In this document: piece after piece, positions 1-64,000 of the stretch
How the letters are laid out: each line of letters starts with the position of its first letter
Position numbering within the stretch: position 1 is the stretch's first letter
NCBI RefSeq assembly: GCF_001425785.1
Contig: NZ_LMDI01000010.1
Coordinates: forward strand, 62,001-126,000
DNA length: 64,000 nucleotides
Direction: 5' to 3'
Source of the DNA: Rhizobacter sp. Root1221
GTDB lineage: Bacteria; Pseudomonadota; Gammaproteobacteria; Burkholderiales; Burkholderiaceae_C
Program-made: the position numbers and the translations under genes
The notes under the pieces: generated by a model
Told to the model about the DNA's origin: nothing
Database searches by the model: none
Seen by the model: the letters and a program-made list of their open reading frames with translations, nothing else

Positions 1-771
1 GAGCAGCCGGTCCATGGAGCGCTGCATGTTCTCGGAACGCTTCCACGATTCGAAGAAGAAGTAGGTGCCACCGCCCAGGAAACCGAAGATGGCCCACCAG
101 TACTGGGTGAACACCTTGGACATGCCGATCACGAACATGGTGGGGGCGGGCAGGTCGGCGCCGAACGACTGGAACACGTTCTCGAACACCGGGATCACGA
201 ACAGCATGATCACGACGACCACGACGAATGCGACGACCAGCACGGCCACCGGGTAGATCAGCGCCGACTTGATCTTGTTCTTCAGCGCCATCGTCTTTTC
301 CTGGTAGATGGCCAGGCGATCGAGCAGCGTGTCGAGAATACCGGCGGCTTCGCCGGCCTCCACCAGATTGCAATACAGCGAATCGAAGTGCAGCGGGTGC
401 TTGCGGAACGCCGACGACAGGCTGGTACCGGTTTCAACGTCGGTGCGGATGTCGATCAGCAGCTTCGTCATGCGGGGGTTCGAGCTGCCTCGGGCCACGA
501 TGTCGAACGACTGCAGCAGCGGCACGCCGGCACGCATCATGGTGGCCAGCTGGCGGGTGAAGACCGCGATGTCCTTCTGCTTGATGGCCTTGCCGCCGCT
601 GGTGCGGCGCTTCTTCACCTTCTTGATCAGGATGCCCTGGCGGCGCAGCGTGGCGCTGACCATGGCTTCGCCACCGGCCCGGATTTCACCACGGACAACC
701 TTGCCGTTCTTGTCCTTGCCTTCCCACTCGAAAACGAACTCTTTCTCTCTGACGGCTGCTGCTGTTGCCAT
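1..771 (-). CDS. pilC: Type IV pilus inner-membrane platform protein PilC (C-terminal part outside window)
   Basis: PilC is the polytopic inner-membrane platform on which the PilB and PilT motors act during pilus assembly and retraction. The first 257 codons are present; the family is about 400 residues, so roughly the last third lies beyond the left edge. After a soluble N-terminus rich in Lys/Arg, the first T2SSF (GspF) domain runs from about residue 70. A hydrophobic segment near residues 171-194 and a second near 218-242 are the first two membrane spans. The ATG at 769-771 is preceded on the minus strand by a GGAGA-like ribosome site. pilB lies 85 bases upstream in the same direction, so the two are probably co-transcribed. 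The frame is open to the edge; family assignment is firm. Confidence 0.93.
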   Translation of the reverse strand, partial: MATAAAVREKEFVFEWEGKDKNGKVVRGEIRAGGEAMVSATLRRQGILIKKVKKRRTSGGKAIKQKDIAVFTRQLATMMRAGVPLLQSFDIVARGSSNPRMTKLLIDIRTDVETGTSLSSAFRKHPLHFDSLYCNLVEAGEAAGILDTLLDRLAIYQEKTMALKNKIKSALIYPVAVLVVAFVVVVVIMLFVIPVFENVFQSFGADLPAPTMFVIGMSKVFTQYWWAIFGFLGGGTYFFFESWKRSENMQRSMDRLL

Positions 772-856
772 GGTCTCTCCGGGAAATACAGTGTTCCCGT
801 CCCGTTTAGGTTGTCGTTCGGTATTGTGCTGATGGATCCGGGGGTGCCGCGGCCGA

Positions 857-2581
857 TCACTCGTTGGTCGCGGCGATCACCTCTTCGAGCGTGGTGAACC
901 CGCCACGGACCTTCACGAGCCCGGACTGGCGCAGGTCGCGGATGCCTTCGCGACGGGCCTGTTCGGCGATGTCCATCGAGGTGCCCTCGGACAGGATGAT
1001 GCGCTGGATCTCTTCGCTGATGGGCATCACTTGGTAAATGCCGACCCGGCCTTTGTAGCCATTCGTGCACGCGGAGCAGCCCACGGCACGGTAAGGTTTC
1101 CAGGAGCCGTCGAGATCGGCTTCCTTGTAACCGGCCTTCAGCATGGCCTCGCGGGGGTACTCGGCCGGGGCCTTGCACGATTCGCAGAGGCGGCGGGCCA
1201 GCCGCTGGGCGGTGATCAGCAGCACGCTCGACGCGATGTTGAACGGGGCCACGCCCATGTTCAGCAACCGCGTGAGGGTGGTGGGGGCGTCGTTGGTGTG
1301 CAACGTGGACATCACCATGTGGCCGGTCTGGGCGGCCTTGATGGCGATGTCGGCAGTTTCCAGGTCCCGGATTTCGCCGACCATGATGACGTCGGGATCC
1401 TGCCGCAGGAACGATTTCAGCGCGGCGGAGAACGTGAGCCCCGCCTTGTCGTTCACGTTGACCTGGTTGATGCCCGGCAAGTTGATTTCGGCCGGGTCTT
1501 CCACCGTGGAGATGTTCACCCCCGGCTGGTTCAGGATGTTCAGGCAGGTGTAGAGCGACACGGTCTTGCCGCTGCCGGTGGGGCCGGTCACGAGCACCAT
1601 GCCGTACGGACGCACGATGCACTTGAGCAGGCGCTCTTTCTCGATCTTCTCGTACCCGAGGGCCTCGATGCCGAGCTTGGCGCTCGAGGAATCGAGGATC
1701 CGGATCACGATCTTCTCGCCGAACAGCGTGGGCAGCGTGCTGACCCGGAAGTCGATGGACTTGTTGCCGAACTTCAGCTTCATGCGGCCGTCTTGCGGGA
1801 CCCGCTTTTCGGCGATGTCCATGCGCGAAATGACCTTGATGCGCGACGCGAGCTTGTCTTTGATGGCGATGGGCGGCTGCGTGATCTCGCGCAGTTCGCC
1901 GTCGACGCGGAAGCGCACGCGGTAGTGGTACTCGTAGGGCTCGAAGTGCAGGTCGGACGCGCGGGCGTTGATGGCGTCGATCAGCATCTTCTGCAGGAAC
2001 CGCACGACCGGCGCGTCCTCGACGTCCGTGGTGACCTCTTGCGGTTCCGGGGTGTTCGAGGCTTCGTCGTTGACGTCGAACTCGAAGTCGCCGCCCACGA
2101 TGTTGTCGAGCGATTCGGCCGCGGAGATGCCGGCGCTTTCCAGCACCTTGGCGAGCTTGTCGTGTTCGAGGATGACCCATTCGGGCGACAGCTGCGTGGC
2201 GAACTTGATGCGTTCGACGGCTTCCTGGTCGGTGGGGTCGGAGCCACCGATGAACAGGCGGTTGCCCCGCTTGCCGAGCACCAGCACCTGGTACTGCGTG
2301 GCCAGCTTGACGTCGATGACGTTGCGCGGCAGCCGCTGCAGGTCGACCGCGTTGATGTCCATGACCGGCATGGCCAGTGCATGGGACAGGGTGTGCGCCA
2401 GGTCGGCCGGGGTGATGGCGCCGCCGGCGATCACGGAGGAAATGAAGGAGACCTTCTTTTCCTTGGCGGACTTGACGAGGTCTTCGGCGGTCTTGGCGTT
2501 GAGCTTGCCGGCGTGTACCAGAACCCGTGCGACGCCAGACAACGACGATTGGGGGGCTTCGACAAGGGTGTCCACAGGCAC
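857..2581 (-). CDS. pilB: Type IV pilus assembly ATPase PilB (GspE/PulE family)
   Basis: PilB is the cytoplasmic hexameric ATPase that powers pilus extension together with PilC. The 574-residue length fits the family. An N-terminal MshEN-type domain (about residues 15-150) precedes the N2 domain and the ATPase core. Walker A GPTGSGKT is at residues 333-340, followed by a Walker B region containing DPDVIMVGEIRD and a His box. Two CxxC pairs (CESC and CSAC) near the C-terminus form the usual tetracysteine zinc site of extension ATPases, which distinguishes PilB from the retraction ATPase PilT. It is transcribed with pilC downstream. Prepilin peptidase pilD, usually the third gene, would lie outside the window. 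Confidence 0.96.
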   Translation of the reverse strand: MPVDTLVEAPQSSLSGVARVLVHAGKLNAKTAEDLVKSAKEKKVSFISSVIAGGAITPADLAHTLSHALAMPVMDINAVDLQRLPRNVIDVKLATQYQVLVLGKRGNRLFIGGSDPTDQEAVERIKFATQLSPEWVILEHDKLAKVLESAGISAAESLDNIVGGDFEFDVNDEASNTPEPQEVTTDVEDAPVVRFLQKMLIDAINARASDLHFEPYEYHYRVRFRVDGELREITQPPIAIKDKLASRIKVISRMDIAEKRVPQDGRMKLKFGNKSIDFRVSTLPTLFGEKIVIRILDSSSAKLGIEALGYEKIEKERLLKCIVRPYGMVLVTGPTGSGKTVSLYTCLNILNQPGVNISTVEDPAEINLPGINQVNVNDKAGLTFSAALKSFLRQDPDVIMVGEIRDLETADIAIKAAQTGHMVMSTLHTNDAPTTLTRLLNMGVAPFNIASSVLLITAQRLARRLCESCKAPAEYPREAMLKAGYKEADLDGSWKPYRAVGCSACTNGYKGRVGIYQVMPISEEIQRIILSEGTSMDIAEQARREGIRDLRQSGLVKVRGGFTTLEEVIAATNE

Positions 2582-2609
2582 GGTTTTATGTCACAAGGTG
2601 AAATGAGGG

Positions 2610-2693
2610 CGAATCGACTCATGATCGCCGATTCGACCAACACTGTAAACCTCGCCCACCCTCACGATTTGCCAGAAAAAGCAGCTTTCTGGC
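2610..2693. promoter_or_regulatory. Two inverted repeats upstream of pilB
   Basis: The spacer upstream of pilB holds two dyads. CGAATCG is repeated inverted at 2610-2616 and 2629-2635. GCCAGAAA at 2671-2678 pairs with TTTCTGGC at 2686-2693 around a 7-base loop. They could be operators in the pilBC promoter region, or the second could be a weak terminator for the remnant at 2745-3158; no T-run follows on the minus strand. The role is inferred from position only. Confidence 0.3.
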
Positions 2694-2744
2694 CGTGATT
2701 TCCTGCAACCAAATGCGTCCAAGTGGCTGGGCGGCCGGTGGAGG

Positions 2745-3158
2745 TCACCCCGACGGTACCAGGGAGGCCGCCAGCGCCTCGCGTTCGCCGGTGAACCGGT
2801 ACTGCAGCGCAGGCAGGTCGTCCTCCCACTGGGCAAAGGTCCGCACCATTTCCTGGCGGTGGGTGATCGGCGGTTCGAGTTCCCGGGTGGCCGGTTCACC
2901 GCGCCAATGACCGACCTGGTCGCCGGCGATCAGGCCTTTCGGCTGGTGTGGGGGTTGTCGGCCAGGACCCCGTGGACCGCTTCGATGGCGTTCGCATCAC
3001 GGTTGACGGGCATCCGAGGAATACCTCGCCACGGCGAACCGGTCCTGGTTCGCCGTGCTGCGCCAGCCGCACGTGACGATCCATGCCACACGGGCGAGGC
3101 CCGGCTCGAGCGCATGCTGCCGTTGCTCGCCTTCTTCCGGGCCCACGAGCAGGACCAT
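2745..3158 (-). pseudogene. Frameshifted hypothetical gene remnant
   Basis: On the minus strand an ATG at 3156-3158 opens a frame (MVLLVGPEEGEQRQ...) that stops after about 50 codons at CCG-TGA. The same frame resumes further on as KGLIAGDQVGHWRGEPATRE... and ends at TGA 2745-2747. Between the two, protein-like sequence (VNRDANAIEAVHGVLADNP) lies in another frame. The simplest reading is one gene of about 137 codons with two compensating single-base shifts, one near 2990-3005 and one near 2945-2965. It begins 24 bases after the stop of the hypothetical gene 3183-3875 and may have formed an operon with it. I do not recognise the family. Paired sequencing errors are an alternative to a true pseudogene. 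Confidence 0.4.
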
Positions 3159-3182
3159 CTCGCGAGCCCGGGGTGACGAGGA

Positions 3183-3875
3183 TCAGCGCGGCGCGCCGGG
3201 GGCTTCGGCCCACGCCGCTTCCTGGTCGCCGGAGATGGCGCTTCCCACCACCTCGGCCCACACGTTCCTGAACTGGTTCGACACATACTCGGGGTGCAGG
3301 TAGCGGCTGACCACCATGTCCTCGAGGTCGAGCACGATGGGGGCTGGCATGTGGCCGCGCGCGGGCAGTTCCAGCACGGCACGCCGATAGCTGCGCATGC
3401 CGTCGCGGCCGTTCTCTTCGTCCAGGTCGAGGGCCCATCGATAGCCGTCGTGCCGCTGCACGATCAGTTCGCCCAGCAGCAGCGTCACGTCAAGCAACAG
3501 CGAGTACACCACCGCGTTGCCCGAGCGGTGGCCGCGCAGCCACACGTCGCGGTGGGCGATGGCGGGATCGTGCCACGCGGGCCAGCGGGCGTTGGCCCAC
3601 TGGTGCAAGGCGTCGAGCAGCGGTTGGGGGTTGCCGCCCACGAGCGCCGGCCGGATGTCGATGCCTTCGGGGCGCAGCCAGTCGCCCAGCACCACCATGC
3701 GGTGGGCCCGGTGCCGCATCAGGTGGTCGAGGTTGTCCTGGGCCTGGGCCAAGGTCCATCGCGTCTGCGGCCCCGCGTGGGGGGCGTCGTAGGGGGGGTA
3801 CACCTGCAACCGCGCATGCGCGTCGCGGGTGTCCGGGTCATGCGGGCCTGTCAGGCGCGCCAGCCATTTCAGCAT
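3183..3875 (-). CDS. Hypothetical protein, 230 aa
   Basis: I do not recognise this protein. It is predicted soluble, rich in Trp, His and Arg, with no signal peptide or membrane segment. A mid-region (about residues 110-140) is Leu-rich (AVVYSLLLDVTLLLGELIVQ) and looks like a buried helix pair, followed by an acidic stretch (LDLDEENGRD). Residue composition and the absence of a comparable frame on the other strand support it as the coding frame. ATG at 3873-3875 has only a weak ribosome site. It is followed after 24 bases by the frameshifted remnant at 2745-3158, so this pair may be a degrading accessory module between pilB and tRNA-Pro. Confidence 0.55.
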   Translation of the reverse strand: MLKWLARLTGPHDPDTRDAHARLQVYPPYDAPHAGPQTRWTLAQAQDNLDHLMRHRAHRMVVLGDWLRPEGIDIRPALVGGNPQPLLDALHQWANARWPAWHDPAIAHRDVWLRGHRSGNAVVYSLLLDVTLLLGELIVQRHDGYRWALDLDEENGRDGMRSYRRAVLELPARGHMPAPIVLDLEDMVVSRYLHPEYVSNQFRNVWAEVVGSAISGDQEAAWAEAPGAPR

Positions 3876-3990
3876 CGGTGTCCGTCCGCGGGTCAGAACC
3901 AGCTTTTGACTGTATCAAAGAGGCCGCGGCGCGGCTTCGGCGCCGAGGCCGGACAGCGAAAGGGCGCGGCCGGCACGGGTGGTGCCACGG

Positions 3991-4247
3991 TCACTTCACC
4001 CACTGGATGGTCGAGCAGGCCGAAACCCATTGGCCGCCCGTGCCGGACAGGTCGTGCACCTTCAGGCCGTATCTGACGTCGTAGGTGGGCCAGTCCAAGT
4101 GCCCACCGGCAGCGCGCGCACGAACCGCAGTTCGCTGTCGTCCCGCGTGCCCAGCCGCGAGCCGCGGTCCTGCTGCATCCGCTTGAGCGACGCCATGGAG
4201 GCCCAGGCCAATGCCACCACGAAGGCCAGCGCGACGAAGGTGCTCAA
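3991..4247 (-). pseudogene. Small membrane protein gene with one-base frameshift
   Basis: A TTG start at 4245-4247 opens a frame with an N-terminal membrane anchor (STFVALAFVVALAWASMASL) and then a soluble stretch ending in ALPVG. In the +2 frame, immediately continuous, the sequence reads LDWPTYDVRYGLKVHDLSG... to WVK and TGA at 3991-3993. The total of 257 bases is 3n-1, consistent with loss of one base near 4095-4100, giving an intended product of about 85 residues. An in-frame stop lies just upstream of the TTG, so the true start is uncertain. It resembles a small anchored protein with a periplasmic tail. No family recognised. Confidence 0.4.
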
Positions 4248-4453
4248 CCGCTCACGCGAGAAGCGTGTTCATGTTCTCCGGCGGCCTGCTGCTGTTCGCG
4301 GGAGCTCGTGCTGATGCTCACGCTCGGGTCGATTCCGTCACCCGCATGGTCACCCCAGGCCTCCGCCGTGCCATGCGCGTGGCGCTCACGGGCAAGATCC
4401 TGTTGAGGCGGAGCACAAGGCCGCGGCATACCGCCCGGCAGATGGTGCCGTCC

Positions 4454-4954
4454 CTATCTAGGGTCGACCCCGGGGATGTGTGCCGCACCGGGGCGCAAGG
4501 GGGCTTTTCGCCGTGCGCGGCACACGGCCTCGAGGTCATGGCCGTCGGCCGACAGCATGCCTTCGTACACCCCGCACGGCCACTGGATGCCGCCGTAATT
4601 GTGCAGGCCCCACGCGAGCGGTTCGGCATCGCAGATGTCGATCAGCCTCACCTGCCACGGCCCGTCGGCCTGGTTCAGGACCACCCAGAGCCGCTTGTCC
4701 ATCCCGGGTGCACACGACGTGAGTTCCCAGTCGAGGGTGGCGCCGGGTGCCGGGTACAGCTCGCCTTGCAGCAGGGCCCAGCCGTCGTCGACGAACAGGG
4801 ACTCCACCTTGAGCCGCACCGGCTGGCTGGCCTTGGCCGCGGCCACGGCGCGTGCGGCATCCAGGATCGCCTTGCGCTCCGCGCCCGTGGGCGCGCGCGC
4901 GGCACACGCCAGTGCCGCGAGGCTCAACAGGAGGAACGCGGCGATGCGGTGCAT
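4454..4954 (-). CDS. Secreted hypothetical protein, 166 aa
   Basis: An N-terminal signal peptide (MHRIAAFLLLSLAALACAARA) directs export; the Cys at position 17 is not in a clear lipobox. The mature part reads like a small periplasmic domain, with the strand-like segment VRLKVESLFVDDGWALLQGELY followed by a Trp-rich core and three further Cys residues that could form a disulfide. No enzyme motif is visible. It lies between the tRNA-Pro terminator and the frameshifted small membrane gene, on the same strand. ATG at 4952-4954. No informative family is recognised from sequence alone; similar stand-alone secreted proteins are common in Burkholderiales. Confidence 0.6.
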   Translation of the reverse strand: MHRIAAFLLLSLAALACAARAPTGAERKAILDAARAVAAAKASQPVRLKVESLFVDDGWALLQGELYPAPGATLDWELTSCAPGMDKRLWVVLNQADGPWQVRLIDICDAEPLAWGLHNYGGIQWPCGVYEGMLSADGHDLEAVCRARRKAPLRPGAAHIPGVDPR

Positions 4955-4972
4955 GGGGGAGTGCCAATGAGA

Positions 4973-5015
4973 AAGCCGTTGATCTGCAAGGAGGTTCCTT
5001 GCGAATCAACGGCTT
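4973..5015 (-). terminator. Hairpin terminator downstream of tRNA-Pro
   Basis: An 11-base perfect stem (AAGCCGTTGAT at 4973-4983 with ATCAACGGCTT at 5005-5015) encloses an inner stem (TGCAAGGA/TCCTTGC). It lies 5 bases past the tRNA-Pro 3' end on the minus strand and is followed by TTTCTC, fitting an intrinsic terminator for the tRNA transcript. Confidence 0.7.
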
Positions 5016-5019
5016 GGAT

Positions 5020-5096
5020 TGGTCGGGGTGAGAGGATTCGAACCTCCGGCCTCTACGTCCCGAACGTAGCGCTCTACCAGGCTAAGCTACACCCCG
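5020..5096 (-). tRNA. tRNA-Pro (anticodon CGG)
   Basis: The minus strand reads CGGGGTGTAGCTTAGCCTGG at the 5' end, with acceptor stem CGGGGTG pairing with CACCCCG, discriminator A and an encoded CCA end. The anticodon arm has a 5-bp stem around loop TTCGGGA, giving anticodon CGG (proline, CCG codons). The T-arm contains GGTTCGAATCC. Length is 77 bases. It sits 33 bases downstream of ispB and may be processed from that transcript. Confidence 0.95.
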
Positions 5097-5129
5097 ATGT
5101 TTTCGTTCTTGTGAGATCGCTCGACTGCT

Positions 5130-6125
5130 TCAGGAAGAGCGGTCAACCGACCGAACGCAGAATTCTATCAGAGCTTCCTTGTGAGGTGAAGGGGGAAGCA
5201 TCGACAAGCTCACGCGGGCCTTCTCGGCCTCTTGGCGCGCGGCATCGCGTGTGGCGTCCAGTGCGCCGGTGCGGCTCACGATCTCGACGATCTCCGCCAG
5301 GCGCGTGACCTCGCCGTGTTCGATCGCATGGCGGATCAGCGTGCGTTCGTCGGGGGTGGCGCGTTCCATGGCCACGAGCAGCGGCAGCGTGGGCTTGCCC
5401 TCGCGCAGGTCGTCGCCCACGTTCTTGCCGAGCTGCGAGGTGGAGCCTTCGTAGTCGAGCAGGTCGTCGACCAGCTGGAACGCGGTGCCGAGCGAGCGGC
5501 CATACGACGCGCAGGCATCCTCGATCTCGGGGTTCGCGCCGGCCAGCACGGCGCCCAGCCGGGCGCTCGCCTCGAACAGCTTGGCGGTCTTGAAGCGGAT
5601 CACTTTCAGGTAGTCCTCGACGGCGAGGTCGGCGTCGTGCATGTTCATCAGCTGCAGCACCTCGCCTTCGGCGATCACGTTCGTGGCGTCGGCCAGCACC
5701 TCGAGCACACGCATGCGGTTCACCGAGACCATCATCTGGAACGCGCGCGAGTAGAGGAAGTCGCCGACGAGCACGCTCGCCGCGTTGCCGAACAGCGCGT
5801 TGGCCGTCTGGCGGCCGCGGCGCAGGTCGGACTCGTCGACCACGTCGTCGTGCAGCAGCGTGGCCGTGTGGATGAACTCCACGGTGGCGGCCATCTCGTA
5901 GCGCTCACGGCCCTGGAACCCGAGCGCGTTGGCGAACAGCAGCACGAGCATGGGCCGCAGGCGCTTCCCACCTGCGCTGATGATGTAGTGCGAGATCTGG
6001 TTGATCAGGACAACTTCGGAGGCGAGCCGGAGTCGGATGACGGCATCCACCTCGCGCATCTCCGCCGCGATGAATGCGGCGTGGCCGGATGGAACTTCGG
6101 AGGGGGAGGGGGATGGCGGCTGCAC
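5130..6125 (-). CDS. ispB: Octaprenyl/polyprenyl diphosphate synthase IspB
   Basis: This enzyme elongates farnesyl diphosphate with isopentenyl diphosphate to the C40-type side chain used for ubiquinone. The trans-prenyltransferase signatures are present: first aspartate-rich motif DDVVD at residues 93-97, second DDLLD at 220-224, the GGKRLRP substrate-binding motif at 52-58 and FKTAKLFEAS near 178-186. With the GTG start at 6123-6125 the protein is 331 residues, close to the family norm. A longer frame opens at ATG 6200, but a TATAAT box (6150-6155) lies inside that extension, so the GTG is preferred. It is divergent from rplU, the standard arrangement in proteobacteria. Confidence 0.93.
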   Translation of the reverse strand: MQPPSPSPSEVPSGHAAFIAAEMREVDAVIRLRLASEVVLINQISHYIISAGGKRLRPMLVLLFANALGFQGRERYEMAATVEFIHTATLLHDDVVDESDLRRGRQTANALFGNAASVLVGDFLYSRAFQMMVSVNRMRVLEVLADATNVIAEGEVLQLMNMHDADLAVEDYLKVIRFKTAKLFEASARLGAVLAGANPEIEDACASYGRSLGTAFQLVDDLLDYEGSTSQLGKNVGDDLREGKPTLPLLVAMERATPDERTLIRHAIEHGEVTRLAEIVEIVSRTGALDATRDAARQEAEKARVSLSMLPPSPHKEALIEFCVRSVDRSS

Positions 6126-6149
6126 GGTGGGCTCAATTGGGTATCGCAA

Positions 6150-6155
6150 ATTATA
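6150..6155 (-). promoter_or_regulatory. -10 box of ispB
   Basis: TATAAT on the minus strand, 24 bases upstream of the GTG start of ispB. A transcript starting about 7 bases downstream would have a leader of roughly 20 bases. No clear -35 element is seen at 17 bases. It argues against the longer ispB start at 6200. Confidence 0.5.
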
Positions 6156-6260
6156 GGAAGACCGGACGGCCTCCCGGGAGTGAGCTTCCGGGCGCCCCAC
6201 GCGTTCCGTGTGGCATGGCGCGGCTGCACAAATTTCTGGCAGTTGGCCAAATCCCCGTGC

Positions 6261-6266
6261 TAGAAT
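6261..6266 (+). promoter_or_regulatory. -10 box of rplU-rpmA
   Basis: TAGAAT at 6261-6266 in the divergent ispB/rplU region, giving an rplU leader of about 70 bases. Upstream, GGCAGTTGGCC is a poor -35 match. Assigned by position. Confidence 0.45.
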
Positions 6267-6344
6267 GTTCGGCTCTGCGTGTCAAGCAGGGCAGTTCCAG
6301 GGTGCCTTCGGGTGGTCTGGCGCTGATTTCACTGAAAGGCTGAT

Positions 6345-6656
6345 ATGTACGCGCTCATCAAAACCGGTGGCAAACAATACAAGGTTGTTGCCGGCGAAAA
6401 AATTAAAGTCGAACAGATTGCTGCGGACGTTGGCCAAGAGATCACGATCGACCAGGTGCTGGCTGTTGGAGCCGGTGCCGATCTGAAGGTCGGGACTCCC
6501 TTGGTAGCAGGCGCAACCGTTGTGGCCACCGTGGTGGCCCAAGGCAGGCATGACAAGGTGCGCATCTTCAAGATGCGTCGCCGCAAGCACTATCAGAAGC
6601 GGCAAGGCCACCGTCAGGCCTACACCGAACTTCAGATCAGCGCCGTCAACGCCTGA
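6345..6656 (+). CDS. rplU: 50S ribosomal protein L21
   Basis: L21 binds 23S rRNA in the large ribosomal subunit. The 103-residue length is standard and the start [14 protein letters not shown] is diagnostic; the basic tail (residues about 73-90, [18 protein letters not shown]) is the rRNA-binding region. It is the first gene of the rplU-rpmA unit, followed by rpmA after 36 bases, in the universal order with obgE downstream. Confidence 0.98.
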
Positions 6657-6692
6657 GTCTGGCCCAACCCCCGAGTTTGCAGGAGTTAAACG

Positions 6693-6947
6693 ATGGCACA
6701 GAAAAAGGGCGGCGGTTCCACACGGAACGGCCGCGACTCTCAACCGAAGATGCTGGGCGTGAAAGCGTTCGGCGGTCAGGTCATTTCGGCCGGCTCGATC
6801 ATTGTTCGTCAGCGTGGCACGCAGTTCCACCCGGGCATCAATGTCGGCATCGGCAAGGACCACACGTTGTTCGCCCTGACCGACGGCACCGTCGAGTTCG
6901 CGGTGAAGGGTTCGGCCAACCGCCGTACCGTCAACATCAAGGCCTGA
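6693..6947 (+). CDS. rpmA: 50S ribosomal protein L27
   Basis: L27 reaches the peptidyl-transferase centre with its N-terminal tail. The 84-residue product starts [16 protein letters not shown], the uncleaved proteobacterial form, and contains [22 protein letters not shown], the family signature region. An AGGAG ribosome site lies 8 bases upstream. A strong terminator follows at 6990-7020, separating it from obgE. Confidence 0.98.
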
Positions 6948-6989
6948 TGCCGGGGCTGCTTCGCAGCTTCGCATCCGCCTGATCGAACG

Positions 6990-7020
6990 AAGCCCCGGTC
7001 CGCCGGGGCTTTGTTTTTTT
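6990..7020 (+). terminator. Intrinsic terminator after rpmA
   Basis: Stem AAGCCCCGG (6990-6998) pairs with CCGGGGCTT (7003-7011) around a 4-base loop and is followed by a T-rich run to 7020. A textbook rho-independent terminator 42 bases after rpmA. Confidence 0.9.
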
Positions 7021-7064
7021 GGGGCGCGGCTCGCTTACGATGCGAGACCGAGCCCCTCAATTGA

Positions 7065-9309
<2,245 letters not shown>

Positions 9310-9328
9310 GAGCAAGAAGGACCGGCAC

Positions 9329-9943
9329 TCAGGCCGGTTCGTCATCGCCCGGGGGCTGGCTGTCGGGGTGAACGTGCGGGGCATCCATCGGGTGGCCGTC
9401 GTGGCCGTCGTAGCCGTCGTCCCGGTGGTGCGTGCGCATGCCCGACCGCAGGTAGCGGTTGTGGTGGTTGCTGCGCGGCAGGAACCGGGCGAGTTCGGTG
9501 AGCGCCATCTGGTACACGTCGCGCTTGAACTCGATGACCCATTCGAGCGGCACCCAGTACTCGTTCCAGCGCCAGGCGTCGAACTCGGGGTGGTCGCTGG
9601 CGCGCAGGTTCATGTCGCTGTCGCGGCCCACCAGCTGCAGCAGGAACCAGATCTGCTTCTGGCCCCGGTAGTGGCCGCGGGCGTCGCGGCGGATGAAGTG
9701 GTCGGGCACCTCGTAGCGCAGCCAGTCGCGCGTGCGGGCCACGATGCGGACGTGGTCGGGCAACAGCCCCACTTCCTCGTGGAGCTCGCGGAACATCGCC
9801 TGCTCGGGCGTCTCCCCGTACTTGATCCCACCCTGGGGGAACTGCCAGGAATGGGTGCGGATGCGCTTGCCCCAGAACACCTGGTTACGGGGGTTGAGCA
9901 GGATGATGCCGACGTTGGGTCTGAACCCATCCCTGTCGAGCAT
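9329..9943 (-). CDS. rppH: RNA 5'-pyrophosphohydrolase RppH
   Basis: RppH removes pyrophosphate from 5'-triphosphate mRNA and so triggers RNase E-dependent decay. The start [17 protein letters not shown] and the Nudix box Gx5Ex7REUxEExGU at residues 38-60 (REL at 52-54, EE at 56-57) are clear. The 204-residue length includes a His/Asp-rich, repetitive C-terminal tail (about 175-195) that is probably disordered. The ATG at 9941-9943 is preferred to an in-frame TTG at 9949. It converges with proB (19 bases between stops) and is divergent from proS. Confidence 0.95.
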
Positions 9944-10072
9944 AATCAACCTCGAAATCTCTAGTTGAAATCATTATTGCACCGCGATGACGGGAATCAA
10001 CCCCGCAGAATCCCGCTCCGATCCAGCGTGTGCAGCCCATCCGATCCCTGACTTCCTGTTCTCCGCCTGCCC

Positions 10073-11827
10073 ATGAAAGCGTCCCAGTTTTTCATCTCCA
10101 CCCTCAAGGAAGCCCCCGCTGAAGCCGAGGTCGTCAGCCAGAAGCTGATGATGCGGGCGGGGTACATCAAGCGCCTGGGGGCGGGCATCTACAGCTACAT
10201 GCCGATGGGGCTGCGCGTGATCCGCAAGGTCGAGGCCATCATCCGCGACGAGATGACCCGCGCCGGCGCCGTCGAGCTGCTGATGCCGGTGGTGCAGCCG
10301 GCCGAGCTGTGGCAGGAGTCGGGCCGCTGGGACAAGATGGGCCCCGAGATGCTGCGCGTGAAGGACCGCCACGACCGCGACTTCATCATCCAGCCCACCA
10401 GCGAGGAAGTCATCACCGACATCGCCCGCCAGGAACTGCGCAGCTACCGCCAGCTGCCGAAGAACTTCTTCCACATCCAGACCAAGTTCCGTGACGAACG
10501 CCGCCCGCGCTTCGGCGTCATGCGCGGCCGCGAGTTCACGATGAAGGATGCGTACTCGTTCGACCGCAACCCGGAAGCCGCACTGAAGAGCTACCAGGCG
10601 ATGTACGACGCGTACTGCCGCATCTTCGAGCGCCTGGGCCTCACGTACCGCGCCGTGTCGGCCGACACGGGTGCCATCGGCGGCGCGCTGTCGCACGAAT
10701 TCCAGGTGATCGCCGACACCGGCGAAGACGCCCTCGTCTACAACCCGCAGTCCGACTTCGCCGCCAACATCGAGCTGGCCGAGGCGGTGTCGCTGCTCGC
10801 GTCGCGGGCCGCACCGTCACAGCCGCTCACCAAGGTGCCCACGCCGGGCAAGAGCACCTGCGCCGACGTGGCCCAGCTGTTGTCGCTGCCTCTCTCGCAA
10901 ACCGTGAAGTCGCTGGTGCTGGCCACCGACACCAAGACCGATTCGGGTGACACCACCGTGACGGTGTACCTGCTGCTGGTGCGGGGCGACCACGACCTGA
11001 ACGAAGTGAAGGCCGGCAAGGTGCCGGGCCTGAAGCACGGCTTCCGATTTGCCACCGCGGCCGAGATCGAGCGCCACTTCGGCTGCAAGCCGGGTTACCT
11101 GGGCCCGGTGGGGCTGAATGCGGACGAGCGCGAAAAAGTTGTGGTCGTGGCCGACCGCACCGTGGCGAACATGAGCGATTTTGTCTCCGGCGCCAACGAA
11201 CCCGACTTCCACATCACCGGCCTGAACTGGGGCCGTGACCTGCCTGAACCCGACCTGGTGGCCGACATCCGCAACGTCGTCGAGGGCGATCCGTCGCCCG
11301 ACGGCAAGGGCACGCTGGCCATCCAGCGTGGCATCGAGGTGGGCCACGTGTTCTACCTGGGCACCGTGTACTCGAAGCCGCTGAACGCCACGTACCTCGA
11401 TGAACAGGGCAAGCCGCAGCTGATGGAAATGGGCTGCTACGGCATCGGTGTCACCCGCATCCTGGGTGCCGCCATCGAGCAGAACCACGACGACCGCGGC
11501 ATCATTTGGCCGGCGTCGATCGCGCCGTTCGAGCTGGTGCTGTGCCCCATCGGCTACGACCGCTCGGCCGACGTGCAGGCCGCGGCCGACACGCTGTACG
11601 GTGAACTCCAGGCCCTCGGCGTGGACGTCATCCTCGACAACCGCGGCGAACGCCCGGGTGCCATGTTCGCCGACTGGGAACTCGTGGGTGTGCCACACCG
11701 CGTGGTGCTGGGCGACCGGGGCCTGAAGGATGGCCAGGTCGAGTACCAGGGCCGGCGCGACGCGGCGGCCCAACCGGTGCCGCTCGCAGACATCGTGGCC
11801 TTCGTGAAGGCCAAGCTCGGCCGATGA
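10073..11827 (+). CDS. proS: Prolyl-tRNA synthetase (bacterial type)
   Basis: Charges tRNA-Pro; 584 residues, the bacterial form with an inserted YbaK-type editing domain. Class II motif 1 is in the N-terminal region ([19 protein letters not shown]), motif 2 includes [21 protein letters not shown], the editing insertion lies around residues 225-400, and motif 3 is [15 protein letters not shown]-terminal anticodon-binding domain ends at LGR. ATG at 10073 gives the usual [15 protein letters not shown] start. The stop overlaps the next gene by ATGA, so the lytic transglycosylase is translated from the same message. Confidence 0.97.
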
Positions 11828-12462
11828 ACCCGGCCGGTCTTGCCGGCCCGGGGCTCACGAGGCGGCAACTTGCGTTCGGGGCCGCGGGTGCGCTGGTCTT
11901 CCCCGGGGCCGCCCATGCCGGCCGCCAGGCCGAGGAGCCCCTGGCCGATTCGGTGCGGTCGGTGCTGTCGTCTGCCATCGCCAACAACGCGCCGCCGAAG
12001 CCCAACTTCGACTCGGTCGAGGCCCGCATCACGTACCTCAAGTGGCTGGGCGAGATGAGCAACCGGCTCAAGAAGCGCAAGGCCGAGCATGTGACCCGCA
12101 TCGAGTTCCTCGAGACGGTGTACTACGAGGCCAAGCGCGCAGGCCTGGAGCCTGCACTGCTGCTGGGGCTGATCCAGGTGGAGAGCGGGTTCCGCAAATA
12201 CGCCATCAGCATTGCGGGGGCGCGCGGCTACACGCAGGTGATGCCGTTCTGGTCGCGCCTGATCGGCGACGGTGAACCGGCGCGGCTGTTCCACATGCAG
12301 ACGAACCTGCGGTTCGGGTGCGTGATCCTGCGCCACTACCTGGACCGCGAACGCGGTGACCTGTACATGGCGCTCGGCCGCTACAACGGCAGCCGCGGCA
12401 AGCCCGAGTACCCGAACCTGGTGTTCGGCGCGCGGCGCGCCTGGGAATACAAGCCCGCCTGA
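11824..12462 (+). CDS. Lytic transglycosylase, SLT domain
   Basis: Predicted to cleave peptidoglycan glycan strands to anhydromuramyl products in the periplasm. The N-terminus has [21 protein letters not shown] (residues 12-32), a twin-arginine-like signal peptide. The SLT catalytic core follows: E120 in LIQVESGF is the likely catalytic glutamate, with [12 protein letters not shown] and the NLRFG/LGRYNGS motifs downstream. Length (212) suits the small single-domain family linked to proS in Burkholderiales. It begins within the proS stop codon. It ends 25 bases before the convergent ubiX stop, with a short hairpin (CCGAGA/TCTCGG) between. Confidence 0.88.
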
Positions 12463-12487
12463 AAGACCGAGAGTCTCGGGGCGCGGG

Positions 12488-13060
12488 TCAGAGCCCCGCC
12501 CAGGCCTTGGGTGCGGCGCTGTCCACCCCGATCAGCGCCAGCACCCGTTCCACGGTTTCGTTGACCATCTCGTCGATGGTCTGGGGCCGGTGGTAGAAGG
12601 CCGGCAGCGGCGGGAACACCACGGCACCCATCTCGGTGGCGGCGGTCATGTTGCGCAGGTGGGCCAGGTTGAACGGCGTTTCGCGCACCATCAGCACGAG
12701 GCGGCGGCGTTCCTTCAGCGTGACGTCGGCCGCGCGGCTCAGCAGGTTGTCGCAGAAGCCGTGGGCCACCGAGGCCAGCGTCTTCATCGAGCAGGGGGCC
12801 ACCACCATCGCGGCCGTGGCAAACGAACCGCTCGCGATGGCGGCACCCACGTCGGACGGGTGGTAGGCCGTGTGCGCCAGGCCTTCGAGCGTCTGCCGGT
12901 CGAGGCCCAGCTCGTGGTGCACGTTGAGCACACCGGCCGGACTGACCACCAGGTGCGTTTCGCGGCCGGCAGTCCTCAGGCGTTCGAGCAGGCGCACGCC
13001 GTAGACGGCGCCCGTGGCCCCGGTGATGCCAACCACCACCCGGGCGGGCGCGTTCGACAT
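12488..13060 (-). CDS. ubiX: Flavin prenyltransferase UbiX
   Basis: UbiX attaches dimethylallyl phosphate to FMN, making the prenylated cofactor of the UbiD decarboxylase in ubiquinone synthesis. The 190-residue flavoprotein has the N-terminal GITGATGAVYGVRLLERL FMN-binding loop, SFATAAMVVAPCSMKTLASVAHG in the middle and RETPFNLAHLRNM, all UbiX hallmarks. It follows grxD by 7 bases and is very probably co-transcribed with it. Confidence 0.95.
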   Translation of the reverse strand: MSNAPARVVVGITGATGAVYGVRLLERLRTAGRETHLVVSPAGVLNVHHELGLDRQTLEGLAHTAYHPSDVGAAIASGSFATAAMVVAPCSMKTLASVAHGFCDNLLSRAADVTLKERRRLVLMVRETPFNLAHLRNMTAATEMGAVVFPPLPAFYHRPQTIDEMVNETVERVLALIGVDSAAPKAWAGL

Positions 13061-13067
13061 GGGGAGG

Positions 13068-13388
13068 TCAGGCCGCCTTGGCGCCGAGCACTTGCTGCAG
13101 TTCGCCGGCTTCGTACATCTCCATCATGATGTCGGAGCCGCCGACGAATTCGCCGTCGACGTACAGCTGCGGGATGGTGGGCCAGTTGGCGTAGTCCTTG
13201 ATGCCCTGGCGCACGTCCGGGTCCTCGAGCACGTTGAACGTCTTGAGGTCGGTCACACCGCAGGCCTTCAGGATCTGCACGGCACGGCCGGAAAAGCCGC
13301 ATTGCGGGAACTGGGCGGTGCCCTTCATGAAAAGCACCACGCGGTTGCCTTTGACGAGGGTGTCGATGCGTTGCTGAACGTCGCTCAT
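13068..13388 (-). CDS. grxD: Monothiol glutaredoxin GrxD
   Basis: A CGFS-type monothiol glutaredoxin that binds and transfers [2Fe-2S] clusters with glutathione. The active site CGFS is at residues 30-33, preceded by VVLFMKGTAQFPQ; WPTIPQLYVDGEFVGGSDI supplies the glutathione-binding TVP-like and GG motifs. Length 106 fits. The start MSDVQQRIDTLV at 13386-13388 is preferred over an upstream in-frame ATG at 13433. In Burkholderiales this gene follows prmC in a hemA-prfA-prmC-grxD-ubiX run; here the outer-membrane protein gene 13488-14111 lies between prmC and grxD. Confidence 0.95.
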   Translation of the reverse strand: MSDVQQRIDTLVKGNRVVLFMKGTAQFPQCGFSGRAVQILKACGVTDLKTFNVLEDPDVRQGIKDYANWPTIPQLYVDGEFVGGSDIMMEMYEAGELQQVLGAKAA

Positions 13389-13487
13389 GATCGGTAGCCG
13401 GGCAAGCCGGGTCAAAACGTGTGAATCCCGCAAGGATAAGGCATCGGGCCGGCGCGAGGCGCTGGCGATGCAATTGGCCTTGGCGGA

Positions 13488-14111
13488 TCAGAAGGCGTAG
13501 GTGAAGCCGAACTGCAGCACCGGCGACAGGCGCAGGTCGCGGACCATGTCATCGAGGTTCTGCGAGCCGCCGAGCACCTTGCCGAAACGGCCGATGTTGC
13601 CGGGGCTGAGCGACATGAGGCCCAGGTCGGCCGAGAACCCCCAACTGCCGCTCTTGCCGTAGGTGCCGCCCGTGCCGGAGTAACCGAGGCCGACGTACGG
13701 CGTGGACGTGTGTTCGTAGTTGCCGCTGTCGTAGCCGGTGTTGCGGCGGTCGATGCCGAAACCGCCGAGGTTGTTGGACGACATGCCCCACAGCGCCGAC
13801 CGCCGGCCGAACATGATGCCGCTCGTGGCACGCAGGCCGCCCAGCGTGAGCTGGCTCAGCGACGGACGCAGGTAGTAGTCGCCCATGAAACTCAGGCTGC
13901 TGACCTTGAATGCGGTTTCCGACGCCTGCAGGTCGGTGCGCAGCGGGGTGGTGTCGGTGGCAAAGGCCAGGCGGCCCTGCAGGCGGCCCCAGCTGAGCGG
14001 GGCGAGGGGCGCCGAGGCGCCCGTGGTGCCCACCGTGTCGGCTCGGCTCGGCGTGACCGCACCCAGGGTGCAGAGCATGCAGAACGCGGCGGACAACAAG
14101 GTGGTGCGCAT
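13488..14111 (-). CDS. Outer-membrane beta-barrel-like protein
   Basis: A 207-residue exported protein with a signal peptide (MRTTLLSAAFCMLCTLGAVTPSRA). The mature part is Gly/Ser/Tyr-rich with alternating polar/apolar strands and ends in Phe (FGFTYAF), the classical C-terminal signature recognised by the BAM machinery. It resembles small barrels of about 8 strands seen in Burkholderiales, but no substrate can be inferred. It stands alone between prmC and grxD on the minus strand, with about 185 bases of upstream spacer that should hold its own promoter. Confidence 0.75.
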   Translation of the reverse strand: MRTTLLSAAFCMLCTLGAVTPSRADTVGTTGASAPLAPLSWGRLQGRLAFATDTTPLRTDLQASETAFKVSSLSFMGDYYLRPSLSQLTLGGLRATSGIMFGRRSALWGMSSNNLGGFGIDRRNTGYDSGNYEHTSTPYVGLGYSGTGGTYGKSGSWGFSADLGLMSLSPGNIGRFGKVLGGSQNLDDMVRDLRLSPVLQFGFTYAF

Positions 14112-14295
14112 GATGGGCTCGGGGAAGTCTTCTTGTGGAGTCTGGCGCGGGGTCCGGGTAGGACCTTGGCCCCTTGAATGGAATCCTACGCCTGAAGAAT
14201 CCGCCTGTGTGTCACCGAACGCATCCTTCGGCCATTCGGACGAGGGGGGGCCTTGCGGTGCGTGGAGAACACCACGGTTCGCGGTGGGGCGGTGC

Positions 14296-15108
14296 CTAAA
14301 TACAACGCCCGCCGGTGCACCGGGGGACGCCCCCGAGGTCGTGCCGGGTGGCCACTTCGGTGAAACCGTGGTCGCGCAGCAACTCTGCCACGGCACCGGC
14401 CTGGTCGTAACCATGTTCGAGCAGCAACCAGCCGCGGGGTTCCAGGTGACCGGGGGCGCCAGCCACGATGTCGCGCAGCGCCTGCAGGCCGTCGCCTTCC
14501 GGGGTGAGCGCCAGGCGCGGCTCATGGGTCAGGTCGTCCAGGTGGTGGTCGTTCCCGGCGATGTAGGGCGGGTTGCTCACCACCACGTGGAACCGGCGCC
14601 CGGCCAGCGGCGTCCACCACGGGCCGGCGGCGAATTCGACGCCGAGGCCCAGGCGGGTGGCATTGCCCTGGGCCACGGCCAGGGCGTCCGGGCTCACGTC
14701 GGTGGCGGTGATGTGGGCGTCCACCAACGCCGCCCGCAGCGCGAGGGCGATGGCGCCGCTGCCGGTGCCGAGGTCGGCCACGCAGGGTGACCCGATCCCG
14801 GCCAGGCATTCGAGTGCCCATTCGACCAGGGTTTCGGTGTCGGGCCGCGGCACGAGCACGGCCGGCGACACCTGCAGCGTGAGCCCGCGGAATTCCTTGC
14901 GGCCCACCAGGTAGGCGAACGGTTCGCCGGCCGCGCGGCGAGTGGCCCAGGTGTCGAACCGGGCCTGGTGGTCCGCGGTGAGCGGGTCGTCGCCATGGGC
15001 GAAAAGCCAGGTGCGCGGCTGCCCGAGCACCTCGGCCAGCAGCAACTGGGCGTCGAGCCGCTCGACACCACGTGCGACGGCCGCCCGCAGGGCCTCGTCG
15101 ACGGTCAC
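14296..15108 (-). CDS. prmC: Release factor glutamine methyltransferase PrmC
   Basis: PrmC methylates the glutamine of the GGQ motif in RF1 and RF2, increasing termination efficiency. The 270-residue protein has the helical N-terminal domain ([28 protein letters not shown]) and a Rossmann methyltransferase domain with [15 protein letters not shown] and the substrate-binding NPPY motif. The GTG start at 15106-15108 overlaps the prfA stop as GTGA, so translation is coupled to that of its own substrate, RF1. An in-frame open stretch further upstream is out-of-frame prfA and is not part of the gene. Confidence 0.95.
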
Positions 15109-16190
15109 GACCCGCGTCCTTCGAGTTCGGCCAGCTGCTGCGCCGCCCGTTCGGCCTGGAGCGCCGCCAGCACGTCGTCGAGCTCGCCTTCCATGACCGC
15201 CCCGAGCTTGTACAGCGTCAGGTTGATGCGGTGGTCGGTCAGGCGGCCCTGGGGGAAGTTGTAGGTGCGGATGCGGTCGCTGCGGTCGCCGCTGCCGATC
15301 AGGCCTTTGCGGGTGGCGGCTTCCTTGGCGGCGCGTTCGCTGCGGTCCTTCTCGCGCAGGCGGGCCGCCAGCACCGCGAGGGCCTTGGCCTTGTTGCGGT
15401 GTTGCGAGCGGTCGTCCTGGCACTCGGCAACGGTGCCGGTGGGCAGGTGGGTGATGCGAATGGCGCTGTCCGTCTTGTTGACGTGCTGGCCACCCGCACC
15501 ACTGGCGCGGAACGTGTCGATTCGCAGGTCGGCCGGGTTGATCTGGATGTCCTCGGCTTCGTCGGCCTCGGGCATCACCGCGACCGTGCAGGCACTGGTG
15601 TGGATGCGGCCCTGCGTTTCCGTCACGGGCACCCGTTGCACGCGGTGCCCGCCCGATTCGAAGCGGAGTCTTGCGTACACGTCCTGGCCCTCGATCCGCA
15701 CGACCACTTCCTTGTAGCCCCCCAGGTCGGACGTGCTTTCGGACATCAGTTCCGTGCGCCAGCCCTGGCGTTCGGCATGGCGCAGGTACATGCGCAGCAG
15801 GTCAGCCGCGAACAGCGCGGATTCGTCGCCGCCGGTGCCGGCGCGGATTTCGATGAAGGCGTTGCGGCGGTCGTCGGGGTCACGGGGAAGCAAGGCGGCC
15901 TGCAGTTCGAGGTGCAGGCGGGCCAGGTCGGCCTCGGCCGACACGATCTCCTCGCGGGCCATCTCGGCCATGTCCGGCTCGCCGAGCATCTCGCGTGCCG
16001 CGGCCAGGTCGCGTTCGCGCTGTTCGTACTGGCGGAACGTGGCAACCACCCCACCCACCTCGGCGTGTTCGCGGGTGAGTGCGCGAAAGCGCGTCATGTC
16101 GGAGACGATGGACGGGTCGGCGAGCGTGGCGTCGAGTTCGGTCAGGCGCAGGCCGAGGCGCTCGAATTGTTGGCGAAGGGCGGCTTTCAT
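15105..16190 (-). CDS. prfA: Peptide chain release factor 1
   Basis: RF1 recognises UAA and UAG and triggers peptide release. The 361-residue length is standard. The [18 protein letters not shown] stretch contains the catalytic GGQ motif, and the anticodon-mimic region lies upstream. ATG at 16188-16190 ([12 protein letters not shown]). It lies 80 bases after hemA on the same strand and overlaps prmC, the conserved hemA-prfA-prmC order of gamma- and betaproteobacteria. Confidence 0.97.
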
Positions 16191-16270
16191 GCAGGGCTCC
16201 GGAGGCGGTGGGGCGCCGGTGCAGCGGCCGCAGTGGCGGCGGGCGCACCGGGAGGGCGTTCGGAGCGCCG

Positions 16271-17563
16271 CTAACGGGAGTCGTCGGCCGGGTTGCGGCT
16301 GGCGCCGCGCAGGAACAGCCGGGACACGGTCTGGGCCAGTTGCACCCGGTGGTCGCCATCGACCGCGTGCAGCTCGGCCATGGCGCCGTGCAGCATCTTC
16401 TGCGTGAGGCCACGCGACAGCGCGTCGAGCACGGACTCGATGTCCTCGCCCTTGGCGAGCAGCTTGCGGGCGCGGGCGATCTCGCCGGCGCGCCAGGCGT
16501 CGGCCTGCGCGGTGAGGGCCTGGATCAGCGGCACGGTGCCCCGCTGGCCCAGCCAGTGCACGAAACTCTGCACCCCCGCGTCGATGATGGCCTCGGCCTG
16601 CTCCACGGCGGCCTGGCGCTTCTCGCCGGCGGTCTGCACGAGGGCGGACAGGTCGTCCACGGTGTACAGGTACACGTCGGACAGGCGGGCCACCTCGGGT
16701 TCCACGTCGCGTGGCACGGCCAGGTCCACCATGAAGATGGGGCGGTGCTTGCGGCTCTTGAGCGCGCGTTCGACGGCGCCGAGCCCGATGATGGGCACGG
16801 AGCTGGCCGTGCAGGAGATGACGGCATCGAACTCGCCCAGGCGGGCGGGCAGGTCGGCCAGGCGAATGGCTTCGGCGCCCAGGCGGCCGGCGAGCTTCTC
16901 GCCGCGCTCGAGCGTGCGGTTGGCCACGGCCATGGCACGCGGCTGGCGGGCGGCGAAGTGCGTGGCCACCAGTTCGATCATCTCGCCGGCGCCCACGAAC
17001 AGCACCCGGGTTTCGCGCAGGTCTTCGAACAGCTGCGATGCCAGGCGAACGGCCGCGGCGGCCATGCTGATGGAGTGCGAACCGATCTCGGTGGACGTGC
17101 GCACGTCCTTCGCGACCGCGAACGAGCGCTGGAACATCTGGTGCAGCGTGGTGCCCAGCGTGCCGGCGGTGTCGGCCTCGCGCACGGCCTGTTTCATCTG
17201 GCCGAGGATCTGCGGTTCGCCGAGCACCATGGAGTCGAGGCCGCTGGCCACGCGGAACGCGTGGCGGGCCGCGGCGCCGCCCTGCAGCACGTAGGCGTGG
17301 TCCATCAGCTGGTGCGGCGCCACGCCGCCCACGCTGGCGAGCCAGTCCACCGCGGGCTGCACCACCGCGGCTTCCGCCGCGCAGTACAGCTCGGTGCGGT
17401 TGCAGGTGGACAGCAAGGCCACCTCGGGCGCCCCCGGCACGGCCACCAGCCGCTGGCGGAATGCCTGCAGTGTGGGGGCCACTTGCTCGAGCGAGAACGC
17501 GAACCTTCCGCGCAGGTCCAGCGGGGCGGTGGTGTGGTTCAGGCCGAGGGCGAAGACGCTCAT
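16271..17563 (-). CDS. hemA: Glutamyl-tRNA reductase
   Basis: HemA reduces glutamyl-tRNA(Glu) to glutamate-1-semialdehyde with NADPH, the first step of C5-pathway haem synthesis. The catalytic cysteine C54 is in [27 protein letters not shown] is the family signature, and VLFVGAGEM begins the NADPH-binding domain. Length 430 fits. The start [18 protein letters not shown] is at 17561-17563. A TATAAT box lies only 7 bases upstream of the ATG, so the message is nearly leaderless. The long frame continuing through it toward 19285 is the shadow of miaB. Confidence 0.96.
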
Positions 17564-17570
17564 TTGCAGG

Positions 17571-17576
17571 ATTATA
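17571..17576 (-). promoter_or_regulatory. -10 box of hemA, overlapping a divergent A/T-rich box
   Basis: TATAAT on the minus strand 7 bases from the hemA ATG. The same stretch read on the plus strand (17571-17580) contains TATAAAAT, a candidate -10 for the small membrane gene at 17657. This is the only A/T-rich block in the 93-base divergent spacer, so both promoters may share it. Confidence 0.5.
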
Positions 17577-17656
17577 AAATCGACGGCTGCCGGTCGTCCG
17601 ACGACCGTCAATTTCCCCGGCGCCGCGGCGCCCGACCTCGTGAGGAATGCACTGCC

Positions 17657-17938
17657 ATGGGCATGCTGGACGGACTGTGGCACCTGCTGAACTTCTTCGC
17701 CCCGGCGATGGCCGTGGGGGCGCTGGCGTCCGCATTGACCAAGCTGCTGTGGTGGCGCGACCTCAAGACGGTGTCGTGGCTGCGCCTGGCGGCCTGGGCC
17801 GTGGCCGTGTCGTCGGCCGTGCTGGTGGCGGGCCTCGCCTGGACGGGCCGGGACGGCAAGATGGTCACCTACGGCGCCATGGTGGTTGGCAACGCGCTCG
17901 GCCTGTGGTGGGCTGCGTTCGGCCCGAGACGGGGCTGA
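17657..17938 (+). CDS. Small inner-membrane protein, 93 aa
   Basis: A 93-residue hydrophobic protein with three likely membrane helices (about residues 8-30, 40-60 and 68-88), separated by basic loops ([22 protein letters not shown]) and ending in PRRG. The family is not recognised by function. It is divergent from hemA and converges with miaB (26 bases between ends). ATG at 17657; an alternative in-frame ATG lies two codons on. Confidence 0.65.
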
Positions 17939-17964
17939 CGCGCGACCGCTGCCCGCCGGGTGCC

Positions 17965-19329
17965 TCAGTCCGCCGTGACGGGGGCCACGGGTTCCGTCAG
18001 CGCCACTTCGGCGCGGAGCGAATGGGCGTAGGCGGCCGTGATCTTCACGTCGATCATCTGGCCCACGAGGCGCGGAGGGGCCTTGAAGTTGACGATGCGG
18101 TTGCACTCGGTGCGGCCCATCAGCTCCCCGGCGTCGCGGCGCGACGGCCCTTCCACGAGCAGGCGCTGCGTGCTGCCCACCATCGAGCGGCTGATGCGTT
18201 CGACGTTGTCCTCGATGCGCGCCTGCAGCACCTGCAGCCGGGCGAGCTTGGTCTCGTGCGGGGTGTCGTCTTCCAGCGAGGCGGCCGGCGTGCCCGGGCG
18301 CTTGCTGAAGATGAAACTGAACGATGCGTCGTAGCCCACGTCGTCGATGAGTTTCATCATCTTGGCGAAGTCGTCGTCGGTTTCGCCCGGGAAGCCCACG
18401 ATGAAGTCGCTGGACAGCGCGAGGTTCGGGCGCACCGCCCGCAGCTTGCGGATGGTGCTTTTGTACTCGAGCGCGGTGTAGCCGCGTTTCATCGCCATCA
18501 GGATGCGGTCGCTGCCGTGCTGCACCGGCAGGTGCAGGTGGTTCACGAGCTGCGGCACCTTCGCGTAGACGTCGATCAGGCGTTGCGTGAACTCGTTCGG
18601 GTGGCTCGTGGTGTAGCGGATGCGTTGGATGCCGGGGATCTCGGCCACGTACTCGATCAGCAGTGCGAAGTCGGCGATCTCGGCCGTGCCGCCCATGGGG
18701 CCGCGGTACGCGTTGACGTTCTGGCCCAGCAGCGTGATTTCCTTGACCCCCTGGTCGGCCAGGCCGGCCACCTCGACGAGCACGTCGTCGAACGGGCGTG
18801 ACACTTCCTCGCCGCGGGTGTAGGGCACCACGCAGTAGCTGCAGTACTTCGAGCAGCCTTCCATGATGGACACGAAGGCGCTGGCGCCCTCCACCCGGGC
18901 GGGCGGCAGGTGGTCGAACTTCTCGATCTCGGGGAAGCTGATGTCGACCTGCGGGCGGCGCTGCGCCTGGCGTTTCGCCAGCAGTTCGGGCAGGCGGTGC
19001 AGCGTCTGCGGTCCGAACACCACGTCCACGTAGGGGGCACGTTCGATGATGGCGGCGCCTTCCTGGCTGGCCACGCAACCGCCCACGCCGATCAGCACGC
19101 CCTTGGCCTTCAGGTGCTTGACCCGGCCCAGGTCGCTGAACACCTTCTCCTGCGCCTTCTCGCGCACCGAGCAGGTGTTGAAAAGGATCAGGTCGGCCTG
19201 TTCGGGGTCGTTCGTGGGCTCGTAGCCCTCGGCGGCGCGCATGACGTCGGACATCTTGTCCGAGTCGTATTCGTTCATCTGGCACCCGAAGGTCTTGATG
19301 AACACCTTCTTCGTGACGGTCGTGTCCAT
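17965..19329 (-). CDS. miaB: tRNA-2-methylthio-N6-dimethylallyladenosine synthase MiaB
   Basis: A radical-SAM methylthiotransferase that modifies A37 of tRNAs reading UNN codons. The N-terminal UPF0004 domain carries cysteines C16, C53 and C85 for one [4Fe-4S] cluster, and the radical-SAM motif CSKYCSYC has C159, C163 and C166. A TRAM domain for tRNA binding ends the 454-residue protein. ATG at 19327-19329 ([19 protein letters not shown]); longer in-frame extension upstream is not supported. A secreted hypothetical protein gene lies 8 bases upstream, suggesting co-transcription. Confidence 0.96.
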
Positions 19330-19337
19330 GGTGTCGC

Positions 19338-19718
19338 TCACGGCTTGGTCCAGGTCTGCGCAGCCGGATCGAAGGCCCACGCCTGCGCCTGCGCGGTGGT
19401 GACGGGCCACGGGCGCATCTTCACTTCCTCCGGGCGGAGGATCCAGACGTTGTGCACCTGGCCCGACGCGTCGATCGTGTAGTTGACGACCACCTTCAGG
19501 TTGATCAGCTGGCCGGTCATCACGACCATGTTGTTGCCGTCGCGCACGCGCGCACCGGGCGACAGCTGGGTGACCTGGCCGTTCAGCGCCACCACGGGCG
19601 GCTGGCCGAACGTGATCGTGCCGCGCAGGGCATTCTGGGGAAACGGGCGCTGGACCTGGGCGAGGGCAGGGGCGGCGATGGTGGCGGCGGCCACCACGGC
19701 GATGAGACAGCGGTACAT
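19338..19718 (-). CDS. Secreted hypothetical protein upstream of miaB, 126 aa
   Basis: Signal peptide [21 protein letters not shown], then a small domain of beta character: [33 protein letters not shown], then a segment reading [20 protein letters not shown]. No catalytic motif is visible. The protein is well formed and ends 8 bases before miaB, so it shares the miaB message. Similar short periplasmic proteins occur next to miaB in related Burkholderiales, as far as I recall, but no function is known to me. Confidence 0.65.
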
Positions 19719-19918
19719 GGTATGCGTCCAGTGGCTGTGGAAACGAACAGGGGAGGGGTGCCGAACGGCAATCCGACAGTGTACGCGGCAGGGCGGGGTC
19801 AGTGGTGACGCCCCCGTGCCCACCGCCTGCCCGGATGGGCGCTTTTCACGGTTCGCAGGCCTGCACAAGCCCCGCAAACGGGGCATTCACCAATCGGGCA
19901 GGTTCGGGCGCCGGATGG

Positions 19919-20187
19919 TAGAATCCATACATCGCAACGACCCTTCCACGGCGCCCCGCGCCCCTCCGTGAAGCCTGGTCTCTGGCAGCAGAGCCGGTCG
20001 TCGTTGCCTGCCTCGCGTGCGAGGGCGCCAACCCGGTGCGCCATCCTGCTCGCACGTTCCACCCGTCACTCGCGCTGCTGCTGTGTGTCGGGGCTTCTCT
20101 TTCTCCCGCCGGCTTTCGCCGGCACCGGCCTCGCCGGGTCGCTCCGACCCTGCCCGGCCGTCCGATCCCTCTTTGAAGAAAGTGTCC
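19919..20187 (+). other. Long leader of infA with candidate -10 box
   Basis: TAGAAT at 19919-19924 is the best -10 candidate upstream of infA and would give a leader of about 255 bases, unusual for an 82-codon gene. The leader contains GC-rich inverted segments (for example GCCGGC...GCCGGC near 20110) and then CTTTGAAGAAAGTGTCC before the ATG. Just upstream, GCCCCG/CGGGGC (19869-19884) forms a tight hairpin. No gene is seen here on either strand. Whether the leader is regulatory is inference from its length. Confidence 0.35.
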
Positions 20188-20436
20188 ATGGCCAAGGAAG
20201 AACTGATCGAAATGCACGGCAAGGTCGACGACGTGCTGCCGGACTCCCGGTTCCGCGTCACCCTCGAAAACGGCCACACGCTCGTGGCCTACACCGCGGG
20301 CAAGATGCGCAAGCACCACATCCGCATTCTCGCGGGTGACCGCGTGTCGCTGGAACTGTCCCCGTACGACCTGACCAAGGGTCGCATCACGTTCCGGCAC
20401 ATCGAGGGCCGCGGCCCCGGTCCGCGCAGCAGCTGA
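20188..20436 (+). CDS. infA: Translation initiation factor IF-1 (stand-alone copy)
   Basis: An 82-residue OB-fold protein that occupies the ribosomal A site during initiation. [24 protein letters not shown], the central [23 protein letters not shown] and [15 protein letters not shown] are standard IF-1 segments; the C-terminal [10 protein letters not shown] is longer than in E. coli. Betaproteobacteria often carry one infA in the ribosomal protein cluster and a second elsewhere; the isolated position here suggests the latter. ATG at 20188 is preferred over in-frame starts in the leader. Confidence 0.93.
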
Positions 20437-20475
20437 TCCCTGCGGTATCGTCCCGGCTCCACGAATGGGGCAGGG

Positions 20476-21459
20476 ATGGACAAACACACCTCGGCGGCCC
20501 GAACCGCCTTCAGACGACGGGCCGCTTGGCTGGCTGTGCTGTGTGCGCTGGCGAGTGCCAGCGCCATCACTGCGCGCTGGTGGCCTGAAGCGCCGCTCCC
20601 CACCTTGCAATGGCTGATGGGCCTGTCGATCCATTGGCAGTGGCTCTACCTGTGCCTGGGTGGTGCCGCGTCCGTGGCGTGGGCGGCTCTCGGCGGTCGC
20701 GCCGCCTGGTTGGCGCTGTTGGTGTTGGTGGCGGCATGGTGGACCCACGCCCCCTCGGCCCCTCCTGCCGCTGAAGCGGCCCGCGGGGCCCCGGTGCTGC
20801 GCATCGGCACAGCCAACCTCCAGATCGGCAACCCCGACCTCTCCCGCCTGCAGCAATGGCTGCTGGACCCCGCGTCGCCCGACGTGGTGATGCTCCAGGA
20901 ATTCGGCGACGACGCGGCGCGCCTGGTGGCCCACGGGCCCGTGCGGGCGCGTTACCCGCACCAGGTTCTGGCGCCAGCGCCCGACCCGTTCGGCATCGCG
21001 CTGCTGTCACGCCATCCCTTCACCGCCACCGACACCGTCACCACGCCTGCAGACCCGCGGCGCACGCCTCACCTGCGCGCGACGCTGTCGTGGCAGGGGC
21101 GTGCCGTGGCCGTCTCCGCCGTGCACCCGATGCCCCCGCTCGACCGCGCCTACGCGCTCGTTCGTGATGCCACGTTGCGTGACGAGGCCCGCTGGCTCGC
21201 CGGCGCCGCACCGCTCGGGGTGCTGGCCGGCGACCTCAACGACACACCCTGGTCCACGGGGCTGCGCGGCGTGGCACCCGCGTTGCAGCGGGCGTCGGGC
21301 CTGGCCCCCACGTGGCCCAACCTGGGCGGGTGGCTGTCACTGCTGCCGCTGGACCATGTGCTTGTCAGTGCCGGATGGCTTCGGGTGGCGTCGGCGGTCG
21401 GGCCCGACCTCGGGTCGGACCACCGGCCGGTGATGGTGGACGTGACACCCGCGCCATGA
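20476..21459 (+). CDS. Membrane-anchored endonuclease/exonuclease/phosphatase-family protein
   Basis: Residues about 15-95 contain three hydrophobic segments, a membrane anchor of the type seen in YafD-like proteins. From about residue 105 an EEP domain follows: IGTANLQIGNPD, VVMLQEFGDD (metal-binding Glu), GIALLSRHPF, VHPMPP, AGDLNDTPWS (catalytic Asp/Asn) and GSDHRPVMVDV (catalytic His). The active site therefore looks intact and probably faces the periplasm. Substrate (nucleic acid, phospholipid or phosphoinositide-like) cannot be told from sequence. It starts 40 bases after infA on the same strand. Confidence 0.8.
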   Translation: MDKHTSAARTAFRRRAAWLAVLCALASASAITARWWPEAPLPTLQWLMGLSIHWQWLYLCLGGAASVAWAALGGRAAWLALLVLVAAWWTHAPSAPPAAEAARGAPVLRIGTANLQIGNPDLSRLQQWLLDPASPDVVMLQEFGDDAARLVAHGPVRARYPHQVLAPAPDPFGIALLSRHPFTATDTVTTPADPRRTPHLRATLSWQGRAVAVSAVHPMPPLDRAYALVRDATLRDEARWLAGAAPLGVLAGDLNDTPWSTGLRGVAPALQRASGLAPTWPNLGGWLSLLPLDHVLVSAGWLRVASAVGPDLGSDHRPVMVDVTPAP

Positions 21460-21500
21460 CTCAGGGAAGCGTGCCGCCCAGGGGCGGGCGTCCCCTGACG

Positions 21501-22625
21501 TCAGTGGCGCACGCGGCCGTCGGCCGTCAGCACCGTGAGGTCGACGTAGCGCGAGCCGGTGTGCTTGTTCGGGCCGAAGTCGATGAAGTGGCCGCCGAGG
21601 TTCAGGTTGCTCAGCGATTCGAGCGCGCCCACCATCGAGTCGGGGGTGGGATTGGCGCCGGCCCGTTTCAGGCCTTCGACGAACACCCGCGCTGCCACGT
21701 AGCCTTCGATGCCGCCGTAGTTGGGTTCGAACTTCGTGCCCGACGACTTGCCGGCTGCGAGGTACTCGCCCGCGAGCGGGCTGGTGGCGCTGAACGGCAG
21801 CGGCATGACCTGGCTGATGACCACCCCGCGCGCGTCGGCGCCGAGTTCATTGACAAGCGCCTGGGTGCCCACGAACGACAAGTTGTAGAACCCGCCGGTG
21901 AAACCCGCCTTGCGCGCGGCCCGCACGAAGGCGGCGCACGACTTGTACGCGCTCACCTGCACGATCGCCTCCGGCTTGCCGGCGAGGATTTCCTTGACCG
22001 CGGTTTCCACCTCCACCGTGTTGCGCTCCACCGTGCCGAGCGACACGGCGGCCAGGCCCCGGGCCTTCAGTGCCTGGTTGACGCCGTCGAGGCCGGTCTG
22101 CCCGTAGCTGTCGTTCTGGTAGAAGACCGCGATGCGCTTGATCCCCACGGCGGTCAGCTGCTTGACGATCTCGGCGGTCTCATCGAAGTACGATGCACGC
22201 ACATGGAACGCGTAGCGGTTGAACGGGGCACGCAGTGCCTCGGCGCCGCTGAACGGCGCGAAGAAGGGCGTGCGTGCGGCGGCCGCGAGCGGCAGGGCCG
22301 CCAGGCTGGTGGGCGTGCCCACGTACCCGAACAGCGAGAACACGTCGGCCGCCAACAGTTTCCGGGTGTTTTCGGCGCAGCGTTGCGGCTCGTAGCCGTC
22401 GTCGACACTGCGCAACTCGATGGTCCGTCCGTTCACGCCACCCCTGGCGTTCACTTGGTTGAACACGAGTTCCGCACCTTCCTTGAGCTGGGTGCCGAGC
22501 GAGCTGGCCGGGCCGGAAAACGGGGCCGATTGGCCGAGCACGATCTTGCGTGATTGTGCGATGGCGGGGAAGGCAAGCCCTGCCGAAGCAGTGGCGCCGA
22601 GCTGGAGGAGATGACGACGTTTCAA
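21501..22625 (-). CDS. ABC transporter substrate-binding protein, branched-chain amino acid (HAAT) type
   Basis: A 374-residue periplasmic binding protein of the LivJ/Peripla_BP_6 fold. The N-terminus KRRHLLQLGATASAGLAFPAIAQ is a twin-arginine-like signal peptide. Features include IVLGQSAPFSGPASSLG, a NARGGVNGR...DDGYEPQRC ligand-loop region and VFSLFGYVGTPTS. It closely resembles the protein encoded upstream at 22639-23766, so the two are a tandem duplication. No liv permease or ATPase genes are adjacent. It is the distal gene of the pair (13 bases after the first). Confidence 0.85.
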   Translation of the reverse strand: MKRRHLLQLGATASAGLAFPAIAQSRKIVLGQSAPFSGPASSLGTQLKEGAELVFNQVNARGGVNGRTIELRSVDDGYEPQRCAENTRKLLAADVFSLFGYVGTPTSLAALPLAAAARTPFFAPFSGAEALRAPFNRYAFHVRASYFDETAEIVKQLTAVGIKRIAVFYQNDSYGQTGLDGVNQALKARGLAAVSLGTVERNTVEVETAVKEILAGKPEAIVQVSAYKSCAAFVRAARKAGFTGGFYNLSFVGTQALVNELGADARGVVISQVMPLPFSATSPLAGEYLAAGKSSGTKFEPNYGGIEGYVAARVFVEGLKRAGANPTPDSMVGALESLSNLNLGGHFIDFGPNKHTGSRYVDLTVLTADGRVRH

Positions 22626-22638
22626 GAGAGGGTCCAGG

Positions 22639-23766
22639 TCAGCGGCGCACTTTGCCGTCTTCGGTCAGCATCGACACTTCGACGAAGTGCGAGGCCACGT
22701 GGTCGCGCGAACCGAAGTTCACGTGGAAACCACCGAGGTTGTTGTTCTGCACCGACTCGAGCGACGAGATCAGCTGCTCGCGGCTCGGGTTGCGCCCGGC
22801 GCGTTTCAGGCCTTCGACGAAGACCTTCGCGGCCACGTAACCCTCCATGCTGGAGTAGTTCGGCTTCGCGTCGCCGCCGGCCTTGGCCACCGCGTCGAGG
22901 TACTCGCGCGAGATGGGCGTGGTGGTGGAAAACGGGAACGGCATCACCTGGCTGATCACGATGCCGTGGCCTTCCTTGCCCAGTTCGTCGGCCAGCGCCT
23001 GCGTGCCCACGAACGACACGTTGTAGAACTGTCCGCCGTAGCCGGCCTTGCGGGCCTCGCGGATGAACGCGGCACACGCCTTGTAGGCGCCGATCTGCAC
23101 GATGGCTTCCGGCTGGGCGGCAGTGATGTCGCGTACCGCCTTGGCCACGTCGACCGAGTTGCGCTCCACGGTGCCGAGTGCGGCCGGGGTGAGGTTCAGC
23201 GGCTTGAGCGCGCGCGTCACGCCATCGAGGCCGGCCTTGCCGTACGCGTCGTTCTGGTAGAAGACCGCGATCTTCTTCATGCTGAGCGACGTCAGCTGCT
23301 TCACGATCAGTGCCGTCTCGTCGTAGTAGGACGCACGGATGTGGAAGATGTTCTTCGCAAACGGGTCGCGCAGCGATTCGGCGCCCGTGAACGGACCGAA
23401 GAACGGGATGCGGCTCTCGAGCACGAGCGGCAGCGCGGCCAGGCAGGTGGGCGTGCCCACGTAGCCGAACAACGCGAACACGTTGTCCTTGATGAACTTC
23501 TCGGTGTTGGCCTTGCAGCGATCGGGCTCGTAGCCGTCGTCGAGCGAACGCAGCTCGATGGTGTGGCCGTTGACACCGCCGCTCGCATTGACGGCGTCGA
23601 AGTACACGCGTGCGCCGCGGTTCATCTGGATGCCCAACTGGGCGGCCGGGCCCGTGAAGGCAGCCGACTGACCCAGGACGATGCGGCGTTCGGATTGCGC
23701 GAAAGCAGGCAGGGCCAAGGCGGCGCTGCCGGTCAGCAGGTTCTGGATCAGGGTGCGTCTTTTCAT
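22639..23766 (-). CDS. ABC transporter substrate-binding protein, branched-chain amino acid (HAAT) type, paralogue
   Basis: A 375-residue LivJ-type periplasmic binding protein with signal peptide MKRRTLIQNLLTGSAALALPAFAQ. It shares with its downstream neighbour IVLGQSA.FTGPAAQLG, NASGGVNGHTIELRSLDDGYEPDRC and FALFGYVGTPTCLAALP. The ATG at 23764-23766 is chosen because the signal peptide starts there; a longer in-frame extension to 23997 has no such signal. It is the first gene of the two-gene unit and is divergent from the MFS carrier at 24159, with dyad-rich DNA between. Confidence 0.85.
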   Translation of the reverse strand: MKRRTLIQNLLTGSAALALPAFAQSERRIVLGQSAAFTGPAAQLGIQMNRGARVYFDAVNASGGVNGHTIELRSLDDGYEPDRCKANTEKFIKDNVFALFGYVGTPTCLAALPLVLESRIPFFGPFTGAESLRDPFAKNIFHIRASYYDETALIVKQLTSLSMKKIAVFYQNDAYGKAGLDGVTRALKPLNLTPAALGTVERNSVDVAKAVRDITAAQPEAIVQIGAYKACAAFIREARKAGYGGQFYNVSFVGTQALADELGKEGHGIVISQVMPFPFSTTTPISREYLDAVAKAGGDAKPNYSSMEGYVAAKVFVEGLKRAGRNPSREQLISSLESVQNNNLGGFHVNFGSRDHVASHFVEVSMLTEDGKVRR

Positions 23767-23852
23767 CGGAGGGGTCTCGATCAAGGCGAAGCGCGCAGGC
23801 ATCATGCATGCGGTGGGGCAGTGTAAATACCGATTGGCAGCTTGTAAGCTTC

Positions 23853-24018
23853 CGTGACATTCGTTCACGTCCGGAAATCGAAGGCCCCGTGAAATCCTTC
23901 TCTCGGGGTGACGAAGTTCGTCACTTCGGTAAACATTCTGGCAACCGAATTTCGTGATGGCTGTCACGTTTCTGCCAACAGCTTGGCGCGGAGGCACCCC
24001 CGAGGCGCGGGGGTGCCT
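23853..24018. promoter_or_regulatory. Dyad-rich divergent control region
   Basis: The 392-base spacer between the binding-protein pair and the MFS gene contains no gene. It holds CGTGA-N7-TCACG (23853-23869), the near-perfect palindrome GTGACGAAGTTCGTCAC (23908-23924), and a 10-bp GC hairpin (AGGCACCCCC/GGGGGTGCCT, 23992-24018) in the MFS leader. The first two share GTGAC-type arms and may be operators for one regulator acting on both transcripts. The regulator is not identified. Confidence 0.4.
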
Positions 24019-24158
24019 TGCCAGTGTCGCAGCGGGCCTCTACCCTTGCCCCCCAACGCAGCAGCGGGGACTTGCTCTCGGCCCCACGCTGTTTTCGACC
24101 CCTACGCCGCCGTTTCGAGCGGCGACCTCATTTTCATCACACCTCTTAAGGAAGCAGC

Positions 24159-25823
24159 ATGTCGGCTGTCATTGGGACGGGAGACACTCCGTCTGGAGCT
24201 CTTGGAATACTGGCCAAGGAACGCACGATCGCGGGCCCTGGCTTCAACCGCTGGCTCGTGCCGCCCGCGGCACTGGCGATCCACCTCTGCATCGGGATGG
24301 CCTATGGCTTCTCGGTGTTCTGGCTGCCGCTGTCGAAGGCGGTGGGCATCAACTCTGCCCTGGCCTGCCCGAAGGACATGGGCCTGGTGGCCGAGCTGTT
24401 CGCCACGAACTGCGACTGGAAGATTTCCACGATGGGGTGGATGTACACCCTGTTCTTCGTGCTGCTGGGCTTGTCGGCTGCGCTTTGGGGCGGTTGGCTC
24501 GAACGCGCTGGTCCGCGCAAGGCCGGTGTGGTCTCGGCGGTGTGCTGGTGCGGTGGCCTCGTGCTCGCGGCCATCGGCGTGTCCATCCACCAGATGTGGT
24601 TGATGTGGCTGGGGGCCGGGGTCATCGGGGGCATCGGGCTCGGGCTCGGGTACATCTCACCCGTCTCGACGCTGATCAAGTGGTTCCCGGACCGCCGTGG
24701 CATGGCCACCGGCATGGCCATCATGGGCTTCGGCGGCGGCGCGATGATCGGTTCGCCGCTCGCGGCCGAGCTGATGAAGACCTTCGCCACGCCCGACAAC
24801 GTCGGCGTCGCTTCCACGCTGCTCGTGATGGCCGCGGGCTACTTCGTCTTCATGATGGCCGGTGCCTTCGGCTACCGCGTGCCGCCGAGCGGCTGGAAGC
24901 CCGAAGGCTGGACGCCGCCGGCCGCCCAGGTCGACAACCAGATGATCACGCGCCGCCACGTGCATGTGAAGAAGGTCTGGGGCATCCCCCAGTTCTGGCT
25001 CGTGTGGATGGTGCTTTGCATGAACGTCAGCGCCGGCATCGGCGTGATCGGCATGGCCAGCCCGATGTTGCAGGAAGTCTTCGGCGGTTCGCTGATCGGC
25101 CTCACGCAGAAGTTCGGTGAACTCGACAAGACCCAGCTCACCGCCATCGCCGGCGTCGCCGCAGGCTTCACCGCGCTGCTGAGCCTCTTCAACATCGGCG
25201 GCCGCTTCGTCTGGGCGAGCCTGTCCGACCGCCTCGGCCGCAAGGTGACGTACATCGTGTTCTTCGTGCTGGGTGGCCTGCTGTACGCCAGCATCCCGGC
25301 CAGCGCGTCGGCCGGCAGCAAGCTGCTCTTCGTGGGTGCCTTCTGCATCATCCTGAGCATGTACGGCGGCGGTTTCGCCACCGTGCCGGCGTACCTCGCC
25401 GACCTGTTCGGCACGCAGATGGTGGGCGCCATCCACGGCCGCCTGCTGACCGCATGGGCCACCGCCGGCATCCTGGGCCCCATCGTCGTGAACTACATGC
25501 GCGAGTACCAACTCGGCCTGGGCATCCCGCGCGAGCAGGTCTACAACCAGACCATGTACATCCTCGTGGGCATGCTCGTGATCGGCCTGATCTGCAACCT
25601 GCTGGTTCGCCCGGTCGCCGACAAGCACTTCATGACGGACGAGGAACTCGCCGAAGAGAAGCGCCTGGCCCACGACCGCAGCGTTGCCGCGGAAGTGACC
25701 GGCAGCGGTTCGGGCGGCACCACGCCCACGTTCGTCGTGGCGCTCGCCTGGGCCGCCGTGACGATCCCGCTGCTGTGGGGTGTGTACCGCACGCTGCTGA
25801 GCGCCGCGAAGGTGTTCAGCTGA
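24159..25823 (+). CDS. MFS transporter, oxalate/formate antiporter (OFA)-like family
   Basis: A 554-residue carrier with about 12-14 predicted membrane helices. The N-terminal half has PAALAIHLCIGMAYGFSVFWLPL, and the MFS loop 2-3 signature appears in the GGWLERAGPRKAG region. A second copy-like motif, GRFVWASLSDRLGRK, lies between helices 8 and 9. The insertion after helix 1 (INSALACPKDMG...NCDWKI) is typical of OFA-type members in betaproteobacteria. Family members exchange or import small carboxylates; the substrate here is not determinable. ATG at 24159 after an A/G-rich ribosome site (AAGGAAG). A terminator follows. Confidence 0.85.
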   Translation: MSAVIGTGDTPSGALGILAKERTIAGPGFNRWLVPPAALAIHLCIGMAYGFSVFWLPLSKAVGINSALACPKDMGLVAELFATNCDWKISTMGWMYTLFFVLLGLSAALWGGWLERAGPRKAGVVSAVCWCGGLVLAAIGVSIHQMWLMWLGAGVIGGIGLGLGYISPVSTLIKWFPDRRGMATGMAIMGFGGGAMIGSPLAAELMKTFATPDNVGVASTLLVMAAGYFVFMMAGAFGYRVPPSGWKPEGWTPPAAQVDNQMITRRHVHVKKVWGIPQFWLVWMVLCMNVSAGIGVIGMASPMLQEVFGGSLIGLTQKFGELDKTQLTAIAGVAAGFTALLSLFNIGGRFVWASLSDRLGRKVTYIVFFVLGGLLYASIPASASAGSKLLFVGAFCIILSMYGGGFATVPAYLADLFGTQMVGAIHGRLLTAWATAGILGPIVVNYMREYQLGLGIPREQVYNQTMYILVGMLVIGLICNLLVRPVADKHFMTDEELAEEKRLAHDRSVAAEVTGSGSGGTTPTFVVALAWAAVTIPLLWGVYRTLLSAAKVFS

Positions 25824-25844
25824 TCCGGCTCACCCTCTCGACAT

Positions 25845-25873
25845 GAAAAGGCCCGCGCAAGCGGGCCTTTTTT
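25845..25873. terminator. Bidirectional intrinsic terminator
   Basis: GGCCCGC/GCGGGCC stem around GCAA, flanked by AAAA on the left and a T-run on the right, so it can terminate the plus-strand MFS transcript and, read from the other side, the hydrolase transcript that ends at 25885. Confidence 0.85.
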
Positions 25874-25884
25874 GTTGCGGCTGG

Positions 25885-26983
25885 CTACTGGTCGAGCCCG
25901 TGGGTTCGAAGAAAGGCCGACAGCAGGCCGGCGATCTCGCCGTTGTTGAGATCGGAGAACGGAAAGTGCGTGTTGCCGCGGATGCCGATCTCCGGGAGAT
26001 GCACCACCGTGGCGTTGCCGCCGTGCCGGTTCACGGCTGCTGCCCACAGCCTGGCCATCTGCAGTCGCACGCGCCAGTTGTCCTCGCCGAAGTGCTTCGA
26101 CGGCTCGCTCGGGATGTTGTCGCCGTAGTAGATGACGATCGGAATTCGCGTCAGCTTGGCAAATTCCGCTGGCGGCACGGCCACCCCTTCGAGCGGGCCG
26201 GTGGCGCTCGGCATCGGGGCCGGCAGCTCACCTTCGGGAAAGACAAAGCCGCTGCCCGGTTCGTAGGACACGATGGCCCGCACCCGCGGATTGTTCATGG
26301 CCACGGTCCAGCCCATTCCGCCGCTGTGCGAATGCGTGACGAGCACGCCCGGGCCGATTCGGTCGAACAAGGCAGACACGGCACGGGTCACGACCTGGGT
26401 GTCGAGCGGTCCCGTGTCGGGCACCATCTGGCGGAAGTACTGCGCCAGGGCCAGCGGGTCCTGCGAGAACTGCACGCCCGGGAAAAACGCCGGCCAGCGT
26501 CCCAGCCGGAACGTGTTGAACCAGCGTTGGTCATCCGGTGTGGCGGGCAGCTCAGCCGCCACCGTGCTGCGTGCGGCGCCACCACGGCGGCTGATCGACC
26601 ACATGCACCGGAAAGCGTTGGCGCAGCAGGAGCGTCTGGAAGCCCTCGCGGCCGTCGGGTGTGCTCTCCCAGGTCTTGCCGAACTGCCCGAAGCCGTGCC
26701 ACAGGACGAGGGGCAGCTTCCGCGCGTTCACGGGCACCTGGTAGAAGACACGGGCGTGATCACCGTGGAGGGTCTGCCCCGCGAGGCCTGGCTGATCCGG
26801 GTCGTAGGTGCCAGGACTTCTCACCACCGTGCCGCCGACCGCGAAGCTGCCTTGCTCCTGGATCATCAGCGGGGACGACGTCGCCCCGGCCTTGTCGGCG
26901 GCGTGGCTGACCACGCCGGTCGTGAGCAGCCAGGCCGCCATGACGGTTCGAGCGACGTTCGCTGGGTGGTGTCTGGTGAACAT
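25885..26983 (-). pseudogene. Secreted alpha/beta hydrolase, disrupted by a one-base frameshift
   Basis: The N-terminal part starts at ATG 26981-26983 with a signal peptide (MFTRHHPANVARTVMAAWLL...SHAAD) and reads VLWHGFGQFGKTWE (oxyanion-hole region) up to HVVDQP. The continuation RRGGAARSTVAAELP... lies in the next frame and runs to 25885, including the nucleophile region VLVTHSHSGGMGW and FPFSDLNNGEIAG. The total of 1099 bases is 3n+1; removing one C in CAGCCGCCGTGG near 26592-26598 restores a frame of about 365 codons. It lies 28 bases downstream of the cupin-CMD gene. It may be a genuine recent pseudogene, or a sequencing error in a GC-rich run. Confidence 0.7.
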
Positions 26984-27011
26984 CCTGGTTTCCCGTGGGT
27001 AGGCCGGCTGG

Positions 27012-27818
27012 TCAAGGTTTGCTCGCGAACACGTCGCGCGCCACACCGATGGCCGTGACGGCGTTGGGCCAACCGGAATAGAAGGCGAGGTGCGTGATCG
27101 TTTCGACCAACTCGTCCCGGGTCACGCCGTTGTCGCGGGCGAGGGCCATGTGCGAGCGCAACTGGTCCGGGCGGTTCATCGCGATCAGGGCGCTCACCGT
27201 GACGAGGCTGCGGTCGCGCGGCGGCAGGCCGGGCCGGGTCCACACGTCGCCGAACAACACGTCGTCCGTGAGTTGTGCGAGCTTCGGCGCCACGTCGCCC
27301 ATCAAGCGCTGCGCGCGCGACGGTTGTGCCGCCTGGGGTGTCTCGGGGGTCTTGGCACTTCCGTACTGCGTGTCGGTCACCTGCTCCAGCCAGTCGACGG
27401 TCTTGCCGTCCAGTGCCTCCGTGATCGCGACATGGCTCATGGTGCCACCCGGCCCCGCGCCATGCCAATGCTTGACGCCGGCGGGGATGTGCACGACGTC
27501 ACCGGCGCGGATGTCTTCCACCGGCCCACCCCAGCGCTGCACGCGGCCGGTGCCGGCCGTCACGACAAGCGTCTGCCCCAGCGGGTGGGTGTGCCAGGCG
27601 GTGCGAGCACCCGGTGAGAACGTGACGGTTCCGGCCGACGCGCGTTCGGGCCCGGCAGGCGTGTGGAGCATTTCCACCTTGACCTGGCCTGTGAAGTTCC
27701 GGGCCGGTGCGTCGTTGACTGCGCGGGTACCCGCACGCGAGATCAGCAGGTCGTCGCCGGCCGCCAGGGCGGGCGACAACATCGACAGGGTCAGCGCGAA
27801 GGTGCAAATGGATTTCAT
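27012..27818 (-). CDS. Secreted cupin-carboxymuconolactone decarboxylase fusion protein
   Basis: 268 residues. The signal peptide MKSICTFALTLSMLSPALA is followed by a cupin domain (about residues 45-140: metal-ligand motif AWHTHPLGQTLVVTAG and PAGVKHWHGAG). A carboxymuconolactone decarboxylase/AhpD-fold domain covers residues about 165-262 (LVTVSALIAMNRPDQLRSHMALARDNGVTRDELVETITHLAFYSG, quoted in part: motif around RDELVETITH). The CMD part lacks the CxxC of AhpD peroxidases. Such fusions exist in proteobacteria with unclear function, often near reductases and hydrolases. It is divergent from the LysR gene at 27966, its likely regulator, and co-directional with the broken hydrolase. Confidence 0.8.
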   Translation of the reverse strand: MKSICTFALTLSMLSPALAAGDDLLISRAGTRAVNDAPARNFTGQVKVEMLHTPAGPERASAGTVTFSPGARTAWHTHPLGQTLVVTAGTGRVQRWGGPVEDIRAGDVVHIPAGVKHWHGAGPGGTMSHVAITEALDGKTVDWLEQVTDTQYGSAKTPETPQAAQPSRAQRLMGDVAPKLAQLTDDVLFGDVWTRPGLPPRDRSLVTVSALIAMNRPDQLRSHMALARDNGVTRDELVETITHLAFYSGWPNAVTAIGVARDVFASKP

Positions 27819-27965
27819 GGCGTGTTCCCGGGGTGGCTGTAGAGATCAAGAAGCAGGTGCCGCCCGGGCAACTCTAGGAAAATCACAGACATGCGCATAG
27901 CTGTCGGACAGTTGATTGATTGACAAGCAGTGGCGGACAATCAGGGCGAAGAGGAGACCCTGCCC

Positions 27966-28919
27966 ATGAACGAACTGCGCGCCATTTCCATCTTCGTCCG
28001 CGCGGCCGAACTGGGGAGCCTGCGCAAGGCCGCCGCGGCGTTGGACATCAGCCCACAGGCGGCAAGCCAGGCCCTGGCACTGCTGGAGCAGCATCTGGAT
28101 GCGCGCCTGTTCCACCGCACGACCCGCGCCATGTCGCTGACCGACGAAGGCCGGCAGTTCCTGGAGGAGGCCCAGCCGTCGCTGGTCGGGCTCGAACGGG
28201 CCATGCGGGGCGCCAAACGGGCGAAGGATGAGTTCGCAGGGCCACTGCGCATCGTCGGCCCCCGGAGCACCTTCCAGCACATCCTTTGGCGGCTCCTCGA
28301 CGAGTTCTGCACCCAGCACCCGGGCATCCAGCCCGACGTGCAGCTGGAGGACCGTGTGGGCAGCTGGGTGGAAGACCGCGTCGACGTTGGATTCCGGCTC
28401 GGTTCCTCGACACACGAGGGTGTCATCGCGCGACGCCTGTTCCCGGTGCAGCTGGTCACCTGCGGGTCACAGGCCTACTTCGACCGGCAGGGTGCGCCCG
28501 ACAGCGTGTCGGCATTGCAGTCCCACCGTTGCAGCGTGTACCGCAACCCGGGAACGGGCAAGGTCGTCCCGTGGCGCTTCAAGGTGGGCAACGATCTGAT
28601 CGAACAGCCCGTGGTGCCGGCCATCCACACCAACGACGAGGCCCTCGAACTCCAGGCCGTGCTGTCGGGGCGGGTGCTCGGCCAACTGGCCGGCGTCACG
28701 GCTGCGCCGTACATCCGTTCCGGCCAGTTGATTCCCGTGCTGTCGGACTACATGCCCGAGCACTACAGCTACTTCGTCTATTTCGGCAGTCGCAGTTCGC
28801 AGCCGGCGCGTGCGCGCGCCTTCATCGATCTTGCGGTCAAGCGCCTGACCAACAACCGGGAGTACGTGCTCAGCGCGAAGGAGCTGAGAGGCGGGTCGAG
28901 GGCGCGGCCGCCTGGTTGA
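27966..28919 (+). CDS. LysR-family transcriptional regulator
   Basis: 317 residues: an N-terminal winged helix-turn-helix (residues about 3-60, MNELRAISIFVRAAELGSLRKAAAAL and FHRTTRAMSLTDEG) and a C-terminal substrate-binding domain (about 90-295). The ATG at 27966 has a GAGGAGA ribosome site and is preferred to an in-frame GTG at 27930. It is divergent from the cupin-CMD gene with a 147-base spacer containing TTGACA (-35 like) at about 27919, typical of LysR control of the neighbouring operon. The inducer is unknown. Confidence 0.88.
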   Translation: MNELRAISIFVRAAELGSLRKAAAALDISPQAASQALALLEQHLDARLFHRTTRAMSLTDEGRQFLEEAQPSLVGLERAMRGAKRAKDEFAGPLRIVGPRSTFQHILWRLLDEFCTQHPGIQPDVQLEDRVGSWVEDRVDVGFRLGSSTHEGVIARRLFPVQLVTCGSQAYFDRQGAPDSVSALQSHRCSVYRNPGTGKVVPWRFKVGNDLIEQPVVPAIHTNDEALELQAVLSGRVLGQLAGVTAAPYIRSGQLIPVLSDYMPEHYSYFVYFGSRSSQPARARAFIDLAVKRLTNNREYVLSAKELRGGSRARPPG

Positions 28920-28930
28920 CCGCCTCAGGT

Positions 28931-29617
28931 TCAGGCCGCCGAGGCCTTCATGGCCTGGCGCACGAGGTCGTCGATCTTCGAGGTGATGGCCGACAACTCG
29001 CCAGCCACGACGGCGAACTCGCGTCCCGCCCCGCCGGCCCGGGCGGCCGCCACCTGGGCGTTGAAGGCAACAATGCGCGCGTGCTTGGCGATCGACTCGA
29101 TGTCGTTCAACACGCCGGTCAACTGCGTGCGCGACGCGGCGGCGTGGGTCACGGCAAGGTTCTCGTACACCTGGGTGATCTGGTTCAACACGGCCAGCAG
29201 CGGCGTGGCGCCGTCCACCAGCTGCGCCACGAGGGCCGCCGCACCACCGCCGCGGGTGGCAAGCAGGTCGTGGGCGCGGCGGGCCAGGCCGATGAACTCC
29301 CGGATCGTCTTGTCACCGCCTGTCGGGCCCAGGTAGGCATCCTTCAGTTCGTCGCAGAACAAGCCCGGCACCGTGCCGTTGCCGTTCACGAGGGCCTCGT
29401 GCGCCTCGGAGAAGGTTGCCAGCGCCGCCTGGGACAGCGCGAGCGCACCGTCCTGCTCTTGCAACGCGAGCACCGCGTACAGCACGACCCGTTGCGACGT
29501 GAAGCGGCGCCGGCCGGAGAGGTTGATCAGCGTGCCGTACACCTGGCCCGAAGGCCGCAACGTGGTGCCTGCGGGCGGGTGCCGGGTGGGTGCTTGCGCT
29601 TGTTGAAGGTGCAGCAT
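28931..29617 (-). CDS. Miniature soluble PilJ/MCP-like protein
   Basis: 228 residues with no membrane segment. Residues about 30-50 (INLSGRRRFTSQRVVLYAVL) match the start of PilJ-type methyl-accepting sensor domains. The C-terminal third is helical and includes FNAQVAAARAGGAGREFAVVAGEL (residues 185-207; tip residues quoted in part), a degenerate form of the chemoreceptor hairpin tip (E. coli type [20 protein letters not shown]). The protein ends about 20 residues beyond the tip, so the return helix of the signalling hairpin is almost missing. It could act as a soluble modifier of a chemotaxis or Pil-Chp array. Neighbour genes give no hint. Confidence 0.65.
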   Translation of the reverse strand: MLHLQQAQAPTRHPPAGTTLRPSGQVYGTLINLSGRRRFTSQRVVLYAVLALQEQDGALALSQAALATFSEAHEALVNGNGTVPGLFCDELKDAYLGPTGGDKTIREFIGLARRAHDLLATRGGGAAALVAQLVDGATPLLAVLNQITQVYENLAVTHAAASRTQLTGVLNDIESIAKHARIVAFNAQVAAARAGGAGREFAVVAGELSAITSKIDDLVRQAMKASAA

Positions 29618-29760
29618 GGTCGTGTTCCGTGTGGTGGTTCACGCGCGGTCGACCCTGGATGGGGCGGCAGGGCGTTTGCCTCACGCAGGAAGCAGGGTTT
29701 GTACCAGCGGTTACGGATGCGCCCCAAGGCAGGGCGTTGGCCGGGTGTGCTCACACCTGC

Positions 29761-30159
29761 TCAGGCGTTCGGCGGGTCTTCGGGGTACTGCGCCGCCCCT
29801 TCGATGGGGGTCATCCAAGCCTCGCGCCGCTTGATCCACAGCTCTTCGGTGGGCACGAGGCCACAGGGTCCGCCGTCCAGCGCGCCGAGTTTCACCTCCA
29901 CCTCATGCTCTTCCGGCCGGAGGGCATACAGGCGGGTGCCGCAGCGGGGGCAGAAGTCGCGGCCTTCCCACGTGCGCGTTTCACCGCCGGTGGTGAACGC
30001 GGCGGTGTCCCACACGGCATAGGCCATGGCGACGCTGCCGGTTTCCTTGCGGCATGTGGTGCAGTGGCACAGGCCCACCTTCTGCGGTGGGCCGATCAAG
30101 GCAAAGCGGACGCTGCCGCAGCTGCAGCCGCCGAGGCGGGTGTTGGGAGGAATGCGCAT
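29761..30159 (-). CDS. GFA/CENP-V-fold zinc protein
   Basis: 132 residues of the glutathione-dependent formaldehyde-activating enzyme fold. Zinc ligands are visible: C12 and C14 (GCSCGSVRF), C31, C33 and C36 (CHCTTC), and C70 and C73 (CPRCGTRLY). Most members are not shown to act on formaldehyde; the call is of fold only. It starts 39 bases after the hypothetical gene 30199-30699 and is probably the second gene of that SOS-box-headed transcript. Confidence 0.85.
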   Translation of the reverse strand: MRIPPNTRLGGCSCGSVRFALIGPPQKVGLCHCTTCRKETGSVAMAYAVWDTAAFTTGGETRTWEGRDFCPRCGTRLYALRPEEHEVEVKLGALDGGPCGLVPTEELWIKRREAWMTPIEGAAQYPEDPPNA

Positions 30160-30198
30160 GGCAGATCCTTTCGAGCCCGGCCCCGGGGAAAGCGGGGA

Positions 30199-30699
30199 TC
30201 AATCGCGGCCGGGCTTGCGGTAGCCGCCTTCGATCCAGGCGGTGGCCGAGTCGCGCGTGAGCTTGAACGCCGGTGACACCCCGACCCGTGCGAGTTCGTT
30301 GCCATCGCCATCGCGGTCGCGGGCGGTGAGCACGGCAGTGGGGTCGTCGTCGTCGGGGGTGATGTCCATCGTGACGCGGATGCGTGTGAGGCCCAGGTCC
30401 ACGTCGACCTGCTTGTGCAGGATGGCGTGCAGCTGCTGCTCGTGGCGGCGCAGCACCTCGTTGGCGGTTTTCACGAGCGTGTGGAACGCCGGGGCGTCGA
30501 GGGGCTTGGGGTTTTTCTTGTCGCGGCCCATGGTCCATGGGCCCACCAGCGCGGCTTCGGACTGGCCGTCCTGGGTCATGGCAACGGCCCAGCCGTCGTC
30601 GTCTTCGTTCTTGATGATGCGGGCGGTCCAGCCGTCGTCCTGCCAGAGCGTGGCTTGCTGGAGGGCGACAGGCGCTTCGTCTTCGATGGCAAAGGTCAT
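30199..30699 (-). CDS. Hypothetical acidic protein behind a LexA box
   Basis: 166 residues, soluble, acidic, rich in Trp and Asp. Three parts can be seen: an N-terminal segment (VALQQATLWQDDGWTARIIKN), a helical middle ending in a His-rich stretch (NEVLRRHEQQLHAILHKQ) and a beta-like C-terminus with DITPDDDDPTAVLTARDRDG. No family recognised. ATG at 30697-30699. Its promoter carries TTGCCA-N16-TATAAA with a near-consensus LexA operator over the -10 element, predicting induction by DNA damage. The GFA-fold gene follows in the same direction. Confidence 0.7.
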   Translation of the reverse strand: MTFAIEDEAPVALQQATLWQDDGWTARIIKNEDDDGWAVAMTQDGQSEAALVGPWTMGRDKKNPKPLDAPAFHTLVKTANEVLRRHEQQLHAILHKQVDVDLGLTRIRVTMDITPDDDDPTAVLTARDRDGDGNELARVGVSPAFKLTRDSATAWIEGGYRKPGRD

Positions 30700-30721
30700 G
30701 GTGGCGTGCGCAAATGAGGTT

Positions 30722-30741
30722 GACTGTAAGTTTATACAGTA
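30722..30741 (-). promoter_or_regulatory. LexA (SOS) box overlapping a promoter
   Basis: On the minus strand TACTGTATAAACTTACAGTC contains CTGT-N8-ACAG, the LexA core, and matches 16 of 20 positions of the E. coli consensus. The -10 hexamer TATAAA (30731-30736) lies inside it and TTGCCA (30753-30758) is the -35, spacer 16. Transcription would start near 30724, about 25 bases before the ATG at 30699. Many betaproteobacteria use this LexA motif. Confidence 0.75.
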
Positions 30742-30784
30742 TTCGAGCGCGCTGGCAACCATCGGTGCGCGGGCCGCGCCGCCG

Positions 30785-31249
30785 TCATCGCGGCGGCATC
30801 GGTGCTGCAAGCGTGGGTGTGATGGCCGATGCCGGGTGGCACGCGCACGCGTGTTCGCCGGTGGCCGTCATGAACGACTGCAGGATGGCGCAGGACCGCG
30901 TGGGGTCGCCGTCGCACTGCTGGCGCAGCGACAGGAGCTGTTGTTCGAGTGCCTTCAACGCCGCCAGTTTCGCCTGCACGGTGGTGATGTGGCCGTCGAG
31001 CAGCGCGTTGACCTGGGCGCACGAGCGGTCCGGCGCGGCCGCGAAATCGATCAGCGTGCGGATCTCCGGCAGCGGGATGTCGAGCGAACGGCAGTGGCGG
31101 ATGAACTGCAGCCGCTCGCGGTGCTCGGTGGCATAGGCGCGGTAGCCGGACGGCTCGCGCCGGGGTTCGTCGAGCAGGCCTTCGCGCTCGTAGAAGCGGA
31201 TGGTCTGCACGTCGCATCCGACCTGGGTGGCCAACTCGCCGATTCGCAT
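30785..31249 (-). CDS. MerR-family regulator, CadR/PbrR type
   Basis: 154 residues: N-terminal MerR helix-turn-helix (MRIGELATQVGCDVQTIRFYEREGLL), a long dimerisation helix (about 80-112) and a Cys-containing C-terminus. C77 (DRSCAQVN) is the conserved metal ligand of Cd/Pb/Zn regulators, with further cysteines at 112, 120, 135 and 137 (HACACHP). This composition points to cadmium/lead sensing. The matching operator lies just upstream at 31273-31287. No P-type ATPase or efflux gene is adjacent. Confidence 0.88.
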   Translation of the reverse strand: MRIGELATQVGCDVQTIRFYEREGLLDEPRREPSGYRAYATEHRERLQFIRHCRSLDIPLPEIRTLIDFAAAPDRSCAQVNALLDGHITTVQAKLAALKALEQQLLSLRQQCDGDPTRSCAILQSFMTATGEHACACHPASAITPTLAAPMPPR

Positions 31250-31272
31250 GGGGTGTTTCTTTCGCGGGAACG

Positions 31273-31287
31273 CTGTATCGAGTACAG
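31273..31287. promoter_or_regulatory. CadR/PbrR-type operator upstream of the merR gene
   Basis: CTGTA-N5-TACAG, 24 bases upstream of the regulator's ATG. CadR/PbrR-type operators have this arm and spacer length. It most likely mediates autoregulation. It differs from the LexA box on the other side of the gene by one base in the spacer (N5 versus N6). Confidence 0.55.
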
Positions 31288-31368
31288 GGTTGCCACTGTA
31301 CGGGGTTGGCCGGGACTTCGCCGGCGATGGCGCCGAAGGCGCAAGGGCAGCAAGGCGATGCGCCTGCG

Positions 31369-32280
31369 TCAGCCGGCAGCGGCTACCGCCCGCCAGAAAC
31401 TCTCGGGCGTGGCCGGCGACGCCCCGGGCTGCCGGTACAGGCGGATGTCGACCGGGATGGCCCAGCTCGCGTCGCCCGCGGGCACCAGGCGGCCCGAGGC
31501 CAGTTCGTCGCCGATGAGGCTCTGCGGCAACCAGGCGAAGCCGCGGCCGTCGAGGGCCATCGACTTCAACACGGTGGCGAGGTGGGCGGTGAACACCGGT
31601 TCGGTGTGGGCGCTGTCGAGCGCCGCGCCGCGCAGGGCCCGCACGAGGCGGCCGATGCCGGATTCGGCGCTGTACGTGAGCATCGGCACCTTGCTGGCGG
31701 GCGCCTTGCCCACGCGGCGCAAGGCGTGGCGCGGCCGGCCGCGGGCGTCGGGCGCGCTCACCGGCAGCAGGTCGTCCGTGCCCACCCGCACCGATGGGTA
31801 CCCCGCCTGTTCGAGCCGGTTGGGCAGGTGCTCGTGGGCGTGGCACAGCACGAACTGCACGCGGCCCTGCAGCATCGCGGCCTCGCACTGCTGCATGACG
31901 TCGGAGACGAGTTGCACCGGGCCCACCGTCAACCGCGATTCCAGGCTGCGCAACCACGTGGGCAGGAACGTCAGCGACAGCGCATGGGTGGACGCGATGC
32001 GCAGCGTGGCCGAACTGGCATCCGCCACGGCGCGCGCCTCGTCGGGCACGCGGTCGACCCGGGCGAGGATCTCCTGTGCCACCGCGCGGAACCACTCCCC
32101 CACCTCGGTGAGCGTGACCGGGTGGCCGGTGCGGTCGAAGAGCGTGACCCCCAGCCAGTCCTCCAGCGCGCGGATGCGCCGGCTGAACGCGGGCTGGGTC
32201 ATGTGGCGATCCTCCGCGGCACGGGAGAAGTTGCCGGTGGCGGCCAGGGCCAGGAAGTCGTCGAGCCAGATCAGGTTCAT
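31369..32280 (-). CDS. LysR-family regulator divergent from the tartrate operon
   Basis: 303 residues with the N-terminal HTH (MNLIWLDDFLALAATGNFSRAAE...FDRTGHPVTLTEVG) and a LysR substrate-binding domain (LRIASTHALSLTFLPTWLRSLE begins it). ATG at 32278-32280 is chosen because the HTH starts there; a longer in-frame start at 32334 adds an unrelated tail. It is transcribed away from the DapA-family lyase gene with 155 bases between, and is the probable activator of that operon. The effector would be tartrate or a related hydroxy acid by context. Confidence 0.88.
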   Translation of the reverse strand: MNLIWLDDFLALAATGNFSRAAEDRHMTQPAFSRRIRALEDWLGVTLFDRTGHPVTLTEVGEWFRAVAQEILARVDRVPDEARAVADASSATLRIASTHALSLTFLPTWLRSLESRLTVGPVQLVSDVMQQCEAAMLQGRVQFVLCHAHEHLPNRLEQAGYPSVRVGTDDLLPVSAPDARGRPRHALRRVGKAPASKVPMLTYSAESGIGRLVRALRGAALDSAHTEPVFTAHLATVLKSMALDGRGFAWLPQSLIGDELASGRLVPAGDASWAIPVDIRLYRQPGASPATPESFWRAVAAAG

Positions 32281-32435
32281 GGGCGAGGGGCAGCAGCAGT
32301 GCCCTGTGAGCATGCAAGCAGACCGAAGCGGCATTGGTCAGGACGAACCCGTACGGCGATCATTTTCCAGTCGAGTCCGCGAGCTCGATGCGATCTGCCC
32401 CTTGTCCCGTTGCCCCGTTGACCCCAGGAGACACC

Positions 32436-33368
32436 ATGCCCTCGACCCCCGACTACCGCGGCATCATTCCCGCCATCGCCTGCCCGTTCACCAGCGATTA
32501 CCGGATCGACGAACCTGCGTTGCGCAAGCACGCCTCCTGGCTGGCCACGCAACCCGGGGTTGTCGCCGTGATGACCAACGGCCACACCGGCGAGGTGTTC
32601 TCGCTGATGCCGCGCGAGCGTGCCGAGGTGACCCGCATCGTGGCCGACGAGCTGAAGGGCCGGCTGCCGGTCATCTCGTCGATCGTGTGCGAAGGCATCC
32701 GCGACGCCCAGGAGCAGGCGTCGATGGCCCGGGAGGCCGGCGCCCGCGCGCTCGACGTGATGCCGCCCCACCACTGGCTGCGGTTCGGCTTCCGGCCGGA
32801 CCACGTGAAGGACTATTTCGCCGCGATCGGCGAGGTGGGCCTCGACCTCGTGGCCCACGTCTACCCTGCCTGGACCCGCGCGTCGTATTCGAGCGCCACG
32901 CTCGCCGAACTGGCCCGGCTGCCGTACGTGAAGGCCTTCAAGGTGGGCCAGCGCGACATGAACAAGTACGCGGCCGACATCCAGGCCATCCGCGCGGCGG
33001 ACCCCGCCAAGGTCATCCTCACCTGCCACGACGAGTACCTGCTCGCGTCGATGGTGCAGGGGGTGGACGGGGCGCTGGTCGGGTTCGCCACCTTCATCCC
33101 GTCGCTCATCAACGACCTGTGGGAAGCGGTGAAGGCCGGCGACCTGAAGAGGGCCATGGCCGTGCAGGACGTGATCACGCCGCTGAAGGATGCGGTGTAC
33201 GGCGGCGGCGAGCCTACCGGCGAGGCGCACGCGCGCATGAAGATGGGCATGTACCTCGCGGGCGTGCTCGACTCGCCCACCGTCCGTCCCCCGACCGAGT
33301 CACCGAACGACGCCGAGATGGCGGCGCTCCGTGCCGCCGTGGCCAACGCCGGCCTGCTCAAGCGCTGA
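32436..33368 (+). CDS. Dihydrodipicolinate synthase (DapA)-family lyase
   Basis: A 310-residue TIM-barrel class I aldolase. The Schiff-base lysine is probably K169 (YVKAFKVG), with Y143 (VYPAW) as the catalytic tyrosine; TNGHTGE at about 47-53 replaces the TTGE of true DapA, so a role in lysine synthesis is unlikely. Catabolic members act on keto-deoxy-sugar acids or related keto acids. It is the first gene of a four-gene unit with TctC, an SDR and a TarD-like dehydratase; the AGGAG ribosome site lies at about 32426-32430. Its reaction in the pathway is not certain. Confidence 0.82.
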   Translation: MPSTPDYRGIIPAIACPFTSDYRIDEPALRKHASWLATQPGVVAVMTNGHTGEVFSLMPRERAEVTRIVADELKGRLPVISSIVCEGIRDAQEQASMAREAGARALDVMPPHHWLRFGFRPDHVKDYFAAIGEVGLDLVAHVYPAWTRASYSSATLAELARLPYVKAFKVGQRDMNKYAADIQAIRAADPAKVILTCHDEYLLASMVQGVDGALVGFATFIPSLINDLWEAVKAGDLKRAMAVQDVITPLKDAVYGGGEPTGEAHARMKMGMYLAGVLDSPTVRPPTESPNDAEMAALRAAVANAGLLKR

Positions 33369-33380
33369 CACGGAGGCCCC

Positions 33381-34349
33381 ATGCAACGCCAACAGTTCCT
33401 GCGGCTCGCCGCCGCCGCGTGGCTCGGCCTCTGCGGCGCCGCGTTCGGCCAGCAGCCGTACCCGGCTGCCAAGCCCGTGACCATCATCATTCCGTTCCCG
33501 CCGGGCGGCACGCTCGACGCCGTGGGCCGCCAGCTGGCGCAAAAGCTCGGCGAGCAGATGCACCAGACGTTCATCGTGGAGAACCGCCCCGGTGGTGCCG
33601 GCACCATCGGCGGCACGATGGTGGCGAAGGCCCCGGCGGACGGCTACACGTTGCTCTTCAACGCGTCGGCGCTCACCACCACGCCGATGACGATGAAAAC
33701 CCCGCCGTACGACGTGGCCAAGGACTTCCAGGCCATTGCCCTGGTGGCCAAGGCCCCGCTGTCGGTCTCGATCAACAAGAACCTGCCGTTCAACGACGTG
33801 AAGGGCCTGCTGGCGTATGCCAAGACCCATCCCGGCAAGCTCACGTTCGCGATCGGTTCGGCCGCGTCGGCCGGCCACCTGTCCACCGAACTGCTGAAAC
33901 GGGCCGGCAACATCGAGTACGTGATCGTGCCGTACAAGGGTTCTGCACCGGCCTACCAGGACCTGGTGGGCGGCACCATCGACGGGTTCATCGACCCGAT
34001 CCTCGGCGCCACCGGGTTCGCCAAGGCCGGCCAGCTCAAGATCATCGCGGTGACCTCGAAGGCCCGCCTGGCCACGTTGCCCGACGTGCCCACCGTGGGT
34101 GAAACCGTGCCCGGCTACGAGTTCTACAGCTGGTACGGCCTGTGGGGGCCGGCGGGGCTGCCGAAGGAGATCGCGCAACGCCTGAACGACGAGGTCAACA
34201 AGGCGATCCGTGGCGAGATGAAGGACAAGCTGACCCAGCAGGGCCTGGTGCTGACCCCCGGCTCGATCGAGGACTTCGCGCGCTTCCAGAAGGACGACAT
34301 GGCGCTGTCGGCCAAGATCATCACCGAGGGGAAGATCCGTGCCGAATGA
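33381..34349 (+). CDS. Tripartite tricarboxylate transporter substrate-binding protein (TctC/Bug family)
   Basis: 322 residues with signal peptide MQRQQFLRLAAAAWLGLCGAAFG and the Bug-family features: ITIIIPFPPGG-like start (VTIIIPFPPGGTLD), a PAGGAGTIGG-type loop (PGGAGTIGGTMVAKAPADGYT) and the conserved AFAIGSAASAGHLSTEL region. Bug proteins bind carboxylates such as tartrate, citrate or glutamate; context suggests tartrate or a related hydroxy acid. No tctA/tctB permease genes are adjacent, as is common for this hugely expanded Burkholderiales family. Its last 11 bases overlap the SDR gene. Confidence 0.9.
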   Translation: MQRQQFLRLAAAAWLGLCGAAFGQQPYPAAKPVTIIIPFPPGGTLDAVGRQLAQKLGEQMHQTFIVENRPGGAGTIGGTMVAKAPADGYTLLFNASALTTTPMTMKTPPYDVAKDFQAIALVAKAPLSVSINKNLPFNDVKGLLAYAKTHPGKLTFAIGSAASAGHLSTELLKRAGNIEYVIVPYKGSAPAYQDLVGGTIDGFIDPILGATGFAKAGQLKIIAVTSKARLATLPDVPTVGETVPGYEFYSWYGLWGPAGLPKEIAQRLNDEVNKAIRGEMKDKLTQQGLVLTPGSIEDFARFQKDDMALSAKIITEGKIRAE

Positions 34350-35034
34350 CCGCCATGCCGTGGTCACCGGCAGCAGCTCGGGCATCGGGCTCGCGATTGC
34401 CCGTACGCTGCTAGCCGATGGCTGGTCCGTCTCTGGCCTCGATGTGTCGGCCCCGGCCATCGACCACCCGGCATTCCAGGCCGTGGCCGTGGACCTGGGT
34501 GACGGCGCCGCCACGCGGGCGGCCGCCGCCAGGTTCACCGGTGCGCAGGTGCTCGTGCACGCCGCCGGCGTGTTGCGGGTGGCGCCCCTCGGGGCCTTGC
34601 AGGCGGCCGATGGCGACCTGATGTGGCGGCTGCACGTGCAGGCGGCCGAGGTGCTGGCCGATGTGCTCGTGCCCGCGATGGTGGCCGCCGGGCGCGGGCG
34701 CGTGGTGCTCGTGGGCAGCCGCGTGGCACAGGGCAAGGCCGGCCGCAGCCAGTACGCCGCCAGCAAGGCCGCACTCGCCGCGTTGGCGCGCAGCTGGGCC
34801 GCCGAGGTGGTGGCCCATGGGGTGACCGTCAACGTCGTGTCGCCCGCCGCCACCGAGACGGCCATGCTCGGCGACCCCCGGCGCCAGAGCGAACCCCCGG
34901 CGCTGCCACCGCTGGGCCGCCTCATCCAGCCCGGTGAGATCGCATCGCTCGTCGCTTACCTGCTGTCGCCCGCCGCGGCGCCGATCACGGGCCAGGACAT
35001 CCAGGTCTGCGGTGGCGCCTCGCTGCCGCGCTGA
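34339..35034 (+). CDS. Short-chain dehydrogenase/reductase
   Basis: 231 residues of the classical SDR family. The nucleotide-binding motif is TGSSSGIG (about residues 9-16); HAAG (about 74-77) substitutes for NNAG. The catalytic set appears as Ser in VLVGSRVAQ, and Tyr and Lys in YAASK. The GTG start at 34339 overlaps the end of the TctC gene, indicating translational coupling. Within the operon it probably oxidises or reduces a hydroxy-acid or keto-acid intermediate; the substrate cannot be read from sequence. Confidence 0.85.
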   Translation: MPNDRHAVVTGSSSGIGLAIARTLLADGWSVSGLDVSAPAIDHPAFQAVAVDLGDGAATRAAAARFTGAQVLVHAAGVLRVAPLGALQAADGDLMWRLHVQAAEVLADVLVPAMVAAGRGRVVLVGSRVAQGKAGRSQYAASKAALAALARSWAAEVVAHGVTVNVVSPAATETAMLGDPRRQSEPPALPPLGRLIQPGEIASLVAYLLSPAAAPITGQDIQVCGGASLPR

Positions 35035-35071
35035 CCCCTCTCTCCCTTTCTTCTCTCCCTTTCTTGTCTCT
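35035..35071. repeat. Polypyrimidine direct repeat between SDR and dehydratase genes
   Basis: CTCTCCCTTTCTT occurs twice in tandem in an otherwise GC-rich region, giving an almost pure C/T tract of about 35 bases that ends 15 bases before the tarD-like ATG. No ribosome-binding site lies inside it; ACACCTCCC follows. Function unknown. Confidence 0.5.
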
Positions 35072-35085
35072 ACGGAACACCTCCC

Positions 35086-36252
35086 ATGAAGATCATCGAC
35101 ATCCGCGAAGAAACCAAGCCCATCAAGTCGAACATCCGCAACGCCTACATCGATTTCTCGAAGATGACACTGAGCCTCGTGGCCGTGGTCACCGACGTGA
35201 TCCGCGATGGCAAGCCGGTGGTCGGCTATGGCTTCAACTCCAATGGCCGCTACGGGCAGGGCGCGCTGATCCGCGAGCGGTTCCGCCCGCGTGTGCTGGA
35301 GGCCGATCCGGCGAGCCTGCTCGACAGGCAGCGCGACAACCTCGACCCGCACAAGGTGTGGGCCACGATGATGACCAACGAAAAGCCCGGCGGCCACGGT
35401 GAACGGTCCGTGGCGGTGGGCACGATCGACATGGCCATCTGGGATGCCGTGGCGAAGATCGAGAAGAAGCCGCTGTACCAACTGCTCGCCGAGCGGTACG
35501 GCAACGGCACGGCCAACCGCAAGGTGTTCGTCTACGCTGCCGGCGGCTACTACTGGCCGGGCCAGGGCCTCGAAGGGCTCGAGCGCGAGATGCGCAGCTA
35601 CCTCGACCGCGGTTACTCGGTGGTGAAGAAGAAAATCGGCGGCGCGCCGCTTGCAGAGGACTGCCGGCGCATCGAGGCGGTGCTGAAGCTGCTCGGCCCG
35701 GGCCAGCGCCTGGCCGTGGATGCCAACGGGCGTTTCGACGTCAGGACGGCCGTCGCCTACGCCAAGGCGCTCTCGCAGTACGACCTGTTCTGGTACGAGG
35801 AAGCGGGTGACCCGCTGGACTACGCCCTGCAGGCCGAGCTGGCGAACCACTACGACAAGCCCATGGCCACCGGCGAGAACCTGTTCTCGATGCAGGACGC
35901 CCGCAACCTGATCCGGTACGGTGGCATGCGCCCGGACCGCGACTGGCTGCAGTTCGACTGTGCGCTCAGCTACGGCCTCGTCGAGTACCTGCGCACGCTG
36001 GACATGCTCAAGGACAACGGCTGGTCCCCGTCGCGCTGCATCCCGCATGGCGGCCACCAGATGTCGCTGGCCATCGCCGCGGGGCTGGGCCTGGGCGGCA
36101 ACGAGTCGTACCCCGACCTGTTCCAGCCGTATGGCGGGTTCCCCGATGGCGTCACCGTCGACAACGGCCACGTGATGCTGCCCGAGCTGCCGGGCATCGG
36201 CTTCGAAGGCAAGGCCGACCTGTTCGCGGAGATGCGGGCGCTGTCGGCTTGA
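35086..36252 (+). CDS. tarD: D(-)-tartrate dehydratase (TarD-like, enolase superfamily)
   Basis: 388 residues of the mandelate racemase/enolase superfamily, strongly resembling the characterised Bradyrhizobium D-tartrate dehydratase along its length, as I recall it. The KxK pair is K181/K183 (VVKKKIGG), the Mg2+ ligands D212 (VDANG), E238/E239 (WYEE) and E264 (TGEN), and the catalytic base H321 (PHGGHQ). It would convert D-tartrate to oxaloacetate in the cytoplasm. It is the last gene of the unit with a DapA-family lyase, a Bug binding protein and an SDR, controlled by the divergent LysR. ATG at 35086. Confidence 0.88.
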   Translation: MKIIDIREETKPIKSNIRNAYIDFSKMTLSLVAVVTDVIRDGKPVVGYGFNSNGRYGQGALIRERFRPRVLEADPASLLDRQRDNLDPHKVWATMMTNEKPGGHGERSVAVGTIDMAIWDAVAKIEKKPLYQLLAERYGNGTANRKVFVYAAGGYYWPGQGLEGLEREMRSYLDRGYSVVKKKIGGAPLAEDCRRIEAVLKLLGPGQRLAVDANGRFDVRTAVAYAKALSQYDLFWYEEAGDPLDYALQAELANHYDKPMATGENLFSMQDARNLIRYGGMRPDRDWLQFDCALSYGLVEYLRTLDMLKDNGWSPSRCIPHGGHQMSLAIAAGLGLGGNESYPDLFQPYGGFPDGVTVDNGHVMLPELPGIGFEGKADLFAEMRALSA

Positions 36253-36273
36253 CGCGACGGGGGTGGCTGGTAC

Positions 36274-37383
36274 TCAGCCGGCTGTGTCGGTCAGCGGGTT
36301 CAGTGCCAGCCACGCCTCGAAGTTCGTGCGGGCGGCATTGGTGAGCAGGCTGCCGAACCGGGCCCGGTCGGCCAGGTACAGGCAATGGCGGATCAGCGTG
36401 AACGGGTTGAGCCGTGCGGTGGAGCCCTGCGATTCGAAGTGCGCCTGGTACCGCTTGACCCGCGTGATGTGGGTCTTCAGGTGGGTGTTGAACTTGCCGC
36501 GGGTGATGTCCGGGTCGAGCGACACGATCCGTTCGGTGAAGCCGTCCACCTTCTGCGGGTCGAACTCGTCGGTGCGGAAGAAGTGGCGGGCGATGCGGAC
36601 GAACGCGAACGCGTCGAGCGCCACGTTGCGCCGCCCCGCCACGGCTTCACCCGGGCCGGCCCGGGCGATGGCGCCCTCCGGCTGCTCCTCGACGGCGATG
36701 TCGGCGGCCACCTCGGAGGCCACCCGGGCCAGTTCTTCCTCGGTGGAATCGCGGATCTCGCGGAACTCGCGGTCGGCCAGCTCGAACAGCGCGGCCAGCG
36801 TGTTGATGCGGCGCTTGAGCCGGTTGGGGATCGACTTCTTGTACTTGATCTTGTGGTCGAGCACGCTCCAGGAGTCCTGGATGATGGTGCGGATCTGTAC
36901 CTCGAACTGGAAGCCCGCGTAGGCGCGGTGTTCCGGCAGCGCACGCCGCTCGGCGCCGAGCCGCAGGTCGAGGTGCAGGCCCTTGTAGCCGAACGAACTT
37001 TCCGTGTTCTCGATGGACGCGATCTTGTTCGTCACCTCCATCACCTCGAAATGACGGGCGAGCTGGTCGCGCAGCTTCTCGATGTCGTCCTCGTACAGGC
37101 ACACGATGCGCAGGCCGATCAGGTCCATGACGTGGTCCTTGATCGCGTACGGGGCGCCGGTCTTCTCGAGTTCGGCCCGGTACTTCAGGTCGAACTTGTT
37201 GATGCATTCCTCGCAGTCCTTGACGCGGCCCTCGACCTTCGAGATGGCCACTTCGCCCGTGTCCACCACGAGGGAGCGGACCAGGGCCAGGAAGGCGTTC
37301 TTGGCGTCTTCCAGCACGCGCGTGTTCGCATCGTGGAACGCGCGGAACGCGTTCTTTTCCGCCTCGAAGTCTTCCTGTGCCAT
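36274..37383 (-). CDS. RelA/SpoT-domain protein (putative stand-alone alarmone synthetase)
   Basis: 369 residues. A RelA/SpoT nucleotidyltransferase domain spans about residues 40-210: DLIGLRIVCLYEDDIEKL, SFGYKGLHLDLRL and FEVQIRTIIQDSWSVLDH correspond to the synthetase motifs DxxGxRI, GYxSxH-like and EVQIRT...H. No HD hydrolase domain and no TGS/ACT regulatory domains are present. It is longer than typical small alarmone synthetases (about 200-250 residues): the C-terminal 150 residues form a helical extension (FVRIARHFF..., HLKTHITRVKRY). It could be a housekeeping small synthetase or a toxic one. It is convergent with tarD (21 bases). Confidence 0.78.
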   Translation of the reverse strand: MAQEDFEAEKNAFRAFHDANTRVLEDAKNAFLALVRSLVVDTGEVAISKVEGRVKDCEECINKFDLKYRAELEKTGAPYAIKDHVMDLIGLRIVCLYEDDIEKLRDQLARHFEVMEVTNKIASIENTESSFGYKGLHLDLRLGAERRALPEHRAYAGFQFEVQIRTIIQDSWSVLDHKIKYKKSIPNRLKRRINTLAALFELADREFREIRDSTEEELARVASEVAADIAVEEQPEGAIARAGPGEAVAGRRNVALDAFAFVRIARHFFRTDEFDPQKVDGFTERIVSLDPDITRGKFNTHLKTHITRVKRYQAHFESQGSTARLNPFTLIRHCLYLADRARFGSLLTNAARTNFEAWLALNPLTDTAG

Positions 37384-37430
37384 GGGGTTTCCGTGTCGCT
37401 TGTTGTCGGTTCGATGGTACGGCACGGCCG

Positions 37431-38315
37431 TCAGGCGGTGTCCGACAGCTGCGCCGCCATGAAATCGATGAAGGCCCGCGTGCGCTGCGGCAGCCGCTTG
37501 CGGCTCGGGTAGTACATGTGGAAGCCGAGGTCCGCGGGGCGCACCTCGGGCAGCACCACGACGAGCCGCCCCGCCTGCAGGTCGCCCGCGGCGGTGATGT
37601 CGTCGAGCAGGCCGATGCCCATGCCGGCGCGCACCAGTGCCACCTCGGATTCCGGGTCGTTGGTGCAGAAGACCGGGTCGGGATCGAACGCGCCGGCGCC
37701 GGGCAGGTCCCACGGCCACAGCTTGCCCGACTGCGAATCGCGGAAACCCGTGCAGCGGTGCTGGCGCAGGGCCTCGATGCTGTCGGGGGTGCCGTGGCGC
37801 GCCAGGTACGACGGCGCGGCACACAGCCGCTGTCGCACCGCGAACAGGCGGCGCGCCACCAGATCGCCGCGGGGTTGGTGGCCCGACCGGAAGCCCACGT
37901 CCACCTGCTGGTCCACCGTGTCCGTGAACGCGTTGGCGGTGACGAGTTCGATGCGCACGCGCGGGTGCCGCTCGCAGAAGCGGGCGATGGGCTCGGCGAG
38001 AACGGCACGCGCGGACGGCGCGGCACTGACCCGCAGCGGCCCCACGACCTGCAGGCTTGTCGCGTTCACGATGTTCAGTGCGCGGGCCAGTTCGTCGAGC
38101 GGCGTGCGCGTGAGGTCGAGCAGCGATTGCCCCTCCTGCGTGAGGCTGCAGCGGCGCGTGGTGCGGTGGAGCACGCGCACACCGAGGTGGTCCTCCAGCT
38201 GGCGGATGCTCTTGCCCACGGCCTGTGCCGTGATGCCTTCATCGACCGCCACCCGCTGGAAGCTGCCCAGGACGGCCACCTTCGAGAAGAGCCTCAACGC
38301 ACGCAATTGATCCAT
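37431..38315 (-). CDS. LysR-family regulator divergent from an aldo/keto reductase
   Basis: 294 residues with an N-terminal HTH (MDQLRALRLFSKVAVLGSFQRVA, VLHRTTRRCSLTQEG) and a CrgA-like LysR effector domain (RVRIELVTANAFTD, VDVGFRSGH). ATG at 38313-38315 starts the HTH; upstream in-frame starts add nothing conserved. The 113-base divergent spacer to the aldo/keto reductase at 38429 suggests it regulates that gene and itself. Confidence 0.87.
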   Translation of the reverse strand: MDQLRALRLFSKVAVLGSFQRVAVDEGITAQAVGKSIRQLEDHLGVRVLHRTTRRCSLTQEGQSLLDLTRTPLDELARALNIVNATSLQVVGPLRVSAAPSARAVLAEPIARFCERHPRVRIELVTANAFTDTVDQQVDVGFRSGHQPRGDLVARRLFAVRQRLCAAPSYLARHGTPDSIEALRQHRCTGFRDSQSGKLWPWDLPGAGAFDPDPVFCTNDPESEVALVRAGMGIGLLDDITAAGDLQAGRLVVVLPEVRPADLGFHMYYPSRKRLPQRTRAFIDFMAAQLSDTA

Positions 38316-38428
38316 GGCCTTCGATTCCCAACTTTCGGTTTGCAATGTGACGTCGCGCGACGGGCTTCTCCGGTGGCAGGCGGCTGCCTACAGTGGATGC
38401 ACACCCACCCACCACCCGGAGGCCTTCC

Positions 38429-39403
38429 ATGAAGCAACACCCACTCGGCAACGACCCGACCGTCCACGTGTCCGAACTGTGCCTCGGCACCATGTATTTT
38501 GGTACGCGGATCGACGAACCCACGTCGTTCGCCATCCTCGACCGCTTTGTCGACGCGGGCGGCACCTTCATCGACACCGCCAACTGCTATTGCTTCTGGA
38601 CCGGCGGCGGGCAGGGCGGCGAAAGCGAGCGGCTCATCGGGCGGTGGCTGCGCAGCCGCGGGCTGCGCGACAAGGTGGTGCTGGCCACCAAGGTCGGGGC
38701 CGCGATCGTCGATCGAAGCCGCCCCTATTCGGCGCTCAACCGCGAGGGCCTGGCCGCGGCAACGATCAAGGCGGAGGCGGCAAAGAGCCTGAAGCACCTC
38801 GGCGTCGACCGCCTCGACGTGTACTACACCCACGTCGATGACCGGGCCACCGCGTTCGAGCAGACCTTGCGCGGGCTGGCCGAGTTGGTCAGCAACGGGG
38901 ACGTGGCCGTGGTCGGCGCCAGCAACTACCCCACGTGGCGGCTCGCGTTGATCCGCGACATCGCGCGCCGTTCGGGCCTGCCGCTGTTTCGTGCGGTGCA
39001 GATGCGCCACAGCTACCTCGAGGCACGGCACCTGCGCGTGCCGGCCCCGGAGGTCTCGCAGTTCCCCGTCACACCAGAATTGCTCGACTACGCCGGCACC
39101 GATGGTGCGCTCACCGTGCTGGGATATTCAGCGCTGCTCGAAGGCGCCTACGTGCGGCCCGACCGACCGCTGCCGCCCGACTACGACACCCCGGGCGCGG
39201 ACCGCCGCCTGGGTGTGTTGCATGCCGTGGCCAGCGAGCTGGGGGCCACGCCGAACCAGGTGGTGCTGGCATGGATGCTCGCGGGCACCGTTCCCGTGAC
39301 ACCGGTGCTCGGGGTCAGCAGCGTCGCGCAACTGGACGAGGCGCTGGGTGCCACCACCTTGCGCCTGGACGAGGCGACGATGCGCCGGCTCAACGACGCG
39401 TGA
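38429..39403 (+). CDS. Aldo/keto reductase
   Basis: 324-residue NADPH-dependent TIM-barrel oxidoreductase. Catalytic tetrad by motif: Asp and Tyr in FIDTANCY (about residues 45-52), Lys in LATKVG and His in YYTHVDD. Closest in style to the AKR11-14 (YajO/perakine reductase-like) groups acting on aldehydes and sugar derivatives. ATG at 38429 follows a GGAGG site; an in-frame ATG at 38393 is rejected. The stop overlaps the convergent MFS gene by 14 bases. Confidence 0.86.
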   Translation: MKQHPLGNDPTVHVSELCLGTMYFGTRIDEPTSFAILDRFVDAGGTFIDTANCYCFWTGGGQGGESERLIGRWLRSRGLRDKVVLATKVGAAIVDRSRPYSALNREGLAAATIKAEAAKSLKHLGVDRLDVYYTHVDDRATAFEQTLRGLAELVSNGDVAVVGASNYPTWRLALIRDIARRSGLPLFRAVQMRHSYLEARHLRVPAPEVSQFPVTPELLDYAGTDGALTVLGYSALLEGAYVRPDRPLPPDYDTPGADRRLGVLHAVASELGATPNQVVLAWMLAGTVPVTPVLGVSSVAQLDEALGATTLRLDEATMRRLNDA

Positions 39404-40610
39404 CGGCCCCGGCCCGCGGAATCCAGTACGCCAGTTGCGCGGCGGCGCCCAGCGCGATCACCCCGGTGACCGCGATGCCGGCGCCCAGGGTCAGCGTGGC
39501 GGCCATGAAGGACAGCAAGGCGGGCCCGCACGACGAACCGATGTCGGCCATCAGCCGCCACACCCCGAGGAAGTGCGCGCGGCCGATGCGCGGCGAGTGG
39601 TCGGCGCCGAGCGTCATCACCATGCCCGACCCGATGCCGTTGCCGAACCCGATGGCCATCGCGGCCAGCAGCAGCGTGGTGGCGCCGTGGGTGAACGGCG
39701 TGAGCAGCAGCGCCGCGCCCATGATGACCATCGAGGGAACCGCCACCCAGCGGCGGCCCTTCAGGTCCATCAGCCGGCCGGCGGGGTAGAACACGAGCAT
39801 GTCGACGCCGCCGGCCAGGCCGTAGATCAGTGACGCCACCGACGGCGCCAACGCGAGGTGGTCCGCCCACAGCGGGATGATGGCCTGCCGGCTCGCCCGC
39901 ACGGCGCTCACGAGCATCACGCCGATGCCCAGCGTGATGAAGATGTGGCGGTGGTCCTGCAAGGTCGACCGCAGTGTCGGGCGGGCGGCGGGGGCCGTGG
40001 GGTCGGCGGGGGGAGCCTCGAGGTCCGGCATGCGGGCACCCACCACGGCGGCCACCGCGAGGGCCACGATGCCCACCCCGTAGGCACCGTCGATGCCGTG
40101 CAGGTGGATCACTGCGGACGCCACGAACGGGCCGATGAACATGCCGATGCGCATCACGCCGCCGAGGGTGGACAGCGCGCGTGCGCGGTAGGCCACCGGC
40201 ACCGCCTCGGTGAGGTAACTCTGGCGCGCGAGCGTGAACACCGCCTGCGACATGCCGATCATGAAGGCGCCCACGAGGAACACACCGAGGTGGCGCGTCC
40301 ATGCGCACAGCGCCATCGCCAGCGCGCTCCAGGCGGCTGCTGCGACGATGGCCCATCGCTCTCCCTTGTGCATCGTGATCAGCGACGCCGGGATGTTGCT
40401 GACGAGCGAGCCTACGCCGATCAGCATCACCACCAGCGCGGCCATGGCCACGGATGCCCCGAGGCCGCGCGCGCTCAGCGGGATGACCGGGAGGATGGCG
40501 CCCTCGGCGAGGCCGAACAGCAGCGAGGGGGCAAAGGCGGGGACGGCGATGCGCCGCAGCGAGAAGGCGTCAGGGGGCACGGGGATGGCGGGTTCGATGC
40601 GACCGCGCAT
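39390..40610 (-). CDS. MFS transporter, 12-helix drug/metabolite efflux type
   Basis: 406 residues with about 12 hydrophobic helices. The RIGM and GRLMDLKGRRW segments occupy the positions of MFS loop motifs, and TLARQSYLTEAVPVAYRARALSTLGG resembles motif B/C regions of drug-type efflux carriers. N-terminal about 25 residues are cytoplasmic. Substrate unknown. ATG at 40608-40610; a further in-frame extension to 40667 is disfavoured. It ends inside the aldo/keto reductase gene on the opposite strand. Confidence 0.8.
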   Translation of the reverse strand: MRGRIEPAIPVPPDAFSLRRIAVPAFAPSLLFGLAEGAILPVIPLSARGLGASVAMAALVVMLIGVGSLVSNIPASLITMHKGERWAIVAAAAWSALAMALCAWTRHLGVFLVGAFMIGMSQAVFTLARQSYLTEAVPVAYRARALSTLGGVMRIGMFIGPFVASAVIHLHGIDGAYGVGIVALAVAAVVGARMPDLEAPPADPTAPAARPTLRSTLQDHRHIFITLGIGVMLVSAVRASRQAIIPLWADHLALAPSVASLIYGLAGGVDMLVFYPAGRLMDLKGRRWVAVPSMVIMGAALLLTPFTHGATTLLLAAMAIGFGNGIGSGMVMTLGADHSPRIGRAHFLGVWRLMADIGSSCGPALLSFMAATLTLGAGIAVTGVIALGAAAQLAYWIPRAGAVTRR

Positions 40611-40927
40611 TTTCGCGCTGGGGGCGGCTCGGTGCAGGGGCCTGTGGAATGCCCGTCCCCGCAGCACCGGGAGCCGCGGTCGCTGTGCATGGTCAAACCC
40701 GGCCCCGGTCTACGTCCGGAACCATGCCTGCGCATCTGTGAAAGGTCCGAGGATGGTGCGTTGTGCACTGTGCACGGGCGATGCGCAGCGCATCGTGCTG
40801 CGCGAAGACAGCGAGTGGCGGCCGGTGTGGAACCGTGTCCATTTCCATGCCGAGAGGGCCCCCGCGACGCCGGGTCGGCAGCGCTGCGCCGGTCGGCCGG
40901 TGAGGTTGTGCCAAAGACGATCAGGCA

Positions 40928-40945
40928 CGCTTAATGCATTAAGCG
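40928..40945. promoter_or_regulatory. 18-bp perfect palindrome in the receptor promoter
   Basis: CGCTTAATGCATTAAGCG is perfectly palindromic over 18 bases. Upstream TTGTGC (40906-40911) with an 18-base spacer to CTTAAT (40930-40935) makes a plausible promoter whose -10 lies inside the palindrome, so a bound dimer would block it. The receptor ATG is 31 bases further. The rest of the 365-base spacer 40611-40975 holds no gene I can support. Confidence 0.6.
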
Positions 40946-40975
40946 ACACACTACTTTACCGACCGGGAGGATTGA

Positions 40976-43762
40976 ATGTTCCTTAAGACGAAGCTCTCCG
41001 CGAGCCTGGTGCTTGCCTTCGGAGGTGCTATCGCGCCAAGCGCGTTTGCCCAGCAGGCCCTTGAACGGGTGGAGATCACCGGCTCGTCGATTCGTCGCGT
41101 CGACGCCGAGGGCGCCCTGCCCGTCACGGTGCTTCAGCGCGCCGACATCGAGAAGACCGGCGCCACCAGCGTCACCGACTTGCTCCAGAAGATGCCTGGC
41201 CTGCAAGGCGGCACCACGGAGTCGACCTCCGTCGGCGGCGACGGCAAAGGCTTCGCCGGTGCATCGATCCACAACCTCACCGAGAACCGCACGCTGGTGC
41301 TGTTGAACGGCCGCCGCCTCGCGAACTACGGCGGGCAAAGCCTGACCGGCAACCTGGCCGGGTTCGACCTGAACAGCCTTCCGCTCGCCGCCATCGAGCG
41401 CGTCGAAGTGCTGACCGATGGCGCGTCCGCGCTGTACGGTGCCGATGCCATCGCCGGCGTCGTCAACTTCATCACCCGCCGCAACATGAGCACCGGCGAC
41501 CTGAGCCTCGGTGCCTCGCGTCCGAAGGGCGCCGTGGCACGCGAAGAGCGCTTCAGCCTGAGCAAGGGCATCGGCGACCTCGAGACCGACGGCTTCAACC
41601 TGATGGCCTCGTTCGCGGTGGACCGTCGCTCGCCGATGAACGGCACGGACCGCTCGTTCTCGAAGACCGGTGTGATCGATTTCGAGAACGGCGGCAAGCG
41701 CTACCAGGCCTTCCTGGGCTCGGTCCGCGGGGCACCGGCGAACGCCACCGACGATGCAGGTGACCTGGTCAATCCGCACTACTTCCGCACCGGCGCCTGC
41801 GCTTCGTCCAACATCAAGGTCACCGACCCGGGCACCAACAAGACGTCCTGCTACTACGACTTCGCGTCGAAGCTCGAGACGTACTCGGAACGCAAGCGCC
41901 ACAGCTTCTTCACGACCGCCACGGTCAAGGTCGCCCCCGACCACACGGTGTTCGCCGACGTGCTGCTCAGCCGCAACACCAGCAGCGGGAAGCTCGCTGC
42001 GGTGCCGGTTGAAATCGGCATTGCCGCGGGCAGCGCGCTGCACGACGAATACCTCGCACCGATGGGCATCACGGGGGACTCCGTGGCCTACTGGCGCGCG
42101 GCCGACCTGGGTGGTCGTACCGACGAGAACATCTCCGACTTCGGCAACGTCGTCATCGGCGCGAACGGCCTGCTGGCCGGCTGGGACTACAAGGGCGCCA
42201 TCACCCATTCGGAAAGCCGCTTCAAGCAGAACATCTCGGGCTACCCGGGCGGCCTGGCCCTGAACCGCCTCCGCGACAGCGGCACCATCAACCCCTTCCT
42301 GGAGGTCGGCCAGCAAGACGCCGCAGGTGTCGCAGCGCTGTCCGCCGTGGCCTACAAGGGCCTCTGGGACGCGGGCGATTCGAAGCTGACCTCGGCCGAC
42401 CTGAGCGGTTCGCGCGAGCTGTTCCAACTGGCCGGTGGTCCGCTGTCGCTCGGTACCGGCGCGAGCTTCTACCAGGAGCAGTTCGCCGGCAAGCCGTCCC
42501 TGTTCGCCCAGGGCAAGCTCGCTGACCCGGTTGCCGGCACGTTGTGTACGCCGGGCCTGCAGTACCCGGATCCGGGCGCCTGCGACCAGCGCGCCGGTGA
42601 TGCCGCCGCCATCGTGCCTTACAGCGCGAAGCGCAACGCCTACGGCCTGTTCCTCGAGCTCAACGCCCCGCTGGTCAAGAGCTTCGAGCTGAATGGCGCT
42701 GTGCGGTACGACCACTACGACGACTTTGGCAGCACCACGAACGGCAAGACCAGCTTCCGCTGGACGCCGGTGCAGGGCCTGCTGTTCCGTGGCTCGGTGG
42801 GCACGGGCTTCAAGGCGCCCACGGTGCCGCAGGTCAAGGCCACGGCGCAGCCATACGGCGTGACCAGCGCGGCCTACGAGTCGACCGCAGCCCTCGAAGC
42901 CATCGCCACGTCGTTGGGTGCACAGACCCGTCCGGGCGAGGTGCAGTATGACCAGACCGCCGGCGGCAACGCCAACCTGAAGCCGGAAAAGTCGCGCCAG
43001 GCCACCATCGGCATCGTGTTCGAGCCGGTCCCGAGCGTCTCGCTCGGAGCCGACCTGTGGCACGTGGCCGTGCGTGACGTGATCGGCCAGGTCAGCGAAG
43101 GCAGCGCCTTTGCCGACCCGGCCAAGTACGCCAGTTCCTGGGCCGTCCAGCGCGACAACGCGACGGGCATCGACTACATCGCGTTCAAGGCCGACAACCA
43201 GAACCTGGGCAAGCTGTACTCCACCGGCATCGACTTCAACGTGCAGGGTCGCACCAGCACGCCGTTGGGCCGCCTCACCACGCAACTGCTGGCCACGTAC
43301 ATGCTGCGTGAGAAGAAGCAGCAGGCCGCCGGTGGCGAATACTTCAGCGCCGTCGGCCAGTACGACCCCTCGCTGACGACGGTGACGTTCCGCTGGCAAG
43401 GCCGTGCCACCGCGTCGCTGAAGACCGGCAACTGGACCAACACCCTGCAGGCCAACTTCAAGTCGGGCTACAAGGATGCGGTCGCGGAAGTCCAGATCGT
43501 CAACGCCGACGGCACGCTGAGCGGCGAGTACGAGGACGTGCAGCTGAAGATCAAGCGCTACGTCACCTTCGACTTCCAGTCGCAATTCCAGGCCACGAAG
43601 AACTTCTCGATCACGGCCGGCCTGCTGAATGTGTTCGATCGTGACCCGCCGCTGTCGCTTGCCAACGGCGGGCTGGGCAAGGGCCAGATGTTCGGCTACG
43701 ACGACCGCTACTACGATGCGCGCGGCCGCACGCTGTACGTCAACGGCAACTTCACGTTCTGA
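40976..43762 (+). CDS. TonB-dependent outer-membrane receptor
   Basis: 928 residues with a signal peptide (about 1-25, ending PSAFAQQ). A TonB-box-like LERVEITGSSI leads into a plug domain (about 40-170: EKTGATSVTDLLQKMPG, NLTENRTLVLLNGRRL, IERVEVLTDGASALYGADAIAGVVNF) and a 22-strand-type barrel. The C-terminus ends in GRTLYVNGNFTF with terminal Phe, the outer-membrane insertion signal. The plug matches the large oar/IroN-like group found in xanthomonads and Burkholderiales, used for peptides, glycans and other bulky nutrients rather than classical siderophores. The adjacent ExbB-ExbD-ExbD-TonB genes should energise it, and the convergent peptidase/Dpp operon suggests a peptide ligand. GGGAGGA ribosome site precedes ATG 40976. 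Confidence 0.92.
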   Translation: MFLKTKLSASLVLAFGGAIAPSAFAQQALERVEITGSSIRRVDAEGALPVTVLQRADIEKTGATSVTDLLQKMPGLQGGTTESTSVGGDGKGFAGASIHNLTENRTLVLLNGRRLANYGGQSLTGNLAGFDLNSLPLAAIERVEVLTDGASALYGADAIAGVVNFITRRNMSTGDLSLGASRPKGAVAREERFSLSKGIGDLETDGFNLMASFAVDRRSPMNGTDRSFSKTGVIDFENGGKRYQAFLGSVRGAPANATDDAGDLVNPHYFRTGACASSNIKVTDPGTNKTSCYYDFASKLETYSERKRHSFFTTATVKVAPDHTVFADVLLSRNTSSGKLAAVPVEIGIAAGSALHDEYLAPMGITGDSVAYWRAADLGGRTDENISDFGNVVIGANGLLAGWDYKGAITHSESRFKQNISGYPGGLALNRLRDSGTINPFLEVGQQDAAGVAALSAVAYKGLWDAGDSKLTSADLSGSRELFQLAGGPLSLGTGASFYQEQFAGKPSLFAQGKLADPVAGTLCTPGLQYPDPGACDQRAGDAAAIVPYSAKRNAYGLFLELNAPLVKSFELNGAVRYDHYDDFGSTTNGKTSFRWTPVQGLLFRGSVGTGFKAPTVPQVKATAQPYGVTSAAYESTAALEAIATSLGAQTRPGEVQYDQTAGGNANLKPEKSRQATIGIVFEPVPSVSLGADLWHVAVRDVIGQVSEGSAFADPAKYASSWAVQRDNATGIDYIAFKADNQNLGKLYSTGIDFNVQGRTSTPLGRLTTQLLATYMLREKKQQAAGGEYFSAVGQYDPSLTTVTFRWQGRATASLKTGNWTNTLQANFKSGYKDAVAEVQIVNADGTLSGEYEDVQLKIKRYVTFDFQSQFQATKNFSITAGLLNVFDRDPPLSLANGGLGKGQMFGYDDRYYDARGRTLYVNGNFTF

Positions 43763-43773
43763 GGTCACGGCCA

Positions 43774-43806
43774 GGCCGGAGCCGGGCACCATGCCCGCCT
43801 CCGGCC
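43774..43806 (+). terminator. Hairpin between receptor and exbB
   Basis: GGCCGGA (43774-43780) pairs with TCCGGCC (43800-43806) enclosing an inner GGGCA/TGCCC stem. No T-run follows, so this may be a partial terminator or an RNA-processing site that lets exbB-tonB be expressed at a different level from the receptor. The remaining spacer to 44000 holds no gene. Confidence 0.45.
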
Positions 43807-44000
43807 GGCCCGCAGGCGTGTGAACGCCGCCGCCGGTCATCCCGGTGGCTCCGGTCGTTCACCGCGCCACGACGATGTCCATCATGGCTTGTTACCCCGC
43901 GGCGACTGTGCTTGCGAGCCTGGTTGTTGCCTGTTCCATGGCGCCGTGCAGTGGGCCTGCCGCTTGCTTAGTGTTGTCCACGTCACTGAGGATCCCCACC

Positions 44001-44846
44001 ATGTTCCAAACCCTCCGAAAATCCGCCATTGCCGCTTCGGCCGCCTTCGCCCTGATGACCAGCGCCGGCCTCGCCGTCGTGGCCCAGCCCGTCCACGCCC
44101 AGGCCGCCAGCGAGTCTGCCGCGCCCGCCACCGCGCCGGCAACGCCCGCCGTGCCGTCGGCCGCCGCGAAGCCCGCCACCACCACCGTGGACAACCCGTA
44201 CGGCCTTGAAGCGCTGTGGAAGACCAGCGATGCCATCGCGAAGACCGTGCTCGTCATCCTGCTCGCCATGTCGATGGGCAGCTGGTACGTGATCGTCGTG
44301 AAGCTCATCGAGCAGACCAAGATCACCCGTCAGGCCAAGCTGGCCAACAAGACCTTCTGGAGCGCCGGCACCGTGCTCCAGGGCGCCGCTTCGCTGGAAC
44401 AGGTGAGCCCGTTCCGCTTCATCGCTGAAGCCGGCCTTGAATCCACCAAGAAACACGTGGGCCTGCTCGAGCACGTCGACCTGAACAGCTGGGTCACGCT
44501 GTCCATCCAGCGCGCCATCGAGCGCGTGCAAAGCCGCCTGCAGAACGGCCTGGCCCTGCTGGCCACCGTCGGTTCCACCGCCCCGTTCGTCGGCCTGTTC
44601 GGCACGGTGTGGGGCATCTATCACGCGCTGACCGCCATTGGCGTGGCCGGCCAGGCGTCGATCGACAAGGTGGCCGGCCCGGTGGGTGAAGCGCTCATCA
44701 TGACCGCCATCGGCCTGGCGGTGGCTGTGCCGGCGGTGCTGGGCTACAACTGGCTCGTGCGCCGCAACAAGGGGGCCATGGACGAAGTGCGCGGCTTTGG
44801 CAACGACCTCCACTCGGTGCTGCTCGCGACGAGCCGCAAGGCCTGA
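44001..44846 (+). CDS. exbB: ExbB-like proton-channel subunit (MotA/TolQ/ExbB family)
   Basis: 281 residues. ExbB pentamers with ExbD form the proton channel that powers TonB. This copy has an N-terminal signal peptide (to about residue 34, VHAQA) and an Ala/Pro-rich periplasmic linker (35-65) before the first core helix (about 82-100). The conserved block with helices 2 and 3 contains ATVGSTAPFVGLFGTVWGIYHAL and GEALIMTAIGLAVAVPAVLGYN, the family signature. ATG at 44001 after GAGGATCCCCACC. It starts a tight run with two exbD genes and tonB. Confidence 0.92.
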   Translation: MFQTLRKSAIAASAAFALMTSAGLAVVAQPVHAQAASESAAPATAPATPAVPSAAAKPATTTVDNPYGLEALWKTSDAIAKTVLVILLAMSMGSWYVIVVKLIEQTKITRQAKLANKTFWSAGTVLQGAASLEQVSPFRFIAEAGLESTKKHVGLLEHVDLNSWVTLSIQRAIERVQSRLQNGLALLATVGSTAPFVGLFGTVWGIYHALTAIGVAGQASIDKVAGPVGEALIMTAIGLAVAVPAVLGYNWLVRRNKGAMDEVRGFGNDLHSVLLATSRKA

Positions 44847-44849
44847 GCC

Positions 44850-45281
44850 ATGGGCATGAACGTCGGGTCATCCGGCGGCGACGACGACGAAGTGGTTTCT
44901 GCCATCAACACCACGCCCCTCGTGGACGTGATGCTGGTGCTGCTGATCATCTTCCTGATCACCATCCCGGTGGTGACCACGTCCGTGCCGGTCGCGCTGC
45001 CGAAAGAGTCCATCGAGGTGCGCGAGAGCAAGCCCGAGAACATCATCATCTCGGTCGACCAGACGGGCGCCATCTTCTGGTACGACGCGAAGGTGCCGAA
45101 TACGCAAGCCCTCGTCAGCAAGCTGAAGGCCGTTTCGCAGATGAAACCGCAACCCGAAGTGCAGATCCGCGGTGACCGCGGTGCCAACTACGACTCGGTG
45201 GGCAAGGTGGTCTACGCCAGCCAGCGGGCCGGCATCGTGAAGCTGTCGTTCATCACGGAGCCGCCCCCACGCGGGGGCTGA
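44850..45281 (+). CDS. exbD: ExbD-like biopolymer transport protein (first copy)
   Basis: 143 residues: a short cytoplasmic N-terminus, one transmembrane helix carrying the essential Asp (D26 in TPLVDVMLVLLIIFLIT) and a periplasmic domain ending EPPPRGG. The start lies 3 bases after the exbB stop. The paired exbD downstream differs clearly in its periplasmic part, so the two may form a heteromeric stator. Confidence 0.92.
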   Translation: MGMNVGSSGGDDDEVVSAINTTPLVDVMLVLLIIFLITIPVVTTSVPVALPKESIEVRESKPENIIISVDQTGAIFWYDAKVPNTQALVSKLKAVSQMKPQPEVQIRGDRGANYDSVGKVVYASQRAGIVKLSFITEPPPRGG

Positions 45282-45292
45282 AAGGAGCTGTC

Positions 45293-45733
45293 ATGGGTAT
45301 GAACATTGGAAGTTCGAGCGGCAGCGACGAACCGGAAGTCATGATGGACATCAACACCACGCCGTTGATCGACGTGATGCTGGTGTTGCTGATCATGCTG
45401 ATCATCACGATCCCGATCCAGCTGCACGCCGTCAACCTCGACATGCCGACCGGCAACCCGCCTCCCCAGGTGGTGCAGCCGGTCATCATGAAGATCGACA
45501 TCGACGAAGCCAACCGGATCTTCGTCAACGGCGTGCTGGTGGCCGGTGGCCTGCAGGAGGTCGACTTCAAGCTGGCCGAGATGGCCAAGCTCGACATCAG
45601 CCAGCAGCCCGAGCTGCACCTGCGGCCGAACAAGCTTGCGAAGTACGAGACCGTCGCTGCGGTGATGAGCGCCGTGCAGCGTTTCGGGCTGACCAAGTTC
45701 GGCATTGTCGGCAGCGAACAGTTCATCGAATGA
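45293..45733 (+). CDS. exbD2: ExbD-like biopolymer transport protein (second copy)
   Basis: 146 residues, single transmembrane helix with the proton-carrying Asp D27 (TPLIDVMLVLLIMLIIT). The N-terminus MGMNIGSSSGSDEPEV parallels that of the first copy, showing an old tandem duplication; the periplasmic domain (FVNGVLVAGGLQEVDFKLAEM) is diverged. GGAGCTG ribosome site precedes ATG 45293. Double exbD genes are typical of the TonB clusters linked to large xanthomonad-type receptors. Confidence 0.92.
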   Translation: MGMNIGSSSGSDEPEVMMDINTTPLIDVMLVLLIMLIITIPIQLHAVNLDMPTGNPPPQVVQPVIMKIDIDEANRIFVNGVLVAGGLQEVDFKLAEMAKLDISQQPELHLRPNKLAKYETVAAVMSAVQRFGLTKFGIVGSEQFIE

Positions 45734-45794
45734 GGCTGCATCGCCGCCCGCTGGTCACGAGAGCCGCCGGCGGCGATCCCAGGAGACCCATGCC

Positions 45795-46439
45795 ATGGAA
45801 TTGAGTTACGAACACCCACCGTCGTCCCGACGATTCGCCGGCCTGATCGCGGTGGTGGCACTGCACGCGTTCCTCGTGTACGCGCTGGTGTCGGGGCTGG
45901 CCCGCGAAGTGGTCGAGATCGTCAAGAAACCGCTCGAGACGAAGATCATCACCGAGCTCCCGCCACCTCCGCCGCCGCCGCCGCCGCCCCCGAAGGAGAT
46001 CGTCAAGGCGCAGGCGCCCAAGGTGGAGGCCCCGCCGCCGCCCTTCGTGCCGCCACCGGAAGTGCCGGTCGCCGCTGCACCCGCGCCGGTGATCACGGTG
46101 GACGTCACGCCGCCGCCGGCCGAGCCCAAGATCGAACCGGCTCCGCCGCCGGCACCGGCCCCTGCGCCACCGGCCCCGCCGGCACGCAGTGACATCGGCG
46201 TGGCCTGCCCCACCCAGGTGCAGCCGACGATGCCTCTCAAGGCCGTGCAGGAACGCATCACCGGCGTCGTGCGCGCGCAGGCACGCATCACCGGGGGTGT
46301 GGTCAAGGAGGTCACGATCCTGTCGGGCAACCGCGTGTTCTACAACGTCGTGCGCAACGCGATGCTGGCCTACAAGTGCACCGACACGGGCCAGGAAATG
46401 ATCGCGACGCAGGAGTTCAACTTCAAGCTGGACGACTGA
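45795..46439 (+). CDS. tonB: TonB energy-transducing protein
   Basis: 214 residues. N-terminal membrane anchor (about 14-36, FAGLIAVVALHAFLVYALVSGL) including a conserved-type His in the helix. Then comes a long periplasmic Pro-rich spacer with an uninterrupted run of about ten prolines, and a C-terminal TonB domain (from about 130: GVACPTQVQPTMPLKAVQERITGVV...) ending KLDD. Two Cys (residues about 138 and 194) may form a disulfide. ATG at 45795 follows AGGAGACCC; an overlapping ATG at 45790 is out of frame. Last gene of the receptor-exbBDD-tonB unit. Confidence 0.9.
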   Translation: MELSYEHPPSSRRFAGLIAVVALHAFLVYALVSGLAREVVEIVKKPLETKIITELPPPPPPPPPPPKEIVKAQAPKVEAPPPPFVPPPEVPVAAAPAPVITVDVTPPPAEPKIEPAPPPAPAPAPPAPPARSDIGVACPTQVQPTMPLKAVQERITGVVRAQARITGGVVKEVTILSGNRVFYNVVRNAMLAYKCTDTGQEMIATQEFNFKLDD

Positions 46440-46458
46440 CGCGGCGTCAGCGCGGGTG

Positions 46459-46490
46459 CCGGTGCCATGGACGGATCGTCATGGCGCCGG
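46459..46490. terminator. Hairpin between convergent tonB and dppF
   Basis: CCGGTGCCATG (46459-46469) pairs with CATGGCGCCGG (46480-46490) with one G-T pair and a 10-base loop. It lies in the 97-base convergent spacer and can form in both transcripts. No T-run, so its efficiency is uncertain. Confidence 0.5.
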
Positions 46491-46536
46491 TGTCCCGACC
46501 TCCAGCGGGTCGGGTTCCGTCGCGGCCCGCGCGGGG

Positions 46537-47535
46537 TCAGGCGGCCCGGGGCAGCGCGCTGCCGTCGGCGACGGCATCGGCGAAGTGGCAGGCCACCTCG
46601 CTGCCGTCCACCGGGCGCAGCTGAGGCTCCTCGATGCTGCAGCGCGCCTGGGCATACGGGCACCGCTTGTGGAACGAGCAGCCCGATGGCGGGTTCAGCG
46701 GCGATGGCAGTTCGCCGACGATGCGGATCTTCTGCGCCCGGCGCTGCGGGTCGATGCTGGGCGTGGCCGACAGCAGTGCGCGGGTGTACGGGTGCAGGGG
46801 TTGCGCGAACAGCCGCGCCTTCGACGCAAACTCGACCACACGCCCCAGGTACATCACCATCACCCGGTCGGCGATGTGTTCGACAACGCTCAGGTTGTGG
46901 GAGATGAAGACGTACGCCATGCCGGTGCGTTCCTGCATGTCCATGAACAGGTTCAGGATCTGCGCCTGGATGGACACATCGAGCGCCGACGTGGGCTCGT
47001 CGGCCACCAGGAGCCCGGGCTGCAGCATCATGGCCCGCGCGATGGCGATGCGCTGGCGCTGCCCGCCCGAGAACATGTGCGGGTAACGCTGCGCATGCTC
47101 GGGCCGCAGCCCCACCATGGCAAGCATGGCGGCCACGCGTTCTCGGCGCTCGGCGGCGGTCAGCCCGGTGTTCAGCAGCAGCGGCTCGTCGAGCATCTGC
47201 GCGATGCGCTTGCGCGGGTTCAGCGAGGCATACGGGTTCTGGAACACCATCTGCACCCGCTTGCGCAGGGCCTTGGTGCCGGCGGCGTCCACCGTGGCGG
47301 CGTCGGTCCCACCGATCATCAGGTGCCCACCGGTGGGCTTTTCGATCAGCGTCAGCGCCCGCGCGAGCGTGGATTTTCCGCAGCCGGACTCACCTACGAC
47401 GGCGAGGGTTTCGCCCCCCGACAGCGAGAAGCTGACGCCGTTGAGCGCCTTCACGGTGGCCGACGGCTTGAACATGCCGCGGGAGACTTGGTAGTGGCGC
47501 GACAGGTCGCGCGCCTCGAGCAACGGTGCGGTCAT
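46537..47535 (-). CDS. dppF: Di/oligopeptide ABC transporter ATP-binding protein DppF
   Basis: 332 residues. Walker A GESGCGKS near residue 50, Q-loop in [13 protein letters not shown], signature [14 protein letters not shown], Walker [13 protein letters not shown] and the oligopeptide/dipeptide C-terminal region ([15 protein letters not shown]) that distinguishes Opp/Dpp ATPases. ATG at 47533-47535 overlaps the dppD stop by 4 bases. Last gene of the nine-gene peptidase/Dpp operon. Confidence 0.93.
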
Positions 47536-48506
47536 GATGAAACGTGAAGCGGGTACATGCAGCGGGCCAGGCCGCCATCGGGCATCGGCAGCAGCGCGGG
47601 GTGCACGGTGCGGCAATCGTCGCGGATGTGCGGGCAGCGGGGCGACAGCAGGCAGCCCGCCGGCCGCTCGTTGACACCCGGCACCATGCCGGCCAGCGTG
47701 GGCAGGCGGTGCGCGCCGCGGCTGTGTTCCGGAATGGACGCGAGCAGCGCCTCGGTGTACGGATGGTGCGGACGGTCGAAGAGCTGCGGCACCGCCTGCG
47801 TCTCGACCATCTCGCTCGCGTACATCACGGCGATGCGCCTGGCATGCTCGGCGAGCAGCGCCAGGTCGTGCGTGATCAGTACGAGCGCCATGTTGCGCTG
47901 GCGCTGCAGGTCCACGAGCAGGTCCAGCACCTGCGCCTGGATGGTCACGTCGAGCGCGGTGGTGGGCTCGTCGGCGATCAGCAGCTTCGGGCTGCAGGCG
48001 AGTGCCATCGCGATCATCACGCGCTGGCTCATGCCGCCCGACAGCTGGTGCGGGTAGGCATTCAGGCGCGATGCCGGGTCGGAGATCTCGACGAGCGAGA
48101 GCAGTTCGACGGCGCGGTCGCGCAGGCGCGACTTGCTGTCGTTCTGGTGCACCTTCAGCGTCTCGGTGATCTGGAAGCCCACGGTGTAGCTGGGGTTCAG
48201 GCTGCCCATCGGGTCCTGGAAGATCATCGCGATGTCGCGGCCGACGATCTCGCGGCGCTGGCGGGGCGACAGTGCCAGCAGGTCGTGGCCGTCGAAGCGC
48301 AGCACGTCGGCGGTGACGCGGCCGGGGGCTTCGATCAGGCCCATCACGGCCAGCATGCTGACACTTTTGCCGGAGCCGGACTCGCCGACGATGCCGAGCA
48401 GTTCGCCCCGGTCGAGCGTCATGTCGACGCCGCGCACCGCAGCGAACGGGCGCTCCTTCGAGCCGAACTCGACGGTCAGGTTGCGGATTTCGAGAAGGTG
48501 GTTCAC
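47532..48506 (-). CDS. dppD: Di/oligopeptide ABC transporter ATP-binding protein DppD
   Basis: 324 residues. Walker [10 protein letters not shown]-loop [11 protein letters not shown], signature [14 protein letters not shown], Walker [13 protein letters not shown] and the C-terminal oligo/dipeptide motif ([15 protein letters not shown]). The GTG start at 48504-48506 overlaps the dppC stop (GTGA), so translation is coupled. Partner of DppF in the cytoplasmic ATPase pair. Confidence 0.93.
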
Positions 48507-49408
48507 GCGAGTTTCCTCATGCCCGGATCGAGCGCGTCGCGCAGGCCGTCGCCCATCAGGTTGATCGCGAGCACGGTGGTGAGGATGGCGACGCCGGGGA
48601 AGGTGACCACCCAGTTCGCGCGTTCGATGTAGTCGCGGGCCGACGCCAGCATCGTGCCCCACTCGGGCGTGGGCGGTTGCGCGCCCAGGCCCAGGAAGCC
48701 CAGCGCGGCGGCGGTCAGGATGGCGTCGGAGAAGCCGAGCGTGGCGGTGACGATGACCGGCGCCATGCAGTTCGGCAGCACGGTGTCGAACATCAGCCGG
48801 AAGGTTCCGGCACCGGCCAGGCGGGACGCCACGACGTAGTCGCGGGTCAGTTCGGTCATGGCCGACGCCCGCACGAGGCGCACGTAGCCGGGCACTGCGA
48901 CGATCGCGATGGCCAGCATGGTGTTGACCAGGCCCGGGCCGAGCACCGCGACGACGGCGATGGCGAGCAGCAGGCTCGGCAACGCCAGCATGATGTCCAT
49001 CAGGCGCAGGATGGCCACGCCCAGGCGCTGCGGGAAGAACGCGGCCAGCAGCCCGAGTGCGATGCCGGGCAGCATGGACAGCAGCACCGCAACGAAGCCG
49101 ATCATCAGCGACAAGCGGGCACCGTACAGCAGGCGCGACAGCACGTCGCGGCCGATGTCATCGGTGCCGAGCAGGAAACGGCTGCTGCCGGCATCAGACC
49201 AGGCAGGCGGGGTGAGCAGCGCGTCGCGGAACTGCTCGACCGGGTCGTGCGGGGCCAGCACGCCGGCGAACACCGCGCAGAGCATGATCAGCACGAAGAA
49301 CACGAGGCCCACGACGGCGCCGCGGTTCATCGCGAAGCTGCGCCAGAAGTCTTTCAGCGGCGAGGGCGTTGCGGACACGTCCGCGGTGGTGGCGAGGACG
49401 GCGCTCAT
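48503..49408 (-). CDS. dppC: Di/oligopeptide ABC transporter permease DppC
   Basis: 301 residues with six membrane helices. The N-terminal OppC_N segment ([17 protein letters not shown]) and the EAA loop ([21 protein letters not shown] region) are visible. [21 protein letters not shown] is a DppC/OppC hallmark. ATG at 49406-49408. It lies 73 bases after dppB, the largest gap inside the permease-ATPase block. Confidence 0.92.
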
Positions 49409-49481
49409 CGGGGCGCCCCGCAGGGGAAGTGGATTGGCATGGAGGTGTCTCGGGTCATCGAGTTCGGAAGGGCGGCCAAGC

Positions 49482-50510
49482 TCATCGCGCGTGGCGGATG
49501 CGCGGGTTGACGAGCCCGTACATCAGGTCCACCGCGAGGTTGACGAAGATCACCAGCGAGGCGGTGATCAGGATGCCGCCCTGGATGACGGGGTAGTCGC
49601 GGCGCGCGATCGCGTCGATCAGCCACTTGCCCACGCCCGGCCACGAGAAGATGGTTTCGGTGAGCACGGCGCCACCCAGCAGGGTGCCCACCTGCAGCCC
49701 GATCACCGTGATGACCGGCACGAGCGCGTTGCGCAGCGCATGCACGAACACGATGCGGGCTGGCGACAGGCCCTTGGCGCGCGCGGTGCGCACATAGTCT
49801 TCTCGCAGCACTTCCAGCATCGCCGAGCGGGTCATGCGGGCGATCACGGCGAGGGGCACGGTGCCCAGCACGATGGCGGGCAGCATCAGGTGCGACACGG
49901 CGGAGCGGAACGCACCAGGCTCTCCCGACAGCCACGCGTCGACCAGCATGAAGCCGGTGCGCACCGGGATGTCGAACTCCAGCGTCATGCGGCCGGACAC
50001 CGGCAGCGCCAGGGCCGGGGCCCAGTCGCGCATGTAGACCGAGAAGAACATGATGAGCAGCAGGCCCCACCAGAAGATCGGCATCGAGAAGCCTGTGAGC
50101 GACAGGCCCATCACGCCGTGGTCGAGCAGCGAACCGCGGCGGATGGCCGCGATCACGCCGGCCAACAGCCCGACGACGGCCGCGAAGGCCAGCGCGCACA
50201 GCGACAGCTCGACGGTGGCCGGGAAGAGCTTCAGGAACTCGGACCACACCGCTTCATGGGTGACGAAGGATTCGCCGAGGTCGAGGTGCATCGACTTCCA
50301 GACGTACGCGAGGTACTGCTCCCACAGCGGGCGGTCGAGCCCGAGGCGGTGCAGCACTTCGGCGTGGAACGCCGGGTCGAGCCGGCGTTCGCCGGCCATC
50401 ACCTGCACCGGGTCCCCCGGAATCAGGTGGATCAGCGAGAACGCGAGCAGCGTGATGCCGAAGAACGTGGGAATGACAAGCGCCAGGCGGCGCAGGATGA
50501 ATGCGAGCAT
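49482..50510 (-). CDS. dppB: Di/oligopeptide ABC transporter permease DppB
   Basis: 342 residues, six membrane helices, starting MLAFILRRLALVIPTFFGITLLAF. HLIPGDPVQVMAGER and ARAKGLSPARIVFVHALRNALVPVI are diagnostic of DppB/OppB, the latter containing the EAA-type coupling loop; VLTETIFSWPGVGKWL follows. ATG at 50508-50510, 5 bases after the preceding binding-protein gene. Earlier in-frame starts lie inside that gene and are rejected. Confidence 0.94.
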   Translation of the reverse strand: MLAFILRRLALVIPTFFGITLLAFSLIHLIPGDPVQVMAGERRLDPAFHAEVLHRLGLDRPLWEQYLAYVWKSMHLDLGESFVTHEAVWSEFLKLFPATVELSLCALAFAAVVGLLAGVIAAIRRGSLLDHGVMGLSLTGFSMPIFWWGLLLIMFFSVYMRDWAPALALPVSGRMTLEFDIPVRTGFMLVDAWLSGEPGAFRSAVSHLMLPAIVLGTVPLAVIARMTRSAMLEVLREDYVRTARAKGLSPARIVFVHALRNALVPVITVIGLQVGTLLGGAVLTETIFSWPGVGKWLIDAIARRDYPVIQGGILITASLVIFVNLAVDLMYGLVNPRIRHAR

Positions 50511-50515
50511 CGGGG

Positions 50516-52129
50516 TCAGTCCAGCCGGGTGAATCGGAAGTCGCTGCCGCCGAACGGCGTGGCGATGAAGCCCTTCGCGCGCTGGTGCACCGCGAAGAGC
50601 TGAAGTTTGTTGGCCAGGGGAATGAGCGCCGTCTCGGTGTGGATCATGCGTTGCGCCTGCACGTACAGGTCGGTGCGCTCCTTCAGGTCCACGGTGGTTC
50701 GGGCGCGCGTGAGCAGCGCGTCGAAGGGCCTGTGGCACCAGCGTGACTTGTTGCCGCCATCCACCGCGGCGCAGCTGAGGTTGGGTGTGAAGAAGTTGTC
50801 CGGGTCGCCGTTGTCGCTGAACCAGCTGAGCAGCGCCAGGTCGTGATCGCCCTTCGCGGTGCGTTTGTAGAGCTCGCCGAGCTCCATGAGCTGCGGGCTC
50901 ACCTTGACACCGATGCGCGCCCAGTCGCCCTGCAGCAGTTCGACGGCACGCTTGATGTCGCTGCTGCGCGCGGTGGCGAACAGCGTCAGCTCGCGGCCGT
51001 CGTAGCCCGACGCCTTGACGAGCTGCTTCGCACGTTCGATGTCGGTGGGGTTCTTGATGCCGGCGTCGTGGCTCCAGATGCCGGGCGGCAGGAAGCTGCC
51101 TGCGGTCGTGGCCTGCCCGCCGTACACCGACTGCACGATGCTCGCCCGGTCGACGGCCAGCGACAGGGCCTCACGGAAACGCTTGTCCGACAGGAACGGG
51201 TGCGTGTGGTTGGGCGCCAGGTACGAGGTGCTGAGCGGCTTGCTGCGCAGGATGGCGATGCGCGGATCGCCCGAGAACGAAGCGACGTTGTCGCCGCCGA
51301 CTTCGCCCACCAGGCACTCGCCCGCCTTCAGGCGCTGCACGCGCACGCTCGGGTCGGGCGTGATCGCGAAGATCAGGTCGGCCTTCGGTGCGCCACCCCA
51401 GTAGGCGGTGTTGGCGGCGTAGCGCACCACCGCGTCTTTCTGGTAGCTCTTGAACACGAACGGGCCGGTGCCGACCGGCAGCGTGTTGATCTGCGTCAGC
51501 TTGCCGGCCTTCAGCAGCTGGGCCGCGTACTCGGCCGAGTACACCGACGCGATGGACGTCATCGTCAGGTTGGCGATGAGCGGCGCCTCGGCGCGCGTCA
51601 GCCGCAGGCGCACGGTCAGCTCGTCCACCTTCTCGGCCGACTGCAGCAGCGCCGGCATGCTCATGCCGGCCCAGTACGGGTAGCCCGCCTGCGCGGCGGC
51701 ATGGCCGGGGTGCCTCGGGTCGTTGATGCGGTTGAGCGACCACAGCACGTCGTCGGCGTTCAGGTCGCGCGTGGGGGTGAACCAGGGCGTGGTGTGGAAC
51801 TTCACGCCGCGGCGCAGGTGCAGCGTCACCACACGGCCGTCGGCGCTCACCTCCCAGCGCTCGGCAATGCCGGGCGCCACCGTGGTGGTGCCGGGCTTCA
51901 TCTGCAGCAGGGTGTCGTACAGCGGGATGCCCGAGGCGTCGTTCGTGCCCACGGTCTCGTACTGCGCCACGTCGAAGCCTTCAGGCGAACTCTCCGCGCA
52001 GAAGGTCACGCTGCCGGCGGCGTGGGCGGCCGGGCCGCACAGCACCCCGGCGGCGAACGCTGCGGCCAGGGCTGCCGCCGCGCGGGCGCGGGCACAGGCG
52101 CGCGTGAGCGGACGGTGTCGCGACGTCAC
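50516..52129 (-). CDS. Peptide ABC transporter substrate-binding protein (SBP_bac_5), copy 1
   Basis: 537 residues with a signal peptide (about 1-37, ending AAHAAG). Family features: AESSPEGFDVAQYET, RRGVKFHTTPWFTPTRDLNADDVLWSLNRI (quoted in part as RRGVKFH and LNADDV), GTGPFVFKSYQKDAVVRY and the C-terminal SWFSDNGDPDNFFTPNLSC. The GTG start at 52127-52129 overlaps the preceding gene's stop (GTGA). It closely resembles copy 2 immediately upstream, a tandem duplication; small differences near CAAVDGGNKSRWC versus CASVAGGSNKSQWC suggest divergent ligands. Confidence 0.9.
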   Translation of the reverse strand: MTSRHRPLTRACARARAAAALAAAFAAGVLCGPAAHAAGSVTFCAESSPEGFDVAQYETVGTNDASGIPLYDTLLQMKPGTTTVAPGIAERWEVSADGRVVTLHLRRGVKFHTTPWFTPTRDLNADDVLWSLNRINDPRHPGHAAAQAGYPYWAGMSMPALLQSAEKVDELTVRLRLTRAEAPLIANLTMTSIASVYSAEYAAQLLKAGKLTQINTLPVGTGPFVFKSYQKDAVVRYAANTAYWGGAPKADLIFAITPDPSVRVQRLKAGECLVGEVGGDNVASFSGDPRIAILRSKPLSTSYLAPNHTHPFLSDKRFREALSLAVDRASIVQSVYGGQATTAGSFLPPGIWSHDAGIKNPTDIERAKQLVKASGYDGRELTLFATARSSDIKRAVELLQGDWARIGVKVSPQLMELGELYKRTAKGDHDLALLSWFSDNGDPDNFFTPNLSCAAVDGGNKSRWCHRPFDALLTRARTTVDLKERTDLYVQAQRMIHTETALIPLANKLQLFAVHQRAKGFIATPFGGSDFRFTRLD

Positions 52130-53712
52130 TTGAGGCTCACCGAGCGGAAGTCGCTGTGGGAGAACGGGCTCGGCACGAAGCCCTCGACCCGCTTGTTCAG
52201 TGCCGTCATGTTGACCGGGTACACGGTGGGAATGGCCGCGACCTCGTCATAGATCATCCTCTGCGCCTTGATGTAGATGTCGGCGCGCTTCTTCGGGTCT
52301 TTCTCGAGGCGGCCGGCCGCGAGCAGCGCTTCGAACGGCTTGTGGCACCACTGGCTCTTGTTGCTGCCGCCGGCGACGCTGGCGCAGCTCAGGTTGGGGG
52401 TGAGGAAGTTGTCCGGATCGCCGTTGTCGCTGGCCCAGCTGACGAAGGTGATGTCGTGGTCGCCGCGGCCGGCGCGCTTGAGCAGCTCGCCCCATTCCAT
52501 CATCTGCACGCGCACGTTGACGCCGATGCGCGCCCAGTCGGACTGCATCAGCTCGGCCGCGCGCTTGCCGTCGATCGCCCCGCCGATGCGGGTGAACAGG
52601 GCCAGTTCGGTGCCGTCGTAGCCGCTCGCCTTGACCAGCTGCTTCGCCTTTTCGACGTCATGCCGGTCCGCAAGGCCCTTCTCGTAGCCCCACATGCTGG
52701 GCGGCATGAAGCTGACGGCCGGCGTGGCGTTGCCGCCGTACACCGAGGCCACGTAGGTCTTCTTGTCGAAGGCGAGCGCGAGGGCTTCGCGGAACCGCTT
52801 GTCCGACAGGAACTTGTGCTTCATGTTGGGCGCGATGTAGGCCGTCAGCAGTGGCGAGTTGCGCAGGATGCGCACGTTCGGATCGTTGTCGAACGTGCTG
52901 ACCGTCTCGGGCTTCATGTTCGTGCCGACCAGGCACTCGCCGGCCTTCAGGCGCTGCACGCGGACGTTGGGATCGTGCGTGATCGCGAAGATCAGGTTGT
53001 CGACCTTGGGCGCGCCGCCCCAGTACGCGGTGTTGGCCGTGTAACGGATGATCGCGTCCTTCTGGTAGCTCTTGAACACGAACGGGCCGCTGCCGATGGG
53101 CTGGGTGTTGAGCTGTTCGAGCTTGCCCGATTTCTGCAACTGCTCGCCGTACTCGGCGGAGAAGACCGAACCCAGCGGCTCCATCGCCATGTCGGCGAGG
53201 AACGGCGTTTCGGGCCGGGTCAGCGTGAAACGCACGGTGTACGGGTCAACCTTGGTGACCGACTTGATCAGCGACGACATGCCCATGCCTTCCCAATACA
53301 CGTAGCCGTTGCGGGCGGCAGCGTACGCGGGGTGCTTCTTGTCGTTGATGCGGTTGACCGACCAGATGACGTCGTCGGCATTCAGGTCGCGCGTGGGCTT
53401 GAACCAGGCCGTGGTGTGGAACTTGACGCCGCGGCGCAGCGAGAAGGTGTATGTCATGCCGTCGGGGCTGACCTCCCATTTCTCGGCGAGGCCGGGAACC
53501 ACTTCGGTGGTGCCGCGTTTGAAGGCAAGCAGCTGGTCGTACAGCGTGCGGCCGGCCGCGTCGTTCGTCACGGCGGATTCGTACTGGGCGATGTCGAAGC
53601 CATCGGGCGAGTTTTCGGTGCACACGGTGAGGGTGCCGGCCGCGTGGGCGGACGCCGCGCCAAGGGCCAGCGCGGATGCCAACAGGGCGGTGGAGGAGAG
53701 GGACGGTTTCAT
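52126..53712 (-). CDS. Peptide ABC transporter substrate-binding protein (SBP_bac_5), copy 2
   Basis: 528 residues; signal peptide MKPSLSSTALLASALALGAASAHAA (quoted to 18: KPSLSSTALLASALALGA). The mature protein starts GTLTVCTENSPDGFDIAQYE and shares RRGVKFHTTAWFKPTRDLNADD and the GDPDNFLTPNLSC segment with its neighbours. ATG at 53710-53712 begins the signal peptide; the frame is open much further upstream through the peptidase gene, but only as a shadow. It follows the second M13 peptidase by 59 bases. Confidence 0.9.
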   Translation of the reverse strand: MKPSLSSTALLASALALGAASAHAAGTLTVCTENSPDGFDIAQYESAVTNDAAGRTLYDQLLAFKRGTTEVVPGLAEKWEVSPDGMTYTFSLRRGVKFHTTAWFKPTRDLNADDVIWSVNRINDKKHPAYAAARNGYVYWEGMGMSSLIKSVTKVDPYTVRFTLTRPETPFLADMAMEPLGSVFSAEYGEQLQKSGKLEQLNTQPIGSGPFVFKSYQKDAIIRYTANTAYWGGAPKVDNLIFAITHDPNVRVQRLKAGECLVGTNMKPETVSTFDNDPNVRILRNSPLLTAYIAPNMKHKFLSDKRFREALALAFDKKTYVASVYGGNATPAVSFMPPSMWGYEKGLADRHDVEKAKQLVKASGYDGTELALFTRIGGAIDGKRAAELMQSDWARIGVNVRVQMMEWGELLKRAGRGDHDITFVSWASDNGDPDNFLTPNLSCASVAGGSNKSQWCHKPFEALLAAGRLEKDPKKRADIYIKAQRMIYDEVAAIPTVYPVNMTALNKRVEGFVPSPFSHSDFRSVSLK

Positions 53713-53771
53713 CGGGGTCTCGGAAGCTGGGAAGGGCGGGGGCCATGAGAGGGGCGGCGCGACGCAGCCCC

Positions 53772-55784
53772 TCACCAGATGTGGATGCGCTCGGCGCGCG
53801 GCTTGTACATCGCATCGCCTGGGCGGGTGCCGAACGCCTCGTGGAAGGCGTCCAGGTTGACGACCGGGCCGTTGGTGCGGTACGACGCCGGCGCGTGCGG
53901 ATCGCTCGTCAGCTGCTGCAGCGTGCGGGCGTCGCGGGCCTTCTCGCGCCACGACACCGCGTACGAAAGGAAGAAGCGCTGGTCGCCGGTCAGGCCGTCC
54001 ACCACCGGCGCCTCGTGGCCGCCCAGCGACAGGCGGTAGGCCTTGTAGGCGATCTCGAGCCCGGACAGGTCGGCGATGTTCTCGCCGAGAGTGAGCCGGC
54101 CGTTGACGCGGTGGCCCGGCACCGGCTCGTAGCCGTCGAACTGCTGTGCGAGGCGGTTGCCGAGTGAATCGAAGGCTTTGCGGTCGGCGCGGGTCCACCA
54201 GTTGACGAGCCGGCCGCCGCCATCGAACTGGCTGCCCTGGTCATCGAAACCGTGGCTGATCTCGTGCCCGATGGTGGCGCCGATGGCGCCGTAGTTCGTG
54301 GCGTCGTCGGCCGTGATGTCGAAGTAGGGCGCGTCGAGGATGGCGGCCGGGAACACGATCTCGTTCAGGCTGGGTTCGTAGTACGCGTTGACGGTCTGCG
54401 GCGTCATGAACCATTCGCTGCGGTCCACCGCCCGGCCCACCTGGCGAGCCAGGCGCTCGTGCTCGAAGCGGCGGGCGCGCATCTCGTTGCCCAGCGCATC
54501 GCCGTCGACGACGGACAGATCGCCGTACTCGCGCCACCGGTCGGGGTAACCGATCTTGGTGGTGTAGCGGCTGAGCTTGTCTTTTGCGCGTGCCTGGGTC
54601 CGGGGGCCCATCCAGTGCAGCGTATCGATGGACTGGCCGTAGGCCACCATCAGGTTGTCGACGAGGGCCTGCATGCGAGCCCGGTGCTCAGGCGGGAAAT
54701 GCCGGGCCACGTAGATCTGGCCCACGCCTTCGCCCAGCGCGTGGTCCACCGCGGCGGTGGCCTGCTGCCAGCGGGGGCGCGGTTGCTCTTCGCCGCGCAG
54801 CGCCTGGCCGTGGAAGGCAAACGCGGCCATGCGGAACGGTTGCGGCAACACCGGGGCGTTCGCGTCCAGCACGCGCACCCGTTGGTACAGCTTCCACGTG
54901 GCGAGCGGCGTGCGCTGCACGATGCGACTCAGCGCCGCGGCGTACGGCGGCTGCGAGACCGACAGGTGATCGATGTTGGCGGTGTGGGCGCCGGTGAAAT
55001 ACGCCGGCCAATCGACGCCCCGCGCCAGACGCGCCAGCTGGGGCAAGGTGCGCGGGTTGTAGGTCTTGACCGCGTCGCGGCTGTCGACCTGCGACCACTG
55101 CACCCCGGCCAGTTGCAGCTCGAGCGCGTAGACCGCCTGGGCGTGCGCCTCGGCTTCGGCGTCGCCCGCCAGCGTGAGCAGCGTGCCCAGGTAGCGGCGG
55201 TACGCGTCCCGCGCCTTCGCGAATCCGGCGCCGTCGCGCAGGTAGTAGTCGCGGTCGGGCAGGCCGAGGCCGTCCTGGCGGATGGTGACGCGGTAGCGCC
55301 CCGGCTCCTTCGCGTCGGGCGTCACCTGCGTCTCCACCGGTGCCGGTACCGCGCCCATCCAGCGGCCCCAGAGGGCCGCCAGCGCCGACGGCGAATCGAC
55401 CGCGTCGATCTGGTCCAGCAGTGGTTCCAGCGGCCGCAGGCCGGCGGCGTCGATGGCCGCTTCGTCGAGGTAGGTGCGGTAGTACTTGCTGATCTTCTGG
55501 CCAACGCTGCCGGGCGCCTGCGGCTGCTCGCCGAGGGTTTCGCAGATGCGCTGCACGCGGGCATCGGCGCGGTCCACCAGCGCGTACGCCACGCCATAGG
55601 CCGACTTGTCGGCCGGAATGGGCGTGGCGTCCAGCCATTCGCCATTCGCGGCCACGAACAGGTCATGGCGGGCACGGGCGATGAGGTCGGCCGCGGCTGG
55701 CGCCGCCAGCGCCGGGCGGGCGCACGCGGCGAACAGCACGGCGCACCCGAGGCGTGCCAGCATTGAGGGGGTTCTGACAACCAT
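53772..55784 (-). CDS. Secreted M13-family metallopeptidase, copy A
   Basis: 670 residues. A signal peptide (about 1-27, MLARLGCAVLFAACARPALA within it) is followed by the all-helical N-terminal M13 domain. The catalytic domain carries the NAYYEPSLNEIVFPA substrate loop, zinc motif HEISH with GFDD following, and the third ligand in GENIADLSG. The C-terminal W of RIHIW matches the family's terminal W. Neprilysin-type enzymes cut oligopeptides (under about 40 residues) on the amino side of hydrophobic residues. Start at 55782-55784; an alternative ATG at 55763 would still retain a signal peptide. It follows copy B by 8 bases. Confidence 0.9.
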   Translation of the reverse strand: MVVRTPSMLARLGCAVLFAACARPALAAPAAADLIARARHDLFVAANGEWLDATPIPADKSAYGVAYALVDRADARVQRICETLGEQPQAPGSVGQKISKYYRTYLDEAAIDAAGLRPLEPLLDQIDAVDSPSALAALWGRWMGAVPAPVETQVTPDAKEPGRYRVTIRQDGLGLPDRDYYLRDGAGFAKARDAYRRYLGTLLTLAGDAEAEAHAQAVYALELQLAGVQWSQVDSRDAVKTYNPRTLPQLARLARGVDWPAYFTGAHTANIDHLSVSQPPYAAALSRIVQRTPLATWKLYQRVRVLDANAPVLPQPFRMAAFAFHGQALRGEEQPRPRWQQATAAVDHALGEGVGQIYVARHFPPEHRARMQALVDNLMVAYGQSIDTLHWMGPRTQARAKDKLSRYTTKIGYPDRWREYGDLSVVDGDALGNEMRARRFEHERLARQVGRAVDRSEWFMTPQTVNAYYEPSLNEIVFPAAILDAPYFDITADDATNYGAIGATIGHEISHGFDDQGSQFDGGGRLVNWWTRADRKAFDSLGNRLAQQFDGYEPVPGHRVNGRLTLGENIADLSGLEIAYKAYRLSLGGHEAPVVDGLTGDQRFFLSYAVSWREKARDARTLQQLTSDPHAPASYRTNGPVVNLDAFHEAFGTRPGDAMYKPRAERIHIW

Positions 55785-55792
55785 GGGCGCGC

Positions 55793-57805
55793 TCACCAGA
55801 TGCGGATGCGGGCGTGGCTCGGCTTGTACATGCCGTCGCCGGGGTTCGTGCCGAAGCCTTCGTGGAAGCCATCGTGGTTGGTGGCCGCGCCGTTGGCCCG
55901 GAACCGCGGCGGCGAGTGCGGGTCGATCGTCAGCATCTGCAGGATGCGGGCCTCGCGGAACTTGCTGCGCCAGGCCTGGGCCCACGACATGAAGAAGCGC
56001 TGGTCGCCCGTCAGCCCGTCGATCACCGGCGCCGGCTTGCCGGCGAGTGCGGCGTGATAGGCCTTGTAGGCGATCTGCAGGCCGGAGAGATCGGCAATGT
56101 TCTCGCCCAGCGTCAAGCGTCCATTCAGCTTGTGGTGCGGCAGCGGCTCGTAGGCGGCGTACTGGGCGGCGAGCTGTGTGCCGAGCACGTCGAAGGCCTT
56201 GCGGTCGGCTGCGGTCCACCAGTTGTCCAGCTTGCCATTGCCGTCGAACTGGCTGCCCTCGTCGTCGAAGCCGTGGCTGATCTCATGGCCGATCACCGCG
56301 CCGATGGCGCCGTAGTTGGTGGCGTCGTCGGCGCCCATGTCGAAGAAGGGTGGTTCGAGGATGGCGGCCGGGAACACGATCTCGTTGGTACTCGGGTTGT
56401 AGTAGGCATTGACGGTCTGCGGCGTCATGCCCCATTCGGTGCGGTCCACCTTCTGGCCCACCCGCCTGGCGCGGCGCTCGTACGAGAACCGGCCCGCGCG
56501 CACGGCGTTGCCGAACGCATCGCCGTCGCGGATGGCCAGCGCGGTGTAGTCGCGCCACTTGTCGGGGTACCCGATCTTGGTGGTGTACTTGCCGAGCTTC
56601 TCCTTCGCGCGCAGGCGGGTGACCGGGCTCATCCAGGCGACGCCGTCGATCGACTGGCCGAAGGCGGTCAGCAGGTTCTGCACGAGCTCGTTCATGCGGC
56701 TCTTGTATTCCGGGGGGAAGTGGCGTGCCACGTAGATCTGCCCTGCGGCTTCACCGAGCGCGCCATCGAGCGCCGCGGTGGCCAGCTGCCAGCGCGGCTC
56801 TTGCACCTCGCTGCCTTGAATGGCCTTGCCGTGGAAGGCGAAGTGGGCCTCGCGGAAGGCCTGTGGCAGCACCTGGGCGTTGCCGTCGAGCAGGCGCACG
56901 CGCAGGTACAGCTTCCACGTGGCGAGCGGCACCTGCTCCACAGCCTTCGCGAACGCGATGGCATAGCTCGGTTGGTTGATCGACACGCGGTCGATGACGG
57001 GCAGCGACGCGCCTTCGAAGTAGGCGTTCCAGGCGAGGCCCGGCGCGCGGCGGTTCAGCACGTCGACCGTCATCGGGTTGTAGATCCTGACCGGGTTGCG
57101 GTTGGCGACCGGGGTCCATTGCGCCTTGGCAAGGCGCGTCTCCAGCGCCACGACAGCGGCCGCGTGGGCCGGGGCATCGGCGTCGCCAGCGAGGCCCAGC
57201 AGCGTCTGCACATACACGGCGTAGGCCGCGCGGGCCTTGCCGAAGCGCTCGCCCGCATGGAGGTAGTAGCCGCGGTTCGGCATGCCCAACCCCGACTGCC
57301 AGGCCGCGGCGCGGTAGGTGGTGGGGTCCTTCGGGTCGACATCGACGTCGCTCTGCATCGGCGTGGAGACGACGCCTTGCAGCCGGCCGAACAGCGCGGC
57401 CAGCTCAGCCTTCGACGCCACGGCGTCGATCTGCGCGAGCCACGGCACCACCGGGGCGGTGCCGGCCAGGTCGATGGCGGACTCGTCGGTGAAGCTGCGG
57501 TAGAACGCGCCGATCTTGAACTCGTTGGTGCCGGGCGCCGCCTGGCCCGCGGCCAGTTCCTCGGCGATCTTGCGCACGCGCTCATCGGAGCGGTCGCGCA
57601 GCTGGATGAAGCTGCCGAAGCTGGATTTGTCGGCCGGGATCGGCGTGTCCTTCAGCCACTGGCCGTTGACGGCGGAGAACAGGTCGTCCTGGGGGCGGAC
57701 GGTGGTGTCGAAATGCACCCGGTCGATGCCGGAGCGCAGCGGTTGGGCCAGCGCCACGCTGGTGTGCAACGCGAGCACGGAGAGCGCAATGAAGCGGAGT
57801 TGCAT
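55793..57805 (-). CDS. Secreted M13-family metallopeptidase, copy B
   Basis: 670 residues, signal peptide MQLRFIALSVLALHTSVALA. It carries the same catalytic set as copy A: NAYYNPSTNEIVFPA, HEISHGFDDEG and GENIADLSG, and ends RIRIW. The two copies are colinear, of equal length and clearly paralogous, with many differences in the helical lid that controls substrate size. Expected location is the periplasm. It lies 66 bases after the first binding-protein gene of the operon. Confidence 0.92.
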   Translation of the reverse strand: MQLRFIALSVLALHTSVALAQPLRSGIDRVHFDTTVRPQDDLFSAVNGQWLKDTPIPADKSSFGSFIQLRDRSDERVRKIAEELAAGQAAPGTNEFKIGAFYRSFTDESAIDLAGTAPVVPWLAQIDAVASKAELAALFGRLQGVVSTPMQSDVDVDPKDPTTYRAAAWQSGLGMPNRGYYLHAGERFGKARAAYAVYVQTLLGLAGDADAPAHAAAVVALETRLAKAQWTPVANRNPVRIYNPMTVDVLNRRAPGLAWNAYFEGASLPVIDRVSINQPSYAIAFAKAVEQVPLATWKLYLRVRLLDGNAQVLPQAFREAHFAFHGKAIQGSEVQEPRWQLATAALDGALGEAAGQIYVARHFPPEYKSRMNELVQNLLTAFGQSIDGVAWMSPVTRLRAKEKLGKYTTKIGYPDKWRDYTALAIRDGDAFGNAVRAGRFSYERRARRVGQKVDRTEWGMTPQTVNAYYNPSTNEIVFPAAILEPPFFDMGADDATNYGAIGAVIGHEISHGFDDEGSQFDGNGKLDNWWTAADRKAFDVLGTQLAAQYAAYEPLPHHKLNGRLTLGENIADLSGLQIAYKAYHAALAGKPAPVIDGLTGDQRFFMSWAQAWRSKFREARILQMLTIDPHSPPRFRANGAATNHDGFHEGFGTNPGDGMYKPSHARIRIW

Positions 57806-57871
57806 GGGAACTTCGATGAATGGGCGAAGCCGCGCGCCCGCACGGGGGAATCGGCCAGCGGGCCGGGCGGA

Positions 57872-59476
57872 CTATTTCAGACGGACGCCGAAGAACTGGA
57901 CGCTGGCGAACGGGCTCAACTTGTAGCCCTCGACGTTCTGCAACATCGGCTGGTACATGACCGAGTGCGCGAGCGGCACCCACGGCGCCTGGCGCTTGAC
58001 CACCTCTTGCGCCGTTTCGTAGAGCTTCGTGCGTTGGGCGACGTCGGCGGTCTGCTTGGCCTTGGTGATGAGGCTGTCGAATTCGGGGTCGCACCACTGG
58101 GCGTAGTTGCTGCCGCCCACCGCGGCGCAACCCAGCAGCACGGCCAGGAAGTTGTCCGGGTCGCCGTTGTCGCCGTTCCAGCCGAACATGCCGATGTCGC
58201 TCTCGCCGGCCTTGCCGCGCTTGAGGTATTCGGCCCATTCGTACTTGACGATCTGGGCTTTGATGCCGACCTTGGCCAGGTCGGACTGGATCAGCTCGGC
58301 CGTCTGCTGGCCGTTCGGGTTGTACGGGCGCTGCACCGGCAGGGCCCAGAGCTTCGTCTCGAAGCCGTTCGGGAAGCCGGCCTTCGCGAGCAGCGCCTTG
58401 GCCTTCTCGGGGTTGTATTCGTAGTCCTTGACCGCCTTGTTGTAGGACCACATGGTGGGCGGAATGGGGTTCACCGCCACCGTGCCGGCGCCCTGGTACA
58501 CCGCGGACATCAGCGACTGCTTGTTGATGGCCATGTTGATGGCCTGGCGCACGTCGCGGTTGTCGAACGGCTTGTGCGTGACGTTGAGCGACAGGTAGCC
58601 GACGTTCAGCCCCGGTTGGTGCAGCAGCTTGATGCGCGGATCCTTCTTCATCGACTCGACCTCGGCCGGCTTCGGGTAGGCCGACACGTGGCACTCACCC
58701 GCCTTCAGCTTCTGCGCCCGGACGGCGGAGTCGGTGGTGATCGCGAAGATCAGGTTGTCGATGGCCGGCTTGCCGGCCCAGTAGGCGGGGAACGCGGCGT
58801 AGCGGATCTGCGCGTCCTTGTCGTAGCGCTTCAGCACGAACGGGCCGGTGCCGACCGGTTTGGTATTGAGGTCGTTGCCGGTGCCAGCCTTGAGCAGCTG
58901 GTCGGCGTACTCGGCGGATTGGATGGAGGCGAAGTCCATCGCGAGGTCGGCGAGGAAGGCGGCATCGAGTGTCTTCAGCGTGATGCGCACGGTGAGCGCA
59001 TCGGGCTTCTCGAGCTTGGCGATGTTGGTGTCGAGGCCCATGTCCGACGCGTATTCGAACGACGCCGGGAACGCCTTGCGGAAGGCGTTCTCCTTGTTGA
59101 TCATGCGGTCGAGCGTGAAGATCACGTCATCGGCGTTCAGCTCGCGGGTGGGTTTGAACCACTCGGTGGTGTGAAACTTCACACCCTTGCGCAGGTTGAA
59201 CGTGTAGACCAGGCCGTCGGGACTGATGGTCCAGCGCTCGGCGAGGGCGGGCTCGATGCGCGTGCCGCCGCGCTCGAATTGCACGATGCGATTGAAGATG
59301 GCTTGCGAGCTGGCGTCGAAGGTGGTGCCGGCGGTGTAGCGGGCCGGGTCGAACCCCTCCGGGCTGCCCTCGGAACAGTAGATGAGGGTGGTGCTGGCAC
59401 CCTGCGCGCCCAGGGCGGTGGCGGCGAGGGCAGTGGCCGCCAGGGTATGGCGGATGACACGGTGCATGGTGTTCAT
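57872..59476 (-). CDS. Peptide ABC transporter substrate-binding protein (SBP_bac_5), copy 3, operon leader
   Basis: 534 residues with a signal peptide (about 1-27, ending ALGAQGA). Features: CSEGSPEGFDPARYTAGT, RKGVKFHTTEWFKPTRELNADDVI (in part), GTGPFVLKRYDKDAQIRY and GDPDNFLAVLLGC. It is more diverged than copies 1 and 2 and nearest in style to DppA. ATG at 59474-59476; an alternative ATG at 59467. As first gene of the nine-gene minus-strand operon, its upstream region (59477-59620) must hold the promoter. Confidence 0.9.
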   Translation of the reverse strand: MNTMHRVIRHTLAATALAATALGAQGASTTLIYCSEGSPEGFDPARYTAGTTFDASSQAIFNRIVQFERGGTRIEPALAERWTISPDGLVYTFNLRKGVKFHTTEWFKPTRELNADDVIFTLDRMINKENAFRKAFPASFEYASDMGLDTNIAKLEKPDALTVRITLKTLDAAFLADLAMDFASIQSAEYADQLLKAGTGNDLNTKPVGTGPFVLKRYDKDAQIRYAAFPAYWAGKPAIDNLIFAITTDSAVRAQKLKAGECHVSAYPKPAEVESMKKDPRIKLLHQPGLNVGYLSLNVTHKPFDNRDVRQAINMAINKQSLMSAVYQGAGTVAVNPIPPTMWSYNKAVKDYEYNPEKAKALLAKAGFPNGFETKLWALPVQRPYNPNGQQTAELIQSDLAKVGIKAQIVKYEWAEYLKRGKAGESDIGMFGWNGDNGDPDNFLAVLLGCAAVGGSNYAQWCDPEFDSLITKAKQTADVAQRTKLYETAQEVVKRQAPWVPLAHSVMYQPMLQNVEGYKLSPFASVQFFGVRLK

Positions 59477-60212
59477 TGACAAAGGCCGCCTTGTGGGCAA
59501 CGAGAGTTTGACGAGGTCCAGATCACCCGAGACCCGGGAATTGGGTGCGTTCCCGTCAACGCAAGTTTCGAACCAGCTGGCAGGAGAGCGGCGATGTGGC
59601 CACGTCCGGACAGGGGCGCGTCATTCGGGCACAGCCCCTTGGCCGCCTGCCCCGGGGGCGGTGGCGACATCGCGGGACAAGTGGCTGCGTGGGGCCGGGT
59701 TCACCGGCTCGCACCAGAATGGCGCTGCTGAAGGGCGTCCGATGCCGGCATCGACGGCCTCGCGGAACAGCGCCCTTGGCCCAGAGTCGAGCAGCTCGCT
59801 GCGCTTGCCGAACTTCATGCGCTTGAGCTGCGCCATCTCGAACGTCAAGGTGCATGGACGCGACCTCGCCAACGAGGCGATCGCGAAGACGAACCCCATC
59901 GATGCGATCCGTTCTGACGAAGACATTCGCTGGCGGGCAGTCGGGCGCCTGCAAGGCGATGTTCGCCTTCTCGAAGGCCTTCGCCATCGCGGATTCGGTC
60001 ATCAAGATCGAGCAGGCCACCACGAGCGCAGCGATGTCTGCTCCGTTTCCGGCGAACCATGGGTGCCATGGCGACGGTGGCGGCCAGTCCGAAGGACGCC
60101 TACTAGCCCCCTATGCCGATCCACCTCCGGGATGATCCTACGCCCGCGCGACGATCGGCCCGTTAAGCTGCCGAGTCTGCCGTGGCGAACAGCAGTCTTT
60201 GGGGAGGAAAGC
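59477..60212. other. 736-base spacer without a supportable gene
   Basis: No convincing gene. Minus-strand frames at 59621-59926 (containing FEMAQLKRMKFGKRSELLDS) and at 59840-60023 (MTESAMAKAFEKANIALQAP) read locally like protein, in two different frames. They could be remnants of one decayed gene. Otherwise the stretch should contain the promoter of the peptide operon (left end) and of the small membrane gene (right end); no strong -35/-10 pair is obvious. Confidence 0.4.
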
Positions 60213-60638
60213 ATGGAAGAAAATGCATCACCCACGGTCAGGTGGACCGACGAGTGGTGGCGGTGGCCGCTGGTGCCTGTCGCTGCGGTCGCGGGACTGT
60301 TTGCTGCGTGGATCGCTGCGAGCGCGGTGCTCTGGCTTCAGATGAAGTTCACAGGCGGTTTTGCCGAGGACGGCTGGTACTTCCGCTTCATCGTTCCAGC
60401 CCTTGCCTCGGCGGCGGCGGGCTACGGCTACTCAATGGCAGCTTGCATGACTGCCCCTCGGGGTCACAAGTTCGCCGGTACTGCGATGGTGACCCTGCTC
60501 GCCGTCGTCGGGCTGCTGAGCACCACGATCGCCTGGACTTCTACAAACTACTCAGTGGGCCTCGCTATCCAGACCACCGTTGCCGCGGTCGTTACCCAGG
60601 CTGCCGCGATCGCCGCCCTAGTCGCGTTCGAGACGTGA
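60213..60638 (+). CDS. Small polytopic membrane protein, 141 aa
   Basis: 141 residues with four likely membrane helices (about 18-42, 58-78, 84-106 and 112-138), a Trp-rich N-terminus (VRWTDEWWRWPLVP) and a short tail. A strong GGGGAGGAAA ribosome site precedes ATG 60213. No family is recognised. The same-strand lipoprotein gene follows after 188 bases; the pair lies in a stretch with fewer opposite-strand open frames than the rest of the window. Confidence 0.65.
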   Translation: MEENASPTVRWTDEWWRWPLVPVAAVAGLFAAWIAASAVLWLQMKFTGGFAEDGWYFRFIVPALASAAAGYGYSMAACMTAPRGHKFAGTAMVTLLAVVGLLSTTIAWTSTNYSVGLAIQTTVAAVVTQAAAIAALVAFET

Positions 60639-60826
60639 GGCGCTATTGACCACCTACGTGTGAGCAAGGTGAAGATCGAGCGCGAAGACGCCAATCGCAT
60701 CAAGATCGAAGGGCCCTAAAAAGGGCCGGCTCGTCGAGCAGGACAGTCTCTGGAATCCGACCGCACCCCTTCGCCCCTTCGGGCCATCACATGCCGTCCG
60801 CAGCGACAACAACCACGGAAGAACCG

Positions 60827-61111
60827 ATGATGAAGACATTCGCCGTTTCGGCTGCTGCACTGACCCTGTGCGGTTGCATGACCAGCGCGATCACGCGCAT
60901 GGATGGAGACACGTACATGGTGTCCAAGACCAGCGCCGGCGGTGGTTTGGTCACTGCCGCCGGACCAACCGCTGACGTGTACGAGGCAGCCAACAAGTTC
61001 TGCGACGAGAAGGGTCAGGTCGTGGAGACCGTCAATCTGGTCGCACAAAACGGCGTGCCGTTCCGCGCCGCCAATGCCCGCCTGCAGTTCAGATGCAGAA
61101 AACCGGGCTGA
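60827..61111 (+). CDS. Small lipoprotein, 94 aa
   Basis: The N-terminus MMKTFAVSAAALTLCGCMTS has a lipobox-like LCGC, so the mature protein is probably lipidated at C17 and anchored to a membrane facing the periplasm. The remaining 77 residues include DTYMVSKTSAGGG, a helix (ADVYEAANKFCDEKGQ) and a beta-like C-terminus with two further Cys. This resembles the small lipoproteins of the YecR-like type. ATG ATG at 60827-60832 after a GGAAGAA site. Confidence 0.7.
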   Translation: MMKTFAVSAAALTLCGCMTSAITRMDGDTYMVSKTSAGGGLVTAAGPTADVYEAANKFCDEKGQVVETVNLVAQNGVPFRAANARLQFRCRKPG

Positions 61112-61264
61112 CCCACCTCAACTCTCAGGGCCTGCTTTCGCTTTGCTGTTCCCTTCGAGTCCATGGCAGCCCTCCACCGCATGGCCGAGGGTTCTTCTCC
61201 TGTCACGCCTGATCCCCACTTTTCTCAGTGGACAGAGACCACCCGCTGAGGGCCCCGCGGACGA

Positions 61265-62200
61265 TCAATTGAAGAGTTCGGTCGCCGCTTGCTTGAACTG
61301 CGTCACCAAAAGAGCCACATCGGTTCCGATGGCGGCGCCAACAGCGCCTTCAAGGATGGTGCGCACCGATCGCGCGCTCTCCCGAATGAACGCCAGGCGC
61401 GGCTTCGGCGCAGTAGCCTGCGCCGCGATCGTGGCGAGGTCCGCCGCCACTTCCGCGGCCTGGGTCGGACTCAGCTTCAGCTGATCCACCTTCGCCTGCA
61501 GCTCGCGCGTGGCGGCGAGCAGCGCCGACAGGTCGCCCGAGCCCGAGTGGGATAGCGACTGTGTTGAATCCACTGTGCCCAGCTGGATCTGAGAATGGTC
61601 GCCCTGGTTGAAGATGTTCTGGTTCTCGATCACGTAGGTTACCTCCGCTCTGTGCGCATTGGACTTTTCGTCTTGTGAGAAGGTCATGTCTTGACCCACG
61701 ACGCCTGCCTCTTCGAGCTTGAGCGCCCAGTCGAGCACCGCATTTCTCACCGCGTTTGGGATGGAATGAATAGCCGCGGCGGTGACCAGGAACGCTGGCC
61801 GAGGAATTCCCAGCTCCCGCATCAGCTGTCCCTCAAAGGGCGGAGGGTAGAACAGCTGCAGAGTTCGGGAGATGCTGTCTTCGAGCGGCCCGCCCATTGC
61901 CTCCAGGTCCGCGAGTGGCTGTGCCATCCCACGACGCTGCAAGAGTTCCGCATGCCTTGGGTTTACCGACAAGGGGACCCATGACCCAGACGGATGAAGG
62001 CACTGGAGGTTGCCCTGTAGGTATCGGTACTCCGGCAGGTCAGACGTCCGCGTGTAGCCGTTCAACTCGCGCTCGATCCATCCGACGAGTTCGACCGCGC
62101 CCAACTTTCGAGACGTGACCAATGCCTTGCGAAGGAGGGCGCCGACGCTGTGCGCGTCGGACATGGCGGCCTGCTGGAGTTCATGAACGAGTGATCCCAT
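61265..62200 (-). CDS. AbiTii-domain protein, putative phage-defence component
   Basis: 311 residues. The N-terminal 190 residues match the AbiTii domain style: ELQQAAMSDAHSVGALLRKALVTSRKL, LVGWIERELNGY and LPEYRYLQGNLQ. A middle segment ENQNIFNQGDHSQIQLG links to a helical C-terminus (LLAATRELQAKVDQLKLSPTQAAEVAADL) and a final hydrophobic stretch (ILEGAVGAAIGTDVALLVTQF) that may insert in a membrane. AbiTii is described as an abortive-infection-associated family with poorly known mechanism. It is a lone gene next to the 3' end of tRNA-CAU, a usual place for accessory cargo. ATG at 62198-62200. Confidence 0.75.
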   Translation of the reverse strand: MGSLVHELQQAAMSDAHSVGALLRKALVTSRKLGAVELVGWIERELNGYTRTSDLPEYRYLQGNLQCLHPSGSWVPLSVNPRHAELLQRRGMAQPLADLEAMGGPLEDSISRTLQLFYPPPFEGQLMRELGIPRPAFLVTAAAIHSIPNAVRNAVLDWALKLEEAGVVGQDMTFSQDEKSNAHRAEVTYVIENQNIFNQGDHSQIQLGTVDSTQSLSHSGSGDLSALLAATRELQAKVDQLKLSPTQAAEVAADLATIAAQATAPKPRLAFIRESARSVRTILEGAVGAAIGTDVALLVTQFKQAATELFN

Positions 62201-62270
62201 CGGCCCGACTCCCCGGTAGGCCCGATCGAATTTCAGACGACTGCCTGATAAAAGTCGAGCCGCATGCGAA

Positions 62271-62300
62271 AACGGGCTGCACCTTGCGATGCAACCCGTT
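62271..62300 (-). terminator. Hairpin terminator downstream of tRNA-CAU
   Basis: AACGGGCTGCA (62271-62281) pairs with TGCAACCCGTT (62290-62300) with one mismatch, 8 bases past the tRNA 3' end on the minus strand, followed by TTTCG. Same design as the terminator after tRNA-Pro. Confidence 0.65.
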
Positions 62301-62308
62301 GATTCATT

Positions 62309-62385
<77 letters not shown>

Positions 62386-62395
62386 TAAGCCTCAC

Positions 62396-62401
62396 ATTAT
62401 A
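62396..62401 (-). promoter_or_regulatory. -10 box of the tRNA-CAU gene
   Basis: TATAAT on the minus strand, 11 bases upstream of the mature 5' end. No good -35 hexamer is seen 17 bases further. The divergent ftsY start is 59 bases away. Confidence 0.5.
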
Positions 62402-62459
62402 ACCATGCAATCGGCGACTGCGCTACTCTTGCGCCTCGGCTCGCCACACACGAATTCAC

Positions 62460-63710
62460 ATGTTCAGCTTTTTCAAGAAGAAGTCCTCCCCTACCGAGGC
62501 CCCTGCGCCTGCACCCGCCGAGGTGCCGGCCGAGGAGCGCCGCAGCTGGGTGGACCGGCTTCGCAGCGGCATCGGCCTGGGTGAATCCCCCGCGGAGGCC
62601 GAGCCCACGGCGCCCGAACCTGCGCCTGCCCCGGCGCCAGTGCCAGTGCCAGTGCCAGTGCCAGTGCCAGTGCCCGCGTCAGTCCCGTCGCCGTCGCCTG
62701 CACCGGCCGCTGTGGTGCCTGTCCCCGCGCCGGTGGCCGAAGTGCCGCCGGCCACCCCCGCGGCAGCCCCGCCGGCCATCGAACCCGAACGCCGCTCGTG
62801 GATGGACAAGCTGCGCAACGGCCTGCGCAAGACCGGCTCCAGCATTTCGCAGGTGTTCACCGGCACCCAGATCGACGATGCGCTGTATGAAGACCTCGAA
62901 TCCGCACTGCTGATGGCTGACGCGGGTGTCAAGGCCACCGAGTTCCTGCTGACGGACCTGAAGTGGCGGGTCAAGGAGGCCAAGGTCACCGACCCGGCGG
63001 CCGTGAAGGGCCTGCTGGCCGACGCCATCACCGACCTGCTCCGGCCTCTGGAAAAACCGCTGCAGATCGGCGAGGCCACACCCACCGTGATGATGGTGGT
63101 GGGGGTCAACGGCGCGGGCAAGACCACCAGCATCGGCAAGCTCACGCGCCACCTGGCCGACAACGGCCAGAAGGTGCTGCTGGCCGCGGCCGACACGTTC
63201 CGCGCCGCCGCGCGCGAGCAGTTGGCGGTGTGGGCCGACCGTGCCGACCGCCCCGACGACAAGGCCGTGGCGGTGGAGATCGTGTCCCAGGAAAGTGGCG
63301 ACCCGTCGTCGGTCAGCTTCGACGCCGTGGTGGCCGGCAAGTCCCGCGGCTGCGACGTGGTGATCGCCGACACGGCCGGCCGCCTGCCTACACAGCTGCA
63401 CCTGATGGAAGAGCTGAAGAAGATCAAGCGCGTGATCGGCAAGGCGCAGGACGGCGCGCCGCACGAAGTGCTGCTGGTGGTGGACGGCAACACCGGGCAG
63501 AACGCGCTGTCGCAGGTGAGGGCGTTCGACGACGCGCTGCAGCTGACGGGCCTGATCATCACGAAGCTCGATGGCACGGCCAAGGGCGGGGTACTCGCGG
63601 CCATCGCGCGCGAACGGCCGATCCCGGTGTACTTCGTGGGCGTGGGCGAAAAGCTCGAAGACCTGCAGACTTTCAATGCCCGGGAGTTCGCGCAGGCGGT
63701 GCTGGCCTGA
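62460..63710 (+). CDS. ftsY: Signal recognition particle receptor FtsY
   Basis: 416 residues. FtsY docks the SRP-ribosome complex at the membrane. The NG domain occupies about residues 125-416: G1 GVNGAGKT (215-222), DTFRAAAREQL, G3 DTAGRLPTQ, G4 TKLD and the closing GVGEKLEDLQTFNAREFAQAVL. The N-terminal about 110 residues are an acidic/Pro-rich linker with a PV repeat encoded by six CCAGTG units. A basic amphipathic motif occurs twice, RRSWVDRLRSGIG (28-40) and RRSWMDKLRNGLR (111-123), at the two ends of the linker. The second is at the position of the membrane-targeting helix. ATG at 62460. Confidence 0.96.
   Translation: MFSFFKKKSSPTEAPAPAPAEVPAEERRSWVDRLRSGIGLGESPAEAEPTAPEPAPAPAPVPVPVPVPVPVPASVPSPSPAPAAVVPVPAPVAEVPPATPAAAPPAIEPERRSWMDKLRNGLRKTGSSISQVFTGTQIDDALYEDLESALLMADAGVKATEFLLTDLKWRVKEAKVTDPAAVKGLLADAITDLLRPLEKPLQIGEATPTVMMVVGVNGAGKTTSIGKLTRHLADNGQKVLLAAADTFRAAAREQLAVWADRADRPDDKAVAVEIVSQESGDPSSVSFDAVVAGKSRGCDVVIADTAGRLPTQLHLMEELKKIKRVIGKAQDGAPHEVLLVVDGNTGQNALSQVRAFDDALQLTGLIITKLDGTAKGGVLAAIARERPIPVYFVGVGEKLEDLQTFNAREFAQAVLA
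62637..62672 (+). repeat. Hexanucleotide tandem repeat (CCAGTG)x6 inside ftsY
   Basis: Six perfect copies of CCAGTG encode alternating Pro-Val in the ftsY linker. The unit is a multiple of three, so copy-number change alters linker length without shifting the frame. Confidence 0.9.
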
Positions 63711-63718
63711 CCCCCTGT

Positions 63719-63831
63719 GTCATCTCGGCGGACGCCCACTGCTGACCAGGGAAAATCTCGGGTCATCCCGGCGCAGGCCCACTGCTGTCCGGGGAAAATC
63801 TCGGGTCATCCCGGCGAACGCCGGGACCCAC
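63719..63831 (+). repeat. 43-bp tandem repeat with a third partial copy, downstream of ftsY
   Basis: Two 43-base units (63719-63761 and 63762-63804) start GTCATC(T/C)CGGCG, continue GCCCACTGCTG and end GGGAAAATCTCGG. A third partial copy (63805-63831) continues as GTCATCCCGGCGAACGCCGG with an internal hairpin (CCGGCG/CGCCGG) and then GACCCAC. This last form is a common dispersed intergenic repeat style in Burkholderiales. The 64000-side remainder, to about 63968, shows no gene. Confidence 0.75.
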
Positions 63832-63968
63832 CGAGTCCAGGCGCCGCGACGTCCCGGTCACATCTGGCCTGAAACCCCCGCCTCAACGCTTCTCTCGACA
63901 GCGTCTAACGTTTGGACCCGCTGCAGGCAACACCTGCTCTGCATCACACGCTCGAGCCCATGCGTCCA

Positions 63969-63995
63969 GTGGGTCCCGGCTTTCGCCGGGATGAC
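63969..63995 (-). repeat. Inverted copy of the intergenic repeat
   Basis: GTGGGTCCCGGCTTTCGCCG followed by GGATGAC is the reverse complement of the partial repeat at 63805-63831 apart from a few bases. The two copies face each other across about 140 bases and could pair in RNA, as REP/BIME-like elements do. Confidence 0.7.
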
Positions 63996-64000
63996 AACGC

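Follow-up and report, generated by a model that had tools for sequence, protein, structure and literature searches.

The window analysed here, a 64,000-nt stretch of the Rhizobacter sp. Root1221 genome, contains a gene for a 166-residue protein of a family without a name (30199..30699, minus strand, with its ATG at 30699), preceded by a palindrome that resembles the operator of the SOS repressor LexA. This arrangement raises the question of whether the gene belongs to the SOS regulon of its host and, if it does, how far such control extends among its orthologues and what the protein might do. A first-pass annotation of the same DNA had predicted a new SOS-regulon member in this lineage, possibly with a zinc GFA-fold partner.

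The LexA-type operator and its promoter

The operator, TACTGTATAAACTTACAGTC, occupies 30722..30741 on the minus strand and is supported by pattern matching, by a matrix built from the same genome and by boxes before orthologous genes. It agrees with 16 of the 20 consensus positions (four mismatches to TACTGTATATATATACAGTA), its arms are a perfect CTGT-N8-ACAG, and 22 nt separate it from the ATG of the 166-residue gene, the first gene after it. A sigma-70-like promoter read from the sequence (30731..30758, minus strand) consists of TTGCCA at 30758-30753 and TATAAA at 30736-30731 with a 16-nt spacer, so that the −10 hexamer sits within the operator. The consensus match, the exact arms and the −10 overlap had all been described in the first-pass annotation, and each was reproduced on the minus strand. 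A promoter scanner returned just an overlapping 9-of-12 variant, TTGCCA-N18-TAAACT, because it required T as the final base of the −10 element.

When up to three mismatches to TACTGTATATNNATACAGTA were allowed, the window yielded 30722-30741 alone, as a hit on each strand, and shuffled sequences gave 0.00 matches. The bare CTGT-N8-ACAG arms occurred twice in the window against 0.72 expected, and 33 times genome-wide against 17 for a reversed control; the arms alone are weak evidence, and the strength lies in the whole 20-nt site.

The source genome (6.87 Mb, 76 contigs) provided its own calibration. It encodes a single protein with the LexA DNA-binding domain (PF01726) and carries two boxes before lexA and one before recA, and thus holds a LexA repressor of matching specificity. 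Other boxes precede UmuD-type, DNA polymerase IV, ImuA and error-prone DnaE-type genes, as well as PA0069-family radical SAM and UvrD-like helicase genes (Pfam/NCBIfam assignments). On a matrix of nine sites at SOS genes of this genome, the window box scored 28.7 bits, above all nine of the sites themselves (14.3-28.4 bits, each left out in turn); as we chose the sites and found them with similar patterns, the matrix is not independent of the consensus. The runner-up in the window reached 8.2 bits, and one simulated genome of equal length (6.87 Mb) and dinucleotide make-up contained no site as good as the window box.

Half sites similar to those of LexA are possible in other regulators, and a gene for a MerR-family regulator (30785..31249, minus strand, identified by Pfam) lies directly upstream on the same strand, outside the transcription unit. 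The palindrome could in principle be the operator of such a regulator rather than of LexA; this is extremely improbable given that across all 20 positions it matches the lexA, recA, umuD, dinB and dnaE2-like sites of the same genome, and that MerR is absent from the listed neighbour families that recur around the orthologues.

Several additional LexA-like sites were encountered. In the same genome, a strong one (27.9 bits; L112, G000:C14:44391-44406) precedes a reading frame whose product has a glyoxalase domain (PF00903). Another glyoxalase-domain gene and the PA0069-family radical SAM gene face each other, with the box at C1:305179 between them. The site TACTGTATGCAACAACAGTA (22.5 bits; L126, G000:C16:22527-22542) lies just ahead of a reading frame starting MLTDYRQTYRP, and a further box (L003, G000:C1:383531-383546) separates a gene for a UvrD-like helicase from a DUF72 gene.

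Distribution of the box among orthologues

The 166-residue family is common. The gene was present in 20 of 60 relatives, in 8 of 11 members of the genus (own genome included), in 138 of the 299 genomes sampled from the family to which the window belongs, and, among named genomes, at no fewer than 556 places, 80 of them kept; a plasmid search returned 14 records, all larger than 640 kb. The set used for the motif scan comprised 218 loci: the 20 from relatives, the 80 kept places, 28 from the 299-genome search, 80 fetched as regions and 10 of the 14 plasmid hits, sets that may overlap in species. At each locus the scan covered 300 nt immediately upstream of the conserved W19 codon, and a score of at least 20 out of 26.2 was counted as a box; consensus, weights and threshold were our own choice.

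A box was found in 16 of the 218 upstream regions, that of the window and 15 others. Three hundred permuted palindromes run on the same regions gave a mean of 0.05 and a maximum of 2, and base shuffles of the regions gave one box in 4360. Other 300-nt windows, taken from 208 of the loci, contained a box in 4 of 2202 cases, one of them preceding a UvrD-type helicase gene. Among the upstream regions of other genes in the 80 kept loci the count was 5 of 504; two of these are the L079 and L080 boxes seen from the other side, and one belongs to the L084 orthologue itself. Thirteen of the 16 boxes have perfect arms, 14 start 84-123 nt ahead of the W19 codon, and all 16 upstream regions are distinct; a single pair of loci (L148 and L052) shared an identical 120-nt upstream sequence. 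L193, with a score of 19.1 just under the threshold, was counted as lacking a box.

Thirteen orthologues were added later, full-length places of the 299-genome search that had initially been omitted (G084, at a contig edge, and several fragments were excluded); the controls and the tree cover the 218 without them. One of the 13 has a box (L262, from the genus of the bearer L217), bringing the total to 17 of 231. The scan of orthologous promoters that the first-pass annotation had proposed as a check therefore gave a divided answer: boxes occur far above chance, but 214 of the 231 upstream regions lack one at the threshold used, including those of three of the eight genus members that hold the gene.

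Within the genus the bearers are the window genome, L006, L017, L018 and L020. The others are Pseudoduganella namucuonensis, P. guangdongensis, Massilia sp. Root418, Duganella sp. CF458, Noviherbaspirillum galbum, Comamonas antarctica, Cupriavidus metallidurans CH34 and four more loci (five with L262). In L006, the nearest sister, one arm is altered from ACAG to CCAG, a substitution shared by the recA site of the window genome. On a FastTree phylogeny of the 218 proteins the 16 bearers cluster and require nine changes, and the box therefore persists inside clades but is acquired or lost from one clade to another. L163, L209 and L254 have constant arms while core and flanks vary; box-less close relatives of bearers were also found, namely L043 and L059 by the Massilia group and L214 by L163, L209 and L254. 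LexA control of the family is patchy, having been repeatedly gained or lost. The phrase "in this lineage" was accordingly both too narrow, because the box extends to several other genera of Burkholderiales, and too broad, because most orthologues, some of them in the genus itself, are without one; membership of the SOS regulon as such is well supported by the own-genome calibration and by the orthologue boxes.

The large box-less majority would also be expected if the box were a passenger, able to bind LexA but arisen by chance in a promoter and with no selected role for the 166-residue gene. L194, L084 and L259 are lone bearers on the 218-protein tree, as was L217 until L262 was added, and these isolated cases point the same way. 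Such a chance origin is nevertheless very unlikely when the 16 boxes are set against the mean of the permuted palindromes, when the bearers cluster on the tree, and when clades retain the arms while the flanks diverge. Selected control by LexA remains our preferred reading.

Two further boxes were noted near orthologues. In a Herbaspirillum locus the near-perfect box TACTGTTTATTTATACAGTA (L031:3475-3494, score 24.5) lies 472 nt before the assigned start (L031:3947) and was not counted because it falls outside the 300-nt stretch. The other is at Bordetella genomosp. 13 (L040), where a UvrD-type gene roughly 1 kb away from the orthologue carries a box.

Gene neighbourhood of the box

Downstream of the 166-residue gene, at a distance of 39 nt, lies a gene of the GFA fold (29761..30159, minus strand; PF04828, Pfam E-value 6.9e-21), into which transcription from the same promoter may continue. 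A close homologue (81-100% identity) stands beside the gene in 2 of the 218 loci, those of the window and its sister species L006, in a search in which 80 of the loci, with about 600 nt or less of flank upstream and less downstream, say little. The sole other GFA match among the 218 loci, in L064, is 34% identical and about 1.5 kb away. The GFA protein was consequently rejected as a conserved functional partner, and the zinc GFA-fold partnership suggested by the first-pass annotation is not supported.

A survey of neighbouring genes, made with a home-made gene caller that recovered the orthologue itself in 72 of 81 loci, revealed no widely recurring neighbour family; the commonest, LysR regulators, was found in 14 of the 81 loci, the orthologue itself aside. 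In Pseudoduganella guangdongensis the orthologue shares the box (L079:3920-3939) with a photolyase-related gene (PF04244) that diverges from it, the box lying between the two, which fits a theme of DNA damage. This shared box illustrates how the operator might serve another gene, such as a divergent neighbour, with the 166-residue gene a bystander. That the operator serves a gene other than this one is highly improbable: in the window the upstream MerR gene has the same orientation, so the box fronts the 166-residue gene alone, and among the box-bearing loci the neighbours vary while the distance to the 166-residue gene stays steady.

The protein, its possible role and known systems

Taken with the comparisons above, the sequence evidence makes it very probable that the 166-residue gene is under LexA control and likely an SOS-regulon gene. 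From established knowledge of the SOS response we infer LexA binding, repression and induction at this site. A LexA operator lying over the −10 element of a one-gene unit (perhaps of two genes here, with the GFA gene) would keep the 166-residue gene off; upon DNA damage, RecA filaments would promote self-cleavage of LexA, and the gene would then be induced together with dinB, umuD, imuA and the dnaE2-like gene. The product is a small acidic protein with two predicted beta4-alpha units.

The first-pass annotation described this gene as one of no known function, and this holds: searches of Pfam, NCBIfam, PHROG and PADLOC assigned the protein to no family above cut-off, and a PDB sequence search with an eight-row profile returned nothing at E ≤10. 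The hits to DUF4371 (E 0.13), PRK11037 (E 0.062) and phrog_38383 (E 0.43) were much too weak to be retained. A phage origin was also rejected, as 28 pattern matches in viral contigs yielded none that was confirmed and 50,697 phage records held no relatives, and so was a defence origin, as there was no PADLOC match. The longest nearly unbroken conserved run of the protein is GPWTMGRDKKNPKPLD.

AlphaFold was used to model the window protein (pLDDT 85, pTM 0.59) and the orthologue from Pseudoduganella namucuonensis (pLDDT 80, pTM 0.53), with the window plus 53 of the 80 loci and the window plus 69 of the 80 loci as input; both models predict a beta4-alpha unit occurring twice. For both models the top solved matches in Foldseek were repeats I-II of human PURA, weak matches (E 0.03 and 0.011) with a TM of about 0.2 and an rmsd above 20; plant Whirly proteins rank below them for both models, and so does Drosophila Pur-alpha for the second. 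VIA-align gave Z up to 6.3 and 5.7 on unrelated sheets, while a single Pur-alpha chain reached Z 4.6 across 43 residues. A viral structure library contained nothing at E ≤0.001.

PUR-repeat proteins bind nucleic acid. The PUR repeat has a beta4-alpha topology (PMC2954813), and the predicted beta4-alpha-beta4-alpha order and the top-ranking PURA chains liken the 166-residue family to PUR/Whirly proteins such as Pur-alpha and Borrelia Bpur. Unlike these, the 166-residue protein has no sequence match in the PDB, is acidic (pI 4.9, with a basic stretch at 53-95), and consists of halves in which hhalign detected no mutual sequence similarity; the order of elements agrees with a PUR-like two-repeat domain, but the models do not superpose well. 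The PUR-like fold is a lead, not proof. The role we would suggest, with considerable doubt, is that of an accessory factor which associates with nucleic acid in the damage response and might bind single strands in the manner of PUR/Whirly proteins. A fuller picture, rather unlikely as a whole, is that of a damage-inducible PUR/Whirly-like single-strand nucleic-acid binder of the Burkholderiales SOS regulon which, once released from LexA, would coat exposed strands or remodel them alongside RecA and error-prone polymerases, and whose gene would have been wired into the SOS response several times independently.

For a family that is common and yet nameless in the libraries searched, LexA control in separate clades offers a functional hook, namely DNA damage, and the box-bearing clades point to species in which a damage role could be tested. 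The patchy box also makes this family a good case for the entry of a gene into, and its exit from, the SOS regulon. Judged by search results alone, literature searches returned no paper about the family and no report of LexA binding or damage induction for the gene.

The closest known system is the beta-proteobacterial LexA/SOS regulon, for which a single LexA motif was applied to Vibrio and beta-proteobacteria (Sanchez-Alberola et al. 2012, PMC3323433). The 166-residue family is not named in the parts of that study available to us. The study does include two hypothetical LexA genes, hypA and hypB, known here by description alone, and the 166-residue gene could be one of them; this is more conceivable because Cupriavidus metallidurans, a box bearer here, is among the genomes of its set. 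As described there, hypA has no homologues outside multi-chromosome beta-proteobacteria, which fits poorly with the widespread 166-residue family. The splB gene of the same study may have its counterpart here in the PA0069-family radical SAM gene. The core SOS genes that it lists include lexA, recA, dinB, imuA and dnaE2, and, as in that regulon, their counterparts in the present genome are preceded by boxes of the CTGT-N8-ACAG type.
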